DNA from: Solirubrobacterales bacterium
GTDB taxonomy: Bacteria; Actinomycetota; Thermoleophilia; Solirubrobacterales; 70-9
Direction of reading: 5' to 3'
DNA length: 64,000 bases
NCBI GenBank assembly: GCA_025450195.1
Contig: JANWHW010000011.1
Location: forward strand, 1-64,000
Shown: positions 1 to 64,000 of the stretch, one piece after another
Numbering within the stretch: position 1 is the first letter of the stretch
How the letters are laid out: each line of letters opens with the position of its first letter
The notes under the pieces: generated by a model
What the model was told of the DNA's origin: nothing
The model's database searches: none
The model's input: the letters and a program-made list of their open reading frames with translations, nothing else
Position numbers and translations under genes: made by a program

Positions 1-287
1 ACGCCGGGGAGATCGCCGACGAACTCCTTCATCTGCTCGGAGACCTGCGGGCCGATCGGACAGGCCGGTGTGGTCAGCGTGAAGGTGACGTAGACGTCCT
101 CTTTCTCGATTTCCACGTCGTAGACGAGGCCGAGCGAGACGAAGTCGAGCCCCAGCTCGGGGTCGATGACCTCCTCAAGCGCTTCGAACACATCGTCCTC
201 AGTGGGGACTTCGGACGAATTGTTGGACACGGGCTCCGTAGCCTCTGTCGGGATCTCGGGCGTGGCCTCCGTCGGATTCTCAGACAT
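1..287 (-). CDS. DUF59/MIP18-family protein (SufT/PaaD-like), 3' end outside the window
   Basis: Reading leftwards from an ATG at 287, the frame stays open to the window edge, so the C-terminus is missing. About 35 acidic, Pro/Thr-rich residues precede a recognisable DUF59 domain with EEVIDPELGLDFVSLGLVYD and then FTLTTPACPIG, where the Cys is the conserved domain cysteine. Proteins of this family help assemble or deliver iron-sulfur clusters (SufT type) or act in ring-hydroxylase assembly (PaaD type). The sequence alone cannot separate these roles because the neighbour on the left is not visible. The disordered N-terminal extension is typical of actinobacterial versions. The next gene upstream on the same strand is an acetyltransferase that ends about 20 bases away. 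Confidence 0.85.
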   Translation of the reverse strand, partial: MSENPTEATPEIPTEATEPVSNNSSEVPTEDDVFEALEEVIDPELGLDFVSLGLVYDVEIEKEDVYVTFTLTTPACPIGPQVSEQMKEFVGDLPG

Positions 288-306
288 GGGCCAATGGTAC
301 CCAGGC

Positions 307-843
307 CTATGACTCGGGTGGCAGTGGCTCGGCGGGTTGCTCGTGAATTGCCGGCTGCAGCTCGAGCTGCCACCAACCAACATCGCGCCAGCCGTTGTCC
401 TTCCACCCGATCCGTCGGTAGACGCCCACGGGAGCGAATCCGAAGCGCTCGTGAAGCGCGACGCTCGCCTGGTTGGGCAAGGTGATGCCCGCGCAGGCCA
501 CCTGGAAGCGCTGCCGCCGCAGACGCTCCAATAGCTCACCGTAGAGGGCACGTCCGCAACCCAGGCCGCGATGCCCGCCCGCCACGTAGACCGAGACATC
601 GGCCGCCCAGCGGTAGGCGGGCCGTGCGCGATGAGGACAGGCGTAAGCGAAACCGACGACCTCGCTGTCGTGTTCGGCGACCAGCCAGGGATGGGTCAGA
701 GCGGTGCGGGCGATCCGCTCGGCGAAGGCTGTGGCGCTCGGCGGGTCCTCCTCGAAAGACGTGGCGCTCTCCACGACGTGCGGCGCGTAGATGGCGGCGC
801 AGGGGGCCGCGTCTTTCTGGGGATCGGCGCTGCGGATGATCAT
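307..843 (-). CDS. GNAT N-acetyltransferase, phosphinothricin/methionine-sulfone acetyltransferase-like
   Basis: This 178-residue protein is a single GNAT domain of the Pat/MddA type. The acetyl-CoA binding loop reads HRGLGCGRAL, and the C-terminal signature NQASVALHERFGF followed by GWKDNGWRDVGWW is characteristic of that subgroup. Family members transfer acetyl from acetyl-CoA to the free amino group of small compounds such as phosphinothricin, methionine sulfone or methionine sulfoximine; the actual substrate is not visible here. I chose ATG 843 (MIIRSADP) over an upstream TTG at 852 because family members normally begin right at the first beta strand. It may be cotranscribed with the DUF59 gene about 20 bases downstream. 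Confidence 0.85.
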   Translation of the reverse strand: MIIRSADPQKDAAPCAAIYAPHVVESATSFEEDPPSATAFAERIARTALTHPWLVAEHDSEVVGFAYACPHRARPAYRWAADVSVYVAGGHRGLGCGRALYGELLERLRRQRFQVACAGITLPNQASVALHERFGFAPVGVYRRIGWKDNGWRDVGWWQLELQPAIHEQPAEPLPPES

Positions 844-937
844 TTGGTTCAAGGCTTGGTGATTGTGGGTTTCTCGGGCTTCGGCAATCTAGACCGTCGC
901 GACGCACGGTTCGGATTTCCGTCAATAGGCTGCCGAC

Positions 938-1336
938 ATGGGCAAGGATCCCGGCACGGTCCAGCGGCGCTCGATCGGAATCGTCTTCTCAGACGGCGGC
1001 CTGCTGGCGCTGTCTGCAGCTCGCCCCCCAGCGGCAAGCGGGCACGGCGACGAGGTGGTCGCCGCCATCCTCTGCGGTCCCGATGGGGCTCCGGTTGAAG
1101 TTTCCGAGACGCTGCTCTCCACCGAGTACGGGCCGGACGGTGTGCAGCGTCGCGCGACTCTCGAGCTCTGGATCGACGGACAGGAAGGACAGCCGCTGCG
1201 CGGAGCGGGAACGTTGATCAGCTCAAGCCCGGTGCGCCGGAGCGGTCTGAATGCTGAGGTCGCCTTCTTTCGCTGGTCAGTGGATGGTCGCGACGGGCTG
1301 GGCCACTACGAAGTCATCTGGGGCGACGATGACTGA
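938..1336 (+). CDS. Conserved hypothetical protein, 132 residues
   Basis: This open frame starts at ATG 938 and its stop codon overlaps the start of the HAD phosphatase gene, so the two are probably translationally coupled. I see no signal peptide, membrane segment or known motif. The protein looks like a small soluble beta-rich domain, with alternating hydrophobic stretches such as RATLELWIDG and GLNAEVAFFRW. I do not recognise a family. The coupling to a HAD hydrolase is the only functional hint, and it is weak. Confidence 0.6.
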   Translation: MGKDPGTVQRRSIGIVFSDGGLLALSAARPPAASGHGDEVVAAILCGPDGAPVEVSETLLSTEYGPDGVQRRATLELWIDGQEGQPLRGAGTLISSSPVRRSGLNAEVAFFRWSVDGRDGLGHYEVIWGDDD

Positions 1337-1982
1337 GAGAGGCAACCAGATTCAGGCCGTGATCTCCGACTTCGGTGGGGTGCTCACCACCCCGCTCATA
1401 GAGTCCTTCATGGCCTTCCAGGACCAGACCGGAATCTCAAGCGAAACCCTGGGCAAGGCGATGCAAGCGGCCACCGAGGCCAATGGCGACAACCCGCTCT
1501 TCGAGATGGAGCGAGGAGAGATCACCGAGGTGGCATTTCTGGAGCAGCTCACTGACAGCCTCGAGCCGTTGCTGGGCCACCGGCCAGAGATGCATCGCTT
1601 CAAAGAGATCTACTTCGAGGCCCTCGATCCGAACCCGCCGATGATCGAGTTGATGCGCGAGTTGAAGGCGGAGGGCCACAGGATGGCGATGCTCACCAAC
1701 AACGTGCGGGAGTGGGAGCCGCTGTGGCGGCCGATGCTGCCGGTCGACGAGATCTTCGAGATGGTCGTGGACTCCGGCTTCGTCGGATGTCGTAAGCCCG
1801 AATCCCAAATCTACGCGCTGACACTCGAAAAGATCGGGCTACCGGCGGAGGCATGCCTGTTCGTCGATGACGTCCTGATCAACTGCGAAGGCGCCCAAAA
1901 GGCCGGGATCAACGCGGTTCACTTCAAAGACAACGATCAGGCAATTCCAGAGATCCGCGCCGCGCTCGCAGGCCTTCCTTAG
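1329..1982 (+). CDS. HAD-superfamily hydrolase (subfamily IA, epoxide-hydrolase-N-terminus-like)
   Basis: The 217-residue protein carries all four HAD motifs: motif I DFGGVLT near residue 12, motif II MLTNN, motif III around GCRKPE with its Lys, and motif IV FVDDVLINCEGA. The Asp at the +2 position of motif I is replaced by Gly (DFGG), as in the N-terminal phosphatase domain of soluble epoxide hydrolase and related bacterial proteins. It should be a Mg2+-dependent phosphatase acting on a small phosphoester, substrate unknown. A longer open frame begins at 1251, but ATG 1329 gives the normal family N-terminus and an eight-base overlap with the preceding gene, so I use it. Its 3' end overlaps the convergent hypothetical gene by four bases. 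Confidence 0.88.
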   Translation: MTERGNQIQAVISDFGGVLTTPLIESFMAFQDQTGISSETLGKAMQAATEANGDNPLFEMERGEITEVAFLEQLTDSLEPLLGHRPEMHRFKEIYFEALDPNPPMIELMRELKAEGHRMAMLTNNVREWEPLWRPMLPVDEIFEMVVDSGFVGCRKPESQIYALTLEKIGLPAEACLFVDDVLINCEGAQKAGINAVHFKDNDQAIPEIRAALAGLP

Positions 1983-2434
1983 TTCTCAGAGCCCGCTCGG
2001 TCCCAGATGTAGAGTTCCACGGCCTCGCCCGCGAGTTTCATCAGGCGTGGCGGGGAGAGCATCCCGAGGACGAGTTCCAGCGCATCCTCCTCGGTCAAAC
2101 CTGAATCGACCGCGTCCTCGCCGCGGAATCCTGCCGCGAGCTTCAGGGCCTCGCGGCGATTCTCGCCAAGCGAGCCGAAGGCGCCCATCAAGAAGTCACG
2201 GTTGGGGAGTGGCTGGCCAACCTCCAGCGAACCATGCCAAGCAGCCAGCATCGACAGGTCGTGCTCGTCGAGCTCTGAGAGGGCTTTCGCATAGTGCACC
2301 TCGAGCTCGTGATCGGGGATCTCATCGACCCAGGCCCGAACCGCCTCGCCAAACAGCTGGCGTCGCGCCTCACGGCCAATCGATTCGACGATCGCCCTAA
2401 TCGCGTCAGCAGGATCTACGAAGCAGAGTGCCAT
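1979..2434 (-). CDS. Hypothetical protein, helical, 151 residues
   Basis: The frame encodes a predicted all-helical, acidic soluble protein with no motif I recognise. The start is either ATG 2434 or GTG 2440; I use the ATG. It is convergent with and slightly overlaps the HAD phosphatase gene. The 140-base gap to the divergent nuclease gene should hold both promoters, and contains a short inverted repeat ACTGCCC ... GGGCAGT at roughly 2488-2555. Function unknown. Confidence 0.58.
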   Translation of the reverse strand: MALCFVDPADAIRAIVESIGREARRQLFGEAVRAWVDEIPDHELEVHYAKALSELDEHDLSMLAAWHGSLEVGQPLPNRDFLMGAFGSLGENRREALKLAAGFRGEDAVDSGLTEEDALELVLGMLSPPRLMKLAGEAVELYIWDRAGSEN

Positions 2435-2577
2435 TTGCACTCGTCAATTTAGACACAGCAGAAGACGGCAAAGTGGGGTTCCGACTGCCCTATTTGCGCG
2501 CCTCCGCGAGCAGCTGCGGCGCACCCCGAGGGCAGTAAATGGCCACGCCGCGAGCGGACTTATGCTGAACCGTCCTC

Positions 2578-5500
2578 ATGGCCCTGCACCTCATATACGG
2601 TCCTCCGAACTCTGGCCGACGCGGGCTGATCCTGAAACGCTTCGTCGAGGCCCTGGAGCACGATCCCGTTCTCGTCGTCCCCACCGTGGACGACGTGTAC
2701 TCCTTTGAGCAGGAGCTCTGCGAGGTCGGTTCGATGCTCGGAGGCGAGGTTGTGACCCTCCGGGGGCTGTTCCGCGCGGTCCTGATGGCCAGCGGGTCCG
2801 CCCCATGTCAGGAGCTGACGCCAGCGCAGCGGCTGCGTGCCATCTCCATCGCCATTGCGGAAAAGCGGGACAGGCTCGGCCCCCTGCGGCGCTCCGCGTC
2901 CCGCCCTGGGTTCGCAGTCGCCTTCGACCGGCTCCTCGACGAGCTTCAGGCATCGGGGCTCGAGCCGGAGGCTGTAGAGGCGAGCGCGGGTACGTTGGAG
3001 GGCTCCGCATACCTAGGCGACCTGGCGACGCTGTTCATCGCCTACAGGGACCTTCGCGATCGCATTGGCCGGGTCGACTCGCACGTCCTCGCAAGCAAAG
3101 CGATCGAGCTGCTGCGGGACTCTGGCGAGCCATGGCGGGGGCGCCCGGTCTTCCTCTACGGGCTCGATGACCTGACGGGGAATCAATTTGAGCTTGTCCA
3201 AGCGCTCGCGGCAGTGACCGAGGTGACGATTGCGCTTCCCTTCGAGGAGGACAGCGTCGCGTTGGCGGCGCGGGGCGCTCTGCTGGAGAAACTGCGCGAA
3301 GTCGGCGTCGCTTCGGAGGAGACGACAGAGCCCGATCCCGCCAACACCCCCGAGCCGTTGCTCTTCCATCTGGAGCGCGGCTTCGGCGCGGTTGACCCGC
3401 AGCGACGCCACCCCAGCGAGGGGCTGGTGATCCTGCACTCGGCGGGAGAGCGCGGAGAGGCGGAAGCAATCGCCGGCGAGGTGGCGGCGCTCCTCGCCTC
3501 GGAAGTCGATCCGGCAAAGATCGCAATCGCCCTGCGCGACCCAGGACGACGGGGGCCGCTGCTTGCCTCCGTGCTCAATGCCTACGGGATCGGCACGGCG
3601 CTCGAGGCCGATCTCCCGACCTCGACGACATCGGTCGGAGGCACGCTGATCGCTCTGCTCGAGGCGGAGTTCGGGGCAAAAAAAGCCAGCGACCTGCTGC
3701 GCTTCCTGCGGGGCCAATCGGGGATCTCTCCGCAGAGCGTGGATTGGTTTGAGCGGCAGGTTCGCCGCCACCGCATACAGAGCGCCGAGGAGGCGCTGAA
3801 GCTGTGGGAGAAGACGTACGAATCGCCACCTCACGATCTGCTCCGGGTCAGACAGGCCGCGAGGGGCTCCGCGGTGAAGCTGGCGACCGAGGTCGGGCGC
3901 CTTGCCACAACGATGGCCTCACGCCCGCTTCGCAGCGGCGAAGACGGCTCCATGCCAGGGACGGGCGACGGTCGGGAGCTGCGAGCCGCCGCGGCGATCT
4001 CCGGCGCGCTGGCCGATCTCTCAGAGCTGGAGGCGCTCGCGCCTTCGCCACTGGAGGTGATCGCGACAATCGAGAACACCCGGTTCCGGGTCTGGAGCGG
4101 ACCAGTCGAGGGTCGGGTACGAATCGCCAGCCCCTACCTTCTGCGCGCTAACCGCTTCGACCACGTGATAGTCGCCTCACTTCAGGACGGAGAGTTTCCA
4201 CGCCACGGAGGCCGCGACGATCCATTCCTAGGCGACGCACAGCGGGCATCGCTCGGCCTCCATCCTCGCCAAGACACCGAGGCCGAGGAACGCTACCTGT
4301 TTCACTCCTGCCTGGCATTGCCTCGCGAGCGGCTTTTCCTCTCCTACCGCGACAGCGACGAGAACGGAGCAGCAGAACCACCCTCGCCTTTTCTCGATGA
4401 CATCCGCCACCTGCTCGAGCCATCGCCGCAGGGCGAAGCAACGCACATCCTGGAGGGATCGCTCACCCGTGGGCGCCCCTTGGCGCAGGTCGTTCCCCGC
4501 GTAACCGAGGCGCCCTCTGAGAACGAGCTCGCACGAGCGCTCGCCGCGCATGGCCCAGACGCCGATGCCGCACACTTGCTCGGCATCGCGGGAGCCGGCG
4601 GCGTAACCGCCCAGCGCATCGCGAAGCGGCTCGAGGAGGCACGGACTGCGGTGGCGGCCACCCTTGCCCCAGGCCCGCTCTCCAACCCAGCGACGATCGA
4701 CGCGTTGAGCGCCGTGTCCGCCAGCGGCGGCACGACCCTCGAGCGGTTCGACGAATGCTCGTATCGCTGGTTCGTCGATCATGAGCTGAGCCCTCAGTCG
4801 CTTGACCCCGAATCGGACTCGCTAGTTCAGGGCGACCTCATGCACAAGGCCCTGGACCGCCTCTACAGCGAGCGGCCGGGTGGCGACCCTTTGCCACGCC
4901 CAGGTTCGCTCGACACCTGGATCGAGCGCGGCAGGCAACTGCTCGCTGAAATCGCAGCTGAGCGCGAGCTTGGCGGCCATCCGGCCGAGCGGGCGATGAT
5001 ACGGCGAGTCGATGGCCTCCTGGGCCGCTTTCTCGCCGAGGAGGCCGCGCGCAAGGCAGGCGGCTTTGAGCCCTGGCTGCTGGAGGCGAAGTTCGGGGAC
5101 GACGACGGCAACGAGCGGCCGGCGCTCGAGATCGGCGGTTGGCGGCTGCACGGAGCAATCGACCGGGTCGATCGAGATCCCGACGGGCGAGCCCTGGTCA
5201 TCGACTACAAGCTTTCCTCAAAAGTGGCGCCGCGCTCCAAACTTGAGGAGGAAGCGAAGCTGCAGCTGCAGCTCTACATGGTGGCGGTAGCCGAGCAGTG
5301 GGGTGCGGTCCCGGTGGGAGGCCTGTACCACCCGCTGCGCGGCGGGGCAAAACGGCGGCCGCGCGGCGTAGTGCTCGACGAGGCGGCGGAAGAGCTCGCC
5401 CCCTACCGCCTCTCCAAAACCGACTTGGTCGATCAGGAGGGCTTCGAAGAGCTTCTGGCGGACGCGCGCCGGCGGGCAAGCGAGATCGTGGCCCGAATGC

Positions 5501-5643
5501 GGCGCGGCGACATCCGTCGTGACCCGGGGCCGCGGCCTGGGTTGAGCGGCCACAACGTCTGCCCGTCGTTCTGCGACTTCGCCCCAATCTGCCGGCGCGA
5601 CCGAGCCCCCGAGGTAGATGACGAGGAGGACGAGGAGCGGTGA
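2578..5643 (+). CDS. addB: AddB/RecC-like helicase-nuclease subunit with PD-(D/E)XK nuclease and iron-sulfur staple
   Basis: The 1021-residue protein resembles AddB. It has an inactivated helicase-like body and a C-terminal RecB-type nuclease with D862 in GAIDRVD and D876-x-K878 in VIDYKLSS. Four cysteines match the AddB 4Fe-4S staple that clamps the nuclease fold: C727 (DECSYRW) before the nuclease and C995, C999 and C1005 (CPSFCDFAPIC) after it. The P-loop at residues 8-15 reads GPPNSGRR, so the Walker A lysine is Arg and ATP hydrolysis by this subunit is doubtful. It overlaps the next gene (AddA-like) by four bases, consistent with a complex that resects double-strand breaks for recombination. 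An AdnA-like role is the alternative; the gene symbol is by analogy. Confidence 0.85.
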   Translation: MALHLIYGPPNSGRRGLILKRFVEALEHDPVLVVPTVDDVYSFEQELCEVGSMLGGEVVTLRGLFRAVLMASGSAPCQELTPAQRLRAISIAIAEKRDRLGPLRRSASRPGFAVAFDRLLDELQASGLEPEAVEASAGTLEGSAYLGDLATLFIAYRDLRDRIGRVDSHVLASKAIELLRDSGEPWRGRPVFLYGLDDLTGNQFELVQALAAVTEVTIALPFEEDSVALAARGALLEKLREVGVASEETTEPDPANTPEPLLFHLERGFGAVDPQRRHPSEGLVILHSAGERGEAEAIAGEVAALLASEVDPAKIAIALRDPGRRGPLLASVLNAYGIGTALEADLPTSTTSVGGTLIALLEAEFGAKKASDLLRFLRGQSGISPQSVDWFERQVRRHRIQSAEEALKLWEKTYESPPHDLLRVRQAARGSAVKLATEVGRLATTMASRPLRSGEDGSMPGTGDGRELRAAAAISGALADLSELEALAPSPLEVIATIENTRFRVWSGPVEGRVRIASPYLLRANRFDHVIVASLQDGEFPRHGGRDDPFLGDAQRASLGLHPRQDTEAEERYLFHSCLALPRERLFLSYRDSDENGAAEPPSPFLDDIRHLLEPSPQGEATHILEGSLTRGRPLAQVVPRVTEAPSENELARALAAHGPDADAAHLLGIAGAGGVTAQRIAKRLEEARTAVAATLAPGPLSNPATIDALSAVSASGGTTLERFDECSYRWFVDHELSPQSLDPESDSLVQGDLMHKALDRLYSERPGGDPLPRPGSLDTWIERGRQLLAEIAAERELGGHPAERAMIRRVDGLLGRFLAEEAARKAGGFEPWLLEAKFGDDDGNERPALEIGGWRLHGAIDRVDRDPDGRALVIDYKLSSKVAPRSKLEEEAKLQLQLYMVAVAEQWGAVPVGGLYHPLRGGAKRRPRGVVLDEAAEELAPYRLSKTDLVDQEGFEELLADARRRASEIVARMRRGDIRRDPGPRPGLSGHNVCPSFCDFAPICRRDRAPEVDDEEDEER

Positions 5644-8600
5644 GCGCCCACATCCCCACACGTGAGCAAACCGCTGCCATCGCAGCAACTGGGCGCGACG
5701 TGCTCGTCGAGGCCGGCGCCGGCACCGGGAAGACCGGGGTGATCGTCGAGCGCTACTGCCGGCTGGTCTGCGACGAGGGAGTCTCTCCCGACGCGGTGCT
5801 TGCCTTCACCTTCACCGAGAAGGCGGCGGCCGAGCTCCGCCAGCGGATACGAGCCGCACTGCAGGCGCGGGCGGATACCGGGTCAGAGCGCGCCCGCGAG
5901 CTGGTGGGCGAGATCGGCAGGGCATGGGTGACGACGATCCACGGGTTCTGCAACCGCGTCCTGGCCGGGCATCCCGTCGCGGCGGGAATCGATCCGCGAA
6001 TCCGAGTGCTCGACCACGCCGAGGCGGAACGAGCGGCAAGCGAGGCATTCGACGAAGCTCTGGAGGAATTCCTCGCGGAGGGCGACGAGGCGCGGGAGCA
6101 GACCCTTGCGGCATTTGACATCGATGGCCTCCGCTCGATCGTCGTCGATGCTCACGATGAGCTGCGCAGCCGCGGCTTCGCCGAGCCGCGGCTGCCCAAA
6201 CCGCCGGCGCCCGATGCCGCGCGGGCCGTGCAGCGTGCCGCCGACGCAAGCTCCGCAACACTTGAGGAGCTTCCAGCCACCAGCATTCATCGGGAGCGCG
6301 TCGAGCGAGCGCTGGCTGTGCTGGACGGTGCCGGAGGACGCCTTCCGAGCCTCGATCAGCTGATGGGCCTGCGCAGCACCAGCACCGCGAAATCGATGGA
6401 GGCCTATCGAGACGCGATCGAGATGGCCGTGACAAGCGTCGCGGAGGCGGGCGAGGGAGCCGTGGCATACAGCCACGTCGCAGCACTGCTGGAGCTGTTC
6501 TCGGCACGCTTCCAGGCAGCTAAGGAGCGGCGTGCCGGGGTCGACTTCGAGGATCTCCAAATCCTCGCCACGCGCCTGCTGGAGCAGGGTGAGGTTGGCG
6601 AGTCCTATCGGGCTCGCTTTGCCCATCTGCTGGTCGACGAGTTCCAGGACACGAATCGCCTCCAGCTACGGCTGATTGAGGCGCTGCGCGGCCCACGCAC
6701 CGAGGTGATGGTGGTTGGGGACGAGCTGCAGTCGATCTATGGCTTCCGCCACGCCGACCTCGATGTGTTCCGAGAGCAGCGTCGCGCGATCGAAAGCGAT
6801 CCGAAAGCCGAGGCCACGGCGCTGAGCGGCAACTTCCGGTCTAGCCCTGAGGTGATCGGCGCTGTGAATGCGATCGGCGAGAAGCTGCTGGACGATGCCT
6901 TCCGGCCGTTGCGAGTTGGCGCTATGCCCAATCGGGATGGCCCGCAAGGCGAAGGGCCGGCGGTAGAGCTGCTGCTGACCGCGCGCGAGGGCTGGGACGG
7001 CGAGGGAATTGACCTCGAGCCCCTGGCCGATGCGACCACACCGCTCAACCAGCTGGCCGAGGCGCGCTTCGTCGCAGCGCGGCTCCGTGAGCTGGTCGAC
7101 GCTGGTGTCGAGCGCGGCAACATGGTCGTGCTCCTGCGTGCGTTCACCCACCTCGACGCCTATGAGGACTCGCTTGAGCGGGCGGGGCTGCGCCCTTACG
7201 TCGTCGGTGGCCGCGGCTACTGGTCCCAGCAGCAAGTTGCCGACGTTCGCGCACTGCTGGCGACGATCGCCAACCCACTCGACGACCAGGCGCTGTTCGG
7301 GGCCCTCGCGTCTCCCGCCTGCGGCGTCACGCCCGACACGCTGTGGCTGCTGCGCGCCGCGGTCGGGCGAGGGCGTCACATATGGCCTGCCATCGAGCAG
7401 GCGGTGGGAACGGGAACGGCCGAGCTGGCCCACCCCGAGCGTCTCAGCCAGATTGCCGCGACGGATACGACGCTGCTGCACCGCTTCGCCGAGACGATCG
7501 CCGACCTGCGCGAGCGGGCATCCCGAATGCCACTCGCCGATCTAATCGACACGGCAGTCACCGAGACCGGCTATGACCTGGCGGTGCTGATGCGTCCCAT
7601 GGGGGAAGCCCGCTTCGCAAACGTTCGCAAGCTGATGCGACTGGCCGCCGAGTTCGAGGAGCGCGAGGGCCGCAACCTGCGCGGGCTGTTGGATTTCCTC
7701 GCCTCGCGAGCCGAAGCAGACATCGAGGCCATGGCGGCAACCACTGTGGAGGGGCACGACGGGGTGCGAATCATGACGATTCACAGTGCGAAGGGGCTTG
7801 AGTTCGACGTAGTGGCCATTCCTCAGCTCGGGCGCAGATTGCTAGGCAGTGGGCGGGTGCCGCCGCTGATCATCGGCCACGAAGGCGAGGAATCGCGCGT
7901 GGGAATACAGCTGCGCCGCCTCGGCGCCGCCTCGCTCAACCTCTTCGGCTATCCCGAGCTCCGCGAAAAGGAGCAGGAACGCGACGCCGAAGAGGAGCTA
8001 CGCCTCTTCCACGTGGCGGCTACGCGCGCTCGTGAGCGACTGATCCTCAGCGGCGTCGTCAATCCCAAGCCCGGCAAACAGACACCCGGTACCCCGGTGG
8101 TCGAACGAATCGTGGACGCCTTCGGGATCGACCGCGAGCACGACTCCTCTGCCGCAATTTCGGCCCCTCTGCCACGCGCGGAGCTGAAGGCCGGCTTTGA
8201 GCCCTCCGAGCTCTTCTCTCGGGTCAGCCTTCCGTCTCCAGAGCGAGCCGCAGAGCTGTGTGCAACGACGGGCGCCAAGGGCTCCAGACCTGAGATCGGA
8301 AAGGGGCCGGCGCCCCTGGTCCAGCGCCACCCGCCGTCCATACCGAACCGACCGCTCTCCTACACGGCACTCGCCGCTTACGACAATTGCGCCTACCGCT
8401 TCTATCTCGAACGCGTGCTTGGGCTGCGGCAGCACAGGGAGGGCAGTGGCGAGGCAAGCGGGCCAAGCCGAGAAGAGCGAACAGCGCGAGGCAGGGTGGT
8501 GCACGAGCTGCTGGAGTGGAGCCATGCGAACGGGTGGGCAGAGCCCACCGAGGAGCTCGTACGGCGCTTCGCCCTCGCCGAGGCCCTTGACGCAGGTGCC

Positions 8601-9161
8601 GGCGATCTGACCGGCGAACTGTCGGGCTTGGTCCGCAGCTGGCTTCGATCTGACCTGCTGCGGGAGCTCCTGAGCGCCGGGTCGAATCGAATGGGCGCGG
8701 AGGTGCCGATCCTCTTGGGTATCGACGGCAATGTCCTACGCGGATCGATCGACCTGCTGGTCGAGCGTGACGGGAGCCCTCCGCTCGTCGTCGACTACAA
8801 GACCGACCGCCTCAATGGCGAAAGCCCCGCCGCCCACGCGGCGCGCTATGCGACGCAGCGCGCGATCTACGCACTGGCCGTTGCCGAGGCACGGGAGGCG
8901 CCGCAGGTGGAGCTCGCCTATGTCTTCCTCGAGCTGCCGAATGAGCCCAGCCTCTACAGCTACGGCCCCGCCGATCTGGAGGCCGAGCGACGCCGCCTGA
9001 GGGAAGCGATAGAGCGGATCGGCAGCGATACGTTTCAGCCCGCGCCTCCGGATCAGCGTGACTGGGCGCTCTGCGACGGTTGCCCAGCCTTGAAGCGGAT
9101 GTGCTCCGGGCCCCAGCAGGACGCAGATCGAGGTGTCGTGTCCGGCAGCGTCGCTTCATAG
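5640..9161 (+). CDS. addA: AddA/AdnB-like UvrD-family helicase-nuclease
   Basis: This 1173-residue protein is an SF1A DNA helicase fused to a RecB-type nuclease. Visible elements are a Q motif (Q10), Walker A AGAGTGKT (25-32), motif II VDEFQDT with D333/E334, and motif V/VI segments such as MTIHSAKGLEFD and HVAATRARERL. The nuclease shows D1038 (GSIDLL) and D1052-x-K1054 (VVDYKTD). Unexpectedly for classical AddA, it also has a staple-like cysteine set: C917 (YDNCAYRFY) and C1145, C1148, C1155 (CDGCPALKRMC). The GTG start overlaps the previous stop codon (GTGA), so translation is coupled to the AddB-like subunit. Together they should process double-strand DNA ends for RecA loading. Confidence 0.92.
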   Translation: MSAHIPTREQTAAIAATGRDVLVEAGAGTGKTGVIVERYCRLVCDEGVSPDAVLAFTFTEKAAAELRQRIRAALQARADTGSERARELVGEIGRAWVTTIHGFCNRVLAGHPVAAGIDPRIRVLDHAEAERAASEAFDEALEEFLAEGDEAREQTLAAFDIDGLRSIVVDAHDELRSRGFAEPRLPKPPAPDAARAVQRAADASSATLEELPATSIHRERVERALAVLDGAGGRLPSLDQLMGLRSTSTAKSMEAYRDAIEMAVTSVAEAGEGAVAYSHVAALLELFSARFQAAKERRAGVDFEDLQILATRLLEQGEVGESYRARFAHLLVDEFQDTNRLQLRLIEALRGPRTEVMVVGDELQSIYGFRHADLDVFREQRRAIESDPKAEATALSGNFRSSPEVIGAVNAIGEKLLDDAFRPLRVGAMPNRDGPQGEGPAVELLLTAREGWDGEGIDLEPLADATTPLNQLAEARFVAARLRELVDAGVERGNMVVLLRAFTHLDAYEDSLERAGLRPYVVGGRGYWSQQQVADVRALLATIANPLDDQALFGALASPACGVTPDTLWLLRAAVGRGRHIWPAIEQAVGTGTAELAHPERLSQIAATDTTLLHRFAETIADLRERASRMPLADLIDTAVTETGYDLAVLMRPMGEARFANVRKLMRLAAEFEEREGRNLRGLLDFLASRAEADIEAMAATTVEGHDGVRIMTIHSAKGLEFDVVAIPQLGRRLLGSGRVPPLIIGHEGEESRVGIQLRRLGAASLNLFGYPELREKEQERDAEEELRLFHVAATRARERLILSGVVNPKPGKQTPGTPVVERIVDAFGIDREHDSSAAISAPLPRAELKAGFEPSELFSRVSLPSPERAAELCATTGAKGSRPEIGKGPAPLVQRHPPSIPNRPLSYTALAAYDNCAYRFYLERVLGLRQHREGSGEASGPSREERTARGRVVHELLEWSHANGWAEPTEELVRRFALAEALDAGAGDLTGELSGLVRSWLRSDLLRELLSAGSNRMGAEVPILLGIDGNVLRGSIDLLVERDGSPPLVVDYKTDRLNGESPAAHAARYATQRAIYALAVAEAREAPQVELAYVFLELPNEPSLYSYGPADLEAERRRLREAIERIGSDTFQPAPPDQRDWALCDGCPALKRMCSGPQQDADRGVVSGSVAS

Positions 9162-9179
9162 CTGTCCGATAGCGCTCAT

Positions 9180-10754
9180 ATGGTTGCTTGTTTCCAAATG
9201 ACGGCAACCATCGAGGCAGACACTTTGATCGAGACCAAGGCACTGACGGTCAGTGCCTACGCCGCTCGCCTGGGGCAAGCGGTGCGAGACGTCGGCGGCG
9301 GGATCGTCGAGGGCGAGGTCCAAAAGCCTCAGCGCTCGCGGAACGGGCTGCTCTACTTCGAAATCACCGACGGCGAGGCGCGGCTCTCCTGCAAGGTCTT
9401 CAAGAAGCAAATCGAGCGCCTCAAGCACGAGCCCAACGAGGGCGATCTGGTCAGGGTGAGGATCGCCCGGCCAGACTTTTGGCCCGGCGCGGGAAGGCTG
9501 AGCTTGATCGTTGCCGACGTAGAGCTCGCCGGCGTTGGAGAGCTCCTGCGCCGCCGGGCTGAGCTGCTCAAAAGACTTCAATCCGAGGGCCTCTGCGACC
9601 CCGATCGCCGCAAGGCTCTGCCGCCTTTCCCACGCGCCGTCGGGGTGATAGCCGGCAAAGGGTCGGAAGGAATGAGCGACGTGATTCGCGCTCTTCACGA
9701 TCGCCTCCCGCACGCACACATCGTCACCTGCCCGGCACTCGTGCAGGGAAAGTCGGCGCCGCGCGACATCATCGACGCGCTCGCAACGCTCCAGGAGCAT
9801 CGGCAGGTAGATGTGATCGTGATCGCCCGTGGGGGAGGCTCGGTCCAGGACCTGATCGCGTTCGACGACGAGCGACTCTGCCGCGCTGTCTTTGCATGCT
9901 CCAAGCCGGTCGTCGCGGCGATCGGCCATACCAACAACGTCCCAGTCTGCAACTACGTCACACATGCGGCGTCGACTCCATCGCGCTCTGCCGAGATGGT
10001 CGTGCCTTCGCTTGCCGAGATACGCAAGGAACTGGCCGCCGTCGGGCAGTCGATCGACCGGGTACCGGCCCGAGTCGAAGAGTCCACCGAGCGCGTACGG
10101 ATGCTGAGCGAGCACCTGCGAATCGCCGGCCTGTTCGAGTCGATGCAGATGGGAATCCGCGACCTGAGCCACCAAATCGCCCGGGCCGAGACATCCTTCT
10201 TCACAACCCGGGAAGAGAGCTTGGCGCGGGCTCGCGCGGTCTTGGAAACGATCCCACATCGCTGCCAGGCGGCATTCGCGACATGCGAGCAACGAATCGG
10301 CGAGCAACGCCTTCGCCTTGACCGAGTGCCGCAGCTCACCGATGAGGTGGTCACGGGGGCGGCCGACCAGGTTCGTCTGCTCACCGACGGCATCAGGCGC
10401 CAGCTGGCCGACCACGAGCGCGACTACGGGCGCGCTGTCAATCGCCTCCTTGCAGACTTCACCAGAGGCGCCCTGCGCCGCCTCAAGGACGAGGGGATGC
10501 GGTTGACGCAGGCTGGGCAGCTGGCGCGCGAGCGCGTCGATCGGCGGCTGGGCAATGCCGAGCATGACCTCAAACACACCACGGCCCTGATCGAAGCCCG
10601 AGACTTCAGCAAGCACGGCTTCGTGCTCGCGACCGACGCCACAGGCAAACCTCTGCCCTCGATTGCCGGAGTGTGTGTGGGAGCCAATTTGAACCTCAAG
10701 TTTCGGGATGGGCAAGCCGGAGTCACAGTCAGGGAGACCAAGGAGGACGAGTAA
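9180..10754 (+). CDS. xseA: Exodeoxyribonuclease VII large subunit
   Basis: The protein (524 residues from ATG 9180, or 518 from ATG 9198) is XseA. An N-terminal OB-fold domain (about residues 20-115, with GGGIVEGEVQ and ARLSCKVFKKQ) is followed by the catalytic region carrying GVIAGKGSEGMSDV, VIVIARGGGSVQDLIAFDDE and AIGHTNNVPVCNYV, then the long coiled-coil arm and a C-terminal beta segment. With XseB it degrades single-stranded DNA in both directions to short oligonucleotides, in mismatch repair and recombination. It follows the AddAB-like pair by 18 bases and its TAA shares one base with the xseB start, so the four genes form a DNA-repair operon. Confidence 0.95.
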   Translation: MVACFQMTATIEADTLIETKALTVSAYAARLGQAVRDVGGGIVEGEVQKPQRSRNGLLYFEITDGEARLSCKVFKKQIERLKHEPNEGDLVRVRIARPDFWPGAGRLSLIVADVELAGVGELLRRRAELLKRLQSEGLCDPDRRKALPPFPRAVGVIAGKGSEGMSDVIRALHDRLPHAHIVTCPALVQGKSAPRDIIDALATLQEHRQVDVIVIARGGGSVQDLIAFDDERLCRAVFACSKPVVAAIGHTNNVPVCNYVTHAASTPSRSAEMVVPSLAEIRKELAAVGQSIDRVPARVEESTERVRMLSEHLRIAGLFESMQMGIRDLSHQIARAETSFFTTREESLARARAVLETIPHRCQAAFATCEQRIGEQRLRLDRVPQLTDEVVTGAADQVRLLTDGIRRQLADHERDYGRAVNRLLADFTRGALRRLKDEGMRLTQAGQLARERVDRRLGNAEHDLKHTTALIEARDFSKHGFVLATDATGKPLPSIAGVCVGANLNLKFRDGQAGVTVRETKEDE

Positions 10755-11053
10755 TGACCAAGCCAACGACAATCACATTCAGCAAGGGCTACGAGCGCCT
10801 GCAGGAGATAGCCAACGAAGTCAACCAGGCCGAGATCCCGGTGGACGTCTTGGGCGATCGATTCGCCGAGGGGAAGGGGCTGGAGAAAGCGCTCAACGAC
10901 TATCTCGCCGCAGAGAGAGCGAGAATCGAGCAGATCGAACGGGGCGAGGAGGTCCAGCCCTTCGAAATCGTCAGCGAAAGCGCCGACCAGGAGTCGGGCG
11001 AGGGCAGCACCGACGGGGGCGACAACGGGGACAGCGACCGCCTGCCCTTCTGA
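10754..11053 (+). CDS. xseB: Exodeoxyribonuclease VII small subunit
   Basis: The start is ATG 10754, set by a strong AAGGAGG ribosome-binding site eight to nine bases upstream and by the one-base overlap with the xseA stop; an in-frame upstream start would run through the xseA tail. The N-terminal helical hairpin (KGYERLQEIANEVNQAEIPVDVLGDRFAEG) fits XseB, which coats the coiled-coil arm of XseA. The 99-residue length exceeds the usual 60-80 because of an acidic, Gly/Asp-rich C-terminal tail that looks disordered. Confidence 0.82.
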   Translation: MTKPTTITFSKGYERLQEIANEVNQAEIPVDVLGDRFAEGKGLEKALNDYLAAERARIEQIERGEEVQPFEIVSESADQESGEGSTDGGDNGDSDRLPF

Positions 11054-11071
11054 GGGGCCCAGGCTCTGCTC

Positions 11072-11410
11072 CTAAGCGGTGCGTCGCCAGCGACGCGCCC
11101 AAGCCCTCAGCTCGGCTATCGCTGGACGCAGCTCCGTGCCCGCCTCTGTCAGTGAGTAGGTGACCCGTACCGGCGAGCCGGCCTCGACCTCCCGCTGGAT
11201 CAGCCCCTCCTCCTCCAACTCCCTCAGTCGCCGGGAAAGAAGCCTGTCCGAAAGCCCCGGCACCGCCTTCGCCAGCTCCCCAAAGCGCAGCGGGCGCTCG
11301 GTCAACGCGCATACGATCGCGCCCGACCATCGCTTTCCGATCAGCTCGATAGCCGCGTGGAAATGCGGGCAGACCCCTGAGGATCGCTCTTTCGCCTGAG
11401 CAGCTCCCAC
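11072..11410 (-). CDS. HxlR-family winged-helix transcriptional regulator
   Basis: The 112-residue protein matches the HxlR family. It has the N-terminal cysteine region (VCPHFHAAIELIGKRWS), helix-turn-helix segment RFGELAKAVPGLSDRLLSRRLRELEEEGLI, and wing VTYSLTEAGTEL. Such proteins are homodimeric repressors or activators that often sense redox or reactive electrophiles through the N-terminal Cys. A much longer frame is open upstream, but GTG 11410 gives the family N-terminus and leaves room for the divergent protease gene, so I use it. The gap of about 60 bases to that gene probably holds both promoters, which makes the protease a possible target. Confidence 0.87.
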   Translation of the reverse strand: MGAAQAKERSSGVCPHFHAAIELIGKRWSGAIVCALTERPLRFGELAKAVPGLSDRLLSRRLRELEEEGLIQREVEAGSPVRVTYSLTEAGTELRPAIAELRAWARRWRRTA

Positions 11411-11472
11411 ACCAGGCAGCTTACTGAACGTAAGTGACGGGCCCGCCCACTGGTACGTGCTTGTATTCGCAC

Positions 11473-12615
11473 GTGACCATTCTCGACTGGGGCATCGTCG
11501 CCTTCGCAGTGGTGCTTGGCATCTGGGGGTTCCGACAGGGGCTAATCGTTGGGGCCCTAACGCTGGTCGGGTTCGGCGCCGGCGTGATCGCCGGCGGTCG
11601 GCTCGGAACCCTTCTCCTCGCAGAAGGCTCGAAATCCCCCTACGCACCGCTATTCGCGGCACTCGGTGCGCTGTTGGTGGGTGCCCTTGCGGCGGTGGTC
11701 GTGGAGAACTACGCACTCGGACTACGCGAGCGTGTGGTCCACGGCAGGACGCGGCATCTTCTGGACGGAGTGGGCGGTGGAGCGTTGATCACCGCAGTCG
11801 CCCTCGGCCTTGCCTGGACCTTTGGTGCCGTCGCGCTGCACACGCCTGGCGCGGCCCAGCTGCGGATGGACGTCCAGCGCTCGCTGATCCTGCGCAACCT
11901 CAACAGCCTGTTACCGCCCTCAGGCCCACTGCTGAATGCACTCAACCGAGTCGACCCGGCGCCTTCGATCCCGGGGGCGACCATGCCCGTGGCGCCACCC
12001 GACCCCGCAATAGTGAGCGACCGTGACGTAAGCGAAGCGGGCGACTCCGTTGTGCGGGTGCTGGGAACGGCTTGTGGCCTCGGCGTCGAGGGCTCGGGGT
12101 GGGTAGCCGATCGCGGGCTGATCGTTACAAACGCTCACGTCATCGCCGGAGAGGACGACACAACCATCACCACTCACGATGGTGCCTCTCTCGCAGCGGT
12201 GCCGGTCTACTTCGACCCAGTCAACGACCTGGCGATCCTTCACGTCGATGCGAACATCCCTGCCCTCCTTACGGCATCCGTGGCCGAGCGCGGTACCCCC
12301 GGCGCCCTGCTCGGCTATCCCGAAAACGGGCCCTATGCCCTCTCCCCCGCTCGCCTTGGCGACACACGCTCGGTGCTGAGCGTGGATGCCCCCAACCAGC
12401 AGCCCATTCGGCGCACGATCGTCTTCCTCAGAGGCAGCGTTCGCAGCGGCAACTCCGGCGGGCCACTGGTCAACTCTCAGGGTCGAGTGCTTGCGACGGT
12501 GTTTGCCTCCACAACCTCCGGCCAGCGTGGCGGCTACGCAATCCCAAATCGTCTCGTCGAAAGGGCATTGGCAAGCGTTGCAATGGAGGTTGACACGGGT
12601 TCGTGCGTGAGCTGA
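11473..12615 (+). CDS. MarP-like membrane-anchored trypsin-like serine protease (CvpA domain fusion)
   Basis: The N-terminal ~150 residues form a CvpA/colicin-V-production-like membrane domain with four hydrophobic segments. An extracytoplasmic chymotrypsin-fold protease follows, with the full triad H222 (TNAHVIAG), D252 (PVNDLAIL) and S328 (GNSGGP). This matches mycobacterial MarP (Rv3671c), which protects the cell against acid and oxidative stress by cleaving periplasmic targets such as a peptidoglycan hydrolase. GTG 11473 gives a clean first membrane helix; an in-frame ATG at 11434 would crowd the divergent hxlR promoter. Two cysteines (ACGLGVEG and the C-terminal TGSCVS) could form the disulfide known from MarP. 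The next gene is a penicillin-binding protein, in keeping with a cell-wall role. Confidence 0.88.
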   Translation: MTILDWGIVAFAVVLGIWGFRQGLIVGALTLVGFGAGVIAGGRLGTLLLAEGSKSPYAPLFAALGALLVGALAAVVVENYALGLRERVVHGRTRHLLDGVGGGALITAVALGLAWTFGAVALHTPGAAQLRMDVQRSLILRNLNSLLPPSGPLLNALNRVDPAPSIPGATMPVAPPDPAIVSDRDVSEAGDSVVRVLGTACGLGVEGSGWVADRGLIVTNAHVIAGEDDTTITTHDGASLAAVPVYFDPVNDLAILHVDANIPALLTASVAERGTPGALLGYPENGPYALSPARLGDTRSVLSVDAPNQQPIRRTIVFLRGSVRSGNSGGPLVNSQGRVLATVFASTTSGQRGGYAIPNRLVERALASVAMEVDTGSCVS

Positions 12616-12645
12616 GGACGGTGGATACCGCTACCTTTTCGCACA

Positions 12646-14379
12646 GTGAAAAGCCTGCCACCTGAGGTGGAGCGGCGACGCCGTCTTGTCACCCGCGCGC
12701 TCCCCCTCACGATCGTCGCCATCGTCGCCTTCATCTTTGGCGCCTCGGCCGGCAGCCCCGGCTCGCCGGAGAAGGATGCCGCGGCACGCTTCACGCAGGC
12801 TTGGGCGAACAAGGACTTCGGAGCGATGTATCGCGAGCTCAACATCGCCACGCGACGCTCCATCGACGAAGCGGGCTTCATTGACGCCTACCGCACCGCC
12901 GCGGAGACCGCCACGCTACGCGAGTTCGAAGCCGAGAAGCCCGAGGACGCCGAGGAGATCGGGGGAAGAACCGTCGTGCCGGTCGGCGCCACCGCGGAGA
13001 CCGTGGCCTTCGGACAGGTTGCCGCTGACCTGAAGCTTCCCTATGTCGACGGTGGCATCGCGTGGAATCCCAGCCTTGTGTTCCCCGGCCTCGAGACCGA
13101 CGAGCACCTCGAGAACGCGGTAGAGCTGGCCCCGCGAGCGGCGATCTTCGCGGTGGACGGAACGCCGCTGGCCGAAGGGCCCGCAAGCGCCCGCGAACAT
13201 CCAATCGGCGATGCGGCCATTCACGTAACGGGCGAAGTCGGCGCCCCGGAAGAGCAGGACCTCCCGAGCTTGGCCCGACACGGGTTCCCCCCAGGCACGC
13301 CGGTAGGAATCACCGGTCTGGAGCAGGCTTTCAACGCGCGGCTGGCCGGCAAGCCCGGGGGCAGCCTTCTCGTCGTCACAGCGGCCGGGGGCCAAACCAG
13401 GGTCCTCGGGCACGCAGAGCCACAGCCAGGCGCCGCCGTGAAGACGACGATCGACCCCGACCTTCAGGTCGCCACCGTTTCAGCGCTGGCCGGCCGGGCA
13501 GGTGGCATCGCGGTGCTCGACGCGCGCAATGGCAACGTTCGAGCTTTTGCCGGCCAGGCGCTGTCGGCTCCACAGCCCCCGGGCTCAACGTTCAAGATGG
13601 TCACCACGACTGCCGCCCTGCAGAAGGGGGTCGTCTCGCTCGACGACACATTCCCCATTCTCAACGGAGTCAATGTCGGCGGGCGCTTCATCAGCAACGC
13701 CAACGGCGAGTACTGCGGCGGCACCTTCCGCGAAGCGTTTGCGGAGTCCTGCAACGCTGACTTTGCCCCGCTGGGGCCGAAGATCGGCAACGACGACCTG
13801 GTTGCCACAGCCGAGCGGTTCGGCTTCAACTCCCCGCCCACTCTCTATGCGGAGCGCTTCGTCCAACTTGCCGAACTGCCGCAGTCCACGATTCCAACCG
13901 AGATCGGGGATGAACTGGACCTAGGCGTCAGCGCGATAGGCCAGGGCGAAATCCTGGCGACGCCACTGCAGATGGCAACAGTCGCCCAGACCATCGCCAA
14001 CAAGGGAGTCCGCGCACCAACGTCAATTGTCGCGAACCGCAAGCTCCGCCCGGATACTCAGCCGATTCGGGTGATGTCGAAGGAGACGGCGGCACAGCTG
14101 ACGGAGCTGATGATCGGAGTGGTTGCCGGCGGAACAGGGTTCGCGGGGGCGATCCCAGAGGCACAGGTGGCCGGGAAGACCGGGACCGCCGAGCTGGGCC
14201 CCGTCCCAGGGCAGGAGGACTCACCCGAACCAGAGCAGATCAAGGACGCTTGGTTCGCTGCCTTCGCACCGGCCGAGCGCGCGCGCCTTGTCGTCGGCGT
14301 GCTGCTGATAGAAGCCGAAGCGGCAGGGGGCGAGGTTGCCGCCCCGGCTGCCGCGCAGGTCCTATCGGCAGGCCTCTAA
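12646..14379 (+). CDS. Class B penicillin-binding protein with NTF2-like N-terminal domain
   Basis: This 577-residue transpeptidase starts at GTG 12646. A cytoplasmic basic tail and one membrane anchor (about residues 19-37) are followed by an NTF2/MecA-N-like domain (DAAARFTQAWANKDFGAMYREL), a linker domain, and the transpeptidase. The catalytic motifs are S314-x-x-K317 (STFK), S368-C-N370, and K511-T-G (AGKTGTAEL). It should cross-link peptidoglycan stem peptides at the outer face of the membrane and be inhibited by beta-lactams. The domain order resembles mycobacterial PBP-lipo (Rv2864c), but I see no lipobox here. It sits 30 bases downstream of the MarP-like gene and may be cotranscribed with it. 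Confidence 0.92.
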   Translation: MKSLPPEVERRRRLVTRALPLTIVAIVAFIFGASAGSPGSPEKDAAARFTQAWANKDFGAMYRELNIATRRSIDEAGFIDAYRTAAETATLREFEAEKPEDAEEIGGRTVVPVGATAETVAFGQVAADLKLPYVDGGIAWNPSLVFPGLETDEHLENAVELAPRAAIFAVDGTPLAEGPASAREHPIGDAAIHVTGEVGAPEEQDLPSLARHGFPPGTPVGITGLEQAFNARLAGKPGGSLLVVTAAGGQTRVLGHAEPQPGAAVKTTIDPDLQVATVSALAGRAGGIAVLDARNGNVRAFAGQALSAPQPPGSTFKMVTTTAALQKGVVSLDDTFPILNGVNVGGRFISNANGEYCGGTFREAFAESCNADFAPLGPKIGNDDLVATAERFGFNSPPTLYAERFVQLAELPQSTIPTEIGDELDLGVSAIGQGEILATPLQMATVAQTIANKGVRAPTSIVANRKLRPDTQPIRVMSKETAAQLTELMIGVVAGGTGFAGAIPEAQVAGKTGTAELGPVPGQEDSPEPEQIKDAWFAAFAPAERARLVVGVLLIEAEAAGGEVAAPAAAQVLSAGL

Positions 14380-14418
14380 CTGTCCCCTGGGACGCGGAAA
14401 GTGAAGAGACGGTGCTCG

Positions 14419-14967
14419 TTAGAGATCGAGCGTAACCTCGGCGGGACCGCCGGGGCCGGGAATCTCGAGGGTCAGCGGCCGGTTCTCAGAAGCCGAATCC
14501 GGAAGCAGGAAGATGGCAAGCGAGCCTTCGATCGGGCCCTGCTGGGCAGTTGAGTCAAGCACCGGAATCTGTTCTTCCGCTTCGACTTCGCCGCCCAGCG
14601 GCAGCGCGTAGAGGCTTTCGCTGGGAACGACCTCGAATTTCTCGTGCTCCGAATCGATGATCGTCAGCGAATCCGGCAGCGTCTGCGGGCTGTCGCTTTC
14701 GTTCTCGATTTCGAAGAAGACACCGAAGTAGCTGGACCCCGGCGGTGCCTGAGGCTGACCGACCAGGTAAGCGGAGTCCTCATTGTCGTTGGGATTTAGA
14801 AAGCGCGAGAAGACCGCGTTGTAATGCAGCTCACCAAGCTCGACCGGCTCGCCCTCGACGACCTCTGTCGAATCGCTCGAGTAGCCGCAGGCCGATGCGC
14901 CAAGCAGTGCCGCGAGGAGAACGAGGGCAGCAAGGAGCGGATAGGCAGTTCTTTGGCGGCGAGTCAT
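14419..14967 (-). CDS. Secreted lipoprotein with DUF4352-like Ig-fold domain
   Basis: The start is ATG 14967, which gives a lipoprotein signal peptide: MTRRQR, a Leu/Ala-rich core, and the lipobox GASAC at the membrane junction. Cleavage before this Cys followed by lipidation is expected. The remaining ~155 residues are acidic and beta-rich, with FGVFFEIENESDSPQTLPDSLTIIDSE resembling DUF4352/telokin-like surface domains. Such proteins are usually surface exposed and of unknown role. A longer frame to 15111 overlaps the neighbouring SRPBCC gene and lacks the signal peptide at its start, so I reject it. Confidence 0.75.
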   Translation of the reverse strand: MTRRQRTAYPLLAALVLLAALLGASACGYSSDSTEVVEGEPVELGELHYNAVFSRFLNPNDNEDSAYLVGQPQAPPGSSYFGVFFEIENESDSPQTLPDSLTIIDSEHEKFEVVPSESLYALPLGGEVEAEEQIPVLDSTAQQGPIEGSLAIFLLPDSASENRPLTLEIPGPGGPAEVTLDL

Positions 14968-14992
14968 CGGCGGCGAGAGTTTATATAGCCCG

Positions 14993-15511
14993 TCAGGGGA
15001 TTCCGGTCGCGTGGGGATTGCCGCCGGCAATCCCCACGCGCAGGTCCGATATCGCTTCCGCCTCGAGCAGGTCGCGCAACCTCCGAAGCGCCTCTCTCCA
15101 TGCCCGTTCATAGGAGATCGAGGCGGCGGTCAGCCTCTCTAGGGCCCGGTCCAGCGGGTGCGCCGGCTCCGTCCAGTGGGAAACGCGAACCGTCGTCATC
15201 GAGCCGGTGCCCTCGAGCAACTCCCAGACCGTAGTCGTCGGAATCCGGTTGCTGCGCCCGCCCCGCCCGCGCTCGACGATCCTGTGAGGCTCCTCGATTA
15301 CTTCGATCGCGGTATCCGCCCAGACATCCCTGAGACCTGCCGTGAAGCGAAACCGGGCTCCCGCGCCGACACCCGAGGATTCGATCCGCGTCAGATGAAA
15401 ATCCGAGATGAAGTGGTCTGTGAACGAAGGACGGAGAGAAAGATCGCCGATCAGCTCAAAGGCCCGCTGGCGTGGGACGTCGATCTCGACTGCGGCGCTG
15501 ACGGGCTCCAT
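14993..15511 (-). CDS. SRPBCC-superfamily (polyketide cyclase/START-like) protein
   Basis: The 172-residue protein shows the SRPBCC pattern: an N-terminal beta strand VSAAVEIDVPRQRAFELIGDL, the central RFRFTAGLRDVWADTAIEVIEEPHRIVERG, and a C-terminal amphipathic helix. The fold encloses a hydrophobic cavity that binds lipids or aromatic compounds; the ligand cannot be inferred. The last ~15 residues (after EAISDL) are encoded by a near-perfect 33-base palindrome, so the natural C-terminus may have been extended by insertion of this element. It lies upstream of the lipoprotein gene on the same strand, about 25 bases apart. Confidence 0.8.
   Translation of the reverse strand: MEPVSAAVEIDVPRQRAFELIGDLSLRPSFTDHFISDFHLTRIESSGVGAGARFRFTAGLRDVWADTAIEVIEEPHRIVERGRGGRSNRIPTTTVWELLEGTGSMTTVRVSHWTEPAHPLDRALERLTAASISYERAWREALRRLRDLLEAEAISDLRVGIAGGNPHATGIP
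15008..15040. repeat. 33-nt near-perfect palindrome at the 3' end of the SRPBCC gene
   Basis: Two 16-base arms (CGCGTGGGGATTGCCG and its exact complement) flank a single central C at 15024. The hairpin would be very stable (mostly GC). It lies inside the coding region just before the stop codon at 14993. There is no U-tract, so it does not look like a classical intrinsic terminator. Confidence 0.9.
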
Positions 15512-15529
15512 GGACCGACGCGATTCTAG

Positions 15530-16243
15530 ATGGTGTCGAACCGAGATCCTGCCCGGCCTGCGCAGCTAGGTTTGAAACTCTTGAGTAACGAAAATCCCCA
15601 ATGCAAGCCCGCTTCTCGCGCGCTACGATCAATAGGCGGAGGCATCCGGAAGGAGCGCGTCATCTCCATCAGTCTCAGCCCAATCTCAGCTTCCAGTAGC
15701 TCCAGTAGCTATGCCACGGGGTCGACGCCCGGTGGGGGGACTTTTTTCTGCCTCGACTGCGGCTCCCAGCTCTCGCTCAACGAGAGCGACAGGCTTCCCG
15801 ATTGCCCGCAATGTGGAGCCTCCATTTTCCGCCGGGACTCGATCTTCGAGTCCATGCAGGACCATGGAGGCCCGACGGCTGAGTTCGTCTTGCCAGACAC
15901 TTCAGCGACCCCGGACTGGCTCGACGAAGCACGAATGGAGTTGTCGAAGGGGAGGCGCTATCTCCTCTGGCGCAGTGGCGAGGGCGAGATCCAGGCGTTC
16001 GAGGTCGAACATGGCTGGACCAGGATTGGACGCAGCGTTTCCGCAGACGTTCAGCTGGACGATCCGAGCGTCTCACGCCGGCACGCCCTTCTGGTCTCCG
16101 AACCGAGGCGGGCGCTGCGCGTACTCGACGATCGCAGCCTCAACGGTGTCTTCATCAACGGCAAGCTGGCCGAGTGGGGAAAGCTCGAAGACGGCGACGA
16201 GCTGACGATCGGCCGCTTTCACATCTTCGCCCTAGACACTTAG
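15530..16243 (+). CDS. FHA-domain protein with N-terminal zinc ribbon
   Basis: The frame encodes a low-complexity Ser-rich region, a zinc ribbon with two CxxC knuckles (CLDCG near residue 74 and CPQCG about 20 residues later), and a C-terminal FHA domain. The FHA signature residues are visible: GRSVSADVQLDDPSVSRRHA and the distal LNGVFINGK. FHA domains bind phosphothreonine peptides, so it probably reads out Ser/Thr kinase signalling; no kinase gene is in the window. The start is uncertain: ATG 15530 lies only 19 bases from the divergent SRPBCC start, and the first ~45 residues look non-conserved. A GGAAGG sequence near 15648 suggests a later, non-ATG start. Function unknown beyond phosphopeptide binding. 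Confidence 0.78.
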   Translation: MVSNRDPARPAQLGLKLLSNENPQCKPASRALRSIGGGIRKERVISISLSPISASSSSSSYATGSTPGGGTFFCLDCGSQLSLNESDRLPDCPQCGASIFRRDSIFESMQDHGGPTAEFVLPDTSATPDWLDEARMELSKGRRYLLWRSGEGEIQAFEVEHGWTRIGRSVSADVQLDDPSVSRRHALLVSEPRRALRVLDDRSLNGVFINGKLAEWGKLEDGDELTIGRFHIFALDT

Positions 16244-16252
16244 AAACAGGGC

Positions 16253-16262
16253 TTAGAACCTG
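16253..16262. repeat. TTAGAACCTG motif after the FHA gene
   Basis: A TTAGAACCTG decamer follows the FHA stop codon. The same decamer occurs at 53501, and a related sequence forms the ends of the inverted-repeat element at 54534-54701. It may be a remnant of that repeat family. By itself the match is short. Confidence 0.35.
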
Positions 16263-16315
16263 AGCCCCACCAACGTCCGGACGGCAGTCAAGTCACTGGA
16301 CTCTTCGGTGGAGCG

Positions 16316-19300
16316 CTACTCGGTGGAGATGCTGGGATCCGCCTGCACCTTGTGGGGGACGACCATCAGGAAGTTGTCGGTTGCCTCCGCGGCCAGCCCA
16401 AGCACGCGATCGGCCTCGTCGTCCTGGTCGGTTGCGCGCAGCTCCTCTGCGTAGTGAGAGAGAAGATCGTCGAGATCCAGAGTGCCCTCGGCATCCAGCT
16501 CTTGTAGCTCCACCTTTGCGCCCTCGCCAAGACGCCTTTCGATCGACTCCCGATCGATCCCAAAAGCGTTCTGACGGACGTAGACGCGACCGCCGGTCAT
16601 CCCGGCGCAGGCCCAGGGGCCGATGTCGCCGAGCACCACCGCACGGCCCGACGTCATGTACTCGAAGGCGAAGCCCTTGGCGTTGGCGCGATCGACGAGA
16701 CAGCCGCGGCTGTCGTCGATGTCCGCCTCCGGCTCACCAGCGAGCACCACGTCGGCACCGGAGAGCCTGATGCAGAATCGCGAGTCGGCCGAGCCCTGCA
16801 CGAAGAGGCGCCCGCGCTGCGCGCCGTAGGCAAATGACTTGCCGACCGAGCCGTTCAGCCTCTTGCCCTTGACCCCCTTGCCCTTCAGAACCGAGACCGT
16901 CCCACCGAGCATCGTCTTGCCGACGCCATCCTGGGCACCGCCCTCAACCCGGATCGAAACGCCATAGGCATTGAAGGCCCCAAAGCCCTGGCCGGCCACC
17001 GAGCCGCCGTTGAACTCGAGGCTGGCAAGCACGTCGTCTCCAGGCTCGGGCCCGTCTTCGAAGATCCGCGAGCGGGCGAGCGCCCCGGAGAGCTCGGTGC
17101 CGAGCACACGGTCGTTGGCGTCGGTGGGACGAGGAAACTCGTTGCGGATGGTCCGGCCCGCGCAGATGTCGCCGGCAAGCGCGGCGATCTGCGTCGAAGC
17201 CTGCTTGGCCTCCATCCGGATCGGACGAGACGCGACCAGCCCCGCCTCGGCGCGGTCCTCGGCGATCCCGTCGGCAACCGGCAGGTCGAGCGGCTCGAGG
17301 TCGAGGAACTCCTCCAGCGGAGTGATCAGCGGCGCCAGGTCGATCTGCTCCTGATGGGATATCTGCTCCAGCAGGTCGTAGCGACCGATCAGGTCCTGGG
17401 CGCGCTCATACCCCAGCGAAGCGACGACCTCCTTGACCTCCTCGCCCATCGACTGGAAGAAGCGCGCGCAGCTCTCGGCAGCCACATCTACCTCCTGCGG
17501 AGTGAACTTCTTGAGGCCGTGCTCCTGAGCCTGCTCGACAGTCTCAATCTGGGTGGCAATGCCGACATGGCAGGTATCGAGCTGGCAGCCGCGGCAGATC
17601 GTGCAGCCGAGGCTGACCATCGCCAGGGTGCCGAAGCCGATCCGGTTTGCTCCCAAGCAGTGCAACTTGACGATGTCGTGGCCCGTTCTGTAGCCGCCGT
17701 CGGCCCAGATCTCGACCCGGTTGCGGATGCCGGCCTCCATCAGCGCCCGGTGCACGGCACGGGTGCCGATGTCGGAGGGCAAGCCGACGTGGCGCAGCGC
17801 GTGCTGGCGAGCCGCGCCGGTCCCTCCCTCGAAGCCCGAAAGGGTGATGATGTCGGCGCCGGCCTTGGCGATCCCGAGGCCGATCGTGCCGATGTTCGGC
17901 ACCACAGGCACCTTGACTGAGACCCGGACGTCTGGGTTGACCGTCTTCAGCTCGTCGATCAGCTCGGCCAGGTCCTCGATCGAGTAGAGATCGTGGTTGT
18001 TGGAGGGCGAGATCAGATCCGTGCCGGGGGCGGCGTTGCGGGCCGCGGCGACCTTCTCGGAGACCTTCTTGCCGGGCAGGTGGCCGCCCTCGCCGGGCTT
18101 CGCTCCCTGGCCGATCTTGATCTCGGCGACGTAGGAGGAATTGAGCATCTCCGCCGAGACGCCGAAGCGGCCCGAGGCGACCTGCTGGCCGCGCCACTTG
18201 CGGTAGCGCCCATACATGTCCCGGATCTCGCCGCCCTCGCCGTTGACGCAGAGGATGTTGATCGCCTTTGCGGCCTCCGCGTAGGAGCGGAACGCAGGCT
18301 CGGACTGAGAGCCGAAGCTCATCGAGGAGATCACGATCGGGTAGTCGTGGTGCCCGATGCCAGCATCGACATTCGCCGGATCGACCGGGTCGCGATCGCC
18401 TTTCAGGCCCATTATGTGGCGCATCGAGATCGGGCTCTGACGCTCCAGGTCTCGCACTTTCTCGGAGTATTCGGCGTAGGAGCCAGAGCCATTGGCGGTG
18501 GCGATCGCCGCCTTGTAGACCTTGGGGTAAAAGCGGAAGGTCTTGGCGGGTTTGGCACTCTCGTCCCCACAGAGGATCCGAGCCCGCTCATTGCTCTCCT
18601 CGTCGAGGTCGGTAAAGCCAATGCCCCCCGAGTCCGAGGCACCGAATGCCTCTGTCTGGAAGATCTCGGCCAGCTCGGGCTTGACGCCGATCGAAGAGAA
18701 CTGACGCGCGTAGCCGCGCACCTCATGGATCCCGATCGTCGAGATCACCTTCTCGATGCCCTTCTTCAGAGCCGCACAGAGGTTGCCTATGTCGGCTTGG
18801 TAGTCCTCAACGCAGACGACTTCGACCATCGTGTAGGGGCAGACGCCGTTCGCCCCAAGCCCAAGCGCGAGCATCACGTCGTGGACGTTGCGGATCGCGG
18901 CCGAGCGCAGCACGATTCCGCAGCGGCGCCGCAGGTTCTCCTCGCCGGGCTGGACCCGGAACTGCTTCAGCGCCTGGTCGACGGCGGAAATCGCCAAGTG
19001 GGGGTCGAGGTAGCGGCGCTCAGCGTCATAGACCGTGCGGTCGGTGAGCACCAACAGCTCGGCGCCGTTGCGAACCATCTTCACGGCCTCCTGCTTGATC
19101 CGCTCGATCGCCCCTCGGGTGGTCTCGGATTCGAGCAGCGACGTGTCGACGGCACCGGTCCGACCGCGGAACTCCTCCCAGAGGTCCTCCAGCAGATAGG
19201 TCCGGTGCTCGCGAGCGACCTGCCGGTAGCTCTTGTCGGAGAGCGGCGCCATCTCGTGGTGACCGCCGAGGATCACCGGGAAGGAGGTCTCAACCGTGCC

Positions 19301-20980
19301 GCTGTCCTCGCCGGCGACATGAATCGAAGGTCGTCGGCCGAACACCGCGCGGGTCGAGAAGTGCTCGATCTCGCGCTCACGGTCGATTGCCGGATTGGTA
19401 ACCACGGCGACCGTCTCCTTGAAGTAGTCGGCGAGGTTCTGGCGCTCCGGCGAGAGGGCGGCCAGCGGTCCGTCATAGCCAAGCGAGCCAATCGGCTCAG
19501 CGCCGTTTGACGCCATCTGCTGAACGAGTTTGACGTCGTCCCGCTGCCAACCGAACCCAGCCAGCACCCGATCGGATGCCTTCACCGGCTCCTCGGGCCC
19601 GGCGTCGGAGTATCCGGGCACCTCACCGCCTTCAAGCGGGCCACCCGTCTCCAGCGCCCGATCGTATGGGCCGGCCTCCTCCGCGCCGGTGCGCTCCAGC
19701 CAGCGGTCCCGGACGATCCGCAGCATCTTGTCGTGAGGGCGGAGCACCGATCGCTTGCGGTCGCGATCGATCTCGACCAGGACCTTCTCGCCCGGGGCGA
19801 GCGGCTTCGGCTCGGAGACCATGTCGCTGACCGAGACGACCCCGGGCTCGGAGCTGAAGACGAAGTCCTCGGCGGTCTCGACCTGCCAGAGCGGCCGCAA
19901 CCCCAGGGCGTCGGCGGAGAACACGCACTCGTCGGCATGGCGGGCAATTAGCGCCACCGGCCCTTGGGCAAATGGCCCCATCGCCTGGTGCAGGTACATA
20001 TAAAAGGGGTGCAGGTCCTCCGGCAGCGAGCGGATCTCCTCGACGATCGGCGGCACCACCATCTCCATCGCCTCGGCCAGGCTGAGCTTGTCGCGGCTCA
20101 CCAGGGTGTCGATCGTGCGGTTGAGGTCCTGCGAGTCGGAGCCGTCGGCGTGAATCGGGACGCCGAGCATGCGCGCCTCTTGGCGCAGCTGCTCGATCGT
20201 GTTGATCTCGCCGTTGTGGCCAAGCACCGAGAATGGCTGGACGCGTTTGAAGGAAGGCCAGGTGTTGGTCGAGTAGCGGTTGTGCCCGAAGCAGCCGATC
20301 GTCTCGAAGCGCTCGTCATGGAGGTCGGGGTAGTACTCGCCCAGGACCTTTGGCGCGCCCATCACCTTGTAGACGCAGGTGGTCGCCGAGAAGGACGGAA
20401 CGTGGACGTCGAGCTGGCGCTCCAAGTCGATTAGCAGGTCAAAGAGGACGCGATCGCGGTGAGAGGCATCGGCGACGAGGCCGGCGATCTGCCAGAAGTG
20501 CGGCTCCTCCTCGCGAGCGGTTGGGCCTAGCGCCGGCGAGTCGACGACGCCGATTCGCTCGGCGAGGATTCGGAACCCGCCCTGCCCCAGCAGCTCGCGA
20601 GCGTCGTGCTGGACCCGCTCGCAATCCTGAGCGCGCTCGATGAAGATATGCCCGACGGCGAAGGCGTCATCGAGGGTCAGCGATGGGTCATGGCCCCCGG
20701 TGCGGACTTCCTCCGCCCAGATCTTGCGGGGAATGTCGACGAGCAGACCGCAGCCATCGCCCTCGCCATCGACATTGCCGGCTCGGTGGAGCATCTTTTG
20801 CAGCGCCGGGATCGCCAGCTCGATCGGCTCGTGGCTGGGGGTCGCATCCTTGCGCACGGTGGCGTAGATCGCACACGCGTCGCGATCTTCCACGCTGGGC
20901 GGGGAGACCAGGGGGCGATACGGAAGCTCAGGCGAGTAGCGCTGGACACCCGCCTCAAGACGTGACTGGGACTCAGACAA
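16316..20980 (-). CDS. gltB: Glutamate synthase large (alpha) subunit
   Basis: This 1554-residue protein is GltB. It has an N-terminal class II glutaminase (nucleophile C36 in DACAIY after a ~35-residue propeptide), a central domain, the FMN-binding synthase domain (SPSNNHDLYSIEDLAELI, SGFEGGTGAA, WADGGYRTGHD), the 3Fe-4S site CTICRGCQLDTC with the canonical C-x5-C-x4-C spacing plus one extra Cys, and the C-terminal GXGXG domain. It converts glutamine and 2-oxoglutarate to two glutamates. A frame is open to GTG 21004, but a GGGAGG ribosome-binding site lies just before TTG 20980, so I take TTG as the start. No gltD lies beside it, so its electron-donor partner is elsewhere or is ferredoxin. 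Confidence 0.95.
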   Translation of the reverse strand: MSESQSRLEAGVQRYSPELPYRPLVSPPSVEDRDACAIYATVRKDATPSHEPIELAIPALQKMLHRAGNVDGEGDGCGLLVDIPRKIWAEEVRTGGHDPSLTLDDAFAVGHIFIERAQDCERVQHDARELLGQGGFRILAERIGVVDSPALGPTAREEEPHFWQIAGLVADASHRDRVLFDLLIDLERQLDVHVPSFSATTCVYKVMGAPKVLGEYYPDLHDERFETIGCFGHNRYSTNTWPSFKRVQPFSVLGHNGEINTIEQLRQEARMLGVPIHADGSDSQDLNRTIDTLVSRDKLSLAEAMEMVVPPIVEEIRSLPEDLHPFYMYLHQAMGPFAQGPVALIARHADECVFSADALGLRPLWQVETAEDFVFSSEPGVVSVSDMVSEPKPLAPGEKVLVEIDRDRKRSVLRPHDKMLRIVRDRWLERTGAEEAGPYDRALETGGPLEGGEVPGYSDAGPEEPVKASDRVLAGFGWQRDDVKLVQQMASNGAEPIGSLGYDGPLAALSPERQNLADYFKETVAVVTNPAIDREREIEHFSTRAVFGRRPSIHVAGEDSGTVETSFPVILGGHHEMAPLSDKSYRQVAREHRTYLLEDLWEEFRGRTGAVDTSLLESETTRGAIERIKQEAVKMVRNGAELLVLTDRTVYDAERRYLDPHLAISAVDQALKQFRVQPGEENLRRRCGIVLRSAAIRNVHDVMLALGLGANGVCPYTMVEVVCVEDYQADIGNLCAALKKGIEKVISTIGIHEVRGYARQFSSIGVKPELAEIFQTEAFGASDSGGIGFTDLDEESNERARILCGDESAKPAKTFRFYPKVYKAAIATANGSGSYAEYSEKVRDLERQSPISMRHIMGLKGDRDPVDPANVDAGIGHHDYPIVISSMSFGSQSEPAFRSYAEAAKAINILCVNGEGGEIRDMYGRYRKWRGQQVASGRFGVSAEMLNSSYVAEIKIGQGAKPGEGGHLPGKKVSEKVAAARNAAPGTDLISPSNNHDLYSIEDLAELIDELKTVNPDVRVSVKVPVVPNIGTIGLGIAKAGADIITLSGFEGGTGAARQHALRHVGLPSDIGTRAVHRALMEAGIRNRVEIWADGGYRTGHDIVKLHCLGANRIGFGTLAMVSLGCTICRGCQLDTCHVGIATQIETVEQAQEHGLKKFTPQEVDVAAESCARFFQSMGEEVKEVVASLGYERAQDLIGRYDLLEQISHQEQIDLAPLITPLEEFLDLEPLDLPVADGIAEDRAEAGLVASRPIRMEAKQASTQIAALAGDICAGRTIRNEFPRPTDANDRVLGTELSGALARSRIFEDGPEPGDDVLASLEFNGGSVAGQGFGAFNAYGVSIRVEGGAQDGVGKTMLGGTVSVLKGKGVKGKRLNGSVGKSFAYGAQRGRLFVQGSADSRFCIRLSGADVVLAGEPEADIDDSRGCLVDRANAKGFAFEYMTSGRAVVLGDIGPWACAGMTGGRVYVRQNAFGIDRESIERRLGEGAKVELQELDAEGTLDLDDLLSHYAEELRATDQDDEADRVLGLAAEATDNFLMVVPHKVQADPSISTE

Positions 20981-21045
20981 ATTGAAACCTCCCGGTATCC
21001 ACACCTTCTTCGAGCGGGCGCGCGACGGGGTTGACGACTTGCGGA

Positions 21046-21075
21046 ATTATAGGGGCGAGAGCGACGAGTGTTCAA
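21046..21075 (-). promoter_or_regulatory. Predicted sigma-70-type promoter of gltB
   Basis: On the minus strand, TTGAAC (21070-21075) and a perfect TATAAT (21046-21051) are separated by 18 bases. Transcription should begin near 21039, giving a leader of about 60 bases before the TTG start. Confidence 0.6.
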
Positions 21076-21133
21076 GGCGGCGACCGGTATCCCATCCACA
21101 CCGGCCTGACTAGCAGGCAGGGGTCGCGCCAAT

Positions 21134-21178
21134 CGAATCTGCAATAGGCGTCGCTATACGACGCTTATCGCGGATTCG
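21134..21178. repeat. 45-nt palindromic intergenic element, copy A
   Basis: The element runs from CGAATCTGC to GCGGATTCG and folds into a ~20-bp stem with three imperfections around the loop CTATA. It contains the 13-mer GCGTCGCTATACG. A second element of exactly the same length with the same 13-mer in the same position lies at 49218-49262. It sits between the gltB promoter and the end of the cupin gene. Confidence 0.75.
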
Positions 21179-21181
21179 AGG

Positions 21182-21556
21182 TCAGGCCCAGGACATGGGC
21201 TCGTAGCCGCCAGACGGGTCGACGCCGATCAGCATCGCGGTGACCGGAGCCTCGGAGCGATTGAGGATGGTGCGGCTGATCGGCGGCTCGATCGAGGCGA
21301 AGGTGCCTGCCGGGGCCGGATGGTCCTCACCGGCAATCCGGAATATTGCCTCGCCCTCGAGGATCACGTACAGCTCGTCCTGGCCGCTCCCGGACTCGTC
21401 GTGCTCGGGGATCTGCCCGCCCGGTGCGATCTCAACCAGGTTGAAGCCGAAGGATGAGGTCCCGAGCGCCTTGCGCGCCAACCCCCAAGTCGAATCCCCC
21501 GACCCCTCCATCGTCTCGAACTCGTCGCGGTGTTTGATCGAGTAGCCGTCGGTCAT
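21182..21556 (-). CDS. Cupin-domain protein
   Basis: The 124-residue protein begins at ATG 21556 (MTDGYSIKHRDEF). It is a single cupin barrel: motif 1 includes PGGQIPEHDESGSGQDELYVILEG and motif 2 PAPAGTFASIEPPISRTILN. Cupin motif 1 normally supplies two His and a Glu as metal ligands; here only H (PEHDE) and E are evident, and motif 2 lacks a clear His, so metal binding is uncertain. It may be a small-molecule binding or regulatory protein. The open frame continues far upstream, but that part overlaps the neighbouring membrane-protein gene and looks non-coding. Confidence 0.83.
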   Translation of the reverse strand: MTDGYSIKHRDEFETMEGSGDSTWGLARKALGTSSFGFNLVEIAPGGQIPEHDESGSGQDELYVILEGEAIFRIAGEDHPAPAGTFASIEPPISRTILNRSEAPVTAMLIGVDPSGGYEPMSWA

Positions 21557-21605
21557 CGGAGCTTGCCCACCACGACAGCATCGTAACGCCACATGGTGCA
21601 GGTGC

Positions 21606-21983
21606 TCAGCTTGGCCCGACGATGGCCGCAGCGACGAGACCGCCGCTGACGCCGAGAAAAGACACAACCGCGAGTAGGCGGTACCAGGCTCGCCGCTCGG
21701 CGTCCGGGTCAAACGCAAGAGGCACGAATAGGAACGGGTTGATCGCAGTGCCGAAAACCAGGGCCACCGCGACCACGGTCGGCAAGTCAGGGACAGCAAG
21801 ACCGACGCCGATCAGGATCAGGCCCATCATCACGTAATCGAGATGGACCTGGCGAACCCGCTGGGGCGCCACGACGCCTATCCGGCGCAGCCACTCGGGC
21901 TTCTCCTCGCGAATGACCATCGCCCAACCCAGCAGGCCACCGAGCGCAAGCTCGACAAGGCCGATCCGAATCATCCAATCCAC
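21606..21983 (-). CDS. Small integral membrane protein, four predicted helices
   Basis: The 125-residue sequence contains four hydrophobic segments: ELALGGLLGWAMVI, YVMMGLILIGVGLAV, TVVAVALVFGTAINPFLFV and LLAVVSFLGVSGGLVAAAI. A conserved-looking polar stretch RVRQVHLDYVMMG opens helix two. The arrangement is reminiscent of small four-helix membrane isomerase/mutase-like proteins (HabA or styrene-oxide-isomerase type), but this is a weak guess. It starts 12 bases after the thrB stop codon, so it is probably the last or near-last gene of the threonine operon. Confidence 0.7.
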   Translation of the reverse strand: MDWMIRIGLVELALGGLLGWAMVIREEKPEWLRRIGVVAPQRVRQVHLDYVMMGLILIGVGLAVPDLPTVVAVALVFGTAINPFLFVPLAFDPDAERRAWYRLLAVVSFLGVSGGLVAAAIVGPS

Positions 21984-21995
21984 GGGGACATCCGA

Positions 21996-22877
21996 TCAGA
22001 GCTCGGGAACGTCGGCGCCGTGCGGCGTGAAGGGGAGGCGGCGGACATCTGCCCAGTCGCCACACCGGCGCCCCAGCTGCTCGGCGACCTTGCCGGCGTC
22101 CTGCCAAGTCGTCCAGACGAGGACAGTGGGCCCAGCGCCGGAGATCGTCGCCCCGAGAGCCCCTGTCTCTTTAGCGCCGTCGACCAACTCCATCGAGCGG
22201 GGATAGAGCTCGCGGCGGCGCTCTTGGTGAATGCGATCGACAAGCCCATGCGCCACCAGGTCGAGGTCGGCACTGCGCAGTCCCAGCACCAACCGTGAAG
22301 CCGCGGACACGTTGGCGACGGCGTCGACTAGTGGCACCTGCGCCGGGATCGCCTCACGAGCCCGCTCGGTCGAGACCTCCTCGCCGGGAATGACCGCGAT
22401 GCCCTCGAGGCCATCCGGGGGGTCGAAGCGAGTCGCACTCGGAGCTCCTCCCTCTTCCGCACCGCAAACCACGAAGCCACCGTAGATCGCCGCAGCGACG
22501 TTGTCCGGGTGACCCTCGATCTCTGCGGCCCGGGCCAGCAGCTCCTGCTTGGAAAGGGCCAGCTCGAAGAGATGATCGGCCGCCGCAAGGCCCGCGACGA
22601 TCGCTGCGGCGCTGGAGCCCAGCCCGCGGGCAAGCGGGATCTCGCTACGCAGCTGAAAGGAGATTCCATCGGCAGTGTGCAGGCTCTCGAAAGCCCGGAC
22701 TATTAGGTTGTCGCGCCCGGTCGGCACATCGAGGCCACCGGAATCGAAAGAGAACTCGCCGGTCTCCTCGATCTCCAGCTCGAGGAACATCTCGACAGCA
22801 GCGGCCATGACGTCATAGCCCGGGCCCAGGTTCGCCGAGGAGGCGGGGACGCGAACGAGCCGGCGGCGTGCGGTCAA
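21996..22877 (-). CDS. thrB: Homoserine kinase
   Basis: The 293-residue GHMP kinase has the N-terminal [14 protein letters not shown], the ATP-binding loop [16 protein letters not shown] (about residues 85-100), and the C-terminal [14 protein letters not shown]. It phosphorylates L-homoserine to O-phosphohomoserine, the substrate of threonine synthase. Its start overlaps the thrC stop by four bases, so the two are translationally coupled. Length is normal for the family. Confidence 0.95.
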
Positions 22878-23908
22878 TCGAACACCGCCCGCTCAACCGC
22901 GCTCAGGTCGTTCTCGCAGTTGATCACCGAGGGGGCCTTGGAGAGAGCCGTGTCAGGGTCCTTGAGGCCGTGCCCGGTGAGGACGCAGACCACCGACTCC
23001 GGTGGCTCGGCGCCGTCGACGACGGGCAAGCCGTAGGCGAAAAGGCCGGCGACCGACGCGGCGGACGCCGGCTCGCAGAACACCCCCTCGCTGGAGGCAA
23101 GCCAGCGATAGGCATCGAGGATCTGGTCGTCGGAGACCGCGGCGATGCGGCCCCGGGAGTCGGTGATCGCTGCCATCGCCTCCTCCCAGCGGGCCGGATT
23201 GCCGATCCGGATCGCCGAGGCCACCGTCTCCGGGTTGGCCACCGGCGAACCATGAACGAGAGGCGCTGCGCCCTCCGCTTGAAAGCCATAGAGGATCGGG
23301 GCTGCATCGACCTCCTGGAAGCCACGCCAGTAGGCGGTCACGTTGCCGGCATTCCCAACCGGGATCGCCAGCGCCCCGGGGGCTTCGCCGAGCTCCTCCA
23401 CCACCTCGAAGGCAGCGGTCTTCTGCCCCTCGATCCGGTACGGGTTGACCGAGTTGACGAGCTCGATCGGATGCTTGTCTGCCAGCTCGCGCACGATCTG
23501 CAGCGCCTCGTCGAAGTTGCCCTGCAGAGCGACGACGCGGGCGCCGTGCATCAGCGCCTGGGCGAGCTTTCCAATGGCAATCTTGCCCTCCGGCACGATC
23601 ACCGCCCCGCGCAATCCGGCACGAGCCGCGTAGGCCGCGGCGCTGGCGGCAGTGTTGCCGGTCGAGGCACAGATCACGGCCTCCGCCCCCCGCCCCTTCG
23701 CCCGCGACACCGCAACGGTCATCCCCCGGTCCTTGAACGACCCGGTTGGATTGCCTCCCTCGAACTTGAGGAACGTACGCACCTCCAACCGCTCCGACAG
23801 ACGAGGTGCCTCGATCAACGGCGTCGACCCCTCGTTCAAGCTCACCACTGGGTCTCCCGCCTCCAGCGGCAGTCGGTCGCGGTACCTCTCGATCAACGGA
23901 ACCGGCAT
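22874..23908 (-). CDS. thrC: Threonine synthase
   Basis: The 344-residue protein is a fold-type II PLP enzyme. The PLP lysine is in [12 protein letters not shown], the phosphate-binding loop resembles [12 protein letters not shown], and [20 protein letters not shown] lines the active site. It converts O-phosphohomoserine to threonine and phosphate. I chose ATG 23908 ([11 protein letters not shown]); an open extension to 24130 runs into hom and includes the structured hom-thrC spacer. The length fits the short actinobacterial/Bacillus class of threonine synthase. Confidence 0.95.
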
Positions 23909-24074
23909 TAGGCGAGAGAGTGAGGGGGCGAGGGGGTGTTCGGAGGATCTCCTGCAATGCCCTCCTTCGGCACCGCGGAGCGATATTCGGCGCCACAGGC
24001 GCCACTCAATTGCACCCGCCTCCGGCGGGTGCGGGGCATCGGAGGGGATTCTTCGAGCACCCTCTGTCGTGCGC
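23909..24074 (-). promoter_or_regulatory. Hom-thrC intergenic leader with several strong hairpins
   Basis: This 166-base spacer stands out in an operon whose other junctions nearly all overlap or are short. On the minus strand it can form GAGC ... GCTC, GCACCCGCC-GGA-GGCGGGTGC, GGCGCC-TGT-GGCGCC and GGAGG ... CCTCC stems before the thrC start. It could be an attenuator, internal promoter region or metabolite-sensing RNA. I could not match it to a known riboswitch consensus. Confidence 0.4.
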
Positions 24075-25298
24075 TCAAACGAACTCCTCCTCAATAACTC
24101 GGATAGAGCGGGGTGCCGATCGCAGCTCATCGAGCTGCGCGATCTCGTCGATCGCCGCCGAGAAGCGCGACTCCAAGCACTCGTGGATGACCATCACCAG
24201 CCGCGCTTCGTCGCCGATCCCTCTCTGCACCACACTCTTGACCGAAACCTCGTTCTCGCCCAGAACGTGCGTGATCTTCGCCAGAACGCCGGGGCGATCG
24301 GCAACCTCGAGGTGCAAGTAGAAGGAGGAGGTGAAGTCGGTGACGATCGGCAGGTCCTCGCGAACCTCGTGGAGAGGGGCCTCGCCGGCCAGGATCGAAA
24401 CGACATCGCCGAGCACCGCCGAGGCGGTCTGGATGCCCCCGGCCCCCGGCCCCGACATGGTCACCTCGGTAATCGCGGGAGCCTCAACCATCACCGCGTT
24501 GAAAGGGCCGCCAACAGGCGCGAGCGGATGGCCGCTGTAGAGGAAGCATGGAAAGACTCGAACGCTGATCCCACCCTCGCGGCGCTCGGCGACCCCGAGC
24601 AGCTTGAGCGAGAGGTCGAGCTCTTTGGCATAGGCAAGATCGTCAGGTTTGACCTGCTCGATCCCCTCGTAGACGACCTCATCGAGCGTCACCGGAGCGT
24701 GGAAGGCAAGGCGAGCGAGGATCGCCATCTTCGCCGCGGCGTCGGCGCCGGTGACGTCATCGGTGGGATCGGCCTCCGCGTAGCCGAGCTTCTGCGCGCG
24801 GGCGAGCACCTCCTCGTATGGCGCACCGCTCGAGGCCATCTCGCTGAGGATGAAGTTCGTGGTGCCGTTGACGATCCCGAAGACCTTGCCGATCTCGGTC
24901 ACCCCAAAGCTCTCCTGGATGACCCTGACGATTGGGATCGCCCCCGCCACCGCCGCCTCGAAGCGAAGCTGCACACCCGAATCGCGAGCGGCGGCGAACA
25001 GCTCCTCGCCATACCGGGCGAGCAGCTGCTTGTTGGCGGTGACGACCGGGCGGCCGGCCCGCAGGGCACTCAGCACGTGGTCGCGCGCCACATCGGTGCC
25101 GCCGATCAGCTCGACGATCAGGTCGGAGCGCTCGAGGATCTCCTCGAAGCTGCCTTCGCCGCGGGTCAGCACTCCAGCCAGCTCCGGCCTCTGGCCGGTT
25201 GCAGCCTCAACCGCCTCAGCGCGCTCGTCGAGCAGATCGGCAAAGGCACGGCCCACGGTGCCGCATCCCAGCAGCCCAATGCGAACGGGATCAGCCAT
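24075..25298 (-). CDS. hom: Homoserine dehydrogenase
   Basis: The 407-residue enzyme has an N-terminal Rossmann motif [12 protein letters not shown] (8-19), the catalytic and substrate region [12 protein letters not shown] and [14 protein letters not shown], the [15 protein letters not shown] loop, and a C-terminal ACT domain (about 325-400, [20 protein letters not shown]). It reduces aspartate semialdehyde to homoserine with NAD(P)H. The ACT domain indicates allosteric feedback, probably by threonine. It overlaps the lysA stop by eight bases. Confidence 0.95.
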
Positions 25299-26601
25299 CG
25301 ACGTCGCGTGAGGTCAGGTCCTCGTAGGCCTCTCGACGCACGACAACGCGGGCCTCTCCGTTGCGGCAGAAGATGACCGGCGGGCGCGTCACCCCGTTGT
25401 AGTTGCTCGCCATCGCGTAGCCGTAGGCACCCGTCGCGGGGGTGACGAGGACGTCGCCAACCGTCGGCGAGGCCAGCGTCGCGTCGCGGACGAGCACATC
25501 GCCGGACTCGCAGTGCATGCCGGCGACAGTGACCACGGTCTCCGGTACGGCAGCGGCTCGATCGGCGATCAACGCCTCGTAGCGCGACCCGTAGAGCATC
25601 GGTCTCAGGTTGTCAGAGATGCCGCCATCGACAGCCGCATAGGTCCGAACCCCAGGAATCTCCTTGACCGTTCCCACTCTGTAGGCGGTGAGGCCCGCAT
25701 TTCCAACCAGCGATCTCCCCGGCTCGATCAGGATCCGCACGTCGTCGCCGAAGACATCGGTGACGCCGCGGACCTTGACATCGACGTAGGACTCGATCGA
25801 CGGGGGCTCGTCCTCAGCCGTATAGGCGATTCCCAGCCCACCGCCGACGTTGACGAGCCGGCACCAATCGCCAGCCAACTCGCCGATCGCGCGGATCGCC
25901 AGCGAATAGGGCTCCAACTCGAAGATCTGCGACCCGATGTGAGCGTGCAGGCCCACCAGGTTGAGCACGTCGGAGCGCAAAACGCGCTCGATTGCCTGGG
26001 CTGCCAGCCCGTCCTCGAGGCCGAAGCCGAACTTCGAATCGAGCTGACCAGTCTGGATGTAGTCGTGCGTGGAGGGCTTGATGCCGGGCGTGACGCGAAT
26101 CAGTACGTCCTGGGGCCCATCGAGCAGCCGCTCACAGCGCTCGATCTCGTCGAACGAGTCGAGGATCAGATGTCCAACGCCAACCCGCGCCGCGAGGCTG
26201 ATCTCCTCGTCGCTCTTGTTATTGCCGTGCATATGAATGCGGGTCGGCTCAAAGCCGGCCTGCAGCGCCATGTGCAGCTCGCCGCCCGAGGCCACGTCAA
26301 CCGAGAGACCCTCCTCGGCAAACAAGCGATAGGCGGCGGTGCACGGAAAGGCCTTGCTGGCGAAGAGAATCTCGAAGTTGTCGGTTCGGGCCGCAAAGGC
26401 ATCGCGATAGGCGCGAGCCCGGTTTCGCATGTCGTCCTCGGCATAGAGGTAGGCAGGAGTACCGAACTCCGCGGCCAAATCGACGACGTCGCACCCAGCC
26501 ACCTCGAGGTGGCCACGCTCGTTTATCCGGCTGCCTTCCGGGTAGACCAAGGAGGTCGCGATCGGGTCAGCGACCGCACTTGACTGTCCATGCTCCGTCA
26601 T
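25291..26601 (-). CDS. lysA: Diaminopimelate decarboxylase
   Basis: The 436-residue fold-type III PLP enzyme makes lysine from meso-diaminopimelate. The PLP lysine lies in FASKAFPC (about residue 80), with SVDVASGGELHMAL, HGNNKSDEEI, GLHAHIGSQI and GGGLGIAY along the barrel and the C-terminal GMHCESGDVL active-site Cys. ATG 26601 is chosen because the open frame further upstream collides with the preceding gene ending at 26639. It heads the aspartate-family operon lysA-hom-thrC-thrB, joining the lysine and threonine branches. Confidence 0.95.
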   Translation of the reverse strand: MTEHGQSSAVADPIATSLVYPEGSRINERGHLEVAGCDVVDLAAEFGTPAYLYAEDDMRNRARAYRDAFAARTDNFEILFASKAFPCTAAYRLFAEEGLSVDVASGGELHMALQAGFEPTRIHMHGNNKSDEEISLAARVGVGHLILDSFDEIERCERLLDGPQDVLIRVTPGIKPSTHDYIQTGQLDSKFGFGLEDGLAAQAIERVLRSDVLNLVGLHAHIGSQIFELEPYSLAIRAIGELAGDWCRLVNVGGGLGIAYTAEDEPPSIESYVDVKVRGVTDVFGDDVRILIEPGRSLVGNAGLTAYRVGTVKEIPGVRTYAAVDGGISDNLRPMLYGSRYEALIADRAAAVPETVVTVAGMHCESGDVLVRDATLASPTVGDVLVTPATGAYGYAMASNYNGVTRPPVIFCRNGEARVVVRREAYEDLTSRDVDG

Positions 26602-26638
26602 CGGACGGCATTGTGACGGGTGAGGCGACGGAGGGCTG

Positions 26639-27310
26639 CTACTGACCCTCTTCGAGCAGACCGCCAACCGCATCGACGGCTTCGTCTGCCCTCTGGCCAA
26701 CGACCGATTTGGGGCCGGCGATTCCGTCAACTGCTCCTTCGGTGACTTTGCCTACGCCGCTTTCATCGAGGACGCCTCCGACTGTTTCTTTGGCACCGGC
26801 AACCGTGTCGTTCAAGGTGCCCGTCACCGATTCGGTAACCGAGCCCGGCGTATTGCCACTAGAGCCGGTCGACCCCGATCCACCCCCATTGGAGCCGGAG
26901 CCAGAGGACGACGAGCTCGGGGCCGATTTGGGCTCAGGGGTCGTCGAAGTGGGAGCGGGTGCCTGCTCCCCAGGCGCGCCTGCGGAGATCTCGGGCTGGA
27001 GGGTCGAGCCGCCGATGCCGCCTCCAGCCTCCACGGCACCATTCGCTGTCCGGCGACCGCGCGCCGTGGCCGTACCACTCGCCGCGGGGCCCGTCGCAGC
27101 CGGCGATGCGGCGCGCGCAGGCGACACCGACTCTGAGCTGTCGTCCCCAAATCCGAGGTCGCCGATCGGCCAGCTCCTGAGCGCCTGGGCAGAGACGAGT
27201 AAAACAAATGCGACCACAGCGATCGCGATCAGCGCCGTACCGGAAACCGCGCCTAAGAAATACGAATGGGCCTGACGGATCAAGCTCCCCTCCTGAGGTT
27301 CGCCGTCCAA
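26639..27310 (-). CDS. Membrane-anchored low-complexity extracytoplasmic protein
   Basis: After a short cytoplasmic stretch there is one membrane helix (about residues 18-42, GAVSGTALIAIAVVAFVLLVSA). A ~180-residue tail rich in Ser, Gly, Pro, Ala and Thr follows, including GSGSNGGGSGSTGSSG and then amphipathic repeats such as GTLNDTVAGAKETVGGVLDESG. The composition suggests a wall-spanning or surface protein. No enzymatic motif is visible. It lies 37 bases upstream of lysA on the same strand and may supply part of the operon's promoter region. Confidence 0.65.
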   Translation of the reverse strand: MDGEPQEGSLIRQAHSYFLGAVSGTALIAIAVVAFVLLVSAQALRSWPIGDLGFGDDSSESVSPARAASPAATGPAASGTATARGRRTANGAVEAGGGIGGSTLQPEISAGAPGEQAPAPTSTTPEPKSAPSSSSSGSGSNGGGSGSTGSSGNTPGSVTESVTGTLNDTVAGAKETVGGVLDESGVGKVTEGAVDGIAGPKSVVGQRADEAVDAVGGLLEEGQ

Positions 27311-27351
27311 TCGACTACCCAGAGTGGCAGGCCTTCATTCGTTCGGGCATA

Positions 27352-27363
27352 CCAAATATTTGG
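27352..27363. promoter_or_regulatory. Perfect 12-bp AT-rich palindrome
   Basis: CCAAATATTTGG is a perfect palindrome and very AT-rich for this genome. It lies about 40 bases upstream of the low-complexity membrane protein gene (start 27310), where an operator or promoter element would be expected. No regulator is suggested by the sequence. Confidence 0.35.
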
Positions 27364-27416
27364 ATTTCCAAGGAACCCGCAATAGGGCATCCTCCACCCG
27401 CGCCCAGCGGAGCGAG

Positions 27417-28604
27417 CTACAGGTATCCCAACGGGTCTGTTGGGACACCGTTGATGCGCACCTCGAAGTGGAGGTGATCGCCAAAGCAGTGGCCCGTGCA
27501 CCCCACATAGCCGATCACCTGACCCTGGCCAACCTCCTGGCCCGAGCCCACCGCAAAGGAGGACTGGTGGGCGTAGCAGGTCTGAAGGCCCCCGCCGTGT
27601 TCGACACACGTGAAGTTGCCATAGCCGCCGCTTTCGGCATCGGACTGCAGTAGAACGACCGAGCCCGATGCCGCGGCTCGGATCGGCGTTCCGGCCGGCA
27701 CAGCGATGTCGATTCCCTCGTGCATCCGCCCCCAGCGCATTCCAAAGCCGGAGACGACCGGCCCGTTGACCGGCCAGATCAGCTGCCCCGAGCCGTAGCG
27801 GACAGGCCCAATCGGAAGGGGGGCAACGGAGGACTGAAGCTGCGCGGTGATCTCTGCCTGGATCTCGGCGAGGTCGCCCTCGAGGTGGTTCTCGACTGCG
27901 TTGATCTTGCTGAGAGCGGCCTCGCGACGCTGCCTGGCCGCAACCAGCTCTCCCTGCCTGGCTTGCACGGCCGAGCGGGCCCCAGCCAGAGCCTCCTCTT
28001 CGGCCGCGATTGCGTCCCGGGCCGCTTCGATCCGCTGCTTCGCGTTGCGCAGCGTCGCGACTGTGTGCTTCACCTGGTCCCGCAGCTCTCTAACTCGACC
28101 CACCACGGCTTCGTCCAAGCCTGTGATGCGATCCAGGTACCCAGCCCGCTTTACCAGCTCGTCGTATCCACCAGATCCGACAATGACGCTGAGGATGTCG
28201 GGAGTACCTGCCTCATACATCGCCACCAAGCGCTCACGCAACGCGACAAGCGCCCGCTTGAGGCGGGCTTTGACCACCGCGAGGTGTCGCTTTGCGACAC
28301 CGAGCTCAGCGACCGCGTCATCCAACTCCCCCTGCTTGGCGTCGAGACGGACGCGCACCGCCGCCTCTTCCGCCCGAAGCGCTTCGACCTCTGAGGTGAG
28401 TCGCTCGATCTGGCCGCGAAAACGCGAGATCGTGGTCGTAAGGACGCCCTTTTCCTCGCGTACCTCGGAGAGCTTGGCTTCCTTCACATCGATCTTCGAC
28501 TGAAGGTCCTCAGCAGGGGCAGGTGCGGCGAGTATGAGCAGCATGACGAGCGCCGCCGCGGCGGCGCCAAGCGCTGCCGCCGGGGCAGGGCGAGTCCTGA
28601 ACAT
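27417..28604 (-). CDS. M23-family peptidoglycan endopeptidase / EnvC-like murein hydrolase activator
   Basis: ATG 28604 gives a signal peptide (MFRTRPAPAAALGAA..., cleavage near APAEDLQ). A long coiled coil (about residues 35-245, with heptad-rich stretches such as EVREEKGVLTTTISRFRGQ) is followed by a C-terminal LytM/M23 domain. Zn ligands appear in MHEGIDIAV (H and D) and HLHFEVR. Catalytically competent residues are present, so it could cut peptide cross-links itself, unlike degenerate EnvC. The coiled coil suggests regulation by FtsEX-type partners, which are not in the window. It should act in cell separation or wall growth. Confidence 0.9.
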   Translation of the reverse strand: MFRTRPAPAAALGAAAAALVMLLILAAPAPAEDLQSKIDVKEAKLSEVREEKGVLTTTISRFRGQIERLTSEVEALRAEEAAVRVRLDAKQGELDDAVAELGVAKRHLAVVKARLKRALVALRERLVAMYEAGTPDILSVIVGSGGYDELVKRAGYLDRITGLDEAVVGRVRELRDQVKHTVATLRNAKQRIEAARDAIAAEEEALAGARSAVQARQGELVAARQRREAALSKINAVENHLEGDLAEIQAEITAQLQSSVAPLPIGPVRYGSGQLIWPVNGPVVSGFGMRWGRMHEGIDIAVPAGTPIRAAASGSVVLLQSDAESGGYGNFTCVEHGGGLQTCYAHQSSFAVGSGQEVGQGQVIGYVGCTGHCFGDHLHFEVRINGVPTDPLGYL

Positions 28605-28707
28605 GCTGAAAAGGCTAGCTAAGGGCCGATTTGCTAAAGCAACGACGACCCCGGGCTGCAATCGCAATTGCGACCCAGGGTCAACCCTGCCAGGCGAAAT
28701 CCGGCGC

Positions 28708-29985
28708 CTATGCGGCGACCGGCTTCTTCACCGGCTCGGTTGAGTCAGCCATCGCCTTCGCCGCCACTTCGGCGCCGTAGCCGAGGCGCTCGGCGTACTC
28801 ACGAGCCTGCATGCGGGAGATGACCATGCGTTGGATCTCGGCCGTGCCCTCGAACAGCTGGTAGATCTTCGCATCGCGGAAGAACTTCTCCAGCGGGCAG
28901 TCCTTGCTCCAGGCGTAGGGACCGACGAGGTCCATCAGCGTGGTCGTCGCCCACATCGTCACGTCGCCGCCCTTGAGCTTTGACATAGAGCCCTGGCCCC
29001 CGGTCATCGGGATGCCGTTGCGGCCCATCCAGGCGGCGCGCTGGACCAACAGGCGCGCGGCTTCGATCTCGGTCGCGACGTCGGCCAGGGTCTGTTGGAT
29101 GCGCTGCTCGCCAAGCAGCGGCCTGCCGCTCTCGGTCTGGCCGTCGAGGTACTCGAGGGTCCACTCATAGGCAGCCTGGGCGATGCCGAGCGCCGAGGCG
29201 CCGACCAGCGGCCGGGTGATCTCGAAGGTCGCAAGCGCGTCGGCGCCGCGCGACTTCTTTCCTTCCCTCCCGCGCTGCAGCTTGCGTTCCAGCTTCTCCT
29301 CGCCGCCGAGCAGGTTCTCGATCGGGATGCGGCAATCGTCGAGCACGATCTCGGCGGTGTGCGAGGCGCGGATGCCGAGCTTGGACTCCTTCTTGCCCTG
29401 GCTGAGACCGGGGGTGTCCTTGCCGACAACGAAGGAGGCTTGGCCGCGTGTGCCGAGCGCCGGGTCGACGGTGGCGACCACGACGTGGACGTCGGCGATG
29501 CCACCGTTGGTGATGAAGACCTTGGTCCCATTGAGGACCCACTCGTCGCCGTCGCGCTTTGCCGTCGTCTTCAGGCTCTTCACGTCGGAGCCGGCCTGCG
29601 GCTCGGTAACCGCGTAGGCGCCGAGTTTGATCTCGTCGCCGCTGCCGAAGCACTCGGGCACCCACTGGGCGATCTGCTCGGGCGTTCCGGAGGACGCGAT
29701 CCCAGCCGCGGCGAGTCCCGAGCCAGAGATCGCCAGCGCGATGCCGGCGCACCCCCAGTGGAACTCTTCGGCCGAGATCACCTGCATCTGACCCTCGCCG
29801 TCCCCGGCCGAGCGCTGAATCGACTCGAGGCCGCCGAAGCCCTGCTTGCGCGCCTCTTTGATCACCTCCCAGGGAATGCTCTCCTCTTCGTCGTGCTTGC
29901 GGGCCGCGGGCCGAATCACCTCGCGGGCGAAGGTCCGGCAGCGCTCCTTGAACTCCTTTTGCTCCTCGTTGAGTGAGAAATCCAA
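28708..29985 (-). CDS. Acyl-CoA dehydrogenase
   Basis: The 425-residue flavoprotein shows the ACAD pattern: N-terminal helices (FSLNEEQKEFKERCRTFAREV), the FAD-binding segment YAVTEPQAGSDVKSLKTTA, KVFITNGGIADV, and the C-terminal catalytic glutamate in LFEGTAEIQRMVISR. It oxidises an acyl-CoA to the trans-2-enoyl-CoA, passing electrons to ETF. Chain-length specificity cannot be read. The promoter region directly upstream carries a 16-bp TTGACTG-GT-CAGTCAA palindrome also found before the thiolase gene, so it is probably in the same fatty-acid regulon. Confidence 0.93.
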   Translation of the reverse strand: MDFSLNEEQKEFKERCRTFAREVIRPAARKHDEEESIPWEVIKEARKQGFGGLESIQRSAGDGEGQMQVISAEEFHWGCAGIALAISGSGLAAAGIASSGTPEQIAQWVPECFGSGDEIKLGAYAVTEPQAGSDVKSLKTTAKRDGDEWVLNGTKVFITNGGIADVHVVVATVDPALGTRGQASFVVGKDTPGLSQGKKESKLGIRASHTAEIVLDDCRIPIENLLGGEEKLERKLQRGREGKKSRGADALATFEITRPLVGASALGIAQAAYEWTLEYLDGQTESGRPLLGEQRIQQTLADVATEIEAARLLVQRAAWMGRNGIPMTGGQGSMSKLKGGDVTMWATTTLMDLVGPYAWSKDCPLEKFFRDAKIYQLFEGTAEIQRMVISRMQAREYAERLGYGAEVAAKAMADSTEPVKKPVAA

Positions 29986-30021
29986 TTCGATCCCCTCTTT
30001 GGGTCGGCGACGGCTTACTGA

Positions 30022-30037
30022 TTGACTGGTCAGTCAA
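30022..30037. promoter_or_regulatory. Palindromic operator, site 1 (putative TetR-type regulator)
   Basis: TTGACTG-GT-CAGTCAA has perfect 7-bp arms and lies 37-52 bases upstream of the acyl-CoA dehydrogenase start. The 17-mer GATTGACTGGTCAGTCA (30020-30036) recurs exactly at 38268-38284 before the thiolase gene. Size and symmetry fit TetR-family regulators of acyl-CoA metabolism. A looser ACTGACC ... CCAGTC repeat follows at about 30056-30074. Confidence 0.7.
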
Positions 30038-30096
30038 CCAGCTTTCCAAAGACTAACTGACCAGCCAGCCAGTCTCTCGCGTGTAGCGTTCCGCCC

Positions 30097-31539
30097 GTGC
30101 CGAGAAAGCGACCGATCAATGCCGATGTCCCTGGCACAGGCGCGCCTACAGCACCATCCAAGACGCCGGCGGATAAACCCAAGACACCCGCCGGCGGCTC
30201 TTCCGCCGGGCCCCCTTCGCCAAAGCAACGGGGCAATGGCCCCATCGCCCTACTGAAGAAGCTGGGGACCCTCCCGCCGAAACGGCAGCGCAAGCCGGTG
30301 CCACTGGCCCTGAAGGCGATCGGTGGGATCGTCGTCCTGGCAGTCGTCTTCATCGTGGTGGCGATCGTCGGCGGCAGCCGCGATGAGTCACGGACGGCGG
30401 CACCGGCCCCTGTCACAGGCAGCACCGATGCTCCGGCCAGCCAGGCATCGGAAGAGCTCGGCTATCCCGCCTTCGCCACCAGCAACACAACCCGAGTCGG
30501 CGGCGCCGATCCGGCCTTCAATGCGGCGGGCGTCGCTCTGGCGACCTATCCCTCAGCCGAGCCTGCCCAGCGGCCCGCCGCGGTTGCCCTGGTGCCCGCG
30601 GACGAATGGCAGGCTGGCATCGCCGCTTCGGTGCTGATGGCGGCGCCATTGGGCCCGCCGAATGGAGTTCAAGACGGCCTCCTTAAGAGGCTTCCAACCG
30701 GCGCGCCACTCCTGATCTCCGACGCCGGTGACATACCGGAGCCCACCGTGCATGCCCTCGATACGCTCGACCCGCAAGGCAGCCAGGCAACCGAGGGGGT
30801 CCAGGTCTATGCAATCGGAGATGCCGCGGTCCCAGGCGAGCTGAAGGCGAAACGAGTTGCCGGACACAATCCGGCGGCCGCCGCCGCGGCAATAGCGGCA
30901 CTTCGCGACAGTTTGTTCCGAGCGCCACCGGCACACATCGTCATCGCCCCCCTCACCGAGCCCGCTTTCGCGATGCCGGCGGCCGCCTGGGCGGCGCGTT
31001 CCGGAGACCCAGTTCTCTTCGCGGGCCGCAATGCACTGCCCAAAGCCACGAGGGCGGCGCTGAGAGCGCATCCGGATGCGCCCATATACGTGCTTGGCCC
31101 CGACTCGGCGATCTCTGCCAAGGCGATCAAGGAGATCGCTGAGATCGGCGGGCGCGTTCAGCGCGTCGCGGGTGAGGATCCAGTCGAAAACGCAATCGCC
31201 CTGGCACGCTTCGACAGCGGCGATTTCGGCTGGAACGTCAACGACCCAGGGCACGGCTTCGTCATCGCTCGCTCCGACTCCCCGCTTGACGCAGCCGCGG
31301 CGGCGCCGCTTTCGGCATCGGGTACCTGGGGGCCGCTCCTGCTTACCGACAGCGCAGATACGCTTCCGCCGACGCTGCGCGGGTATCTGCTCGACGTCAA
31401 GCCGGGCTACTCCAACGACCCGACCCGCGCTTTCTATAACCACGTATGGGTGATCGGAGACCAGGAGGCCATCGACGTGAGGCAACAGGCGGAAATCGAC
31501 GAGCTGGCTGAGCTGGCCAAGATCGGAGGAGGAGCGTGA
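30097..31539 (+). CDS. Membrane-anchored protein with cell-wall-binding-repeat-2-like (CWB2) extracytoplasmic domain
   Basis: The 480-residue protein starts at GTG 30097. A Pro-rich cytoplasmic region of about 70 residues is followed by one membrane helix (about 72-92, KAIGGIVVLAVVFIVVAIVGG) and a large outer domain. That domain contains alternating alpha/beta units with segments such as PVLFAGRNALPKATRAALRAHPDAPIYVLGPDSAISAKAIKEI and RVQRVAGEDPVENAIALARF, which resemble CWB2 units that bind anionic wall polymers. I assign the fold with moderate confidence. It overlaps the following small gene by four bases, so at least three genes form an operon. Confidence 0.6.
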   Translation: MPRKRPINADVPGTGAPTAPSKTPADKPKTPAGGSSAGPPSPKQRGNGPIALLKKLGTLPPKRQRKPVPLALKAIGGIVVLAVVFIVVAIVGGSRDESRTAAPAPVTGSTDAPASQASEELGYPAFATSNTTRVGGADPAFNAAGVALATYPSAEPAQRPAAVALVPADEWQAGIAASVLMAAPLGPPNGVQDGLLKRLPTGAPLLISDAGDIPEPTVHALDTLDPQGSQATEGVQVYAIGDAAVPGELKAKRVAGHNPAAAAAAIAALRDSLFRAPPAHIVIAPLTEPAFAMPAAAWAARSGDPVLFAGRNALPKATRAALRAHPDAPIYVLGPDSAISAKAIKEIAEIGGRVQRVAGEDPVENAIALARFDSGDFGWNVNDPGHGFVIARSDSPLDAAAAAPLSASGTWGPLLLTDSADTLPPTLRGYLLDVKPGYSNDPTRAFYNHVWVIGDQEAIDVRQQAEIDELAELAKIGGGA

Positions 31540-31787
31540 GCGAGGCAGAGAACCCAGCGCTTCTAGCCGGCCGGGACGAGGTGACCGCGGAGGACATACG
31601 AGCTCTCGCCGGCGCCTCCACTCCCCATTTTGCCCTCCAGGTTCGCAACCGGATTCGCCGCCTAATCGAGCCACTGCCACCCGAGCACCCGGCGCGGATC
31701 GAAGGTGAGCGCAAGATTGCCGACCTCGAAGAGCTCGCCGAGCACAGTGGCGACCCCCGCGGGACGATGGGGATCGGCCATCAGTGA
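31536..31787 (+). CDS. Small hypothetical protein, 83 residues
   Basis: The start is GTG 31536, set by a GGAGGAG ribosome-binding site and the GTGA overlap with the previous stop; its own stop overlaps the GTG of the hydrolase gene in the same way. The sequence is helical and charged, with a central segment RNRIRRLIEPLPPEHPARIEGERKI that could bind nucleic acid or a partner. I recognise no family. The tight coupling on both sides argues that it is a real gene. Confidence 0.65.
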   Translation: MSEAENPALLAGRDEVTAEDIRALAGASTPHFALQVRNRIRRLIEPLPPEHPARIEGERKIADLEELAEHSGDPRGTMGIGHQ

Positions 31788-32452
31788 AGAACCTTGCGCC
31801 CGGGATCTGGCGGCTCAAGCAGTTCCCCGCGCCGAGCGTCAACGTCTACCTGGCCGAGGATGTCCTGATCGATGCCGGGAGCCGCTGGGACCGCCGGCGC
31901 ATCTTCGCCGAGATCGACGGCCGCGAGATTTCGATGCTGGCGCTGACCCATGTTCATCCCGATCACCAGGGCGTCGCCAAGGACGTCTGCGAAGCCAGGG
32001 GCATCCCGCTCGCCTGTCATGCCGATGACGTAGACGCAATGGAGGGACGGCGGCCGATGCAGGAAGCCGCGCCCAACAGTCCTGTCAACCGCGTCATCAA
32101 GCGACTCTGGCAGGGCCCGCCCCACAAAGTCGATCAAGTGCTGAATGAGGGAGACCAGGTGGCTGGGTTCCGCGTCGTCCATGCCCCAGGACACGCCCGG
32201 GGCGAGGTGATCTTCTTTCGAGACTCCGACCGCGTGGCCATATGCGGGGACGTAATCCGCAACATGAGCTACGCAACCGGCCTGCCCGGGATCAAGGAGC
32301 CGCCGGAGATCTTCACGGCTGACCCGGCCGAGAACCGTCGCTCGATCCGCAAGCTGGCAGGCCTAGAGCCCCGCCTGATCCTTCCGGGTCACGGCCCGGC
32401 GGTCACCGACATGGCCAAGTTCGAGCGCTTCGTCAGCGCGCTTCCCGGGTAG
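31784..32452 (+). CDS. Metallo-beta-lactamase-fold hydrolase
   Basis: The 222-residue protein has the complete MBL signature: THVHPDHQG (HxHxDH) near residue 55, H in HAPGHARGEV, D in AICGDVIRN, and the final H in LPGHGPAV. Two zinc ions should be bound. The small size and lack of a signal peptide fit cytoplasmic glyoxalase II-like or quorum-lactone-type hydrolases. The substrate is not evident. It is the third gene of the coupled set beginning at 30097. Confidence 0.9.
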   Translation: MKNLAPGIWRLKQFPAPSVNVYLAEDVLIDAGSRWDRRRIFAEIDGREISMLALTHVHPDHQGVAKDVCEARGIPLACHADDVDAMEGRRPMQEAAPNSPVNRVIKRLWQGPPHKVDQVLNEGDQVAGFRVVHAPGHARGEVIFFRDSDRVAICGDVIRNMSYATGLPGIKEPPEIFTADPAENRRSIRKLAGLEPRLILPGHGPAVTDMAKFERFVSALPG

Positions 32453-32493
32453 AGGGTCTGACACGCCCCCGACTCCTCCTCGAAAGGAGCCCG

Positions 32494-33018
32494 ATGAGCA
32501 AGCTGAGAAATAGGCGTCCGTCGCCGGCCATGGTCGTCGCGCTGGCCGCGCTGATAGTTGCGCTTGCGGGCACCGCCTACGCAGCGCAGACAATCAATGG
32601 CGGCGCGATCAAAAAGCAGACGATCGGCGGCGGCAAGCTGAAGAAGAAGACTCTGACCGGCTTCCAGATCAACACCAACAAGCTTGGTGTGGTCCCTACC
32701 GCGAAGCGCGCCACACACACCTATTGGGCTGTCGTCAACAACCCGACCGGTGCCGGCAACGCAACGCTCGCCCGAGCAAGCGACGCCGGGGTGACGGCGG
32801 CTGAGGGCGGCGGGGCCGTGGCGGTGACATTCCCGGTCAATGTCTCCGGCTGCGCGAACGTCGCTGGGCGCAACAACGCGGGGACCACCGTGCCAGGCGC
32901 CGGCTACGCCCAGACCAACAGCTCGGCCGCAAACGCCAACGCGGTCGAAGTTCGTACCCGCGACGACAAAGGCGCTGAGGTCGATGCGGACTTCCACCTG
33001 ATCGTGGTCTGCCCATGA
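32494..33018 (+). CDS. Secreted protein with Thermoleophilia-type signal peptide and lysine/glycine repeat region
   Basis: The N-terminus RRPSPAMVVALAALIVALAGTAYAA is a classical signal peptide of a type I associate with many paralogous secreted proteins in Solirubrobacterales. After cleavage, a basic repeat-like stretch INGGAIKKQTIGGGKLKKKTLTG precedes an apparently globular ~100-residue C-terminal domain with two Cys (SGCANVAG and the terminal VVCP) that could form a disulfide. The gene has a GAAAGGAG ribosome-binding site before ATG 32494. The role is unknown; surface or matrix protein is a guess. Confidence 0.75.
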   Translation: MSKLRNRRPSPAMVVALAALIVALAGTAYAAQTINGGAIKKQTIGGGKLKKKTLTGFQINTNKLGVVPTAKRATHTYWAVVNNPTGAGNATLARASDAGVTAAEGGGAVAVTFPVNVSGCANVAGRNNAGTTVPGAGYAQTNSSAANANAVEVRTRDDKGAEVDADFHLIVVCP

Positions 33019-33078
33019 GATGACACGGTGGAGCAGCCGTGCCACCGGTAGGCGTGCCCAATGGCTAGGGTTGGGCTC

Positions 33079-33282
33079 ATGAGCGACGGCCCACACGGGT
33101 TCAAAGAGGGCGACAAGGTCTGGGTCGAGGACGGCGACGGAAAGCACCATCCCGGAATCTTCGTCGGCGACAACGAATCCGCGGGCTGGTTCGGCGGCGG
33201 CCCCAGCGCCTACGTCGTCCATCCGGAGGCCCATAAGGCTGAGGTCGTTTCGACCTTCCGCATCACCCCACGCGACGAGTAA
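33079..33282 (+). CDS. Small hypothetical protein (possible SH3-like/KOW-like barrel), 67 residues
   Basis: ATG 33079 (MSDGPHGFKEGDKVWVEDGDG) is chosen over an in-frame ATG at 33061. The short protein is rich in beta-forming and aromatic residues, with GDKVWVEDGDGKHHPGIFVGD resembling the first strands of a Tudor/SH3-like barrel. No catalytic residue pattern is seen. It is convergent with the alkyltransferase-like gene. Confidence 0.6.
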   Translation: MSDGPHGFKEGDKVWVEDGDGKHHPGIFVGDNESAGWFGGGPSAYVVHPEAHKAEVVSTFRITPRDE

Positions 33283-33294
33283 CGCAACCGCCGC

Positions 33295-33573
33295 TCACGG
33301 CGCGTCGGATGGAAGGCGAGCCTTCCCCATGTCGACGTGCCCGCTGCGAAACGGCACGCCCTCGGCAGCCAAAAGCTGCCGTTGCCGGGCGCCCTTGGCG
33401 AGCGAGCCGTCCGCCCGCACGACCCGCCACCAGGGCAGGTCAGGGTCATCGCACTCGAAGAGCACCGCCCCGGCAAATCGCGGTGAGCCCGGCGACACGT
33501 CTCCGTAAGTCCGGACGAACCCCTCTGGAATAGCACGGACCCGCTCGAGGACTTCGAGCTCCCCGCTTCCCAC
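33295..33573 (-). CDS. Alkyltransferase-like (ATL) DNA-repair protein of the MGMT family
   Basis: This 92-residue protein matches the C-terminal domain of O6-alkylguanine-DNA alkyltransferase, with VRTYGDVSPGSPRFAGAVL and PWWRVVRADGSLAKG. The reactive Cys of the PCHRV motif is replaced by Trp (PWWRV), the hallmark of ATL proteins. These bind O6-alkylguanine without repairing it and flag it for nucleotide excision repair. The start is GTG 33573, nine bases from the F420-oxidoreductase stop, so it may be the tail gene of the acyl-CoA dehydrogenase operon. Confidence 0.82.
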   Translation of the reverse strand: MGSGELEVLERVRAIPEGFVRTYGDVSPGSPRFAGAVLFECDDPDLPWWRVVRADGSLAKGARQRQLLAAEGVPFRSGHVDMGKARLPSDAP

Positions 33574-33581
33574 CGGAGCGC

Positions 33582-34610
33582 TCAGGCGCCCGGGCCGAAG
33601 GCGTCGATGATGCGGTTCTGGTACTCGCTTAGCTCTTCGGGAGAGATGAAATAGGTGGGCGGTGTGAGGAAGAGGCCGTCGGCGCGCTCTGCGGTCGCCT
33701 CGACCCTGGCGCGGACCTTGTCGAGCGGGCCGGCAGCGCAGTAGGTGTCGACCATCTCGTCGCTGATCGCAGCAGGCACAGCCGCCAAATCGCCACGGCG
33801 GAAGGCATCGCCGGCCTCCACGGCGTTGTCGGCAAAGCCATGCAGCTCCCAGAGCGGCATGTAGGTCTTGACGGTGGCATAGAAGGAGATGGTGCGACGA
33901 GCCATCTCGATCGCCCGCGCCTCGTCGTCGTCGATCGCGCAGCAGACGGTCGGCAGGTAGTCGAAGGCAGCGCGCTCGCGGCCAGAGCGGTTCAACCCCT
34001 CCTCGAAGGAGGAGACGACGATCTCATCGATCCAACGCAGGCTCTGGATTGGATGGCCGATCAGCCCGTCGGCGACATCACCCGCCATTCGGCACATGCC
34101 CCCCTGTATGCCGGCGGTGTAGATCGGCACGGACTCCCGCACGGCCGGGTGAGGCCGGATCCAGCCCTTGATGTCGATGTCGTAATAGGAGCCCTCATAG
34201 CGAATCGGTTCTCCCTTGCCGGCCTGCTGCATGATCAGGCGAGTCGCCTCGATCGTCTCTCGCATGTGCGGGGCCGGCTTGCCGTACTCAGCGTTGTGCC
34301 AGGTTTCATTGAGACGCTTGACGCCGGATCCGAGTCCAAGCCGGAAGCGTCCACCCGACATCTCGTCGATGTCCAGGGCACTGACGGCAACGATGAAGGG
34401 GCTGCGGGTGAACGCCCAGGCGATCCCGGTGGCGACATCGATCGTCTCGGTCCGCCCCGCCAAGTACGCAGCCTGCGTTACCGACGAACGAAAGAGCTCG
34501 GGCGCCCAGACGCACTCCACTCCAGCCGCCTCGGCGCGCTTTGCCTCAGCCTCGAGGTCGGCAACGGTCATGCCGATCGCTGCAACGGAGATTCGATCCA
34601 GCGCCGCCAT
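33582..34610 (-). CDS. LLM-class F420-dependent oxidoreductase
   Basis: The 342-residue protein is a luciferase-like TIM barrel. Markers are AAGVECVWAPELF, the non-prolyl-cis-peptide region IDVATGIAWAFTRSPFIVAVSALDIDEMSGGRFRLGLGSG, and the C-terminal GDAFRRGDLAAVPAAISDEMVDTYC. Actinobacterial members of this branch use coenzyme F420, although FMN use cannot be excluded. The substrate is unknown. It starts eight bases after the stop of an acyl-CoA dehydrogenase gene, suggesting a step in the same acyl or steroid-like catabolic pathway. Confidence 0.88.
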   Translation of the reverse strand: MAALDRISVAAIGMTVADLEAEAKRAEAAGVECVWAPELFRSSVTQAAYLAGRTETIDVATGIAWAFTRSPFIVAVSALDIDEMSGGRFRLGLGSGVKRLNETWHNAEYGKPAPHMRETIEATRLIMQQAGKGEPIRYEGSYYDIDIKGWIRPHPAVRESVPIYTAGIQGGMCRMAGDVADGLIGHPIQSLRWIDEIVVSSFEEGLNRSGRERAAFDYLPTVCCAIDDDEARAIEMARRTISFYATVKTYMPLWELHGFADNAVEAGDAFRRGDLAAVPAAISDEMVDTYCAAGPLDKVRARVEATAERADGLFLTPPTYFISPEELSEYQNRIIDAFGPGA

Positions 34611-34618
34611 CGACCCGC

Positions 34619-35743
34619 CTAAGCCGTGACCGGCTCGGCCTGTTTGGCCAGCACGGCGTCAGCGACCCGTTCGCGGTGCCACTTTGCATCGCCGAAGGTG
34701 GCGGCATTCGCCTTGCCGCGCTTGAGGAAGAAGTGCAGGTCATGCTCCCAGGTGAACCCAATGCCGCCATGCACCTGGATCGATGCATCGGGCACCCGCC
34801 AGCCTGCGTCGGACGCGTAAGCCTTCGCCATCGAGGCGGCAACCGGCAGCAACTCGGGCTCCGCATCGGCTGCCCAGGCGGCGCCGTAGACCGCCGAGCG
34901 GGAGTTCTCGGTCTCGAGCAGCATCTGGGCGCAGCGATGGGAAACCGCCTGATAGGCGCCGATCGGCCGGCCGAACTGCTGACGGTCCTTGGCGTACTCG
35001 ACAGCCATCTCCATCGCCCGCTGTGCAACTCCGGTGGACTCGGCGGCAAGCGCGACACAAGCGCGCCAAAGCACCGGCAGGTAGTCCGCCTGCTCGCCAG
35101 TCAGTGTCGCCTCGGGCCCCACCCGCACCCCGTCGAATCGAACCGAGTGCAGCCGGCGAGTTAGGTCGATCGAGCGCTCCGGCGCGACGCTGACGCCAGC
35201 CGCGCTCCGCTCCACCAGGTGTCGGCGGCCATCCGAGGTGGCGACGAGAAAGAAGTCGGCCGTGCCGGCGTCCAGAACCAGGACCTTCTCCCCGTCCAGC
35301 ACAACCCCGTCGCCGTCCTCCTTGGCCTCCATTGCGAAGCCGCCGATAGCGGCCGGCGTCCCCGCGTCGAAGAGGGCCAGCGTGCCCCGAGCCTCTCCAG
35401 CCGCCAGGGGGCGAAGCCAGCGCTCCCGCTGCTCGTCGGTGCCGCGCAGCGCCAAAGCCAGGCCCGCGACCGTCGTGGAGAGCAGCGGCGAGGGAGCAAG
35501 CGCATAGCCCATCTCCTCGAAGAGAACGGCAAGCTCGACTATTCCGAGGCCCTGTCCTCCCCACTCCTCGGGCAGGGCCAGCCCCGGCCACCCCAACCCG
35601 GCCATCTCTTCCCAGTCGGACTGCTCGAAGCCGTTCTCGCTCTCGGCCAAGGCCCTGATCCGCTCCGATTTGTAACGGGCGGCGAGAAAGTCGCGAGCCG
35701 TCGACTTGATCGCCTGTTGCTCGTCGGTGAGATCGAAGTACAT
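34619..35743 (-). CDS. Acyl-CoA dehydrogenase, probable non-catalytic partner subunit
   Basis: The 374-residue protein has the ACAD fold (N-terminal FDLTDEQQAIKSTARDFLAARY; TGVAQRAMEMAVEYAKDRQQFGRPIGAYQAVSH) and ends with HGGIGFTWEHDLHFFLKRGKANAATFGD. The catalytic Glu of the EGG/EGT motif is absent at the expected C-terminal position. Mycobacterial heterotetrameric ACADs (FadE26-27, FadE28-29 types) show this division: one subunit supplies the base, the other completes FAD binding. It lies two bases from the catalytic-type gene upstream, so an alpha2beta2 complex is likely. Confidence 0.9.
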   Translation of the reverse strand: MYFDLTDEQQAIKSTARDFLAARYKSERIRALAESENGFEQSDWEEMAGLGWPGLALPEEWGGQGLGIVELAVLFEEMGYALAPSPLLSTTVAGLALALRGTDEQRERWLRPLAAGEARGTLALFDAGTPAAIGGFAMEAKEDGDGVVLDGEKVLVLDAGTADFFLVATSDGRRHLVERSAAGVSVAPERSIDLTRRLHSVRFDGVRVGPEATLTGEQADYLPVLWRACVALAAESTGVAQRAMEMAVEYAKDRQQFGRPIGAYQAVSHRCAQMLLETENSRSAVYGAAWAADAEPELLPVAASMAKAYASDAGWRVPDASIQVHGGIGFTWEHDLHFFLKRGKANAATFGDAKWHRERVADAVLAKQAEPVTA

Positions 35744-35745
35744 GG

Positions 35746-36924
35746 CTAGCGCAGCCTCGGCAGGCCGAGGACTCGCTCGGCGATGATGTTCTTGAGGATG
35801 TCGGTGGTGCCGCCCTCGATTGAGTTGGCGCGGGAGCGAAGGAACCCGTACTGCCAGGCACCATTGGCGACGGCGTTCTCGGCGCCGCGATCGAGCGGGG
35901 CATAGGCGCCCTCGATGTCAAGCGCCAACTCGGCGATCCGCTGGTTGATGTCAGCCCACTGCCACTTGCCAAGCGAGCCTTCCGGCCCGGGGATGCCCGA
36001 CTGCATCGTTTTGGTCAGACCGCGATAGGCGTTGAGGCGCATCGTCTCGGCCTCTATGTGGAGCTGTGCCAGGCGCTGGCGAAACACCGGGTCCTCGGCA
36101 GCCGTGCCGCCGTTTATCCGCGTCTCACCGGCAAGGTCACCAAGTCGCTTGAGGCTGTTGGAAATCTGCGCGATCGCGCCGAAGGCCAGCCCAGCGCGCT
36201 CGTTCATCAGCGTCGTAATCGCCACTGCCCATCCGTCGCCGACCTCTCCGACGACGTTGGAGTCGGGGATTCGAGCCTCCTCGATGAAGATCTCGTTGAA
36301 CTCGCCCTCGCCGGTGATTTGGACCAGCGGACGAACCTGGACACCCTCCTGCTCCATGTCCATCAGGAAGTAGGTGAGGCCCTTGTGCTTGGGGGCGTCG
36401 GGGTCGGTGCGGGCAACGAGCATGCACCACTTGGCGTACTGGGCGAAGGTCGTCCAGACCTTCTGCCCGGTGACCACCCATTCATCGCCGTCCTTGACCG
36501 CCTTCGTTTTGAGCGAGGCGAGATCCGAGCCGGACTCTGGCTCCGAGAAGCCCTGGCACCAAATCTCCTCGGCGGTGAGGATCGGCTCGAGGTAGCGCTG
36601 CTTTTGCTCGTCGGTGCCGTGAGCGATCACCACTGGGCCACCCATCGCGAGACCGAGTACGTTGGCCGGGCTGGGCGCTTCCTGGCGACTTGCCTCGCTG
36701 ACGAAGATCGCCTGCTCGATCATCGTCGCGCCGCGACCGCCGTACTCCTTGGGCCATGAGATGCCGGCCCAACCGGCCGCGTGCATCTTGCGCTGCCAGT
36801 CGCGTCGGAAGGCCATCACCTCCTCGAGGCCCGCCTCGGGCTCAGGTCCTGGGTGGTTCTCTTCCAACCAGGTCCGAACCTCGTCGCGAAACTCCTGCTC
36901 CGATGGAGAGAGGCTCAGGTCCAC
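35746..36924 (-). CDS. Acyl-CoA dehydrogenase, catalytic-type subunit
   Basis: The 392-residue protein starts at GTG 36924 ([16 protein letters not shown]); the open extension to 36975 lacks family character. FAD and substrate regions include [42 protein letters not shown] and the C-terminal [23 protein letters not shown], with the catalytic Glu in IEGG. It belongs to the branch used for branched or sterol side-chain acyl-CoAs in mycobacteria, but the substrate here is unproven. It is the first gene of a compact minus-strand operon running down to the ATL gene. Confidence 0.93.
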
Positions 36925-36942
36925 GCGGGGAGCATATAGCCG

Positions 36943-36964
36943 GGACTGGCCAGGCGGCCAGTCC
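36943..36964. promoter_or_regulatory. Inverted repeat upstream of the paired acyl-CoA dehydrogenase operon
   Basis: GGACTGGCC-AGGC-GGCCAGTCC has perfect 9-bp arms and lies 19-40 bases upstream of the GTG at 36924. The half-site ACTGG is shared with the TTGACTGGTCAGTCAA operators, but spacing and outer bases differ, so a different regulator of the same family is possible. Confidence 0.55.
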
Positions 36965-37015
36965 TCATTTCTCAAAGTTGGACGAAAGGGACCTACGCCT
37001 ACGGTGGGGGCTCGC

Positions 37016-38203
<1,188 letters not shown>

Positions 38204-38270
38204 TGGAAGCCTCCCTTTCGCCTCAGACGCCGTCGGCGCAGCTTTGCGCCCTATAGGCAAGATAGCCGAT

Positions 38271-38284
38271 TGACTGGTCAGTCA
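38271..38284. promoter_or_regulatory. Palindromic operator, site 2 (same as at 30022)
   Basis: TGACTG-GT-CAGTCA, within the 17-mer GATTGACTGGTCAGTCA (38268-38284) identical to the site before the acyl-CoA dehydrogenase at 28.7-30.0 kb. It lies about 70 bases upstream of the thiolase start and about 105 upstream of the dehydrogenase start, so it could control both. The same gap also holds a looser ACTGGCCAGC ... GGCTGAC sequence and two GACGGCGGTT direct repeats. Confidence 0.7.
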
Positions 38285-38388
38285 GCCAAAGAATGTGCGC
38301 TTCTCATGCGCAAAGCCATCGGCGATAGGACTGGCCAGCGGGTGGCTGACGGCGGTTGACGGCGGTTGCGTGATAGGAACCCCTCCTG

Positions 38389-39213
<825 letters not shown>

Positions 39214-39240
39214 CGGCCGCGCGGAGCTGGGCTCCGACGA

Positions 39241-39474
39241 TCAGATATTTCGCTTTCCGGCGAGGTCCCAGATGACATCGGCCTCTGAGATGCCCTGGCG
39301 GCGGGCCACTGTCTCAATTTCGTCCCACGGGAGATGGGCCTCGGGCAGGTCATCCCAGCGAGCCAAGTCAAGAGCCTCGACGGCGCCTTGAAGGGCCGGC
39401 CCCAAATGCTCCTCCGAACGCAGCAGCGCCCTTAGTACCTCAAGCTGCTTATCGCTCATGCGCACCACCCACAT
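39241..39474 (-). CDS. Small hypothetical protein, 77 residues
   Basis: ATG 39474 is supported by GGAGG seven bases upstream. The short acidic helical protein ends with ARRQGISEADVIWDLAGKRNI, which looks like a small helical recognition segment, but no family is recognised. It is convergent with the dehydrogenase gene and lies downstream of the CNNM-type gene on the same strand. Confidence 0.55.
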   Translation of the reverse strand: MWVVRMSDKQLEVLRALLRSEEHLGPALQGAVEALDLARWDDLPEAHLPWDEIETVARRQGISEADVIWDLAGKRNI

Positions 39475-39548
39475 GCGATACCTCCAGGTTTCGGCGGGGA
39501 CGTGGGCTGCTCTGGAAACTAGACGGAGGAGCGGATGGAATCGGCCCG

Positions 39549-40838
39549 TCAGCTGCCCAAGCCGCTGATCCGGACCGCCTCGACCCGGTTTTCTCGCACC
39601 GCTTCCACTTTGATCGTGTAGCCGTTGGCGGTGATCGTGTCGCCGCGCCTGGGGAGGCGCCCGAGCTCCCCGAACACATAGCCCCCGATCGAGTTGTAGG
39701 AGTCACTGTCGACCGGCAGCTCGATCCCGGCGTCAGACAGGTCACCAAGCGAAACATGCCCGCGCACGAACCATTCGCCGCTGTTGAGCTGTCGCAGCGC
39801 GGCGGCCCGGGGATCGGTCTCGTCCTCGATCTCCCCCACGACCTCCTCGAGGATGTCCTCGACCGTGACGATCCCAACGGTCCGCCCATACTCGTCGACG
39901 ACCACCGAGAGTGAGGTGCGCTGAAGCTGGAGGTCGTGCAAGAGGTCGTCGAGCGGCCGGGTCTCCGGGACGATCAACGCGTCGCGGACCACAGGCTCTA
40001 TGGCCGCGTCCGGGCCGTCACTCATATAGAGACGAGCAAGGCTGTTGTTGTGGACGATTCCCTTGACTCGATCCGGGCTCTCGTCTTCGATCACCACGAG
40101 CCTCGTGTGGCCCGAGGTGACACAGCGCCTCAGTGCCGTCTCAGCCGTCACGGCCGCATCGACCGTGATCACAGCTGGGATTGGCGTCATCACCTCGCGT
40201 GCCACCTGCTCATGGAGATGGAAGACCCCGCCCAGCATCCCCGCCTCACCGGGGTCAAGCGTGCCCCCCAACCGGGAGCGATCGATGATCTGCTTCAGGT
40301 CATCGGCGGTATGCCGCTCCTCGATGTCGGTCGGGTCGACGCCGAAGAGGCGGACGACAGAGTTCGAGATGGCGCTCAGCCCCACCGTCACCGGAGCGGT
40401 CGCTGCGCGGAACCAGTTGAGCGGGCGCGCAACCCGACGCGCCGTGCGCTCCGCGTGGCCGATCGCAAGCATCTTCGGGACCTGCTCGCCGATGCTGATG
40501 TGAAGTGCCGTGACCAGCGCGAACGCAATTGCCACCGAGAGGCCAACCGCGACGCCGTGCGAGAGGCCGCCGAAAACCGGCTCGATCAGCTTCGCCAGCG
40601 AAGGCTCGCCCAGGAATCCAATGGCGATCGAGGCCATCGTTATCCCCACCTGACACGCCGACAGGGACTCGTCGATCTTGTCGAGCTGCTCGATCACAGC
40701 CTCGGCACCGGTCTGCCCCTCTTTGGCCAGCTGCTCGATCTTGCCGCGGCGAGTCCTGACCAGGGCGAACTCAGCGGCGACGAAAAAGCCGTTGACCGCC
40801 ACTAGAACAAGCAGCAGGACGAGCAGCAGGACACTCAT
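39549..40838 (-). CDS. CNNM/CorC-HlyC family membrane protein (DUF21-CBS-CorC_HlyC)
   Basis: The 429-residue protein has an N-terminal DUF21 membrane domain (about 1-190, [56 protein letters not shown]), two cytoplasmic CBS domains (about 205-330, including [14 protein letters not shown] and [25 protein letters not shown]), and a C-terminal CorC_HlyC domain ([11 protein letters not shown] end). The family includes bacterial Mg2+ efflux proteins (CorC/YhdP/MpfA types). The substrate is probably Mg2+ but is not proven by sequence. Confidence 0.92.
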
Positions 40839-40945
40839 CGGCTATTTGGCCCGGTACTTCGGGGGAGATCGTCTTCGGCCATTCGGCGTTAAGGAATATA
40901 GCTCGCCACCCCACGGAACGATTGAGAGTGCGATATTGGGCACAA

Positions 40946-41866
40946 ATGCGCATTGCCAGCCTCGTTCCGTCCGCCACCGAGATGCTGTTCGCTCTTGGCC
41001 TGGGAGATCAAGTCGTGGGCGTGACCCACGAGTGCGATTTCCCTCTCGCCGCGGGCTCCCTGCCCCATCTGACCAGGACCGTCTTGGAGCCTGGGCTCAG
41101 CGCAGCTGAGATCGACGCCGCCGTGAAGGCCACAGTTGGAGACGGGCGAGCGCTGTATGAGCTCGACGAGGAGCGGCTCGCCGAGCTAAACCCCGATCTG
41201 ATCGTCACGCAGGCCGTCTGCGACGTATGCGCAGTGTCCTACGAGGACGTGCTCGAGGTCGCGTCGCGGCTGCCGAGCAGGCCTCGGGTCATCCAGCAAG
41301 ATCCGAGCACGCTGGGCGAGATGCTCGAGGACATCGTCCGGCTCGGCGAGACGACCGGCGTAACGGCTGAGGCACACGAGCTCCGGGGCGAGCTGGAGGG
41401 AAGGCTCGCCACGATTCACGCTGCCGTCTCAGATGCCAGTCAGCCGCGAGTCATCGCGCTGGAGTGGCTGGATCCCCCCTACGTCGGCGGACACTGGATC
41501 CCCGAGATGATCTCCATCGCGGGCGGAGAGGATGTGGCGGGACCGCCGGGGCTGAAGTCTCCCGAGGTCCAATGGGGAGAGCTTGGCGGGCTCAACCCAG
41601 ACGTGGTAGTCGCGATGCCATGCGGTTGGTACGTGGAGGGGGCCCAAGCGCAGACAATCGAGCACTGGAATCGCATCGAGAGCCTCGGCGCCAGACAGGT
41701 CTTTGCCGTCGATGCCGCATCGACCTTCTCCCGCCCGGGGCCACGACTGGTCGACGGCGTTGAGCTGCTTGCCCACCTGCTTCACCCAGACCTGGCCGAG
41801 TCGCCAGGCAATATCGGCTTTATCGAGGTTCGAGCTCCTGCCGCTCGTCATTCCGACGCTTACTAG
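40946..41866 (+). CDS. Cobalamin/corrinoid-binding BtuF-like protein without a signal peptide
   Basis: The 306-residue protein is a class III substrate-binding protein: RIASLVPSATEMLFALGLGDQVVGVTHECDFP at the start, IVTQAVCDVCAVSYEDV and a C-terminal lobe with GGHWIPEMISIAGGED. ATG 40946 is the first good start; TTG 40922 and GTG 40928 also exist. No signal peptide or lipobox precedes the domain, so it is probably cytoplasmic, as in several actinobacterial cobalamin-binding proteins. No BtuCD transporter is adjacent. A role in corrinoid handling is likely but unproven. Confidence 0.85.
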   Translation: MRIASLVPSATEMLFALGLGDQVVGVTHECDFPLAAGSLPHLTRTVLEPGLSAAEIDAAVKATVGDGRALYELDEERLAELNPDLIVTQAVCDVCAVSYEDVLEVASRLPSRPRVIQQDPSTLGEMLEDIVRLGETTGVTAEAHELRGELEGRLATIHAAVSDASQPRVIALEWLDPPYVGGHWIPEMISIAGGEDVAGPPGLKSPEVQWGELGGLNPDVVVAMPCGWYVEGAQAQTIEHWNRIESLGARQVFAVDAASTFSRPGPRLVDGVELLAHLLHPDLAESPGNIGFIEVRAPAARHSDAY

Positions 41867-41891
41867 CGGCCCACCAACCTCGAACGAATCC

Positions 41892-42716
41892 TCAGGCAAC
41901 CGCCAGCGCACCCGCGATCGAAACGATGCCGATCGCGGACATCGCGAGAATTTCAACGGCGAAGCGCCGTGGGCCGAGCATCCCCCGTTCACCGGCGATG
42001 ATGAACAGCGCGCAGACGAGGCCACCGGCAAGGCCACCCAGATGACCCCCGACGCTGATCCCGCTGATCCCGAAGGTGAGCGCCAAGTTGATCAACAGCA
42101 GGAACCCCAGCTCGGATGCAAGAGTGTCGAGCCCCCGCCCTCGAGCGATGACGAAGGTGGCTCCGAACAGGCCAAAGATCGCGCCCGAGGCGCCAACCGT
42201 CAACTCGAGCGGATCGGTCATCGCCAGAGCTCCAAAGGAGCCCGCAAGAAGCGAGGCAAAGTAGAGAGCCACGAAGCGGGGTGTGCCGATCCCCGGCTCC
42301 AACACCCGGCCGAGTACGAAGAGGGCAAACATGTTGAACCCAAGGTGCAGGAGGCCGGCGTGGAGGAAGCCACCGGTTATGAGCCGATACCACTCGCCGT
42401 CTGCAACCGAGATCCCGCGCAATCCAAAGTCACCGATCAGAGAGCTGTTCGTGCCGAGGTTAAAACCGCCGGCTCCACTGGCGATCTCAGCCAGAAAGGC
42501 GAGTACGTTCAGGACGATCAACACGTAGGTCGCCGGCGTGTCGTAGCGACCTGGCCCGGCTGCCCCCCGAGTCACCCGCGTGCGCTGTTTGGAGCATTCC
42601 GGGCAGCGCATCCCGACCGGGGTCGGCGTCATGCACTCGGGGCAAATCGGTCGCCCGCAGGACGAGCATGAAACGCCCGTCTCACGATTTGGGTGCCGGT
42701 AGCAGGTCTGGCTCAT
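41892..42716 (-). CDS. Rhomboid-family intramembrane serine protease with N-terminal zinc-ribbon/B-box-like region
   Basis: The 274-residue protein begins with Cys/His-rich zinc-binding knuckles (CYRHPNRETGVSCSSCGRPICPECM and MRCPECSKQ) in the cytoplasm. A six- or seven-helix rhomboid domain follows, with the catalytic Ser in TVGASGAIFG and the His in GGHLGGLAGG. The structural segment LLHLGFNMFALFVLG is also present. It should cleave transmembrane substrates within the bilayer. This zinc-ribbon arrangement is common in actinobacterial rhomboids. The gene is divergent from the DUF4383 gene. Confidence 0.93.
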   Translation of the reverse strand: MSQTCYRHPNRETGVSCSSCGRPICPECMTPTPVGMRCPECSKQRTRVTRGAAGPGRYDTPATYVLIVLNVLAFLAEIASGAGGFNLGTNSSLIGDFGLRGISVADGEWYRLITGGFLHAGLLHLGFNMFALFVLGRVLEPGIGTPRFVALYFASLLAGSFGALAMTDPLELTVGASGAIFGLFGATFVIARGRGLDTLASELGFLLLINLALTFGISGISVGGHLGGLAGGLVCALFIIAGERGMLGPRRFAVEILAMSAIGIVSIAGALAVA

Positions 42717-42757
42717 CGGGAAGCGGAGCCTACAATCGGCGACGGCTCCCACCCACT

Positions 42758-43204
42758 ATGGACAAAGGCATCCAAGACGCAAGCCCGGCGAGGCTCTACG
42801 CCACCTTGGCTGGGGGCCTTCTCGTAATCGTCGGAATCGTCGGCTTCTTCTACAGCTCGTCGTTCGGCAGCCCCGGCACCACGGGCGAGGTCTTTGGGCT
42901 CTTCGAGGTCAACGGCTGGTACAACGTCGCTCATATCGCCACCGGAGCCGCCGGCCTGCTCGTCGCCGGCTATGCGCCTCGCCAGTACGCGCTATCGATG
43001 GGCACGATCTACGCCACGATTGCGATCTGGGGCCTGATCGTGGGCAGCGGAGAGTCGATCCTCGGCTTCCTCCCCGTCAATGACGGCAACAACTTCCTCA
43101 ACCTGGCTCTGGGAGCTCTGGGCATCTGCGCCGCCCTCGCCACCCCGCGCCTCGGCACCACGAAGCCGCCCGCACATCGCCAGCGTGCGGCCAGGCCTAC
43201 TTGA
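42758..43204 (+). CDS. DUF4383-like membrane protein
   Basis: From ATG 42758 (MDKGIQDASPARLYATLAGG) the 148-residue protein has four predicted membrane helices, with GLFEVNGWYNVAHIATGAAGLLVAG and GFLPVNDGNNFLNLALGALG as family-like blocks. DUF4383 proteins are of unknown function. A longer frame from 42668 would overlap the rhomboid gene, so the shorter form is used. Its stop overlaps the convergent gene at 43197. Confidence 0.75.
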   Translation: MDKGIQDASPARLYATLAGGLLVIVGIVGFFYSSSFGSPGTTGEVFGLFEVNGWYNVAHIATGAAGLLVAGYAPRQYALSMGTIYATIAIWGLIVGSGESILGFLPVNDGNNFLNLALGALGICAALATPRLGTTKPPAHRQRAARPT

Positions 43205-43523
43205 GGCGGCTGGTCAGAGCGCCGAGCCCGCCACGGGTCTGCTGACGACCGCGCCTGCGGATCTCGAGCAGGACCAGAGCGCCGGTGGCGAGCCCGCCGG
43301 CACTCACCGCGACGACCGGGCGGACCCAGTTGCGCGGATCGCGCAGCGCGCGCAGCTCGCTCTCCGAGAGCTCCTCGGCCCAGTCGGAGAGCTCCTCGGC
43401 CGCCGCCTGGGTAACCGCCGAAAGCGTGTCCTCGACGCGCCCTGAAAGCCGCTGCGGCGGCTCGATCGGCCGCAGCGCGTCCGCAAGCAGCTGCTCTACC
43501 TTGTTGATGTCACTCGAGGTCAC
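43197..43523 (-). CDS. Small membrane protein coupled to an ECF sigma factor (candidate anti-sigma)
   Basis: The 108-residue protein has a helical N-terminal region of about 70 residues and one membrane helix near the C-terminus (WVRPVVAVSAGGLATGALVLLEI), then a basic tail. Its start overlaps the ECF sigma gene by 14 bases. Position and architecture fit an anti-sigma factor, but the zinc-binding HxxxCxxC motif of ZAS-type anti-sigma factors is absent. Alternatively it is an unrelated small membrane protein. Confidence 0.62.
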   Translation of the reverse strand: MTSSDINKVEQLLADALRPIEPPQRLSGRVEDTLSAVTQAAAEELSDWAEELSESELRALRDPRNWVRPVVAVSAGGLATGALVLLEIRRRGRQQTRGGLGALTSRLK

Positions 43524-44067
43524 TGTTCATCTCCTCTTCGAGCTGTTTGATTCCCCGGTGGATCAAAACCTTCGTGGCGCCATCGCTGCGGCCCAACGCT
43601 CTGGCGATCTCGCGGTTGTCCATCCCCAGCGCAAACCGCATGATCAACGCATCGCGCCGGTCGTCCGGCAGGTGCTGGAGCCGATCCATCACTTGCCTCA
43701 GCTCCTCGCGGCCCTCCGCGATCGCCTCTGTGCCATGGCGAGCCGGGACAGGCTCGGCGCTGTCCAGCGGCGTTTGGGGCCGCCGCGAGCGATCCCGGTA
43801 GTAGTTGAGCGCAAGGTTGTGGGCAATCCGAATCAGCCAGGGGCGCAGCGGGCGACCGTTTGACTCCCGCCGCGCACGATCGAAATGCCGGTATGCCTGC
43901 AGGAACGCCTGCTCGGTGAGGTCTTCGGCGTCGTGGTGATTGCCGATCCGGTAGTAGGCGTAGGAATAGACATCTCGGAGGTGAGCTCGATAGAGCTCTT
44001 CGAAGGCGCGATCGAGCTCTGCCTTGGCGGCGGGATCGAGGCTGGCCGGCTCGACGTTGTCGCTCAC
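43510..44067 (-). CDS. ECF-family RNA polymerase sigma factor
   Basis: The 185-residue protein has sigma-2 (about residues 27-95: YRAHLRDVYSYAYYRIGNHHDAEDLTEQAFLQAY and RPWLIRIAHNLALNYYRD) and sigma-4 (about 120-175: LPDDRRDALIMRFALGMDNREIARALGRSDGATKVLIHRGIKQL). It directs RNA polymerase to a specific regulon, often in response to envelope stress. The overlapping downstream membrane gene may encode its anti-sigma factor. No autoregulatory promoter was identified. Confidence 0.93.
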   Translation of the reverse strand: MSDNVEPASLDPAAKAELDRAFEELYRAHLRDVYSYAYYRIGNHHDAEDLTEQAFLQAYRHFDRARRESNGRPLRPWLIRIAHNLALNYYRDRSRRPQTPLDSAEPVPARHGTEAIAEGREELRQVMDRLQHLPDDRRDALIMRFALGMDNREIARALGRSDGATKVLIHRGIKQLEEEMNSDLE

Positions 44068-44100
44068 TGGCCAAGCCTAGCCTCACCCGTACGTCCAGGC

Positions 44101-45768
44101 TCATGCCGCCTCTTTCCTCGAACGCTCGACTTTGCGCAATCGAGCTACCCAGGTCTCGGTGTCGATCTCGCCCCCGATCAGCTCCGTCAAGCCTTCCAGC
44201 GCAGTGGCGGGGTTGCCAGAGCCTGAAATCGCCTCGGCCAGCAACGGCACGGCGTCCAGGCCCTCAGAGGCCTGGCCGATAAGGCTTGGGATCTCTTCGG
44301 CAGGCGTCCCGCGTCCGAGCAGCTCCCCCGCCCGGCGATTGCGACCTGAAGGCGCCAGCAGGGTCGCCGTCAGATCGCCAACGCCGGCCAGGCCCGAGAA
44401 GGTCTCCAGCTCGGCTCCGCGGGCAATCGCGTACCCAATGCACTCGCGCCAGACCTGAGCCGCGGCGATCCCCGCCGCGTTGAGGCCATGCCCATCGGTC
44501 GCGGCGGCCGCCAGCGCCGCGGCGTTCTTCGCGGCACCGGCCATCTCGACCCCGAGCACGTCGCCGGTCCGCTCACAGACCAGGCCGGCACGATCGAAGA
44601 CCTCTCCGAGCTGATTGCGAAGGTCCGCGTCGGCGGAGCCGAGAACCAGTGCAGCCGACCCGGATACCGCCTCGCGCGCGTGAGCAGGCCCACCGAGACA
44701 GGCAAGGGCGCGGGCGCGAATCCGTTCGCCGACATACTCGCCTGGAAGCTGGCCGCGGGGAGCGATCAACCCCTTGGTGAGCAGGAGCACGGATGAGCGG
44801 TCGCTGACCCGATCGGCAATCGCCCCGACCGCCTGCGGTAGCGAGCTGGAGGGAATTGCCAGGCAGACGAGGTCGAGCCCCGCCAGCTCAATCTCAGAAG
44901 CCTTCTTCACCTGCAGCGACTCCGGCAGCGCAACCCCCTGCAGGTATTGGTCGTTCTCGCGCAGCTTCGACATCTCCGCTGCCTGCTCGGAGCCGCGGGT
45001 GCCGAGCTGCACGTCGAGACCGCCTCGCGCAAGCAGCACCGCAACGGCAGTGCCCCAGCTCCCGGCGCCAATCACCGCGGCACGGCGCATTGGCGGCAGG
45101 CCACCCATCGCTTCCCACTGGAGCAGGACGTTGGGCCAGATCTTTGCCGTGACCGTTTCGGCCAGCTGCGGAGAGGGCTTCTCGGCCCGCGGGAACGACA
45201 TCGCCGGGCCCAGCCGCACCGTCACTTTGCGGGGACGGATCCGCCAGCCGCGGCGGACGTGCTCGGTGCCGAAGACGGCGGTCGGCAGGACGGCGGCGCC
45301 GGTCTGAAGGGCAAGGCGTCCAACCCCCCGTTTGGGAGCGGCCAGCGTGCCGCTGCGGATTCGAGTCCCCTCGGGAAAGATGCAAACCGTGCCGCCACGC
45401 TCGGCAACCTGCCGGGCGGTCTCCATCGCGGTCTCGTCGGCCTCTCCACGGCGAATCGGGAAGGCGCCGAGTCGCGACAGCAGCCACCCCTGTCCCCGCC
45501 GCTCGAAGAGCTCCACCTTTGCGACGTAGTTCATCGGCCGACGCCAGGGAAGGATCCCTCCAATCGCGAATGGATCGAGGAAGCTCCGGTGATTCGAGGC
45601 AACGATCAAGCCCCCCTTGAGGGGACCGTGGCCTTTGCCGTAGCGGACGTAGCGAAAGTAGACGAAGAAGAACGGCGTCATCAATGCTCTGGCGACCAGG
45701 TACATCGGCCAGTTCACGCCATGGCGGCGGGTGTACTCGTGGTAGCTCTGCAGCCGCTCTTCGCTCAC
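44101..45768 (-). CDS. Fusion of 1-acylglycerol-3-phosphate acyltransferase (PlsC) and glycerol-3-phosphate dehydrogenase (GpsA)
   Basis: The 555-residue protein joins two enzymes of phospholipid synthesis. Residues 1-220 are a PlsC-type acyltransferase with H60-x4-D65 (NHRSFLDPF) and FPEGTR (131-136). Residues from about 227 are GpsA: Rossmann motif AVIGAGSWGTAVAVLLARGG, the substrate region GGPAHAREA, catalytic Lys in EMAGAAKNAAAL, and FSGLAGVGDLTATLLAPSGRNRRAG. GpsA makes sn-glycerol-3-phosphate from dihydroxyacetone phosphate; PlsC acylates lysophosphatidate to phosphatidate. The GpsA part alone (329 residues from Met227) has normal length. The frame is uninterrupted, and no good ribosome-binding site precedes Met227, so a true fusion is likelier than two genes. 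GTG 45768 is the start. Confidence 0.95.
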   Translation of the reverse strand: MSEERLQSYHEYTRRHGVNWPMYLVARALMTPFFFVYFRYVRYGKGHGPLKGGLIVASNHRSFLDPFAIGGILPWRRPMNYVAKVELFERRGQGWLLSRLGAFPIRRGEADETAMETARQVAERGGTVCIFPEGTRIRSGTLAAPKRGVGRLALQTGAAVLPTAVFGTEHVRRGWRIRPRKVTVRLGPAMSFPRAEKPSPQLAETVTAKIWPNVLLQWEAMGGLPPMRRAAVIGAGSWGTAVAVLLARGGLDVQLGTRGSEQAAEMSKLRENDQYLQGVALPESLQVKKASEIELAGLDLVCLAIPSSSLPQAVGAIADRVSDRSSVLLLTKGLIAPRGQLPGEYVGERIRARALACLGGPAHAREAVSGSAALVLGSADADLRNQLGEVFDRAGLVCERTGDVLGVEMAGAAKNAAALAAAATDGHGLNAAGIAAAQVWRECIGYAIARGAELETFSGLAGVGDLTATLLAPSGRNRRAGELLGRGTPAEEIPSLIGQASEGLDAVPLLAEAISGSGNPATALEGLTELIGGEIDTETWVARLRKVERSRKEAA

Positions 45769-45776
45769 GAAGAGCG
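45755..45776 (-). promoter_or_regulatory. Hairpin overlapping the start codon of the plsC-gpsA fusion gene
   Basis: CGCTCTTCG-CTCA-CGAAGAGCG forms a 9-bp stem with a 4-base loop, and the GTG start (45766-45768) lies in the loop and stem. In mRNA this could block ribosome entry unless translation from the upstream reductase gene opens it. The effect is inferred from position only. Confidence 0.5.
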
Positions 45777-45798
45777 CTACACGCGGGAGGCGCTGGGG

Positions 45799-46803
45799 TT
45801 ACCAGGCTGCTTCGATCAGCTCGCGGAGCTGGTTGCGATTGGGGGGCTCGGGGGCGAAGGCCAGCTCGGACCGGGTGAGCATCGCGTCGAGAGCCTCGTC
45901 AAGCTTGGAATGGTCGGCACCGGCCTCGCCGAGGCCGGTCGGGTCGCCACCCAGCGCGAGAATGCGGGGCTCGATCTCGGCCGGCTCGCAGCCGATCGCC
46001 TGGGCCAACGAGGCGATCGCGTCGGAGGCGCGGGGCTCCATAAAGGCCATCGCCCGCGGCAGGATCGCCGCGTTGGTCTCAGCGTGGGGGCTGCCGCATA
46101 TCCGGACCAGGGTCTGGCAGATGACGTGGTGGATTGAGAAGAGTCCGGAGTCGATCGCGTAGCCGCAGAGGATCGCCCCCTCGGCGAGGTCAGCCCGGTC
46201 GCGGGTTTCCCGCTCTTCGTCGAGCGCCGAGGAGATCAGCCCCGCCCCGCGCAGTGCCGCCCACTCGGACGCGGGGTTGGAAAACGGCGTGTAGAGGGAA
46301 TCGGCTCCATGCGCCAAGGCGTTCATCGCGCTCGCCCGCAGCATCTGCTCGGGGCGGGTGGTCATCGCCTCGGGGTCGGCGATCACCAGCCGCGGGCGGA
46401 CAAGGCCGCCGGCACGCTCCTCGGCTCCGGCGGGAAGCCGGTGGATGCCGGTCATCTCCGCCCCCGAGAGAGTCGTAGGGATCGCGGCGACAGCGGCGCC
46501 GCTCACCGCGGCTATGGCCTTCGCCACATCGATCACCCGGCCGCCGCCGAGAGCGACCAGGTGCGATGAGCCAACCGTTCCAAGCAGGCCCGCGGCCAAG
46601 TCAGGCACGGCGCCGGGAGCAACCTCGTGTACAGCATCGGCGGCGTCGGCCAGCCCAGGCACCTCGGCGAGGGCGCGCTCGGTGCTGAAAAGCTCGAAGG
46701 CCTCAAACCCGTGCTCGGCCAGCAGCTGCAGCGCCTGTCCAACACCGTCGCGACGCAAGACGACGACTCGCTCGGCGTCCCGCCAGATGAAGTCGTCGCT
46801 CAC
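45799..46803 (-). CDS. Iron-containing alcohol dehydrogenase family protein, probable maleylacetate reductase
   Basis: The 334-residue protein has the group III dehydrogenase fold: VALGGGRVIDVAKAIA near residue 85, PTTLSGAEMT, NALAHGADSLYTPFSNP and the metal-ligand region HHVICQTLVRICGSPHAETNA. This pattern fits maleylacetate reductase, which reduces maleylacetate to 3-oxoadipate with NAD(P)H in (chloro)hydroquinone and hydroxyquinol degradation. The gene overlaps the ring-cleavage dioxygenase gene upstream by four bases. That pairing supports the pathway assignment; a general Fe-alcohol dehydrogenase is the alternative. Confidence 0.86.
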   Translation of the reverse strand: MSDDFIWRDAERVVVLRRDGVGQALQLLAEHGFEAFELFSTERALAEVPGLADAADAVHEVAPGAVPDLAAGLLGTVGSSHLVALGGGRVIDVAKAIAAVSGAAVAAIPTTLSGAEMTGIHRLPAGAEERAGGLVRPRLVIADPEAMTTRPEQMLRASAMNALAHGADSLYTPFSNPASEWAALRGAGLISSALDEERETRDRADLAEGAILCGYAIDSGLFSIHHVICQTLVRICGSPHAETNAAILPRAMAFMEPRASDAIASLAQAIGCEPAEIEPRILALGGDPTGLGEAGADHSKLDEALDAMLTRSELAFAPEPPNRNQLRELIEAAW

Positions 46804-47717
46804 CCGGTCGAAGTCGTACGCGGATTGACGACCGGCCGCAGCTTCGGCTCGACCTCAGCGCGCAGGTGCTCGTAGTCGGGCGGCAGCGAGAGCTTCTCCC
46901 CGAGGTGCTCAAGCGGCTCGTCCACAGTGAAGCCGGGCCCAAGCGTCGCGATCTCGAACAGCACGCCGCTCGGCTCGCGGAAGTAGATCGAGCGGAAGTA
47001 GAAGCGGTCGATCACCGGCGTGGCATGAGCCCCGGCAGAGATCGCCCTCTCCCTCCACGTCTCGTGCTCGCCCATGTTCGAAGCCCAAGCGACGTGGTGC
47101 ACGCTCCCCGCCCCCTGCTGCGAGGAAGCGGTGGGTGGCTCGTCGTAGAAATAGAGGCCGCCGCGCTTCTCGCCGCGTGCCTCCCAGGCCTCTCCCGCCT
47201 GCTCGAACTCGAGCGCCTCGAGCAAGGCACGGCTGGCCTCCGGGGCGGCGCTGTATGCCCGCACCGCGTGAAAGCCCCGCAGGGCCAGCTCGGCTGGGAC
47301 CTCCGGGTGGTCGGCAATCAACGGCTCGTCATCGACGTCCACAACGACGAGCTCGTGATCGAGCCCCTCTGGATCAGAGAACCGCAGGCTGTCTCCATCT
47401 CGCTCTACCTCGATGCCGTTGGCAGGCAGGCGCCCCTCCCAGAAGTCGAGGGCTTGCGCCGAAGCCACCCGCCAGATGACTCTGTGAACGTCGCCGGCGC
47501 CGGGCCGGCCGGAGGGGACATCCGGGAACTCGAAGAAGGTGAGGTCGGAGCCGGCACTGCCCTGCTCGTCGGCAAAGAAGAGGTGGTAGACGGTCGGGTT
47601 GTCCTGGTTGACCGTCTTCTTAACTAGTCGCAGGCCCAGCACTCCCGCGTAGAAGTCAACGTTGCGCTGCGCATCGGCTGTAATCGCCGTGATGTGGTGA
47701 ATCCCCTCCAGATTCAT
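46800..47717 (-). CDS. Ring-cleaving extradiol-type dioxygenase (VOC family, MhqO/LinE-like)
   Basis: The 305-residue protein contains two glyoxalase/VOC domains. The N-terminal domain has GIHHITAITADAQRNVDFYAGVLGLRLVKKTVNQD, a hallmark of the MhqO/hydroquinone dioxygenase branch. Metal ligands are the His of HHITAI, the His of SVHHVAWASN and the Glu of VLFEIA in the second domain. Members open hydroquinones or catechols using Fe2+ and O2. Coupling to a maleylacetate reductase argues for hydroquinone-type ring opening to an acyl or hydroxymuconic product and then 3-oxoadipate. The true aromatic substrate is unknown. Confidence 0.88.
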   Translation of the reverse strand: MNLEGIHHITAITADAQRNVDFYAGVLGLRLVKKTVNQDNPTVYHLFFADEQGSAGSDLTFFEFPDVPSGRPGAGDVHRVIWRVASAQALDFWEGRLPANGIEVERDGDSLRFSDPEGLDHELVVVDVDDEPLIADHPEVPAELALRGFHAVRAYSAAPEASRALLEALEFEQAGEAWEARGEKRGGLYFYDEPPTASSQQGAGSVHHVAWASNMGEHETWRERAISAGAHATPVIDRFYFRSIYFREPSGVLFEIATLGPGFTVDEPLEHLGEKLSLPPDYEHLRAEVEPKLRPVVNPRTTSTG

Positions 47718-47741
47718 GATTCACGTATAGCATCCCTCCCG

Positions 47742-49121
47742 ATGAGCCGCGGAAGGCGACGTTCGGTCAAGGCCCTGGTTGTGCTCGGCTCCGTCCTCGC
47801 CTTTCTCAGCATTTTCGCGATCTGGGTCGAGCGCCAAGTGCTGAACACGGACGACTGGGTCCAAACCAGCGACAAGCTGATCCAGAACCCGGAGATCCGC
47901 TCGGCGCTCTCCGACTACCTAGTCGACCAGGTCTACGCGAACGTCGACCTCGAAAAAGCAGTCGAAAACAAGCTGCCCGGCGAAACCAAGCAGCTCGCCG
48001 GTCCGCTCTCGGGGGTGGTCCGATCGGTCGCGCCGAGCGCCGTCGAAAGGGTCCTTGAAACGTCGACGGCCCAGGCCCTCTGGGGAGACGCCAACCGAAC
48101 CGCTCACGAACAGCTTGTGGCGGTACTCGAAGACAAGGGGGAGGCCGTCTCCACCGAAAACGGCGAAGTGAAGCTCCAACTGGGCAGTCTCGCCACCAAC
48201 CTCACCGACCAAGTTGGGATAGGCACCGACCTCGCCGAAAAGCTGCCCCCGGATACCGCCGAGCTGACCATCCTGCGCTCTGATCAGCTGAAGACTGCGC
48301 AGAACATCGCCGCGGCCCTGAAGGGACTGGCGATAGTCCTCTCGCTGCTCACCTTCCTCGTCTTCGGCCTCGCGATCTACCTCTCGCGCGAGGGGCGGTG
48401 GGTCACGGTGCTGTTCTGCGGGGTGGGCCTTATCGCCGCCGGCTTTGCGGTGATCGTTGCTCGCCAGATCGTCGGAGGGATCGTCGTCGACCAACTCGTC
48501 GTCGACGAAAGCGTCAAGCCGGCGGCGGAAGAAGCCTGGTCGATCGCCACTTCGCTGATGACCAGCATCGCGACGACGACGATCGTGGTAGGCGTGCTCT
48601 TCGGGATCTCCGGCTGGCTGGCCTCGCCAACCGACTCGGCCCGCGCGGTCCGGCGCCCGATGGCTCCGATCCTGCGCGACCACATTCCCTACGTCTACGC
48701 GGCCCTGGCCATCGTCGTCAGCATCTACTTCCTCTCGGCGCCGACCCACAACCTGCGCTCCTTCCTGACGATCCTGGTGATCGCTGGCCTCGCGGCCTTC
48801 GGCATCCATGAGTTGCGCAAACAGTCGACTGAGGAATTCCCCGACGCAGAGCTAGGCGACGTCTTCGGCCGCACCAAAGAGCGCGTCGTTGGGGCGGTCA
48901 AGGACGCCAATCTCGGCGAGCGTGCTTCCAAGCTCCGCCTGCCCGAGGTCCGCAGGCCATCCGGAGACAGCCAGCCGTCGGCCGGGGCTGATGACGAAGA
49001 TGCGCGGCTTGCGCGGCTCGAGCGCTTGGCCTCCCTACGCGAGAAGGGCGTCCTCACCGACGAGGAGTTCGCCGCCGAGAAGGCCCGCGTGCTGGGCGGG
49101 GACTCGGGCTCCGAAGCCTAA
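47742..49121 (+). CDS. Polytopic membrane protein with C-terminal SHOCT domain
   Basis: From ATG 47742 (MSRGRRRSVKAL) the 459-residue protein has an N-terminal membrane helix, an extracytoplasmic alpha-helical domain of about 170 residues (DDWVQTSDKLIQNPEIRSALSDYLVDQVY), then several membrane helices between about residues 190 and 375. The cytoplasmic C-terminus ends in a SHOCT module (RLERLASLREKGVLTDEEFAAEKARVLG), a short domain found on many membrane or oligomerising proteins. Function unknown. It is divergent from the dioxygenase gene, with 24 bases between starts. Confidence 0.75.
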   Translation: MSRGRRRSVKALVVLGSVLAFLSIFAIWVERQVLNTDDWVQTSDKLIQNPEIRSALSDYLVDQVYANVDLEKAVENKLPGETKQLAGPLSGVVRSVAPSAVERVLETSTAQALWGDANRTAHEQLVAVLEDKGEAVSTENGEVKLQLGSLATNLTDQVGIGTDLAEKLPPDTAELTILRSDQLKTAQNIAAALKGLAIVLSLLTFLVFGLAIYLSREGRWVTVLFCGVGLIAAGFAVIVARQIVGGIVVDQLVVDESVKPAAEEAWSIATSLMTSIATTTIVVGVLFGISGWLASPTDSARAVRRPMAPILRDHIPYVYAALAIVVSIYFLSAPTHNLRSFLTILVIAGLAAFGIHELRKQSTEEFPDAELGDVFGRTKERVVGAVKDANLGERASKLRLPEVRRPSGDSQPSAGADDEDARLARLERLASLREKGVLTDEEFAAEKARVLGGDSGSEA

Positions 49122-49130
49122 GAGTCTCTC

Positions 49131-49166
49131 GTTAGGCAATCGCACTCCGTTAGGAAATCGCACTCC
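49131..49166. repeat. Two tandem 18-bp repeats
   Basis: GTTAGGCAATCGCACTCC and GTTAGGAAATCGCACTCC are adjacent with a single mismatch, ten bases after the stop of the SHOCT-domain gene. A short AGGTTCTTAGG follows at about 49182, related to the TTAGAACCTG motif seen elsewhere. Probably a replication-slippage duplication. Confidence 0.7.
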
Positions 49167-49217
49167 CTGGATTACGAGATAGGTTCTTAGGCGGCTGATT
49201 CGGCGACGGTCATATAT

Positions 49218-49262
49218 CGAGTCTGCATTTAGCGTCGCTATACGGGGGTAAATGCAGACTCG
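49218..49262. repeat. 45-nt palindromic intergenic element, copy B
   Basis: A perfect 14-bp stem (CGAGTCTGCATTTA and its complement) flanks a loop beginning with GCGTCGCTATACG, the same 13-mer and offset as in copy A at 21134-21178. The element lies about 65 bases beyond the 3' end of the convergent-facing tRNA-Thr gene. Confidence 0.78.
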
Positions 49263-49327
49263 TGGGCCAAGCGGGGCAATCACAGTGCGAATTCCGCATG
49301 GCTTTGAGATGTCCTAAGGCCGAAAGA

Positions 49328-49400
49328 AGCCCGCCTCCGGAATCGAACCGGAAACCTCCGCTTTACAAGAGCGGTGCTCTACCAATTGAGCTAGGCGGGC
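49328..49400 (-). tRNA. tRNA-Thr, anticodon TGT
   Basis: On the minus strand the gene folds as a normal cloverleaf: acceptor GCCCGCC/GGCGGGC, D-stem GCTC/GAGC, anticodon stem CCGCT/AGCGG with loop CTTGTAA (anticodon TGT), variable loop AGGTT and T-stem TCCGG/CCGGA with TTCGATT loop. The total is 73 nucleotides including the discriminator T. The CCA end is not encoded. Confidence 0.96.
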
Positions 49401-49421
49401 AGGGTGTCGAATATAGAGGGC

Positions 49422-50447
49422 ATGCACGCGCACGGTGGAGATCTCGAGGCACGGTTTCGATTCTTGAAACCAGACGAAGCCGGCGTGCTGAGCGAGGCCA
49501 TCCGCGTCGCGTATGGGGAGACCTATGACGTGCGCTGGGTCTACGACGTCGAGGACGTCTCAGCGCGGCTCGCAGCCGGCACCTACATGTCCTGCGTGGC
49601 TGAGTCCGCAGACGGAGAGCTGCTCTGCCACGAGGGAATGAGCCTTGCGGCCGCAGGCGATGCGGTTGGACACTCGGGGCAAGCCGTGACCATGCCAGCG
49701 GCGCGCGGCCAGCACTTGTTCACCCGCACCAAGAGGTTCCTGATGGATTGGGCCCAGGAGCACGGCCTGGCGGGCATGTACAGCGAGGCAACCGCGGCCC
49801 ATCCCTACAGCCAGCGCGCCAACGTCGAGCTGGGGGCACACGAGACCGGCTTTTTGCTCGGTTGGATCCCAGCTTCAGTGTCAAACGACGCAGCGGGCGA
49901 CGCCCGGCGGAGCCGTCAGTCAGCGGCGCTCTTCTACACGAAGCTGAATGACGGCCATGAGCGGGCGGTCTACGCCCCTCCCCGCCATCACGAAATCGTC
50001 CGGAGAACCCTCGAACTGTGCGAGCTGCGAGGAACACTCGCCGACCCGCCGGCGGATACCAAGCTCCAAGAACGAACCGACTTGCACGCCGCGGTTGACG
50101 CCGATCACAACCTGGCCCTGATCACCGTCGAGGTGCCCGGAGCGGACCTCGAGACCGTCGTGGCCGCCGAGCGCCATCACCTCTTCCACAGCAAGGGACT
50201 CGATGCTGTCTACCTCGACCTCCCTCTTGAGAACCCGGCCACGGCGCTGGTCGCCGACCACTTGGAGCGTCTCGGCGTCTCTTATTCGGGCGTCTTTCCC
50301 AACAGCCGCGCCGATGGCGACGTGCTGCGAATGCAGTCCCTGCATCGCGTCCGCGTTACGGCCGATGACATTGCCATCGCATCCGATCACGGACGCGAGC
50401 TCCTCGATTACGTACTCGCTGACCTACTCGATCGTCACGACCCCTAG
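49422..50447 (+). CDS. GNAT-like protein, probably with two tandem acyltransferase-fold domains
   Basis: ATG 49422 (MHAHGGDLEARFRFL) is preferred over GTG 49404, which lies at the tRNA edge. The 341-residue protein has an N-terminal domain with GNAT-like features (EAGVLSEAIRVAYGETYDVRWVYD; RTKRFLMDWAQEHGLAGMYSEATAAHPYSQRANVELGAHETGFLLG), in which SQRANVELG resembles the late GNAT motif. A second domain, from about residue 190, has LENPATALVADHLERLGVSYSGVFP near the end. No canonical acetyl-CoA loop is obvious, so activity is uncertain. The gene is convergent with sigH. Confidence 0.68.
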   Translation: MHAHGGDLEARFRFLKPDEAGVLSEAIRVAYGETYDVRWVYDVEDVSARLAAGTYMSCVAESADGELLCHEGMSLAAAGDAVGHSGQAVTMPAARGQHLFTRTKRFLMDWAQEHGLAGMYSEATAAHPYSQRANVELGAHETGFLLGWIPASVSNDAAGDARRSRQSAALFYTKLNDGHERAVYAPPRHHEIVRRTLELCELRGTLADPPADTKLQERTDLHAAVDADHNLALITVEVPGADLETVVAAERHHLFHSKGLDAVYLDLPLENPATALVADHLERLGVSYSGVFPNSRADGDVLRMQSLHRVRVTADDIAIASDHGRELLDYVLADLLDRHDP

Positions 50448-50508
50448 AGGAGGGAGCCCATAGAGGCGCGTAGCCTCAGCAAGCACGTCTTCGCGTTCGC
50501 GCATCGAC

Positions 50509-51222
50509 CTAGAGGGTGGCCTCCCGGGACTCGAGGTGGGCGGCCACCTTGCGCTTGACGCGCTGCAGGGCGTTGTCGACGGTCTTCGTATCGCACTCGA
50601 GCCGCTCGGCGGTCGCCTCATAGGAGTGACCGTCGAGGTAGAGCGAAAGCACACGGCTCTCTAGGTCAGAGAGAACACCCGAGCTGCCCGAAAGGCAGGC
50701 AACGAGGCTTGCGAGCTCCTCGGAGGCAACCACCTGGTTCACCGGGTCCGAGGCAGTAGGCCCGGGCAAAATCTCGTCGAGCGTCGTGTCCGAGTCGCCC
50801 GCGGCGGCCGGGGTCTGACTAAACGAGACGTACTGGTTGAGCGGGGTGTGCTTGTTGCGGGTCGCGGTCTTCACCGCGGTGATGATCTGGCGGGTGATGC
50901 AGAGCTCGGCAAAGCTGCGGAAGCTCGACTCTCGATCGCTTCGGTAGTCGCGCACAGCCTTGTAGAGGCCAAGCAGCCCTTCCTGGATGAGATCGTCGCT
51001 CTCGCCGCCGAGCAGGAAGTACGAGGACGCCTTCAACCTGACGAAGCCGCGGTAACGACGAACGATCGTGTCGTAGGCATCTGTTCTTCCCTCCTTGGCG
51101 AGGGCAACCAGATAGTGATCATCAAGCTCAGCTTGAGCGTTAGGCTCAACTGGGCGCCTCGCACCACTCAGGCGTCCGGTTGGGAGTCGCAGTTCCTGCG
51201 TAGGGGTCGACGATAGAGCCAC
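50509..51222 (-). CDS. sigH: RNA polymerase sigma factor of the SigH/Spo0H (sigma-30) family
   Basis: The 237-residue protein closely follows Bacillus SigH: NAQAELDDHYLVALAKEGRTDAYDTIVRRYRGFVRLKASSYFLLGGESDDLIQEGLLGLYKAVRDYR in region 2, SFRSFAELCITRQIITAVKTATRNKH in region 2-3, and sigma-4 DLESRVLSLYLDGHSYEATAERLECDTKTVDNALQRVKRKV. It starts at GTG 51222 with a strong AAGGAGAAGG site. Its position beside rlmB and cysS matches the Bacillus sigH locus. In a non-sporulating actinobacterium it probably controls stationary-phase or competence-like functions. It has its own strong promoter and a structured leader. Confidence 0.95.
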   Translation of the reverse strand: MALSSTPTQELRLPTGRLSGARRPVEPNAQAELDDHYLVALAKEGRTDAYDTIVRRYRGFVRLKASSYFLLGGESDDLIQEGLLGLYKAVRDYRSDRESSFRSFAELCITRQIITAVKTATRNKHTPLNQYVSFSQTPAAAGDSDTTLDEILPGPTASDPVNQVVASEELASLVACLSGSSGVLSDLESRVLSLYLDGHSYEATAERLECDTKTVDNALQRVKRKVAAHLESREATL

Positions 51223-51325
51223 TGATCCTTCTCCTTAATGAAGGGTCGTGGCGCCATTTACCTCCCCCAAGGCGCCCTGTCACCGGGATCTCTCAGACTC
51301 AAGCTGAGGTTCACCCTTTATTGGC
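51223..51325 (-). promoter_or_regulatory. Structured 5' leader of sigH
   Basis: The ~103-base leader can close with GCGCCA (51322-51327) pairing to TGGCGC (51251-51256). Internal stems include CTCAG-CTTGAGT-CTGAG, and the ribosome-binding site lies just beyond. It may modulate sigH translation. I could not match it to a known riboswitch. Confidence 0.4.
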
Positions 51326-51331
51326 GCGGTA

Positions 51332-51359
51332 GTTTTACCGGCGAGCAGAGTTCTGTCAA
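51332..51359 (-). promoter_or_regulatory. Predicted sigma-70-type promoter of sigH
   Basis: On the minus strand, a perfect TTGACA (51354-51359) is followed after 16 bases by TAAAAC (51332-51337). It lies in the rlmB-sigH gap, so sigH can be transcribed independently of the upstream cluster. Confidence 0.65.
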
Positions 51360-51396
51360 CCCCAAACATAGGTTCGTGCAACCGCCGTTGCAGCTG

Positions 51397-52056
51397 TTAT
51401 GGCTTGTGGCGCTGCCGAACCGCCTCCGAAAGCAGTGCCGAGGCGGCGGCGGAAACGTTCAGGGACTCGACGGCGCCAAGCCTCGGAAGGGCCACCATGC
51501 CGTCACAGGAAGACGCCACCCTGGGACGGATGCCTTTCTCCTCCCCGCCGAGCACGAGAATCGCCGACCCGGTCAGATCGACGTCCCATGGCGCCGCCGA
51601 GGCGCCGGCGTCCGTCCCCCAGATCCAGAAGCCGGCCTCCTTCGCCTCAGCCAGCCAATCGGTGAGATTGCGAACGCGTGCGACCTCGAGATGCTCAACC
51701 GCCCCCGCCGACGTCTTGCATGCAACGGGGGTGACATCAGCCGAGCGACGCTCGGGAATGACCACTCCACCGACACCGGCAAACTCGGCCGATCGGCAGA
51801 CGGCGCCTAGGTTGCGCGGGTCTTGGACCTGGTCGAGCGCAACGAGCAGCGCCCCCTCTCGCCTCAGCAACCCACGCGAATCCGCATAGGGGTAGGGGTC
51901 GACTTCCGCGACGACGCCCTGGTGGTCCGGCGAGCTGCAGAGCCTCTCCAGCTCCTCAGCTGAGGTCTCGGGCATGCGCCAGATGCGGTGTACACGGCGC
52001 CTTCCCCGCTCTGCCTCGGCCACCGGCCGACGGCCATAGATCGTCTGCGAAGCCAT
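51397..52056 (-). CDS. rlmB: 23S rRNA 2'-O-methyltransferase, RlmB-like (SpoU family)
   Basis: The 219-residue protein has a short N-terminal substrate-binding region (IYGRRPVAEAERGRRRV) and a SPOUT domain with the three SpoU motifs: QDPRNLGAVCRSAEFAGVGGVVI, ILVLGGEEKGI and LPRLGAVESLNVSAAASALLSEA. RlmB methylates G2251 of 23S rRNA in E. coli. Its location between cysS and sigH is typical. The start follows the cysS stop directly. Confidence 0.93.
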   Translation of the reverse strand: MASQTIYGRRPVAEAERGRRRVHRIWRMPETSAEELERLCSSPDHQGVVAEVDPYPYADSRGLLRREGALLVALDQVQDPRNLGAVCRSAEFAGVGGVVIPERRSADVTPVACKTSAGAVEHLEVARVRNLTDWLAEAKEAGFWIWGTDAGASAAPWDVDLTGSAILVLGGEEKGIRPRVASSCDGMVALPRLGAVESLNVSAAASALLSEAVRQRHKP

Positions 52057-53487
52057 CTAGCTTTTGGGCACGAGCTTCGCGCCCTCGGCCGAATCGCGAA
52101 CTTCCCAACCCAACTCGGCCAGCTTGTCTCGAATCGCATCAGCCCGCTCGAAGTCCTTTGCAGCCCTCGCTTCGTCGCGTTCTACCAAGAGAGCCTCCTC
52201 AACCGGGCGCGCAGCAAACCCGGACGCGTGCACCTCGCCTCCACCCGAAACGCTCGCATTCCCCATGACGTGCTTCTCCTCTGCGAGAGAACCGAGCCCA
52301 AGCAGCTCGAGCATCGCCTTGACAGCTTCGGGCGCGCCCGGGACCTCAGCCCGATTCGCTTCCGCGACCAGCTCGAACAGCTGGGCCATCGCCCGTGGGG
52401 TGTTGAAGTCATCGGCAAGTGCGTCGCGGAACGCGTCGAGGCGGGAAGCCGGGGCACCTCCGACGGAGCCTCCCCGCTGTTGCTCCGGAGGGGGTGCACC
52501 GGCTTCCACTCCGTGCTCACGAAAGAAGTTTCGGAGCCGCTCAACACGCGCAACAGCTTCATCCATCTGCTCCGCGCCAAACGCCAGTGGCTGTCGGTAA
52601 TGCCCGGAGATCAGATAGGCAACGACGGCCTCGTTGCCATAGCGATCGAGCGCCTCGGAGAGCTGAAAGATGTTGCCCTCTGACTTCGACATCTTCTCGG
52701 CGTCCGTCTCGATCATCCCGTTGTGCATCCAAGCTTGGGCAAAAGGACGGCCCGCTGCCTGCGACTGCGCGATCTCGTTCTCGTGATGCGGGAAAACCAG
52801 GTCCGAGCCGCCACCGTGGATAGCGAACGAAGGGCCGAGCTCGGCCTCCGCCATCGCTGAGCACTCGATGTGCCAGCCTGGTCGCCCAGGCCCCCACGGC
52901 GAGTCCCAGGAGGTGTCCTCGCCCTCCTTGTGGGCCTTCCACAACGCAAAGTCGAGAGGGTCCTCCTTGAGCGAGGCGGAGCCCGCCTCCTCCCCCTGGT
53001 CCATGTCCTCGGTGCGGCGGTTGGAAAGCCCTCCGTAGGGAGCGAAGCTCCGCACCCGGAAGTAGACGTCTCCCCCCGACTCGTAGGCGTGGCCGGAGCC
53101 GATCAGATCGGCGATCAGGGCGACGATCTCGTCGATCGTCTCGGTTGCCAATGGCTCGGCGTCGGGCCTGCCGAGGCCGAGCCGAGCGGTGTCTTCGAGG
53201 TAGGCGTCAGTCATCCGCCTGGCGAACTCCGCCGAGGGGTCCTCCGCCTTCTTGGCCGCAACGTAGATCTTGTCGTTGATGTCGGTGACGTTGATGACCA
53301 GCTTCGTCCTATAGCCCTCTGACTTTAGAAACCGCGCGAGCAGGGAGAAGATGACGAAGGGCCGCGCGTTGCCGATGTGGATGCGGCTGTAGACAGTCGG
53401 CCCACAGGCGTAGATACCGATCTCCGCATCGGGGTCTAGTACTCGCAGCTCTCCAGTCAGGCTGTCCCTTATCCGCACCTCGCGCAT
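52057..53487 (-). CDS. cysS: Cysteinyl-tRNA synthetase
   Basis: The 476-residue class I synthetase begins at ATG 53487 (MREVRIRDSLTGELRVLDP). Landmarks are the zinc ligand Cys and HIGN signature in IYACGPTVYSRIHIGNARPF, the second zinc site HIECSAMAEAELG, KMSKSEGN near residue 268, and the C-terminal anticodon-binding helix. A ~25-residue Gly/Val-rich insertion (EKHVMGNASVSGGGEVHASG) sits near residue 420 and looks non-conserved. The open extension to 53613 overlaps the neighbouring gene and is ignored. Confidence 0.97.
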   Translation of the reverse strand: MREVRIRDSLTGELRVLDPDAEIGIYACGPTVYSRIHIGNARPFVIFSLLARFLKSEGYRTKLVINVTDINDKIYVAAKKAEDPSAEFARRMTDAYLEDTARLGLGRPDAEPLATETIDEIVALIADLIGSGHAYESGGDVYFRVRSFAPYGGLSNRRTEDMDQGEEAGSASLKEDPLDFALWKAHKEGEDTSWDSPWGPGRPGWHIECSAMAEAELGPSFAIHGGGSDLVFPHHENEIAQSQAAGRPFAQAWMHNGMIETDAEKMSKSEGNIFQLSEALDRYGNEAVVAYLISGHYRQPLAFGAEQMDEAVARVERLRNFFREHGVEAGAPPPEQQRGGSVGGAPASRLDAFRDALADDFNTPRAMAQLFELVAEANRAEVPGAPEAVKAMLELLGLGSLAEEKHVMGNASVSGGGEVHASGFAARPVEEALLVERDEARAAKDFERADAIRDKLAELGWEVRDSAEGAKLVPKS

Positions 53488-53500
53488 GGCGAGGCGCAGC

Positions 53501-53533
53501 TTAGAACCTGCCTCGAAACCCCGCGTGGCGCGG
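53501..53533. repeat. Partial copy of the inverted-repeat element end
   Basis: TTAGAACCTGCCTCGAAACC followed by CCGCGTGGCGCGG resembles the arms of the 54534-54701 element (GAGCCTGTCTTAAAACCCC). It is followed at 53551-53568 by a small AACCT ... AGGTT hairpin containing the stop codon of the coiled-coil gene. Confidence 0.45.
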
Positions 53534-53558
53534 ACTTGTCGCGTCCTCAGAACCTGTT

Positions 53559-54452
53559 TCAGAAGGTTCGGTAGCCGCTGCCGGCGGCGGGCGTCGCTTC
53601 GTGACGTACCCAAGCAGGGGCAGTCTCGTCGGCTGCGGCGAGAATCTCGCGACGGGCCCGTTTGGCGCTCGCCTCGATCTCGTCCTCAGCCGTCTTGCGA
53701 GCGCGCTCCTCGCGCTGCTCCGCCTGGCGGCGGATCCTTGTCGACTCGGCCTCCAGCTGCTCCTCGGCGCGGGCTCGCGCCTTCTCCTCGGCCTCGCCTT
53801 CCACCTTCTCGATCAGCTTTTGCACTCGCTCCTCGGCCTCGCGGCGCACGTCTTCGGTGCCACGCATGACGCGCGCCTCGATTTCGGTCTCGAGCCGCAC
53901 CGCGATCTCGTGTGCCTCTTCAGCTGCCGCCTCGGCATCGGCCGCGCGCTGCTCCGCTGCCGCAACTCGCTGATCAGCCTCCTGCTGGGCCTCCTCCAGC
54001 GCTTCACGAAACCGTCGCTCAGCCTCTTTCTCGGCGCGCTTGGTGGCCTCGGCCAGGGTCTCCTCGGCCTCGGATCGAGCTGAGGTCACCTCGGCGGCCA
54101 GTGCTTCGCGATCCGTTTGAGATCGGAGCTGAGCCTGCTCGAATGCGGCCTCGGCACGGTCTCTTGCCTCTTCCGCACGAGCCACCTTGGCCTCTGCCTC
54201 CCGCCTCTTGTCCTGCTCGGCGGCGATGCGCTCACGGCCCTCGACGCTAATCCGGCTGACCGCGGCTTTCGCTCGCTGCTTCAACTCGTCACGGATCTGC
54301 TCTGCCTGCACCTCGGCCTTCGCGGTTCCCTTCTCTACCTCCGCGACGCGTGCGTTGCTTGCCCGTGCCCATGCCAGGGCCTGCCTGGCGATGTCGTGCA
54401 TCTCCTCGGTTGCCTCACCAACCGCTCCCAGCTGCACCGCAGGCTCGTTCAT
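53559..54452 (-). CDS. Alanine/glutamate-rich coiled-coil protein
   Basis: The 297-residue protein is almost entirely coiled coil from about residue 15 to 275, with dense Ala/Glu/Arg heptads (EEARDRAEAAFEQAQLRSQTDREALAAEV; EEAQQEADQRVAAAEQRAADAEAAAEEAHEIA). No membrane or catalytic motif is visible. Such proteins often act as scaffolds (polar growth or Wag31-like), but no DivIVA N-terminal signature is present here. It lies between cysS and the acyl-CoA synthetase on the same strand. Confidence 0.72.
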   Translation of the reverse strand: MNEPAVQLGAVGEATEEMHDIARQALAWARASNARVAEVEKGTAKAEVQAEQIRDELKQRAKAAVSRISVEGRERIAAEQDKRREAEAKVARAEEARDRAEAAFEQAQLRSQTDREALAAEVTSARSEAEETLAEATKRAEKEAERRFREALEEAQQEADQRVAAAEQRAADAEAAAEEAHEIAVRLETEIEARVMRGTEDVRREAEERVQKLIEKVEGEAEEKARARAEEQLEAESTRIRRQAEQREERARKTAEDEIEASAKRARREILAAADETAPAWVRHEATPAAGSGYRTF

Positions 54453-54533
54453 TCATCAGGAAACTACTACGAGCGCCAGAGGGCACGCTACCCACTCACA
54501 TGGGAGCACCCCGCAATTTGCGGATGTGCAAAT

Positions 54534-54701
54534 AGAGCCTGTCTTAAAACCCCCCGTGCGCGACTGGCGAGCGCCGGACCAAGCGGGGCAAGGACGCAAG
54601 GGGGCACGAATGGCAGCGCTATTCGGCCCGACCGAGGACGCCGCACCGCGCAGGGTCCGCCGTCGCCAGGCGTGTGCGGGGGGTTTTGAGGCAGGCTCTT
54701 A
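54534..54701. repeat. ~168-nt inverted-repeat element (MITE-like)
   Basis: The left arm from GAGCCTGTCTTAAAACCCC (54535) and the right arm ending GGGGTTTTGAGGCAGGCTC (54698) pair over about 28 bp. All five differences are compatible with G-U wobbles on the plus-strand transcript. Pairing continues imperfectly for about 18 bp more, and the centre has a smaller CGAAT ... ATTCG hairpin. It contains no ORF of its own that I would accept. Its right end includes the stop codon of the acyl-CoA synthetase gene. Confidence 0.65.
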
Positions 54702-56336
54702 GGAGCGCTGCGCCTCGCGCTCGCGCAGCTCCCGCTTGAGGATCTTCCCGGTTGCGTTGCGGGGCAACTCATCCATGAACTCGACCTCACGGGGGGTCTT
54801 GTAGCTGGCGAGATTCGCCTTGACGTGGGCCTTCAGGTCACCCTCCGACACATTCGCCGCCACCACAAACGCCTTCAGCCGTTGCCCAAACTCGTCGTCC
54901 TCCACACCGATAACCGCCACCTCGACCACCGCCTCATGGTCGGCGAGCAGGTCCTCGACCTCCCGAGGGAAGACGTTCTCTCCACCCGAGACGATCATCT
55001 CGTCGTCGCGACCGTCGATGAAGAGTCGCCCGGACCGATCGAGGTGGCCGACGTCGCCGCTGCACAGCAGGCCGTCGATCGCTTCTTTGTTGCCTCCGCC
55101 GGTGTAGCCCTCAAACGACATCTCGTTTCCGACGAAGATCCGCCCCACCTCGCCTTGCGGCACCTCCCGTCCCTGCTCGTCGTAGAGCCGCACAACGGTG
55201 CCGCGCGGGGCGCGGCCGGCGGTGCCGGGTGCCGCGCGCAGATCATCAGGCGTGGCGACGGTCGCGTAGGCGACCTCGGTCGAGCCATAGAGGTTGTAGA
55301 TGGTGTCGCCGAAGCGGTCCATCCACTCGATCGCCAGCTCGCCGGGGAGCGCCGAGCCGGAGAGCGAGCTGATCCGCAGTGAGGAGAGGTCGTACTTGGC
55401 GAGCGTCTCCTCGGGCAGCTGCAGGATCCGCTGGATCATCACCGGCACCACCGCAAGCACCTGAGCGCTGTGCTCCTGCACCGCTCGGAGGGTCTCCTCG
55501 GGGTCAAAGCGGCGTCGCAACACGATCGTCGACGCGGTCGGCAGGCTCATGATGAAGTGGAAGAAGCCCCATGAATGAAAGAGAGGCGCGGCGATCATCA
55601 TCGTCTCGCGACTGCGGAAGGGGATCCTGTCGATCAGCGCCGCCAGGGCAAACAGACCGTCAGGGCTAGAGCGCTGAGCCCCCTTCGGCGTCCCTGTCGT
55701 ACCAGAGGTGAGGATCACGAAGCGCGGCTTGTCGGGCGGAGGCTTCAAGTTGCTGTCGTCGTTGGTGGCGATCAGCGAGTCGATGGTCTCCACCTCGGTC
55801 TCTCCGTCCGCCCAGCCGACGATGCGCTTGATGTCCTCGTCAACCCCGCCGAGCAACCCGGCGAACTCCTCGTCATAGACAAGTGCCTTCGGCTTCTCGC
55901 GGCGAGTCACCTCGACGAGCTGTGGCCCGGCGAACATCGTGTTGAGGTAGAGAGCGCTGGCGCCGAGCTTGGCGGCCGCGAGCGTCGCCTCGATGAAACC
56001 CCGGTGGTTGCGGCACATGATCCCGACACCGTCGCCGTAGCCGATCCCCATCTTCGCGAAGGCGTGCGCGAGCGCGTTGGAGCGACGGTGGAGCTGTTCG
56101 AAGGTGAGTGAGCCGCGTTCGTCGATCAGCGCTGTCTCGGCTGGGTAGCGGATCGCCGCGGTGGTGCTGCCGAGGGCCGGCGAGGCGCCCCAGCGCAGGA
56201 AAGCGGAGACGACCTTCGCAGACTTGTCGGGACGGTGCATGCCGAGAATCCCTGCCTCGCGCAGCACCTTCACCTCGAAGATGGCGTCGGAGGCAGACTG
56301 GCGGGCGCTTGAAGCGATTGAGCTGAGCTTTCCCAT
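54699..56336 (-). CDS. Fatty-acyl-CoA synthetase / AMP-dependent ligase (FadD-like)
   Basis: The 545-residue ANL-superfamily enzyme has the P-loop VILTSGTTGTPKGAQRS, the YGSTEVA motif, GRLFIDGRDDEMIVSGGENVFPREVEDLL and the C-terminal catalytic Lys in LPRNATGKILKREL. It activates a fatty or other carboxylic acid as acyl-AMP, then acyl-CoA. ATG 56336 (MGKLSSIASS) avoids overlap with ispF. Its insertion between ispF and cysS is not part of the usual Bacillus-type cluster order. Confidence 0.94.
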   Translation of the reverse strand: MGKLSSIASSARQSASDAIFEVKVLREAGILGMHRPDKSAKVVSAFLRWGASPALGSTTAAIRYPAETALIDERGSLTFEQLHRRSNALAHAFAKMGIGYGDGVGIMCRNHRGFIEATLAAAKLGASALYLNTMFAGPQLVEVTRREKPKALVYDEEFAGLLGGVDEDIKRIVGWADGETEVETIDSLIATNDDSNLKPPPDKPRFVILTSGTTGTPKGAQRSSPDGLFALAALIDRIPFRSRETMMIAAPLFHSWGFFHFIMSLPTASTIVLRRRFDPEETLRAVQEHSAQVLAVVPVMIQRILQLPEETLAKYDLSSLRISSLSGSALPGELAIEWMDRFGDTIYNLYGSTEVAYATVATPDDLRAAPGTAGRAPRGTVVRLYDEQGREVPQGEVGRIFVGNEMSFEGYTGGGNKEAIDGLLCSGDVGHLDRSGRLFIDGRDDEMIVSGGENVFPREVEDLLADHEAVVEVAVIGVEDDEFGQRLKAFVVAANVSEGDLKAHVKANLASYKTPREVEFMDELPRNATGKILKRELREREAQRS

Positions 56337-56349
56337 CGGCCGGGGAAGA

Positions 56350-56805
56350 CTATTCGCTATCGACGGAAGCAACCGCTATGCAGGCAATTCCCTCGCCACG
56401 ACCGATCCAACCCATCCCCTCGTTGGTAGTCGCCTTGACGTTTACCCGCGCCGAGGTCACCTCGGCGAGGATCCGCTCCATCTCGGCCCGGTATGAGGCT
56501 AGACGCGGCTCCTCGCAGACAACGGTCGCGTCGATATTGACGATCCGGCCACCGACCATCCCAACGACGGTGCGCAAGAGGTCAAGCGAGTCAGCGTCCA
56601 GCCACTGAGGGTCGTCATCGGAAAAGAGAGCCCCGATATCTCCAAGCCCCGTGGCTCCCAGCAGAGCGTCGATCACAGCGTGGGTGAGCACATCGGCATC
56701 TGAGTGCCCCGCCAACCCACGCTCATGGTCGATCTCCACTCCGCCGAGAACCAGGCGGCGCCCCTCGGCAAAGCGGTGACTGTCATAGCCGATGCCGACG
56801 CTCAT
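56350..56805 (-). CDS. ispF: 2-C-methyl-D-erythritol 2,4-cyclodiphosphate synthase
   Basis: The 151-residue protein is IspF: GIGYDSHRF at the N-terminus (D8, H10 zinc ligands), the ERGLAGHSDADVLTHAVIDALLGA block with His42, DIGALFSDDDP, and C-terminal KATTNEGMGWIGRGEGIACIAV. It cyclises CDP-methylerythritol phosphate in the MEP isoprenoid pathway. It follows the PHP gene by four bases. ispD lies about 2 kb away, separated by two other genes. Confidence 0.97.
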   Translation of the reverse strand: MSVGIGYDSHRFAEGRRLVLGGVEIDHERGLAGHSDADVLTHAVIDALLGATGLGDIGALFSDDDPQWLDADSLDLLRTVVGMVGGRIVNIDATVVCEEPRLASYRAEMERILAEVTSARVNVKATTNEGMGWIGRGEGIACIAVASVDSE

Positions 56806-56809
56806 GAGG

Positions 56810-57661
56810 TCAATGCTCGCCTACTGTGACGCCAAGCGGCTCGAGCCGTCTCTGCCGTCGCTCGAACACGCATATCTCCCCCACGCCGACTTCGCCCAGA
56901 AACTCCACTGCTCGGTCATAGCCAAACCCGACGTGCTCGGGGAGGTGCGCATCGGATGAGAGCGCGAAAGCCGCCCCGGCCTCGAGGCACATCTCCACGA
57001 AGCCAGGGGCCGGGTACAGCTCCCCCACCGGCTTGCGCAGGCCGGCGGTCGAGATCTCGACGGCAATGCCACTGGCCGCGATCGCTTCCACCGCCGGCTC
57101 GTAGTAGAAGCGCGGATCGCGCTCGGGCGACGGTCGCCCACTGCCCCACACCTTGACCAGGTCGGGATGGGCGAGGATGTCGAAGAGGCCGGAGCTTGCG
57201 CACGCCGCCAGCGACTCGAAATAGCGCCGCCAAACCTCGTCGGCGTCACCCGATCCCTCCCAGATGTCCCAGCCCTCGTGGTCCACGGCTGCCTCGCCGA
57301 CGAAGTGGACCGAGCCGACTACGTAGTCGAAATCACGTGCCTCGAGCAGCGTCGCAGTCCGATCTTCGGCACCCGGAACAAAATCGCACTCGATGCCGAG
57401 CCTCAACTCGGTTCCCCGCACGAACTCGCAGTAGGCGTCGAGATCGTCGCGCGCCTGTTCCTCCCAAAAGGGATGGCTCCAGATCTCGAGCGCCTGCGTG
57501 AAACGGTGGATGTGCTCCGATACTCCGAGCTCGGCGATGCCGGCCTCAGTCGCCGCGGCCAGGTAACTGTCGACGTTCTCCTTGGTGAAGAAGCGCTCCG
57601 GGGGAGTGTCCTCCTCATCGGGCCGCAGGTGCAGGTGATAGTCGGTCAGCACCGTCCGCAC
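56810..57661 (-). CDS. PHP-family phosphatase, histidinol-phosphatase-like
   Basis: The 283-residue protein has the PHP domain pattern: TDYHLHLRPDEED (metal His pair), GVSEHIHRF, GIECDFVPG, VGSVHFVG, DILAHPDLVKVWG and a final FALSSDAHLPEHVG with Asp and His. The order matches HisJ/HisK-type histidinol-phosphate phosphatases, the penultimate step in histidine biosynthesis. Other PHP phosphoesterases are possible. I place the start at GTG 57661 because the TTG at 57673 lies inside an inverted repeat that looks regulatory. It probably forms an operon with ispF. Confidence 0.84.
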   Translation of the reverse strand: MRTVLTDYHLHLRPDEEDTPPERFFTKENVDSYLAAATEAGIAELGVSEHIHRFTQALEIWSHPFWEEQARDDLDAYCEFVRGTELRLGIECDFVPGAEDRTATLLEARDFDYVVGSVHFVGEAAVDHEGWDIWEGSGDADEVWRRYFESLAACASSGLFDILAHPDLVKVWGSGRPSPERDPRFYYEPAVEAIAASGIAVEISTAGLRKPVGELYPAPGFVEMCLEAGAAFALSSDAHLPEHVGFGYDRAVEFLGEVGVGEICVFERRQRRLEPLGVTVGEH

Positions 57662-57672
57662 GTTACCCGTCA

Positions 57673-57713
57673 ATGGGCCTGAAACCAGAAATGTAGGCCG
57701 GTTTCCGGCCCAT
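57673..57713. promoter_or_regulatory. Inverted repeat in the divergent PHP / DUF389 promoter region
   Basis: ATGGGCCTGAAACC (57673-57686) and GGTTTCCGGCCCAT (57700-57713) form 14-bp arms with one mismatch and a 13-base spacer. It lies between two divergent starts and could be a shared operator. No binding protein is suggested. Confidence 0.5.
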
Positions 57714-57749
57714 CAACCTGTGTTCCGGGTGGCTGGGTAGTCTCGCTTC

Positions 57750-58769
57750 GTGGTTCACCTGCGCATCGTTGTGCCCTCGGATCGATCCGGGAAGGTCCTC
57801 GGCCTGTTGGAGGCAGCCCCGTCCACCTGCAATCTGGTCTTTCTGGAGGGGGCGGCGCGCCAACCCAGCGGTGACGTCGTCCTCTGCGATGTGGCTCGCG
57901 AGGACGCAAGCGTGGTAATCGAGGACCTCAAGGAGCTGGGCATCAGTCGCGACGGCTCGATCTCCCTCGAGCAGATCGACTCGCAGATCTCCGACGCCGC
58001 CGATCGAGCGGTCCAGGCGGCGCGGGGCGCTCCGTCTGACGCGGTCGTTTGGGAGGAGGTCGAGGCGCGGACCTCGGAGAGCATCGAGCTGGGAGCGACC
58101 TTCCTCGCCTTCATGGCCCTGGCCTGCCTGATCGCCTCGGTCGGGATCTTCACCGGCTCACCGATCCTGATCGTGGGCGCGATGGTGGTCGGGCCAGAGT
58201 TCGGACCGCTTGCCGGGCTCTGCGTGGCAGTGGTGGAGCGCCGTTTTGGCGTCGCCCGGCGCTCGGTGGTCGCGCTGGCGATCGGCTTCCCCGTGGGCAT
58301 CACGGCGGCCTTCCTGTTCACGCTGATCTGCGTGGCGACCGGGCTGGTCGACTCCGACTTCAAGAGCATCGACAACCCGCTCACGCAGTTCATCGCCGAG
58401 CCGGACACGTTCTCCTTCATCGTCGCCGTCTTCGCGGGAACGGCGGGGGTCCTCTCGCTGACCTCCGCCAAGTCGGGCGCGCTAATCGGAGTCTTGATCT
58501 CGGTGACGACGATTCCCGCCGCGGCCAACATCGGAGTCGCCGCGGCACTCGGCAACTGGGCGGACTGGCGAGGTGCGATGGCGCAGCTCAGCCTCAACCT
58601 GCTCGCCATCTTCCTGGCCGGCATCTGCACCCTCTACATCGAGCGAAAGCTCTTCGAGAAACGGCGCCTTCGCCACCTAGGCGATGGCACCCGGGCCGCA
58701 GCCGGCCTGTCAGACGAGCGCTCGCCTTCAAGCCGGCGCTCGCAAGGCGCGGATCGGACCCAGCCCTAG
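57750..58769 (+). CDS. DUF389-family membrane protein
   Basis: The 339-residue protein starts at GTG 57750. An N-terminal cytoplasmic alpha/beta region of ~110 residues (VHLRIVVPSDRSGKVLGLLEAAP) precedes six to seven membrane helices, with the family blocks IELGATFLAFMALACLIASVGIFTGSPILIVGAMVVGPEFGPLAGL and SLTSAKSGALIGVLISVTTIPAAANIGVAAALG. DUF389 proteins are widespread in actinobacteria and of unknown function. The C-terminus is basic and overlaps the ispD stop. Confidence 0.87.
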   Translation: MVHLRIVVPSDRSGKVLGLLEAAPSTCNLVFLEGAARQPSGDVVLCDVAREDASVVIEDLKELGISRDGSISLEQIDSQISDAADRAVQAARGAPSDAVVWEEVEARTSESIELGATFLAFMALACLIASVGIFTGSPILIVGAMVVGPEFGPLAGLCVAVVERRFGVARRSVVALAIGFPVGITAAFLFTLICVATGLVDSDFKSIDNPLTQFIAEPDTFSFIVAVFAGTAGVLSLTSAKSGALIGVLISVTTIPAAANIGVAAALGNWADWRGAMAQLSLNLLAIFLAGICTLYIERKLFEKRRLRHLGDGTRAAAGLSDERSPSSRRSQGADRTQP

Positions 58770-59548
58770 GCCAACTCGTCCGGCGATTGTCCGCCGGCCC
58801 CTGATCGCTCCGCCAACAGCAACTCCGCCAACCGCAGGTCGCGCGGAGTGGTGATCTTCATGTTCTCGGGCGGCGCGGGATGGATCAAGACCCTCCCACC
58901 GGCTGCCTCGATCAGCATCGCCTCGTCGGTCGCGGTTGGGGCGCTCTCAGCGGCACCCACGGCCCGGCGCAGCGCCTCGGTGCGGAAGACCTGAGGCGTC
59001 TGCGCCGCCCACAATCGGCCTCGATCGAGAGTGGCCTCGACAACTGTTGACGAGTTAGTGACCCCATAGGGCCCATAAGTCGTCAACAGATCGTTTGAGT
59101 CTTCTGCCGCGGGCTCGATTGCCTCCCCTTTCCCTACTTGCTTCCCCGCTCCCACCTGCTTGATCGTGTCGGTGACCGGCGTGGCGGCGATTGCTCCAGC
59201 GGCATCGTCATCCGCGAGCAGCGTGTCGAGCGTGCCCTCGATCAACTCAGTCGTGATCAGTGGCCGCGCCGCGTCATGGACTGCAACCAGCTCGGTCTCG
59301 ACGGCGCCCAGCGCGCTGGCGACGGATTCGGCACGAGTCTCGCCCCCGTCCACCACGCTGAGGTCATCACCCAAATCGTGAACGAGCCCAGGTGGACAGG
59401 CAACGACGATGCTGCGCACGCGATCTGCCGCTCGGAAAGCCGCGATAGACCACTCGACCATCGGCTGTCCAGCGAGTGGGATGAAGGCCTTCGGGCTGCC
59501 GACTCCGAGTCTCTCCCCGGAGCCGGCAGCCGCGATGACCGCGGTAAC
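58766..59548 (-). CDS. ispD: 2-C-methyl-D-erythritol 4-phosphate cytidylyltransferase, start codon unclear
   Basis: The IspD core is clear: VTAVIAAAGSGERLGVGSPKAFIPLAGQPMVEW (CTP-binding loop), VHDAARPLIT, TPVTDTIK, and DRGRLWAAQTPQVFRTEAL. It couples CTP with MEP in the isoprenoid pathway. Between VTDTIK and TLDRGRLW there is an extra ~35-residue stretch (VGAGKQVGKGEAIEPAAEDS, then a palindrome-encoded segment) that other IspD proteins lack. I place the first residue at 59548 because homology starts there, but this codon is GTT and no ATG, GTG or TTG lies in frame between the carD stop and this point. The frame stays open through carD up to 59839. Confidence 0.9.
   Translation of the reverse strand, partial: VTAVIAAAGSGERLGVGSPKAFIPLAGQPMVEWSIAAFRAADRVRSIVVACPPGLVHDLGDDLSVVDGGETRAESVASALGAVETELVAVHDAARPLITTELIEGTLDTLLADDDAAGAIAATPVTDTIKQVGAGKQVGKGEAIEPAAEDSNDLLTTYGPYGVTNSSTVVEATLDRGRLWAAQTPQVFRTEALRRAVGAAESAPTATDEAMLIEAAGGRVLIHPAPPENMKITTPRDLRLAELLLAERSGAGGQSPDELA
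59045..59088. repeat. Palindromic element inside the ispD insertion
   Basis: TGTTGACGAGTTA (59045-59057) and TAAGTCGTCAACA (59076-59088) pair over 12 of 13 positions around an 18-base loop. It coincides with part of the non-conserved insertion in IspD, suggesting an in-frame insertion of a small mobile palindrome. Confidence 0.6.
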
Positions 59549-59564
59549 CGATGCTGGCGCGCTG

Positions 59565-60098
59565 CTACGCGGTGGCTGCGAAGCGGTCCTCCAGCAGACC
59601 GTCGAGGTACTCCTCGGCGCCTTCCTCGTCCTTGTCGAGCGCGTACATGAACTCCGACGCGAGGATCTTCTTGGCTCGCGTGTACATCTGCTTCTCACCG
59701 GTGGAGAGGCCCTTCTCCATCTCTCGGAGCGCCAGGTTGCGCACAACCTCGGCGAGCTCGAAGACATCCCCGGTCTTGATCTTCTCCCGGTTGTACTTGA
59801 AACGCCGGTTCCAGTTCTTCGGCATATCCGACACGTCATCGGTGAGGACGGCTGTGACCTTCTTGATTTCCTCCTCGTCGATGACCCGCCGCAACCCTGC
59901 CTTGCCGGCGTTTTCGCACGGGACCATCACGGTGAGCTCGTTGTGGAGGATCTTGATCGTGAGGTATTCACGTTCCTCCCCCATCAGCTCACGGGTTTCC
60001 TTCTTGAGCACCAAACCCGCTCCATGGTGGGGATAGACGACCTTGTCGCCCTCCTCGAAGTCGCAAACGTACTCGACCTCCTCTACGCCTTCCTCCAT
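59565..60098 (-). CDS. carD: CarD-family transcriptional regulator
   Basis: From ATG 60098 (MEEGVEEVEY) the 177-residue protein has an N-terminal Tudor-like RNA-polymerase-interacting domain (FEEGDKVVYPHHGAGLVLKKETREL) and a C-terminal helical DNA-binding domain (MPKNWNRRFKYNREKIKTGDVFELAEVVRNLALREMEKGLSTGEKQMYTRAKKILASEF). CarD binds the RNAP beta subunit and stabilises open promoter complexes, notably at rRNA promoters. It is 61 bases downstream of disA, the usual actinobacterial partner of carD in this cluster. Confidence 0.94.
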   Translation of the reverse strand: MEEGVEEVEYVCDFEEGDKVVYPHHGAGLVLKKETRELMGEEREYLTIKILHNELTVMVPCENAGKAGLRRVIDEEEIKKVTAVLTDDVSDMPKNWNRRFKYNREKIKTGDVFELAEVVRNLALREMEKGLSTGEKQMYTRAKKILASEFMYALDKDEEGAEEYLDGLLEDRFAATA

Positions 60099-60159
60099 TG
60101 CCTCGTCTAGCTCGGGAATTGCTCGCTCCTTTCCATTGTCGACGGCTTCATTGACACCG

Positions 60160-61272
60160 TCAGCTCTGCAAGTACCGGTCGACCAGATCGACCTCCCGGA
60201 GCCTTCGCAGGCCCTCGCGGATGTCCTTAGCCCTGGTGGGGCCGACTCCATCGACCGCCTCGAGTTCGGCGTCGGAGGCCGCAAGAACCTCCTCGAGACC
60301 GCCGAATTCGTGGATGATCTTCTGGACGACAAGCTTGGGAATGCGCGGAATGCGGCCCAGAACGCGGTAGCCCCGCGGCGCGACCGGGAAGTCGAGGGTG
60401 TTGACCTTACGGTCGTAACCCAGCAGCTCGGCAAGGCGGCCGAAGTCGAGAACGTCTTGGTGGGGCATGCGAGCAAGCGACTGCATCACCGTTTCCAGAT
60501 TCTGCTCGGAATCCTCAACCGAGTAGTCGCGGATCAGGGCGGCTTTGTCGGCGGCCACCCCAACCATCGTCTCCTCGAGCTGCATCTCGATCAGCCGGCC
60601 CTCCGTCCCGAGCTCGACGATGTAGCGCTCCACCTCAACCGCCATTCGGGTCGCAAGCTCGGCGCGCTGTAGGACGGCGAGTGCGTCGTAGAGAACGCCG
60701 CCGCCCTCGAACTCCAGCACGGTGAGGCGGGTGGAGACCTGATCGAAGCGCTCGCGGTACTTCTCCAGCGTCGCCACTCCTTGGTTCGCCTTGGCCAACA
60801 CCGCAGGGATGTCCTGAAGGATGTACTTGGTGCCCTCGACGTAGAGGGAGACGACGTCGCGGCGCTGGGAGATCGCGACGACGAGGGCCTCGGTCTGCTT
60901 GGAGACACGCTCGGCGGTGCGGTGGCGAGTGCCCGTCTCGCCGGAGAGGATGGTGGGATCGGGCATCAACTGGACATTGGCCCAGATGATTTTCGTCGCC
61001 TCCGCATTAAGGACGATCGCCCCGTCCATCTTTGCCACCTGGTAGAGCATCGCCGGCGTGTAGTCGATGTCGAGGTTGATCCCGCCTGAGAGAAGGTGGG
61101 AGATGTCGCCGGGGTTGCCGACAACGATCAAGCCACCGGTGCGGGCGTGCACGATATTGTCGATGCCCTCGCGCAATGAGCCGCCCGGCGCAACGACGTC
61201 CAGGGCCCTCAGCAGCCGAGGATCCTGTCGTTCCGCAAGCTCGTGAAGCTCATCCCCTGACGGCGAAGACAT
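60160..61272 (-). CDS. disA: DNA integrity scanning protein, diadenylate cyclase
   Basis: The 370-residue protein is DisA. Its N-terminal DAC domain has AKMDGAIVLN (DGA motif, about residue 75) and GTRHRTAERVS (RHR motif, about residue 108). A long helical linker and a C-terminal helix-hairpin-helix domain (EVLAASDAELEAVDGVGPTRAKDIREGLRRL) follow. It makes cyclic di-AMP from two ATP and is inhibited by branched DNA. It begins the disA-carD-ispD cluster; radA, often adjacent upstream, is absent here. Confidence 0.97.
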   Translation of the reverse strand: MSSPSGDELHELAERQDPRLLRALDVVAPGGSLREGIDNIVHARTGGLIVVGNPGDISHLLSGGINLDIDYTPAMLYQVAKMDGAIVLNAEATKIIWANVQLMPDPTILSGETGTRHRTAERVSKQTEALVVAISQRRDVVSLYVEGTKYILQDIPAVLAKANQGVATLEKYRERFDQVSTRLTVLEFEGGGVLYDALAVLQRAELATRMAVEVERYIVELGTEGRLIEMQLEETMVGVAADKAALIRDYSVEDSEQNLETVMQSLARMPHQDVLDFGRLAELLGYDRKVNTLDFPVAPRGYRVLGRIPRIPKLVVQKIIHEFGGLEEVLAASDAELEAVDGVGPTRAKDIREGLRRLREVDLVDRYLQS

Positions 61273-61404
61273 CCGTTCTAGGATGGCAAATATCGCTCTA
61301 GAATGCGGCCTGCTGAACTCCTAGTGGACAGGTCGGGATTCCTCTTGTCAAGGAGATCGGTCACCGAGCAGGCGAAACTCGCCTTGATTCGCCGCAAAAT
61401 CGAA

Positions 61405-62829
61405 TCACAGATGGAACCGACGGTGACGGTGCATGAGCTGGTCTGAGTGGGGCTCACCGGCCACCGATCGGTCCGACCCCGTCTGTGAGGTGTCGCGCAC
61501 GAAAGCCCAAGTCAGCGCGGCGCCAACCACGCAGAGGCCCACGAGGATCCAGGTCGACCCCCCGATCGCGCTCGCGAATGAGCTTCCCCCTCTTTGCAGG
61601 GCATGAAAGACGGTGCCGGTGGCGGCGAGGGCAATCGTGCCAGCCATCACCCGATCCATGGCCAGCACACCGGAGGCGATTCCAACCTTCTCCGACGGCA
61701 TCGCCGCCATTGCCGCAGTAGACATAGGCGCATAAACCAGCCCAAGCGCCACACCGAACGGCAGGTACCCGGCCAGCAGCAGCCCGTAGGAGCTGTCGGT
61801 GCCGACCTGGGTCAGAACGAGAAGGCCAGCTATGCCGCACACCATTCCGGCGCTCATCAGCGCCCTGGCGCCAAAGCGGGCGATCAGCCGTCCGGAGAAG
61901 GGGGAGACGAAGATCATCGGGACCGTGACCGGGAGGATCATCAGCCCGCTGAGGATCGCCGAGTGCCCGCGCACATCCTGCAGGTACTGCGACTGAAAGA
62001 ACATCACAGACCAGTAGGCACCGACTAGGGCGAAGGCCGCGGCGCTGGCCCCGAAGTAGGGGCCGTTGCGAAAGAGCGAGAAGTCGACAATCGGTTCCGC
62101 GGTGCGGTGCTCGATGCGCCAAAAGGCATAGAGGCAGATGAGTCCGAACAGCGCCAAGCCTACGATCACACCGGCGCCCCAGAGGTGTGCCTGAACCAGC
62201 GCTAAGACGACGGCCGTCAATCCGACGCTCAATGCCAGGAGCCCCGGCACGTCGATCCGCCGACCCGAGCCCGGGTCCCTCGACTCCGGCGCTGCGAGTG
62301 CGGTGATCGCGATCCCGAGAGCGGCAACCGGCAGGTTGATCCAGAAGATCAGCCGCCAGTCGACGTCGACCAGGGCGCCGCCGGCAAGCGGGCCAATGCC
62401 GAGCGCCACGGCCGAGATCCCGGCCCAGATGCCGAGCGCACGCGCCTGTTGAGCAGCCGGAAAGGCGTTGCAGACGATCGCCAGCGACAGTGGCAGCATC
62501 GGCGCCGCGCCCATCCCCTGCAACACCCTCCCGGCGATCAGGACGTGCTCGTCATCCGCGGCTCCGCAGAGAACGGAGCCCAACGCGAAGACGACCATGC
62601 CGATCAGGAACAGGCGCTTGCGCCCGAGCATGTCGCCAAGGCGCCCAGCCGTGACGACAAAGACGGTGATCGCCAGCAGATAGGCATTCATCATCCACTG
62701 CAAGCCCGTGGAGCTGGCGTCGATCTCCAGCCGAATGCTCGGCAGCGCCAGCGCCACCACCGTCGAATCGAGCATCAAGAGGAAAAGCCCGGCACAGGTG
62801 CCGACCAGAGTCCACCATGACCGCGACAT
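61405..62829 (-). CDS. MFS transporter, DHA2-type drug exporter
   Basis: The 474-residue protein has about 14 predicted membrane helices. Motifs include LDSTVVALALPSI in helix 1 (DHA2 motif), GRLGDMLGRKRLFLIGM (motif A) and the central GPLAGGALVDVDWRLIFWINLPVAALGI (motif C). It should export hydrophobic or cationic compounds in exchange for protons. No local regulator lies in the window, so induction cannot be inferred. Confidence 0.93.
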   Translation of the reverse strand: MSRSWWTLVGTCAGLFLLMLDSTVVALALPSIRLEIDASSTGLQWMMNAYLLAITVFVVTAGRLGDMLGRKRLFLIGMVVFALGSVLCGAADDEHVLIAGRVLQGMGAAPMLPLSLAIVCNAFPAAQQARALGIWAGISAVALGIGPLAGGALVDVDWRLIFWINLPVAALGIAITALAAPESRDPGSGRRIDVPGLLALSVGLTAVVLALVQAHLWGAGVIVGLALFGLICLYAFWRIEHRTAEPIVDFSLFRNGPYFGASAAAFALVGAYWSVMFFQSQYLQDVRGHSAILSGLMILPVTVPMIFVSPFSGRLIARFGARALMSAGMVCGIAGLLVLTQVGTDSSYGLLLAGYLPFGVALGLVYAPMSTAAMAAMPSEKVGIASGVLAMDRVMAGTIALAATGTVFHALQRGGSSFASAIGGSTWILVGLCVVGAALTWAFVRDTSQTGSDRSVAGEPHSDQLMHRHRRFHL

Positions 62830-62838
62830 GCGCTCAGG

Positions 62839-63996
62839 CTATGGCGAGGTCCCGACGGTCCCCCCGGCAGCGCCGGAGAGATCGCGCGAGGGATCGATGC
62901 CCCAGCGCGCGCTCACCTCAATCAGCTCGTCGTCGAGCGCCCAGCGATCTGGGCGCTCCTCGCCCTCGTGGCCGGGACTGGCGCCCTTCAGCGCCATGCA
63001 GCCGGTGTTGTCGCCGAGGGCGCGGATCTCCGCGACATCCTCGTCGGAGAGGCGCGACTCGGCCGGCATCGCTCCCAATTCCACCCTCTTTGCCTCGATC
63101 GGGCAGGACGCCTCGCCGACCTCCTGGATCAGGGTGGGAACGACGCACTCGACCGCCGGGTGGGCAAGGTTCCACTGGCAGGCGAGCTGGATCGGCGTCA
63201 GCCTGGCCCGTTCGGCGATCGGTAGAACCCGCTCCAGCTTCTCCAGCCCGGCCTCGATCCAGCCCGCGGGACGGAAAGCCCGGTGATCGCCCTGCGCCAG
63301 CTCCATGCCCGAACGAAGATCGCCCCAGAAGAGCCCTCCGTAGTCGACCACCCGGGTGATCACCTTGACGTCGCTCTTCGCCGCCGCCTCCAGGCACAGC
63401 TCTCCCGGCCAGGGCTCAAACGGATTGAGGATGATCATTGCCCAGTCGATCCGATCGCCAAAGCGCTCGAAGCAAGAGATCAGGTCGAGCGTAAAGCCGT
63501 TGGCGGGGCCCGGAGCGATGCCGATCTTCGCGGCTAGGCCAGCCTCGCGAAGCGCCTCCATCCCGTCCCACACCGCCTCGCTCGAGTAGCCGATGCGATC
63601 GGGGTTGTGGAGCAGCAGCAGATCGAACGAGTCGATGCCGATCCGCTCGAGGCTGTGCTCGGTCGCCATCCGCAGATAGTCGGCGTATGCGCCCTCGCTC
63701 CGCAACCGCGGATCGGTGAAGCGAGGGAAGCCACGCGGCCCGTCGCGCTCTCCCTCGTAGAAGTCGTGGCCAACCGCGCCGATCAGGCAGTAGTCCTCGC
63801 GCGGCACCTCGCCGAGGGCTCGTCCGAGCACCCGGTCCGCCTCGCCCTGGCCGTAGGCGTCGGCCGTGAGCAGAGTGTCGATCCCACCGCCGGGGTGCAG
63901 CAACCGTTCGAGCCGCTCCTCCTCAATGGCTTCGCCGAAGTGGAGGTACCGGCCCCCACTCCAGGTTCCTATCGCACTCTGGCCGAGCTCACGCAT
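62839..63996 (-). CDS. Aldo/keto reductase family protein
   Basis: The 385-residue TIM-barrel protein has DTLLTADAYGQGEADRVLGRAL with the catalytic Tyr region, FDLLLLHNPDRIGYSSEAVWDGMEALREAGLAAKIGIAPGPANG, and LTPIQLACQWNLAHPAVECVVPTLIQ near the cofactor pocket. It probably reduces an aldehyde or sugar with NADPH; the substrate is unknown. ATG 63996 is at the window edge, so an upstream start cannot be excluded. It is followed by the exporter gene after about ten bases, suggesting an operon. Confidence 0.87.
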   Translation of the reverse strand: MRELGQSAIGTWSGGRYLHFGEAIEEERLERLLHPGGGIDTLLTADAYGQGEADRVLGRALGEVPREDYCLIGAVGHDFYEGERDGPRGFPRFTDPRLRSEGAYADYLRMATEHSLERIGIDSFDLLLLHNPDRIGYSSEAVWDGMEALREAGLAAKIGIAPGPANGFTLDLISCFERFGDRIDWAMIILNPFEPWPGELCLEAAAKSDVKVITRVVDYGGLFWGDLRSGMELAQGDHRAFRPAGWIEAGLEKLERVLPIAERARLTPIQLACQWNLAHPAVECVVPTLIQEVGEASCPIEAKRVELGAMPAESRLSDEDVAEIRALGDNTGCMALKGASPGHEGEERPDRWALDDELIEVSARWGIDPSRDLSGAAGGTVGTSP

Positions 63997-64000
63997 GCGA

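What the first reader, a model, noticed from the sequence alone, without database searches (positions are those of the whole stretch)
44101..45768. PlsC-GpsA fusion linking two phospholipid-biosynthesis steps
One 555-codon frame contains a complete acyltransferase (H60-x4-D65, FPEGTR) and a complete glycerol-3-phosphate dehydrogenase. The two normally act as separate enzymes in E. coli, Bacillus and mycobacteria. A fused enzyme could couple supply of glycerol-3-phosphate with acylation at the membrane.
Basis: partly seen in the sequence, partly recalled or inferred. Interest (0 to 1): 0.6.

Follow-up and report, generated by a model that had tools for sequence, protein, structure and literature searches.

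The report
Acyltransferase–glycerolphosphate dehydrogenase fusion, PlsY missing
In one order of soil actinobacteria (Solirubrobacterales), the enzyme that makes glycerol-3-phosphate is joined in one protein to an acyltransferase, and the usual enzymes (PlsY, PlsB) that put the first fatty acid on glycerol-3-phosphate are gone, so the fused acyltransferase is a prime candidate for having taken over that step of membrane-lipid synthesis.

Summary
The fusion is real: one 555-codon minus-strand frame (44101-45768) with an intact PlsC-family acyltransferase (AT), a short conserved linker and an intact GpsA. It is not an assembly error: the same protein occurs in 26 of 28 sampled genomes of the family, at least 38 of 75 in sister families of the order, and none elsewhere in 396 phylum genomes. 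In the window's family it is the only GpsA. GpsA duplicated once at the base of the order; one copy fused to the AT. Some lineages then lost the separate GpsA; others lost or let decay the fused GpsA half, while the AT half stayed intact with the same ECF sigma factor downstream. New point: the order has PlsX (115/121) but almost no PlsY (10/121, all divergent where checked) or PlsB (4/121), whereas the rest of the class has PlsY (137/146), encoded directly before gpsA. At that ancestral locus plsC, plsY and gpsA are all gone. So a PlsC-family protein must acylate glycerol-3-phosphate; the GpsA-fused AT is the best candidate, its rival being a second PlsC paralogue (AT12) encoded next to glycerol kinase. 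Activity is inferred, not shown.

The parts
44101..45768 (-). AT-GpsA fusion gene, 555 codons, GTG start, stop included
   Evidence: conserved full length in relatives
45103..45768 (-). PlsC-family acyltransferase half (aa 1-222); Pfam PF01553 core at 45274-45624, HX4D at H60/D65, FPEGTR at 131-136
45088..45156 (-). Conserved junction/linker (about aa 205-227, IWPxxxLQWExxGGLPPM); kept at the C-terminus of AT-only orthologues, which end or diverge just after the GG
44635..45078 (-). GpsA N-terminal NAD(P)-binding domain (aa 231-378; GAGSWGT just before/at its start, K332)
44161..44562 (-). GpsA C-terminal catalytic domain (aa 403-536; K414-N415, D465, R476-N477, E502)
43510..44067 (-). ECF-type sigma factor just downstream (about 33 nt after the fusion's stop); same neighbour at nearly all fusion and AT-only loci of the order
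43197..43523 (-). Small ORF (108 aa) with one probable membrane segment, overlapping the sigma gene; anti-sigma-like by position, no Pfam match

Best explanation
The gene encodes one bifunctional protein. Its C-terminal half is an NAD(P)H-dependent glycerol-3-phosphate dehydrogenase (GpsA: DHAP to G3P), the cell's only GpsA. Its N-terminal half is a PlsC-family acyltransferase, probably membrane-associated as in other PlsC proteins, which most likely acylates G3P to lysophosphatidic acid and so stands in for the PlsY that this order has lost. The second acylation would be done by the separate paralogue AT12. SHOWN: the fusion, intact catalytic residues in both halves, conservation, purifying selection, sole GpsA in the family, loss of PlsY and PlsB from the order, absence of plsC, plsY and gpsA from the ancestral operon site, one GpsA duplication, repeated loss of the fused GpsA half. 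INFERRED: that the AT acts on G3P rather than (or as well as) lysophosphatidic acid, its acyl donor (acyl-ACP, acyl-CoA or the acyl-phosphate that PlsX should make), membrane association, and any substrate hand-over.
For: Only GpsA in the own genome; in the family 45 of 50 genomes have exactly one GpsA C-domain, 44 of those in frames of 530 aa or more. Canonical PlsY absent: PF02660 hits in 10 of 121 order genomes and 5 of 53 order versus 137 of 146 other class genomes (Fisher p about 5e-31, which ignores shared ancestry); the four order hits inspected are a divergent subfamily. PlsB C-domain over cut-off in 4 of 121. PlsX in 115 of 121. Ancestral operon tyrA-aroA-cmk-plsC-der-plsY-gpsA in outgroups; in the order tyrA-aroA-cmk-der-metK. 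The window genome has three PlsC-family proteins, and sister genome G202 only two, the fusion and AT12: the minimum for two acylations. AT12 groups with most outgroup operon PlsC proteins, weakly (74/82), while the fused AT is a separate clade. AlphaFold2: pLDDT 91, pTM 0.85. Precedent: mycobacterial PlsM, a PlsC-family protein, acylates G3P (PMC10593935).
Against: The AT carries the FPEGTR motif typical of PlsC/LPAAT. AT12 is itself encoded directly downstream of glycerol kinase, another G3P source, at 10 of 16 loci read, so it may be the G3P acyltransferase. Four of 103 sampled order genomes show no clear fused-type AT (G180, G139, G194, G218), one a single contig, so another protein can do its job there. 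The AT persists without GpsA in several lineages, so physical coupling is dispensable. PlsX is retained though its usual partner is gone, and no PlsC-family enzyme is known to me to use acyl-phosphate. No activity has been measured.
Confidence: 0.5

Rival explanations
1. The fused AT is an ordinary lysophosphatidic-acid acyltransferase (PlsC). AT12, encoded next to glycerol kinase, is the G3P acyltransferase. The GpsA fusion then only puts the G3P-making enzyme at the membrane or balances the two activities.
For: FPEGTR-type motif and best structural AT match to T. maritima PlsC 5KYM; glpK-AT12 gene pair conserved in three families; AT12 kept in genomes without the fused AT such as G139; plsC lies next to gpsA without fusion in an Actinomycetales contig.
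Against: AT12 is the paralogue nearer to most outgroup operon PlsC proteins (weak support); the fusion is to the enzyme that makes G3P.
Confidence: 0.27
2. Both ATs are promiscuous, as PlsM and PlsB2 in mycobacteria: each acylates G3P and the monoacyl product at one position, and fusion to GpsA and linkage to GlpK connect two G3P sources to two acyltransferases.
For: Direct precedent of dual-substrate PlsM/PlsB2 (PMC10593935); both ATs are linked to a G3P-producing enzyme.
Against: No positional or substrate data; the mycobacterial pair includes a PlsB-type enzyme that is absent here.
Confidence: 0.18
3. The fusion has no functional meaning beyond co-expression: a neutral read-through of adjacent genes, with each domain acting alone.
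For: GpsA half lost or degenerate several times while the AT half persists with the same downstream sigma gene.
Against: Single ancient origin, kept intact across at least four families; conserved junction; in the window's family it is the only GpsA, and both halves are under similar purifying selection.
Confidence: 0.05

Closest known systems
GpsA (NAD(P)H-dependent glycerol-3-phosphate dehydrogenase), e.g. Coxiella GpsA 3K96
   Same: Whole C-terminal half; fold TMt 0.89-0.91, 28-29% identity, all catalytic residues
   Different: Carries an N-terminal acyltransferase; below NCBIfam's curated GpsA cut-offs (192.6 against 257 bits for the best model)
PlsC / AGPAT (1-acyl-G3P acyltransferase), e.g. 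T. maritima PlsC 5KYM
   Same: HX4D and FPEGTR motifs, PF01553, sequence match E 1e-12
   Different: Fused to GpsA; separate clade from most outgroup operon PlsC proteins and AT12; acceptor unknown
Mycobacterial PlsM (Rv2182c), PMC10593935
   Same: PlsC-family protein in an actinobacterium without PlsY that can acylate G3P
   Different: Not fused; mycobacteria lack PlsX and have PlsB2; sequence not compared here
plsY-gpsA gene pair of other Thermoleophilia
   Same: Puts a G3P acyltransferase beside gpsA
   Different: Separate genes, unrelated acyltransferase family; absent in this order
Dunaliella GPDH with an extra N-terminal domain (6IUY)
   Same: A glycerol-3-phosphate dehydrogenase in a longer, two-domain chain
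   Different: Extra domain is a phosphatase (from my own knowledge), leading to glycerol, not to lipid

Membership tests
GpsA | NAD(P)-binding GxGxxG motif and catalytic Lys/Asn/Asp/Arg set | tested here: met
   GAGSWGT; K332, K414, N415, D465, R476, N477, E502 identical in 42/42
GpsA | DHAP reductase activity | not testable with these tools
   Inferred; it is the only GpsA in the genome
PlsC / AGPAT | HX4D and FPEGTR motifs in a PF01553 domain | tested here: met
PlsC / AGPAT | NCBIfam TIGR00530 curated score | tested here: not met
   85.1 bits against 102.95
PlsC / AGPAT | Acylates lysophosphatidic acid at sn-2 | not testable with these tools
   needs enzyme assay
PlsB-type G3P acyltransferase | GPAT_C domain (PF19277) | tested here: not met
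   absent from the protein and genome
PlsY-type G3P acyltransferase | PF02660 membrane domain | tested here: not met
   absent from the protein and genome

The most novel reading that the evidence does not exclude
The fusion is a one-chain lysophosphatidic-acid synthase (DHAP to G3P to LPA) with a PlsC-family G3P acyltransferase that replaced PlsY in a whole bacterial order, possibly fed by PlsX-made acyl-phosphate.
Probability: 0.4. Interest if true: 0.75.

Novelty: new variant of a known kind. Interest (0 to 1): 0.6.

Why it matters
The first acylation of G3P is the committed step of bacterial membrane-lipid synthesis. Here nearly a whole order keeps PlsX but lacks canonical PlsY and PlsB, so that step has no assigned enzyme. 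The fusion points at a testable candidate, would show a PlsC-family enzyme taking over PlsY's job, and would join the two steps in one protein. The order also offers a natural comparison: lineages with the intact fusion, with a decayed GpsA half, and with the acyltransferase alone.

Tried and rejected
Frameshift or chimera: rejected (same frame in many independent assemblies). Fusion outside the order: none among the listed matches in 396 phylum genomes. Descent from the actinomycete plsC-gpsA gene pair: not supported; in L066 that PlsC groups with AT9 (long branch). Independent start at Met227: residue not conserved, though internal initiation is not excluded. A PlsB hidden among PF01553 hits: the window genome has three, the two besides the fusion in frames of 256-268 aa. 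G053's apparently decayed GpsA half runs into the contig end and was set aside. G238's GpsA half is decayed but no separate GpsA was found in that incomplete genome. Papers: no report of a PlsC-GpsA fusion found in the held library, which is not complete. The Thermoleophilum diol-lipid search found nothing.

Full report
What is there. The minus strand of the window carries one open frame of 555 codons at 44101-45768. Pfam finds an acyltransferase at aa 49-165 and both GpsA domains at aa 231-378 and 403-536. The best sequence and fold matches are Coxiella GpsA 3K96 for the C-terminal half and T. maritima PlsC 5KYM for the N-terminal half. AlphaFold2 with 42 aligned sequences gives pLDDT 91 and pTM 0.85, with a helix (aa 200-220) leading directly into GpsA; domain packing was not inspected.

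It is conserved. The match is full length in 26 of 28 sampled genomes of the family; one more is cut by a contig end and one (G180) lacks it. At least 38 of 75 genomes in three other families of the order have it full length, and about nine more show a partial or decayed form. Named relatives are Solirubrobacterales MAGs, nearest VRUE01000004 at 83%. In 396 phylum genomes no full-length match among those listed lies outside the order. The residues recognised as catalytic are invariant in the intact fusions, and dN/dS is about 0.14-0.23 in both halves.

History. The order's GpsA proteins form one clade (100/100) that splits into fused copies (91/94) and separate copies (99/96), so one duplication and one fusion at the base of the order is the simplest reading. 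In the window's family the fused copy is the only GpsA (45 of 50 genomes with exactly one, 44 of them in long frames; the other five, 54-91% complete, show none). Elsewhere the separate copy was kept and the fused GpsA half decayed (G118, G103, G071, G160, and G238 without a separate copy found) or was lost (G166, G142, G226, G163; AT-only proteins scattered in the fused clade, at least three changes forced by supported branches). AT-only proteins keep the junction motif and end soon after it, with the same sigma gene downstream. The acyltransferase half is therefore the constant part of this locus.

The missing enzyme. Outside the order, 137 of 146 class genomes have PlsY; in the order 5 of 53, or 10 of 121 in a separate, overlapping sample. 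The four order hits examined share altered motifs (NPGAWNA, GGKxVM). PlsB's C-domain passes its cut-off in 4 of 121, while PlsX is in 115 of 121. In outgroup families the gene order is tyrA-aroA-cmk-plsC-der-plsY-gpsA. In the own genome and in G093 and G166, metK comes after der, and plsC, plsY and gpsA are absent from that site. The loss of PlsY and the gain of the fusion both mark the base of this order. That is one coincidence on a tree, not dozens of independent ones, so the Fisher p overstates it.

Who acylates G3P? Three acyltransferase orthogroups recur in the order: the fused AT, AT12 directly downstream of glycerol kinase, and AT9. G202 has only the first two. AT12 sits nearer most outgroup operon PlsC proteins, weakly supported, which favours AT12 as the second-step enzyme and the fused AT as the newcomer at step one. 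Against this, AT12's glpK neighbour gives it the same kind of link to G3P, and G139, G194 and G218 show no clear fused-type AT. A mycobacterial PlsC-family enzyme, PlsM, acylates G3P (PMC10593935), so the motif does not decide the matter. I put the fused AT as the main G3P acyltransferase at about 0.5.

Limits. All function is inferred from sequence, gene order and distribution. Absences rest on HMM searches of genomes that are partly incomplete, though the same search found even the divergent PlsY-like proteins. The paper library is incomplete; the domain architecture may already be listed in public domain databases, which I could not check.

Noticed in passing
window 43197-44067: ECF sigma factor and a small anti-sigma-like membrane ORF follow the fusion gene within tens of bases across almost the whole order, also at AT-only loci; lipid synthesis and an envelope-stress regulator may share an operon.
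   Followed up: partly
L105:6379-9031 (G000:C12): Glycerol kinase gene directly upstream of a second PlsC paralogue (AT12), conserved in three families of the order: a second link between a G3P-making enzyme and an acyltransferase.
   Followed up: partly
G139, G194, G218 (genus g28): No clear fused-type AT found; in G139 (single contig) also no GpsA match with the fusion as query. How these make G3P and LPA is open.
   Followed up: partly
L067, L068, L069, L070: Divergent PlsY-like subfamily with NPGAWNA and GGKxVM motifs in a few order members; function unknown.
   Followed up: no
order-wide (own copy G000:C10:1766-2698): PlsX is kept in 115 of 121 order genomes although its usual partner PlsY is gone; what uses acyl-phosphate is unknown.
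   Followed up: no
L066:9461-11829: Actinomycetales contig with separate plsC and gpsA overlapping by 4 nt, between an EPSP-synthase-family (murA-like) gene and a D-Ala-D-Ala-ligase-like gene (my reading of the translations): an independent plsC-gpsA association.
   Followed up: partly
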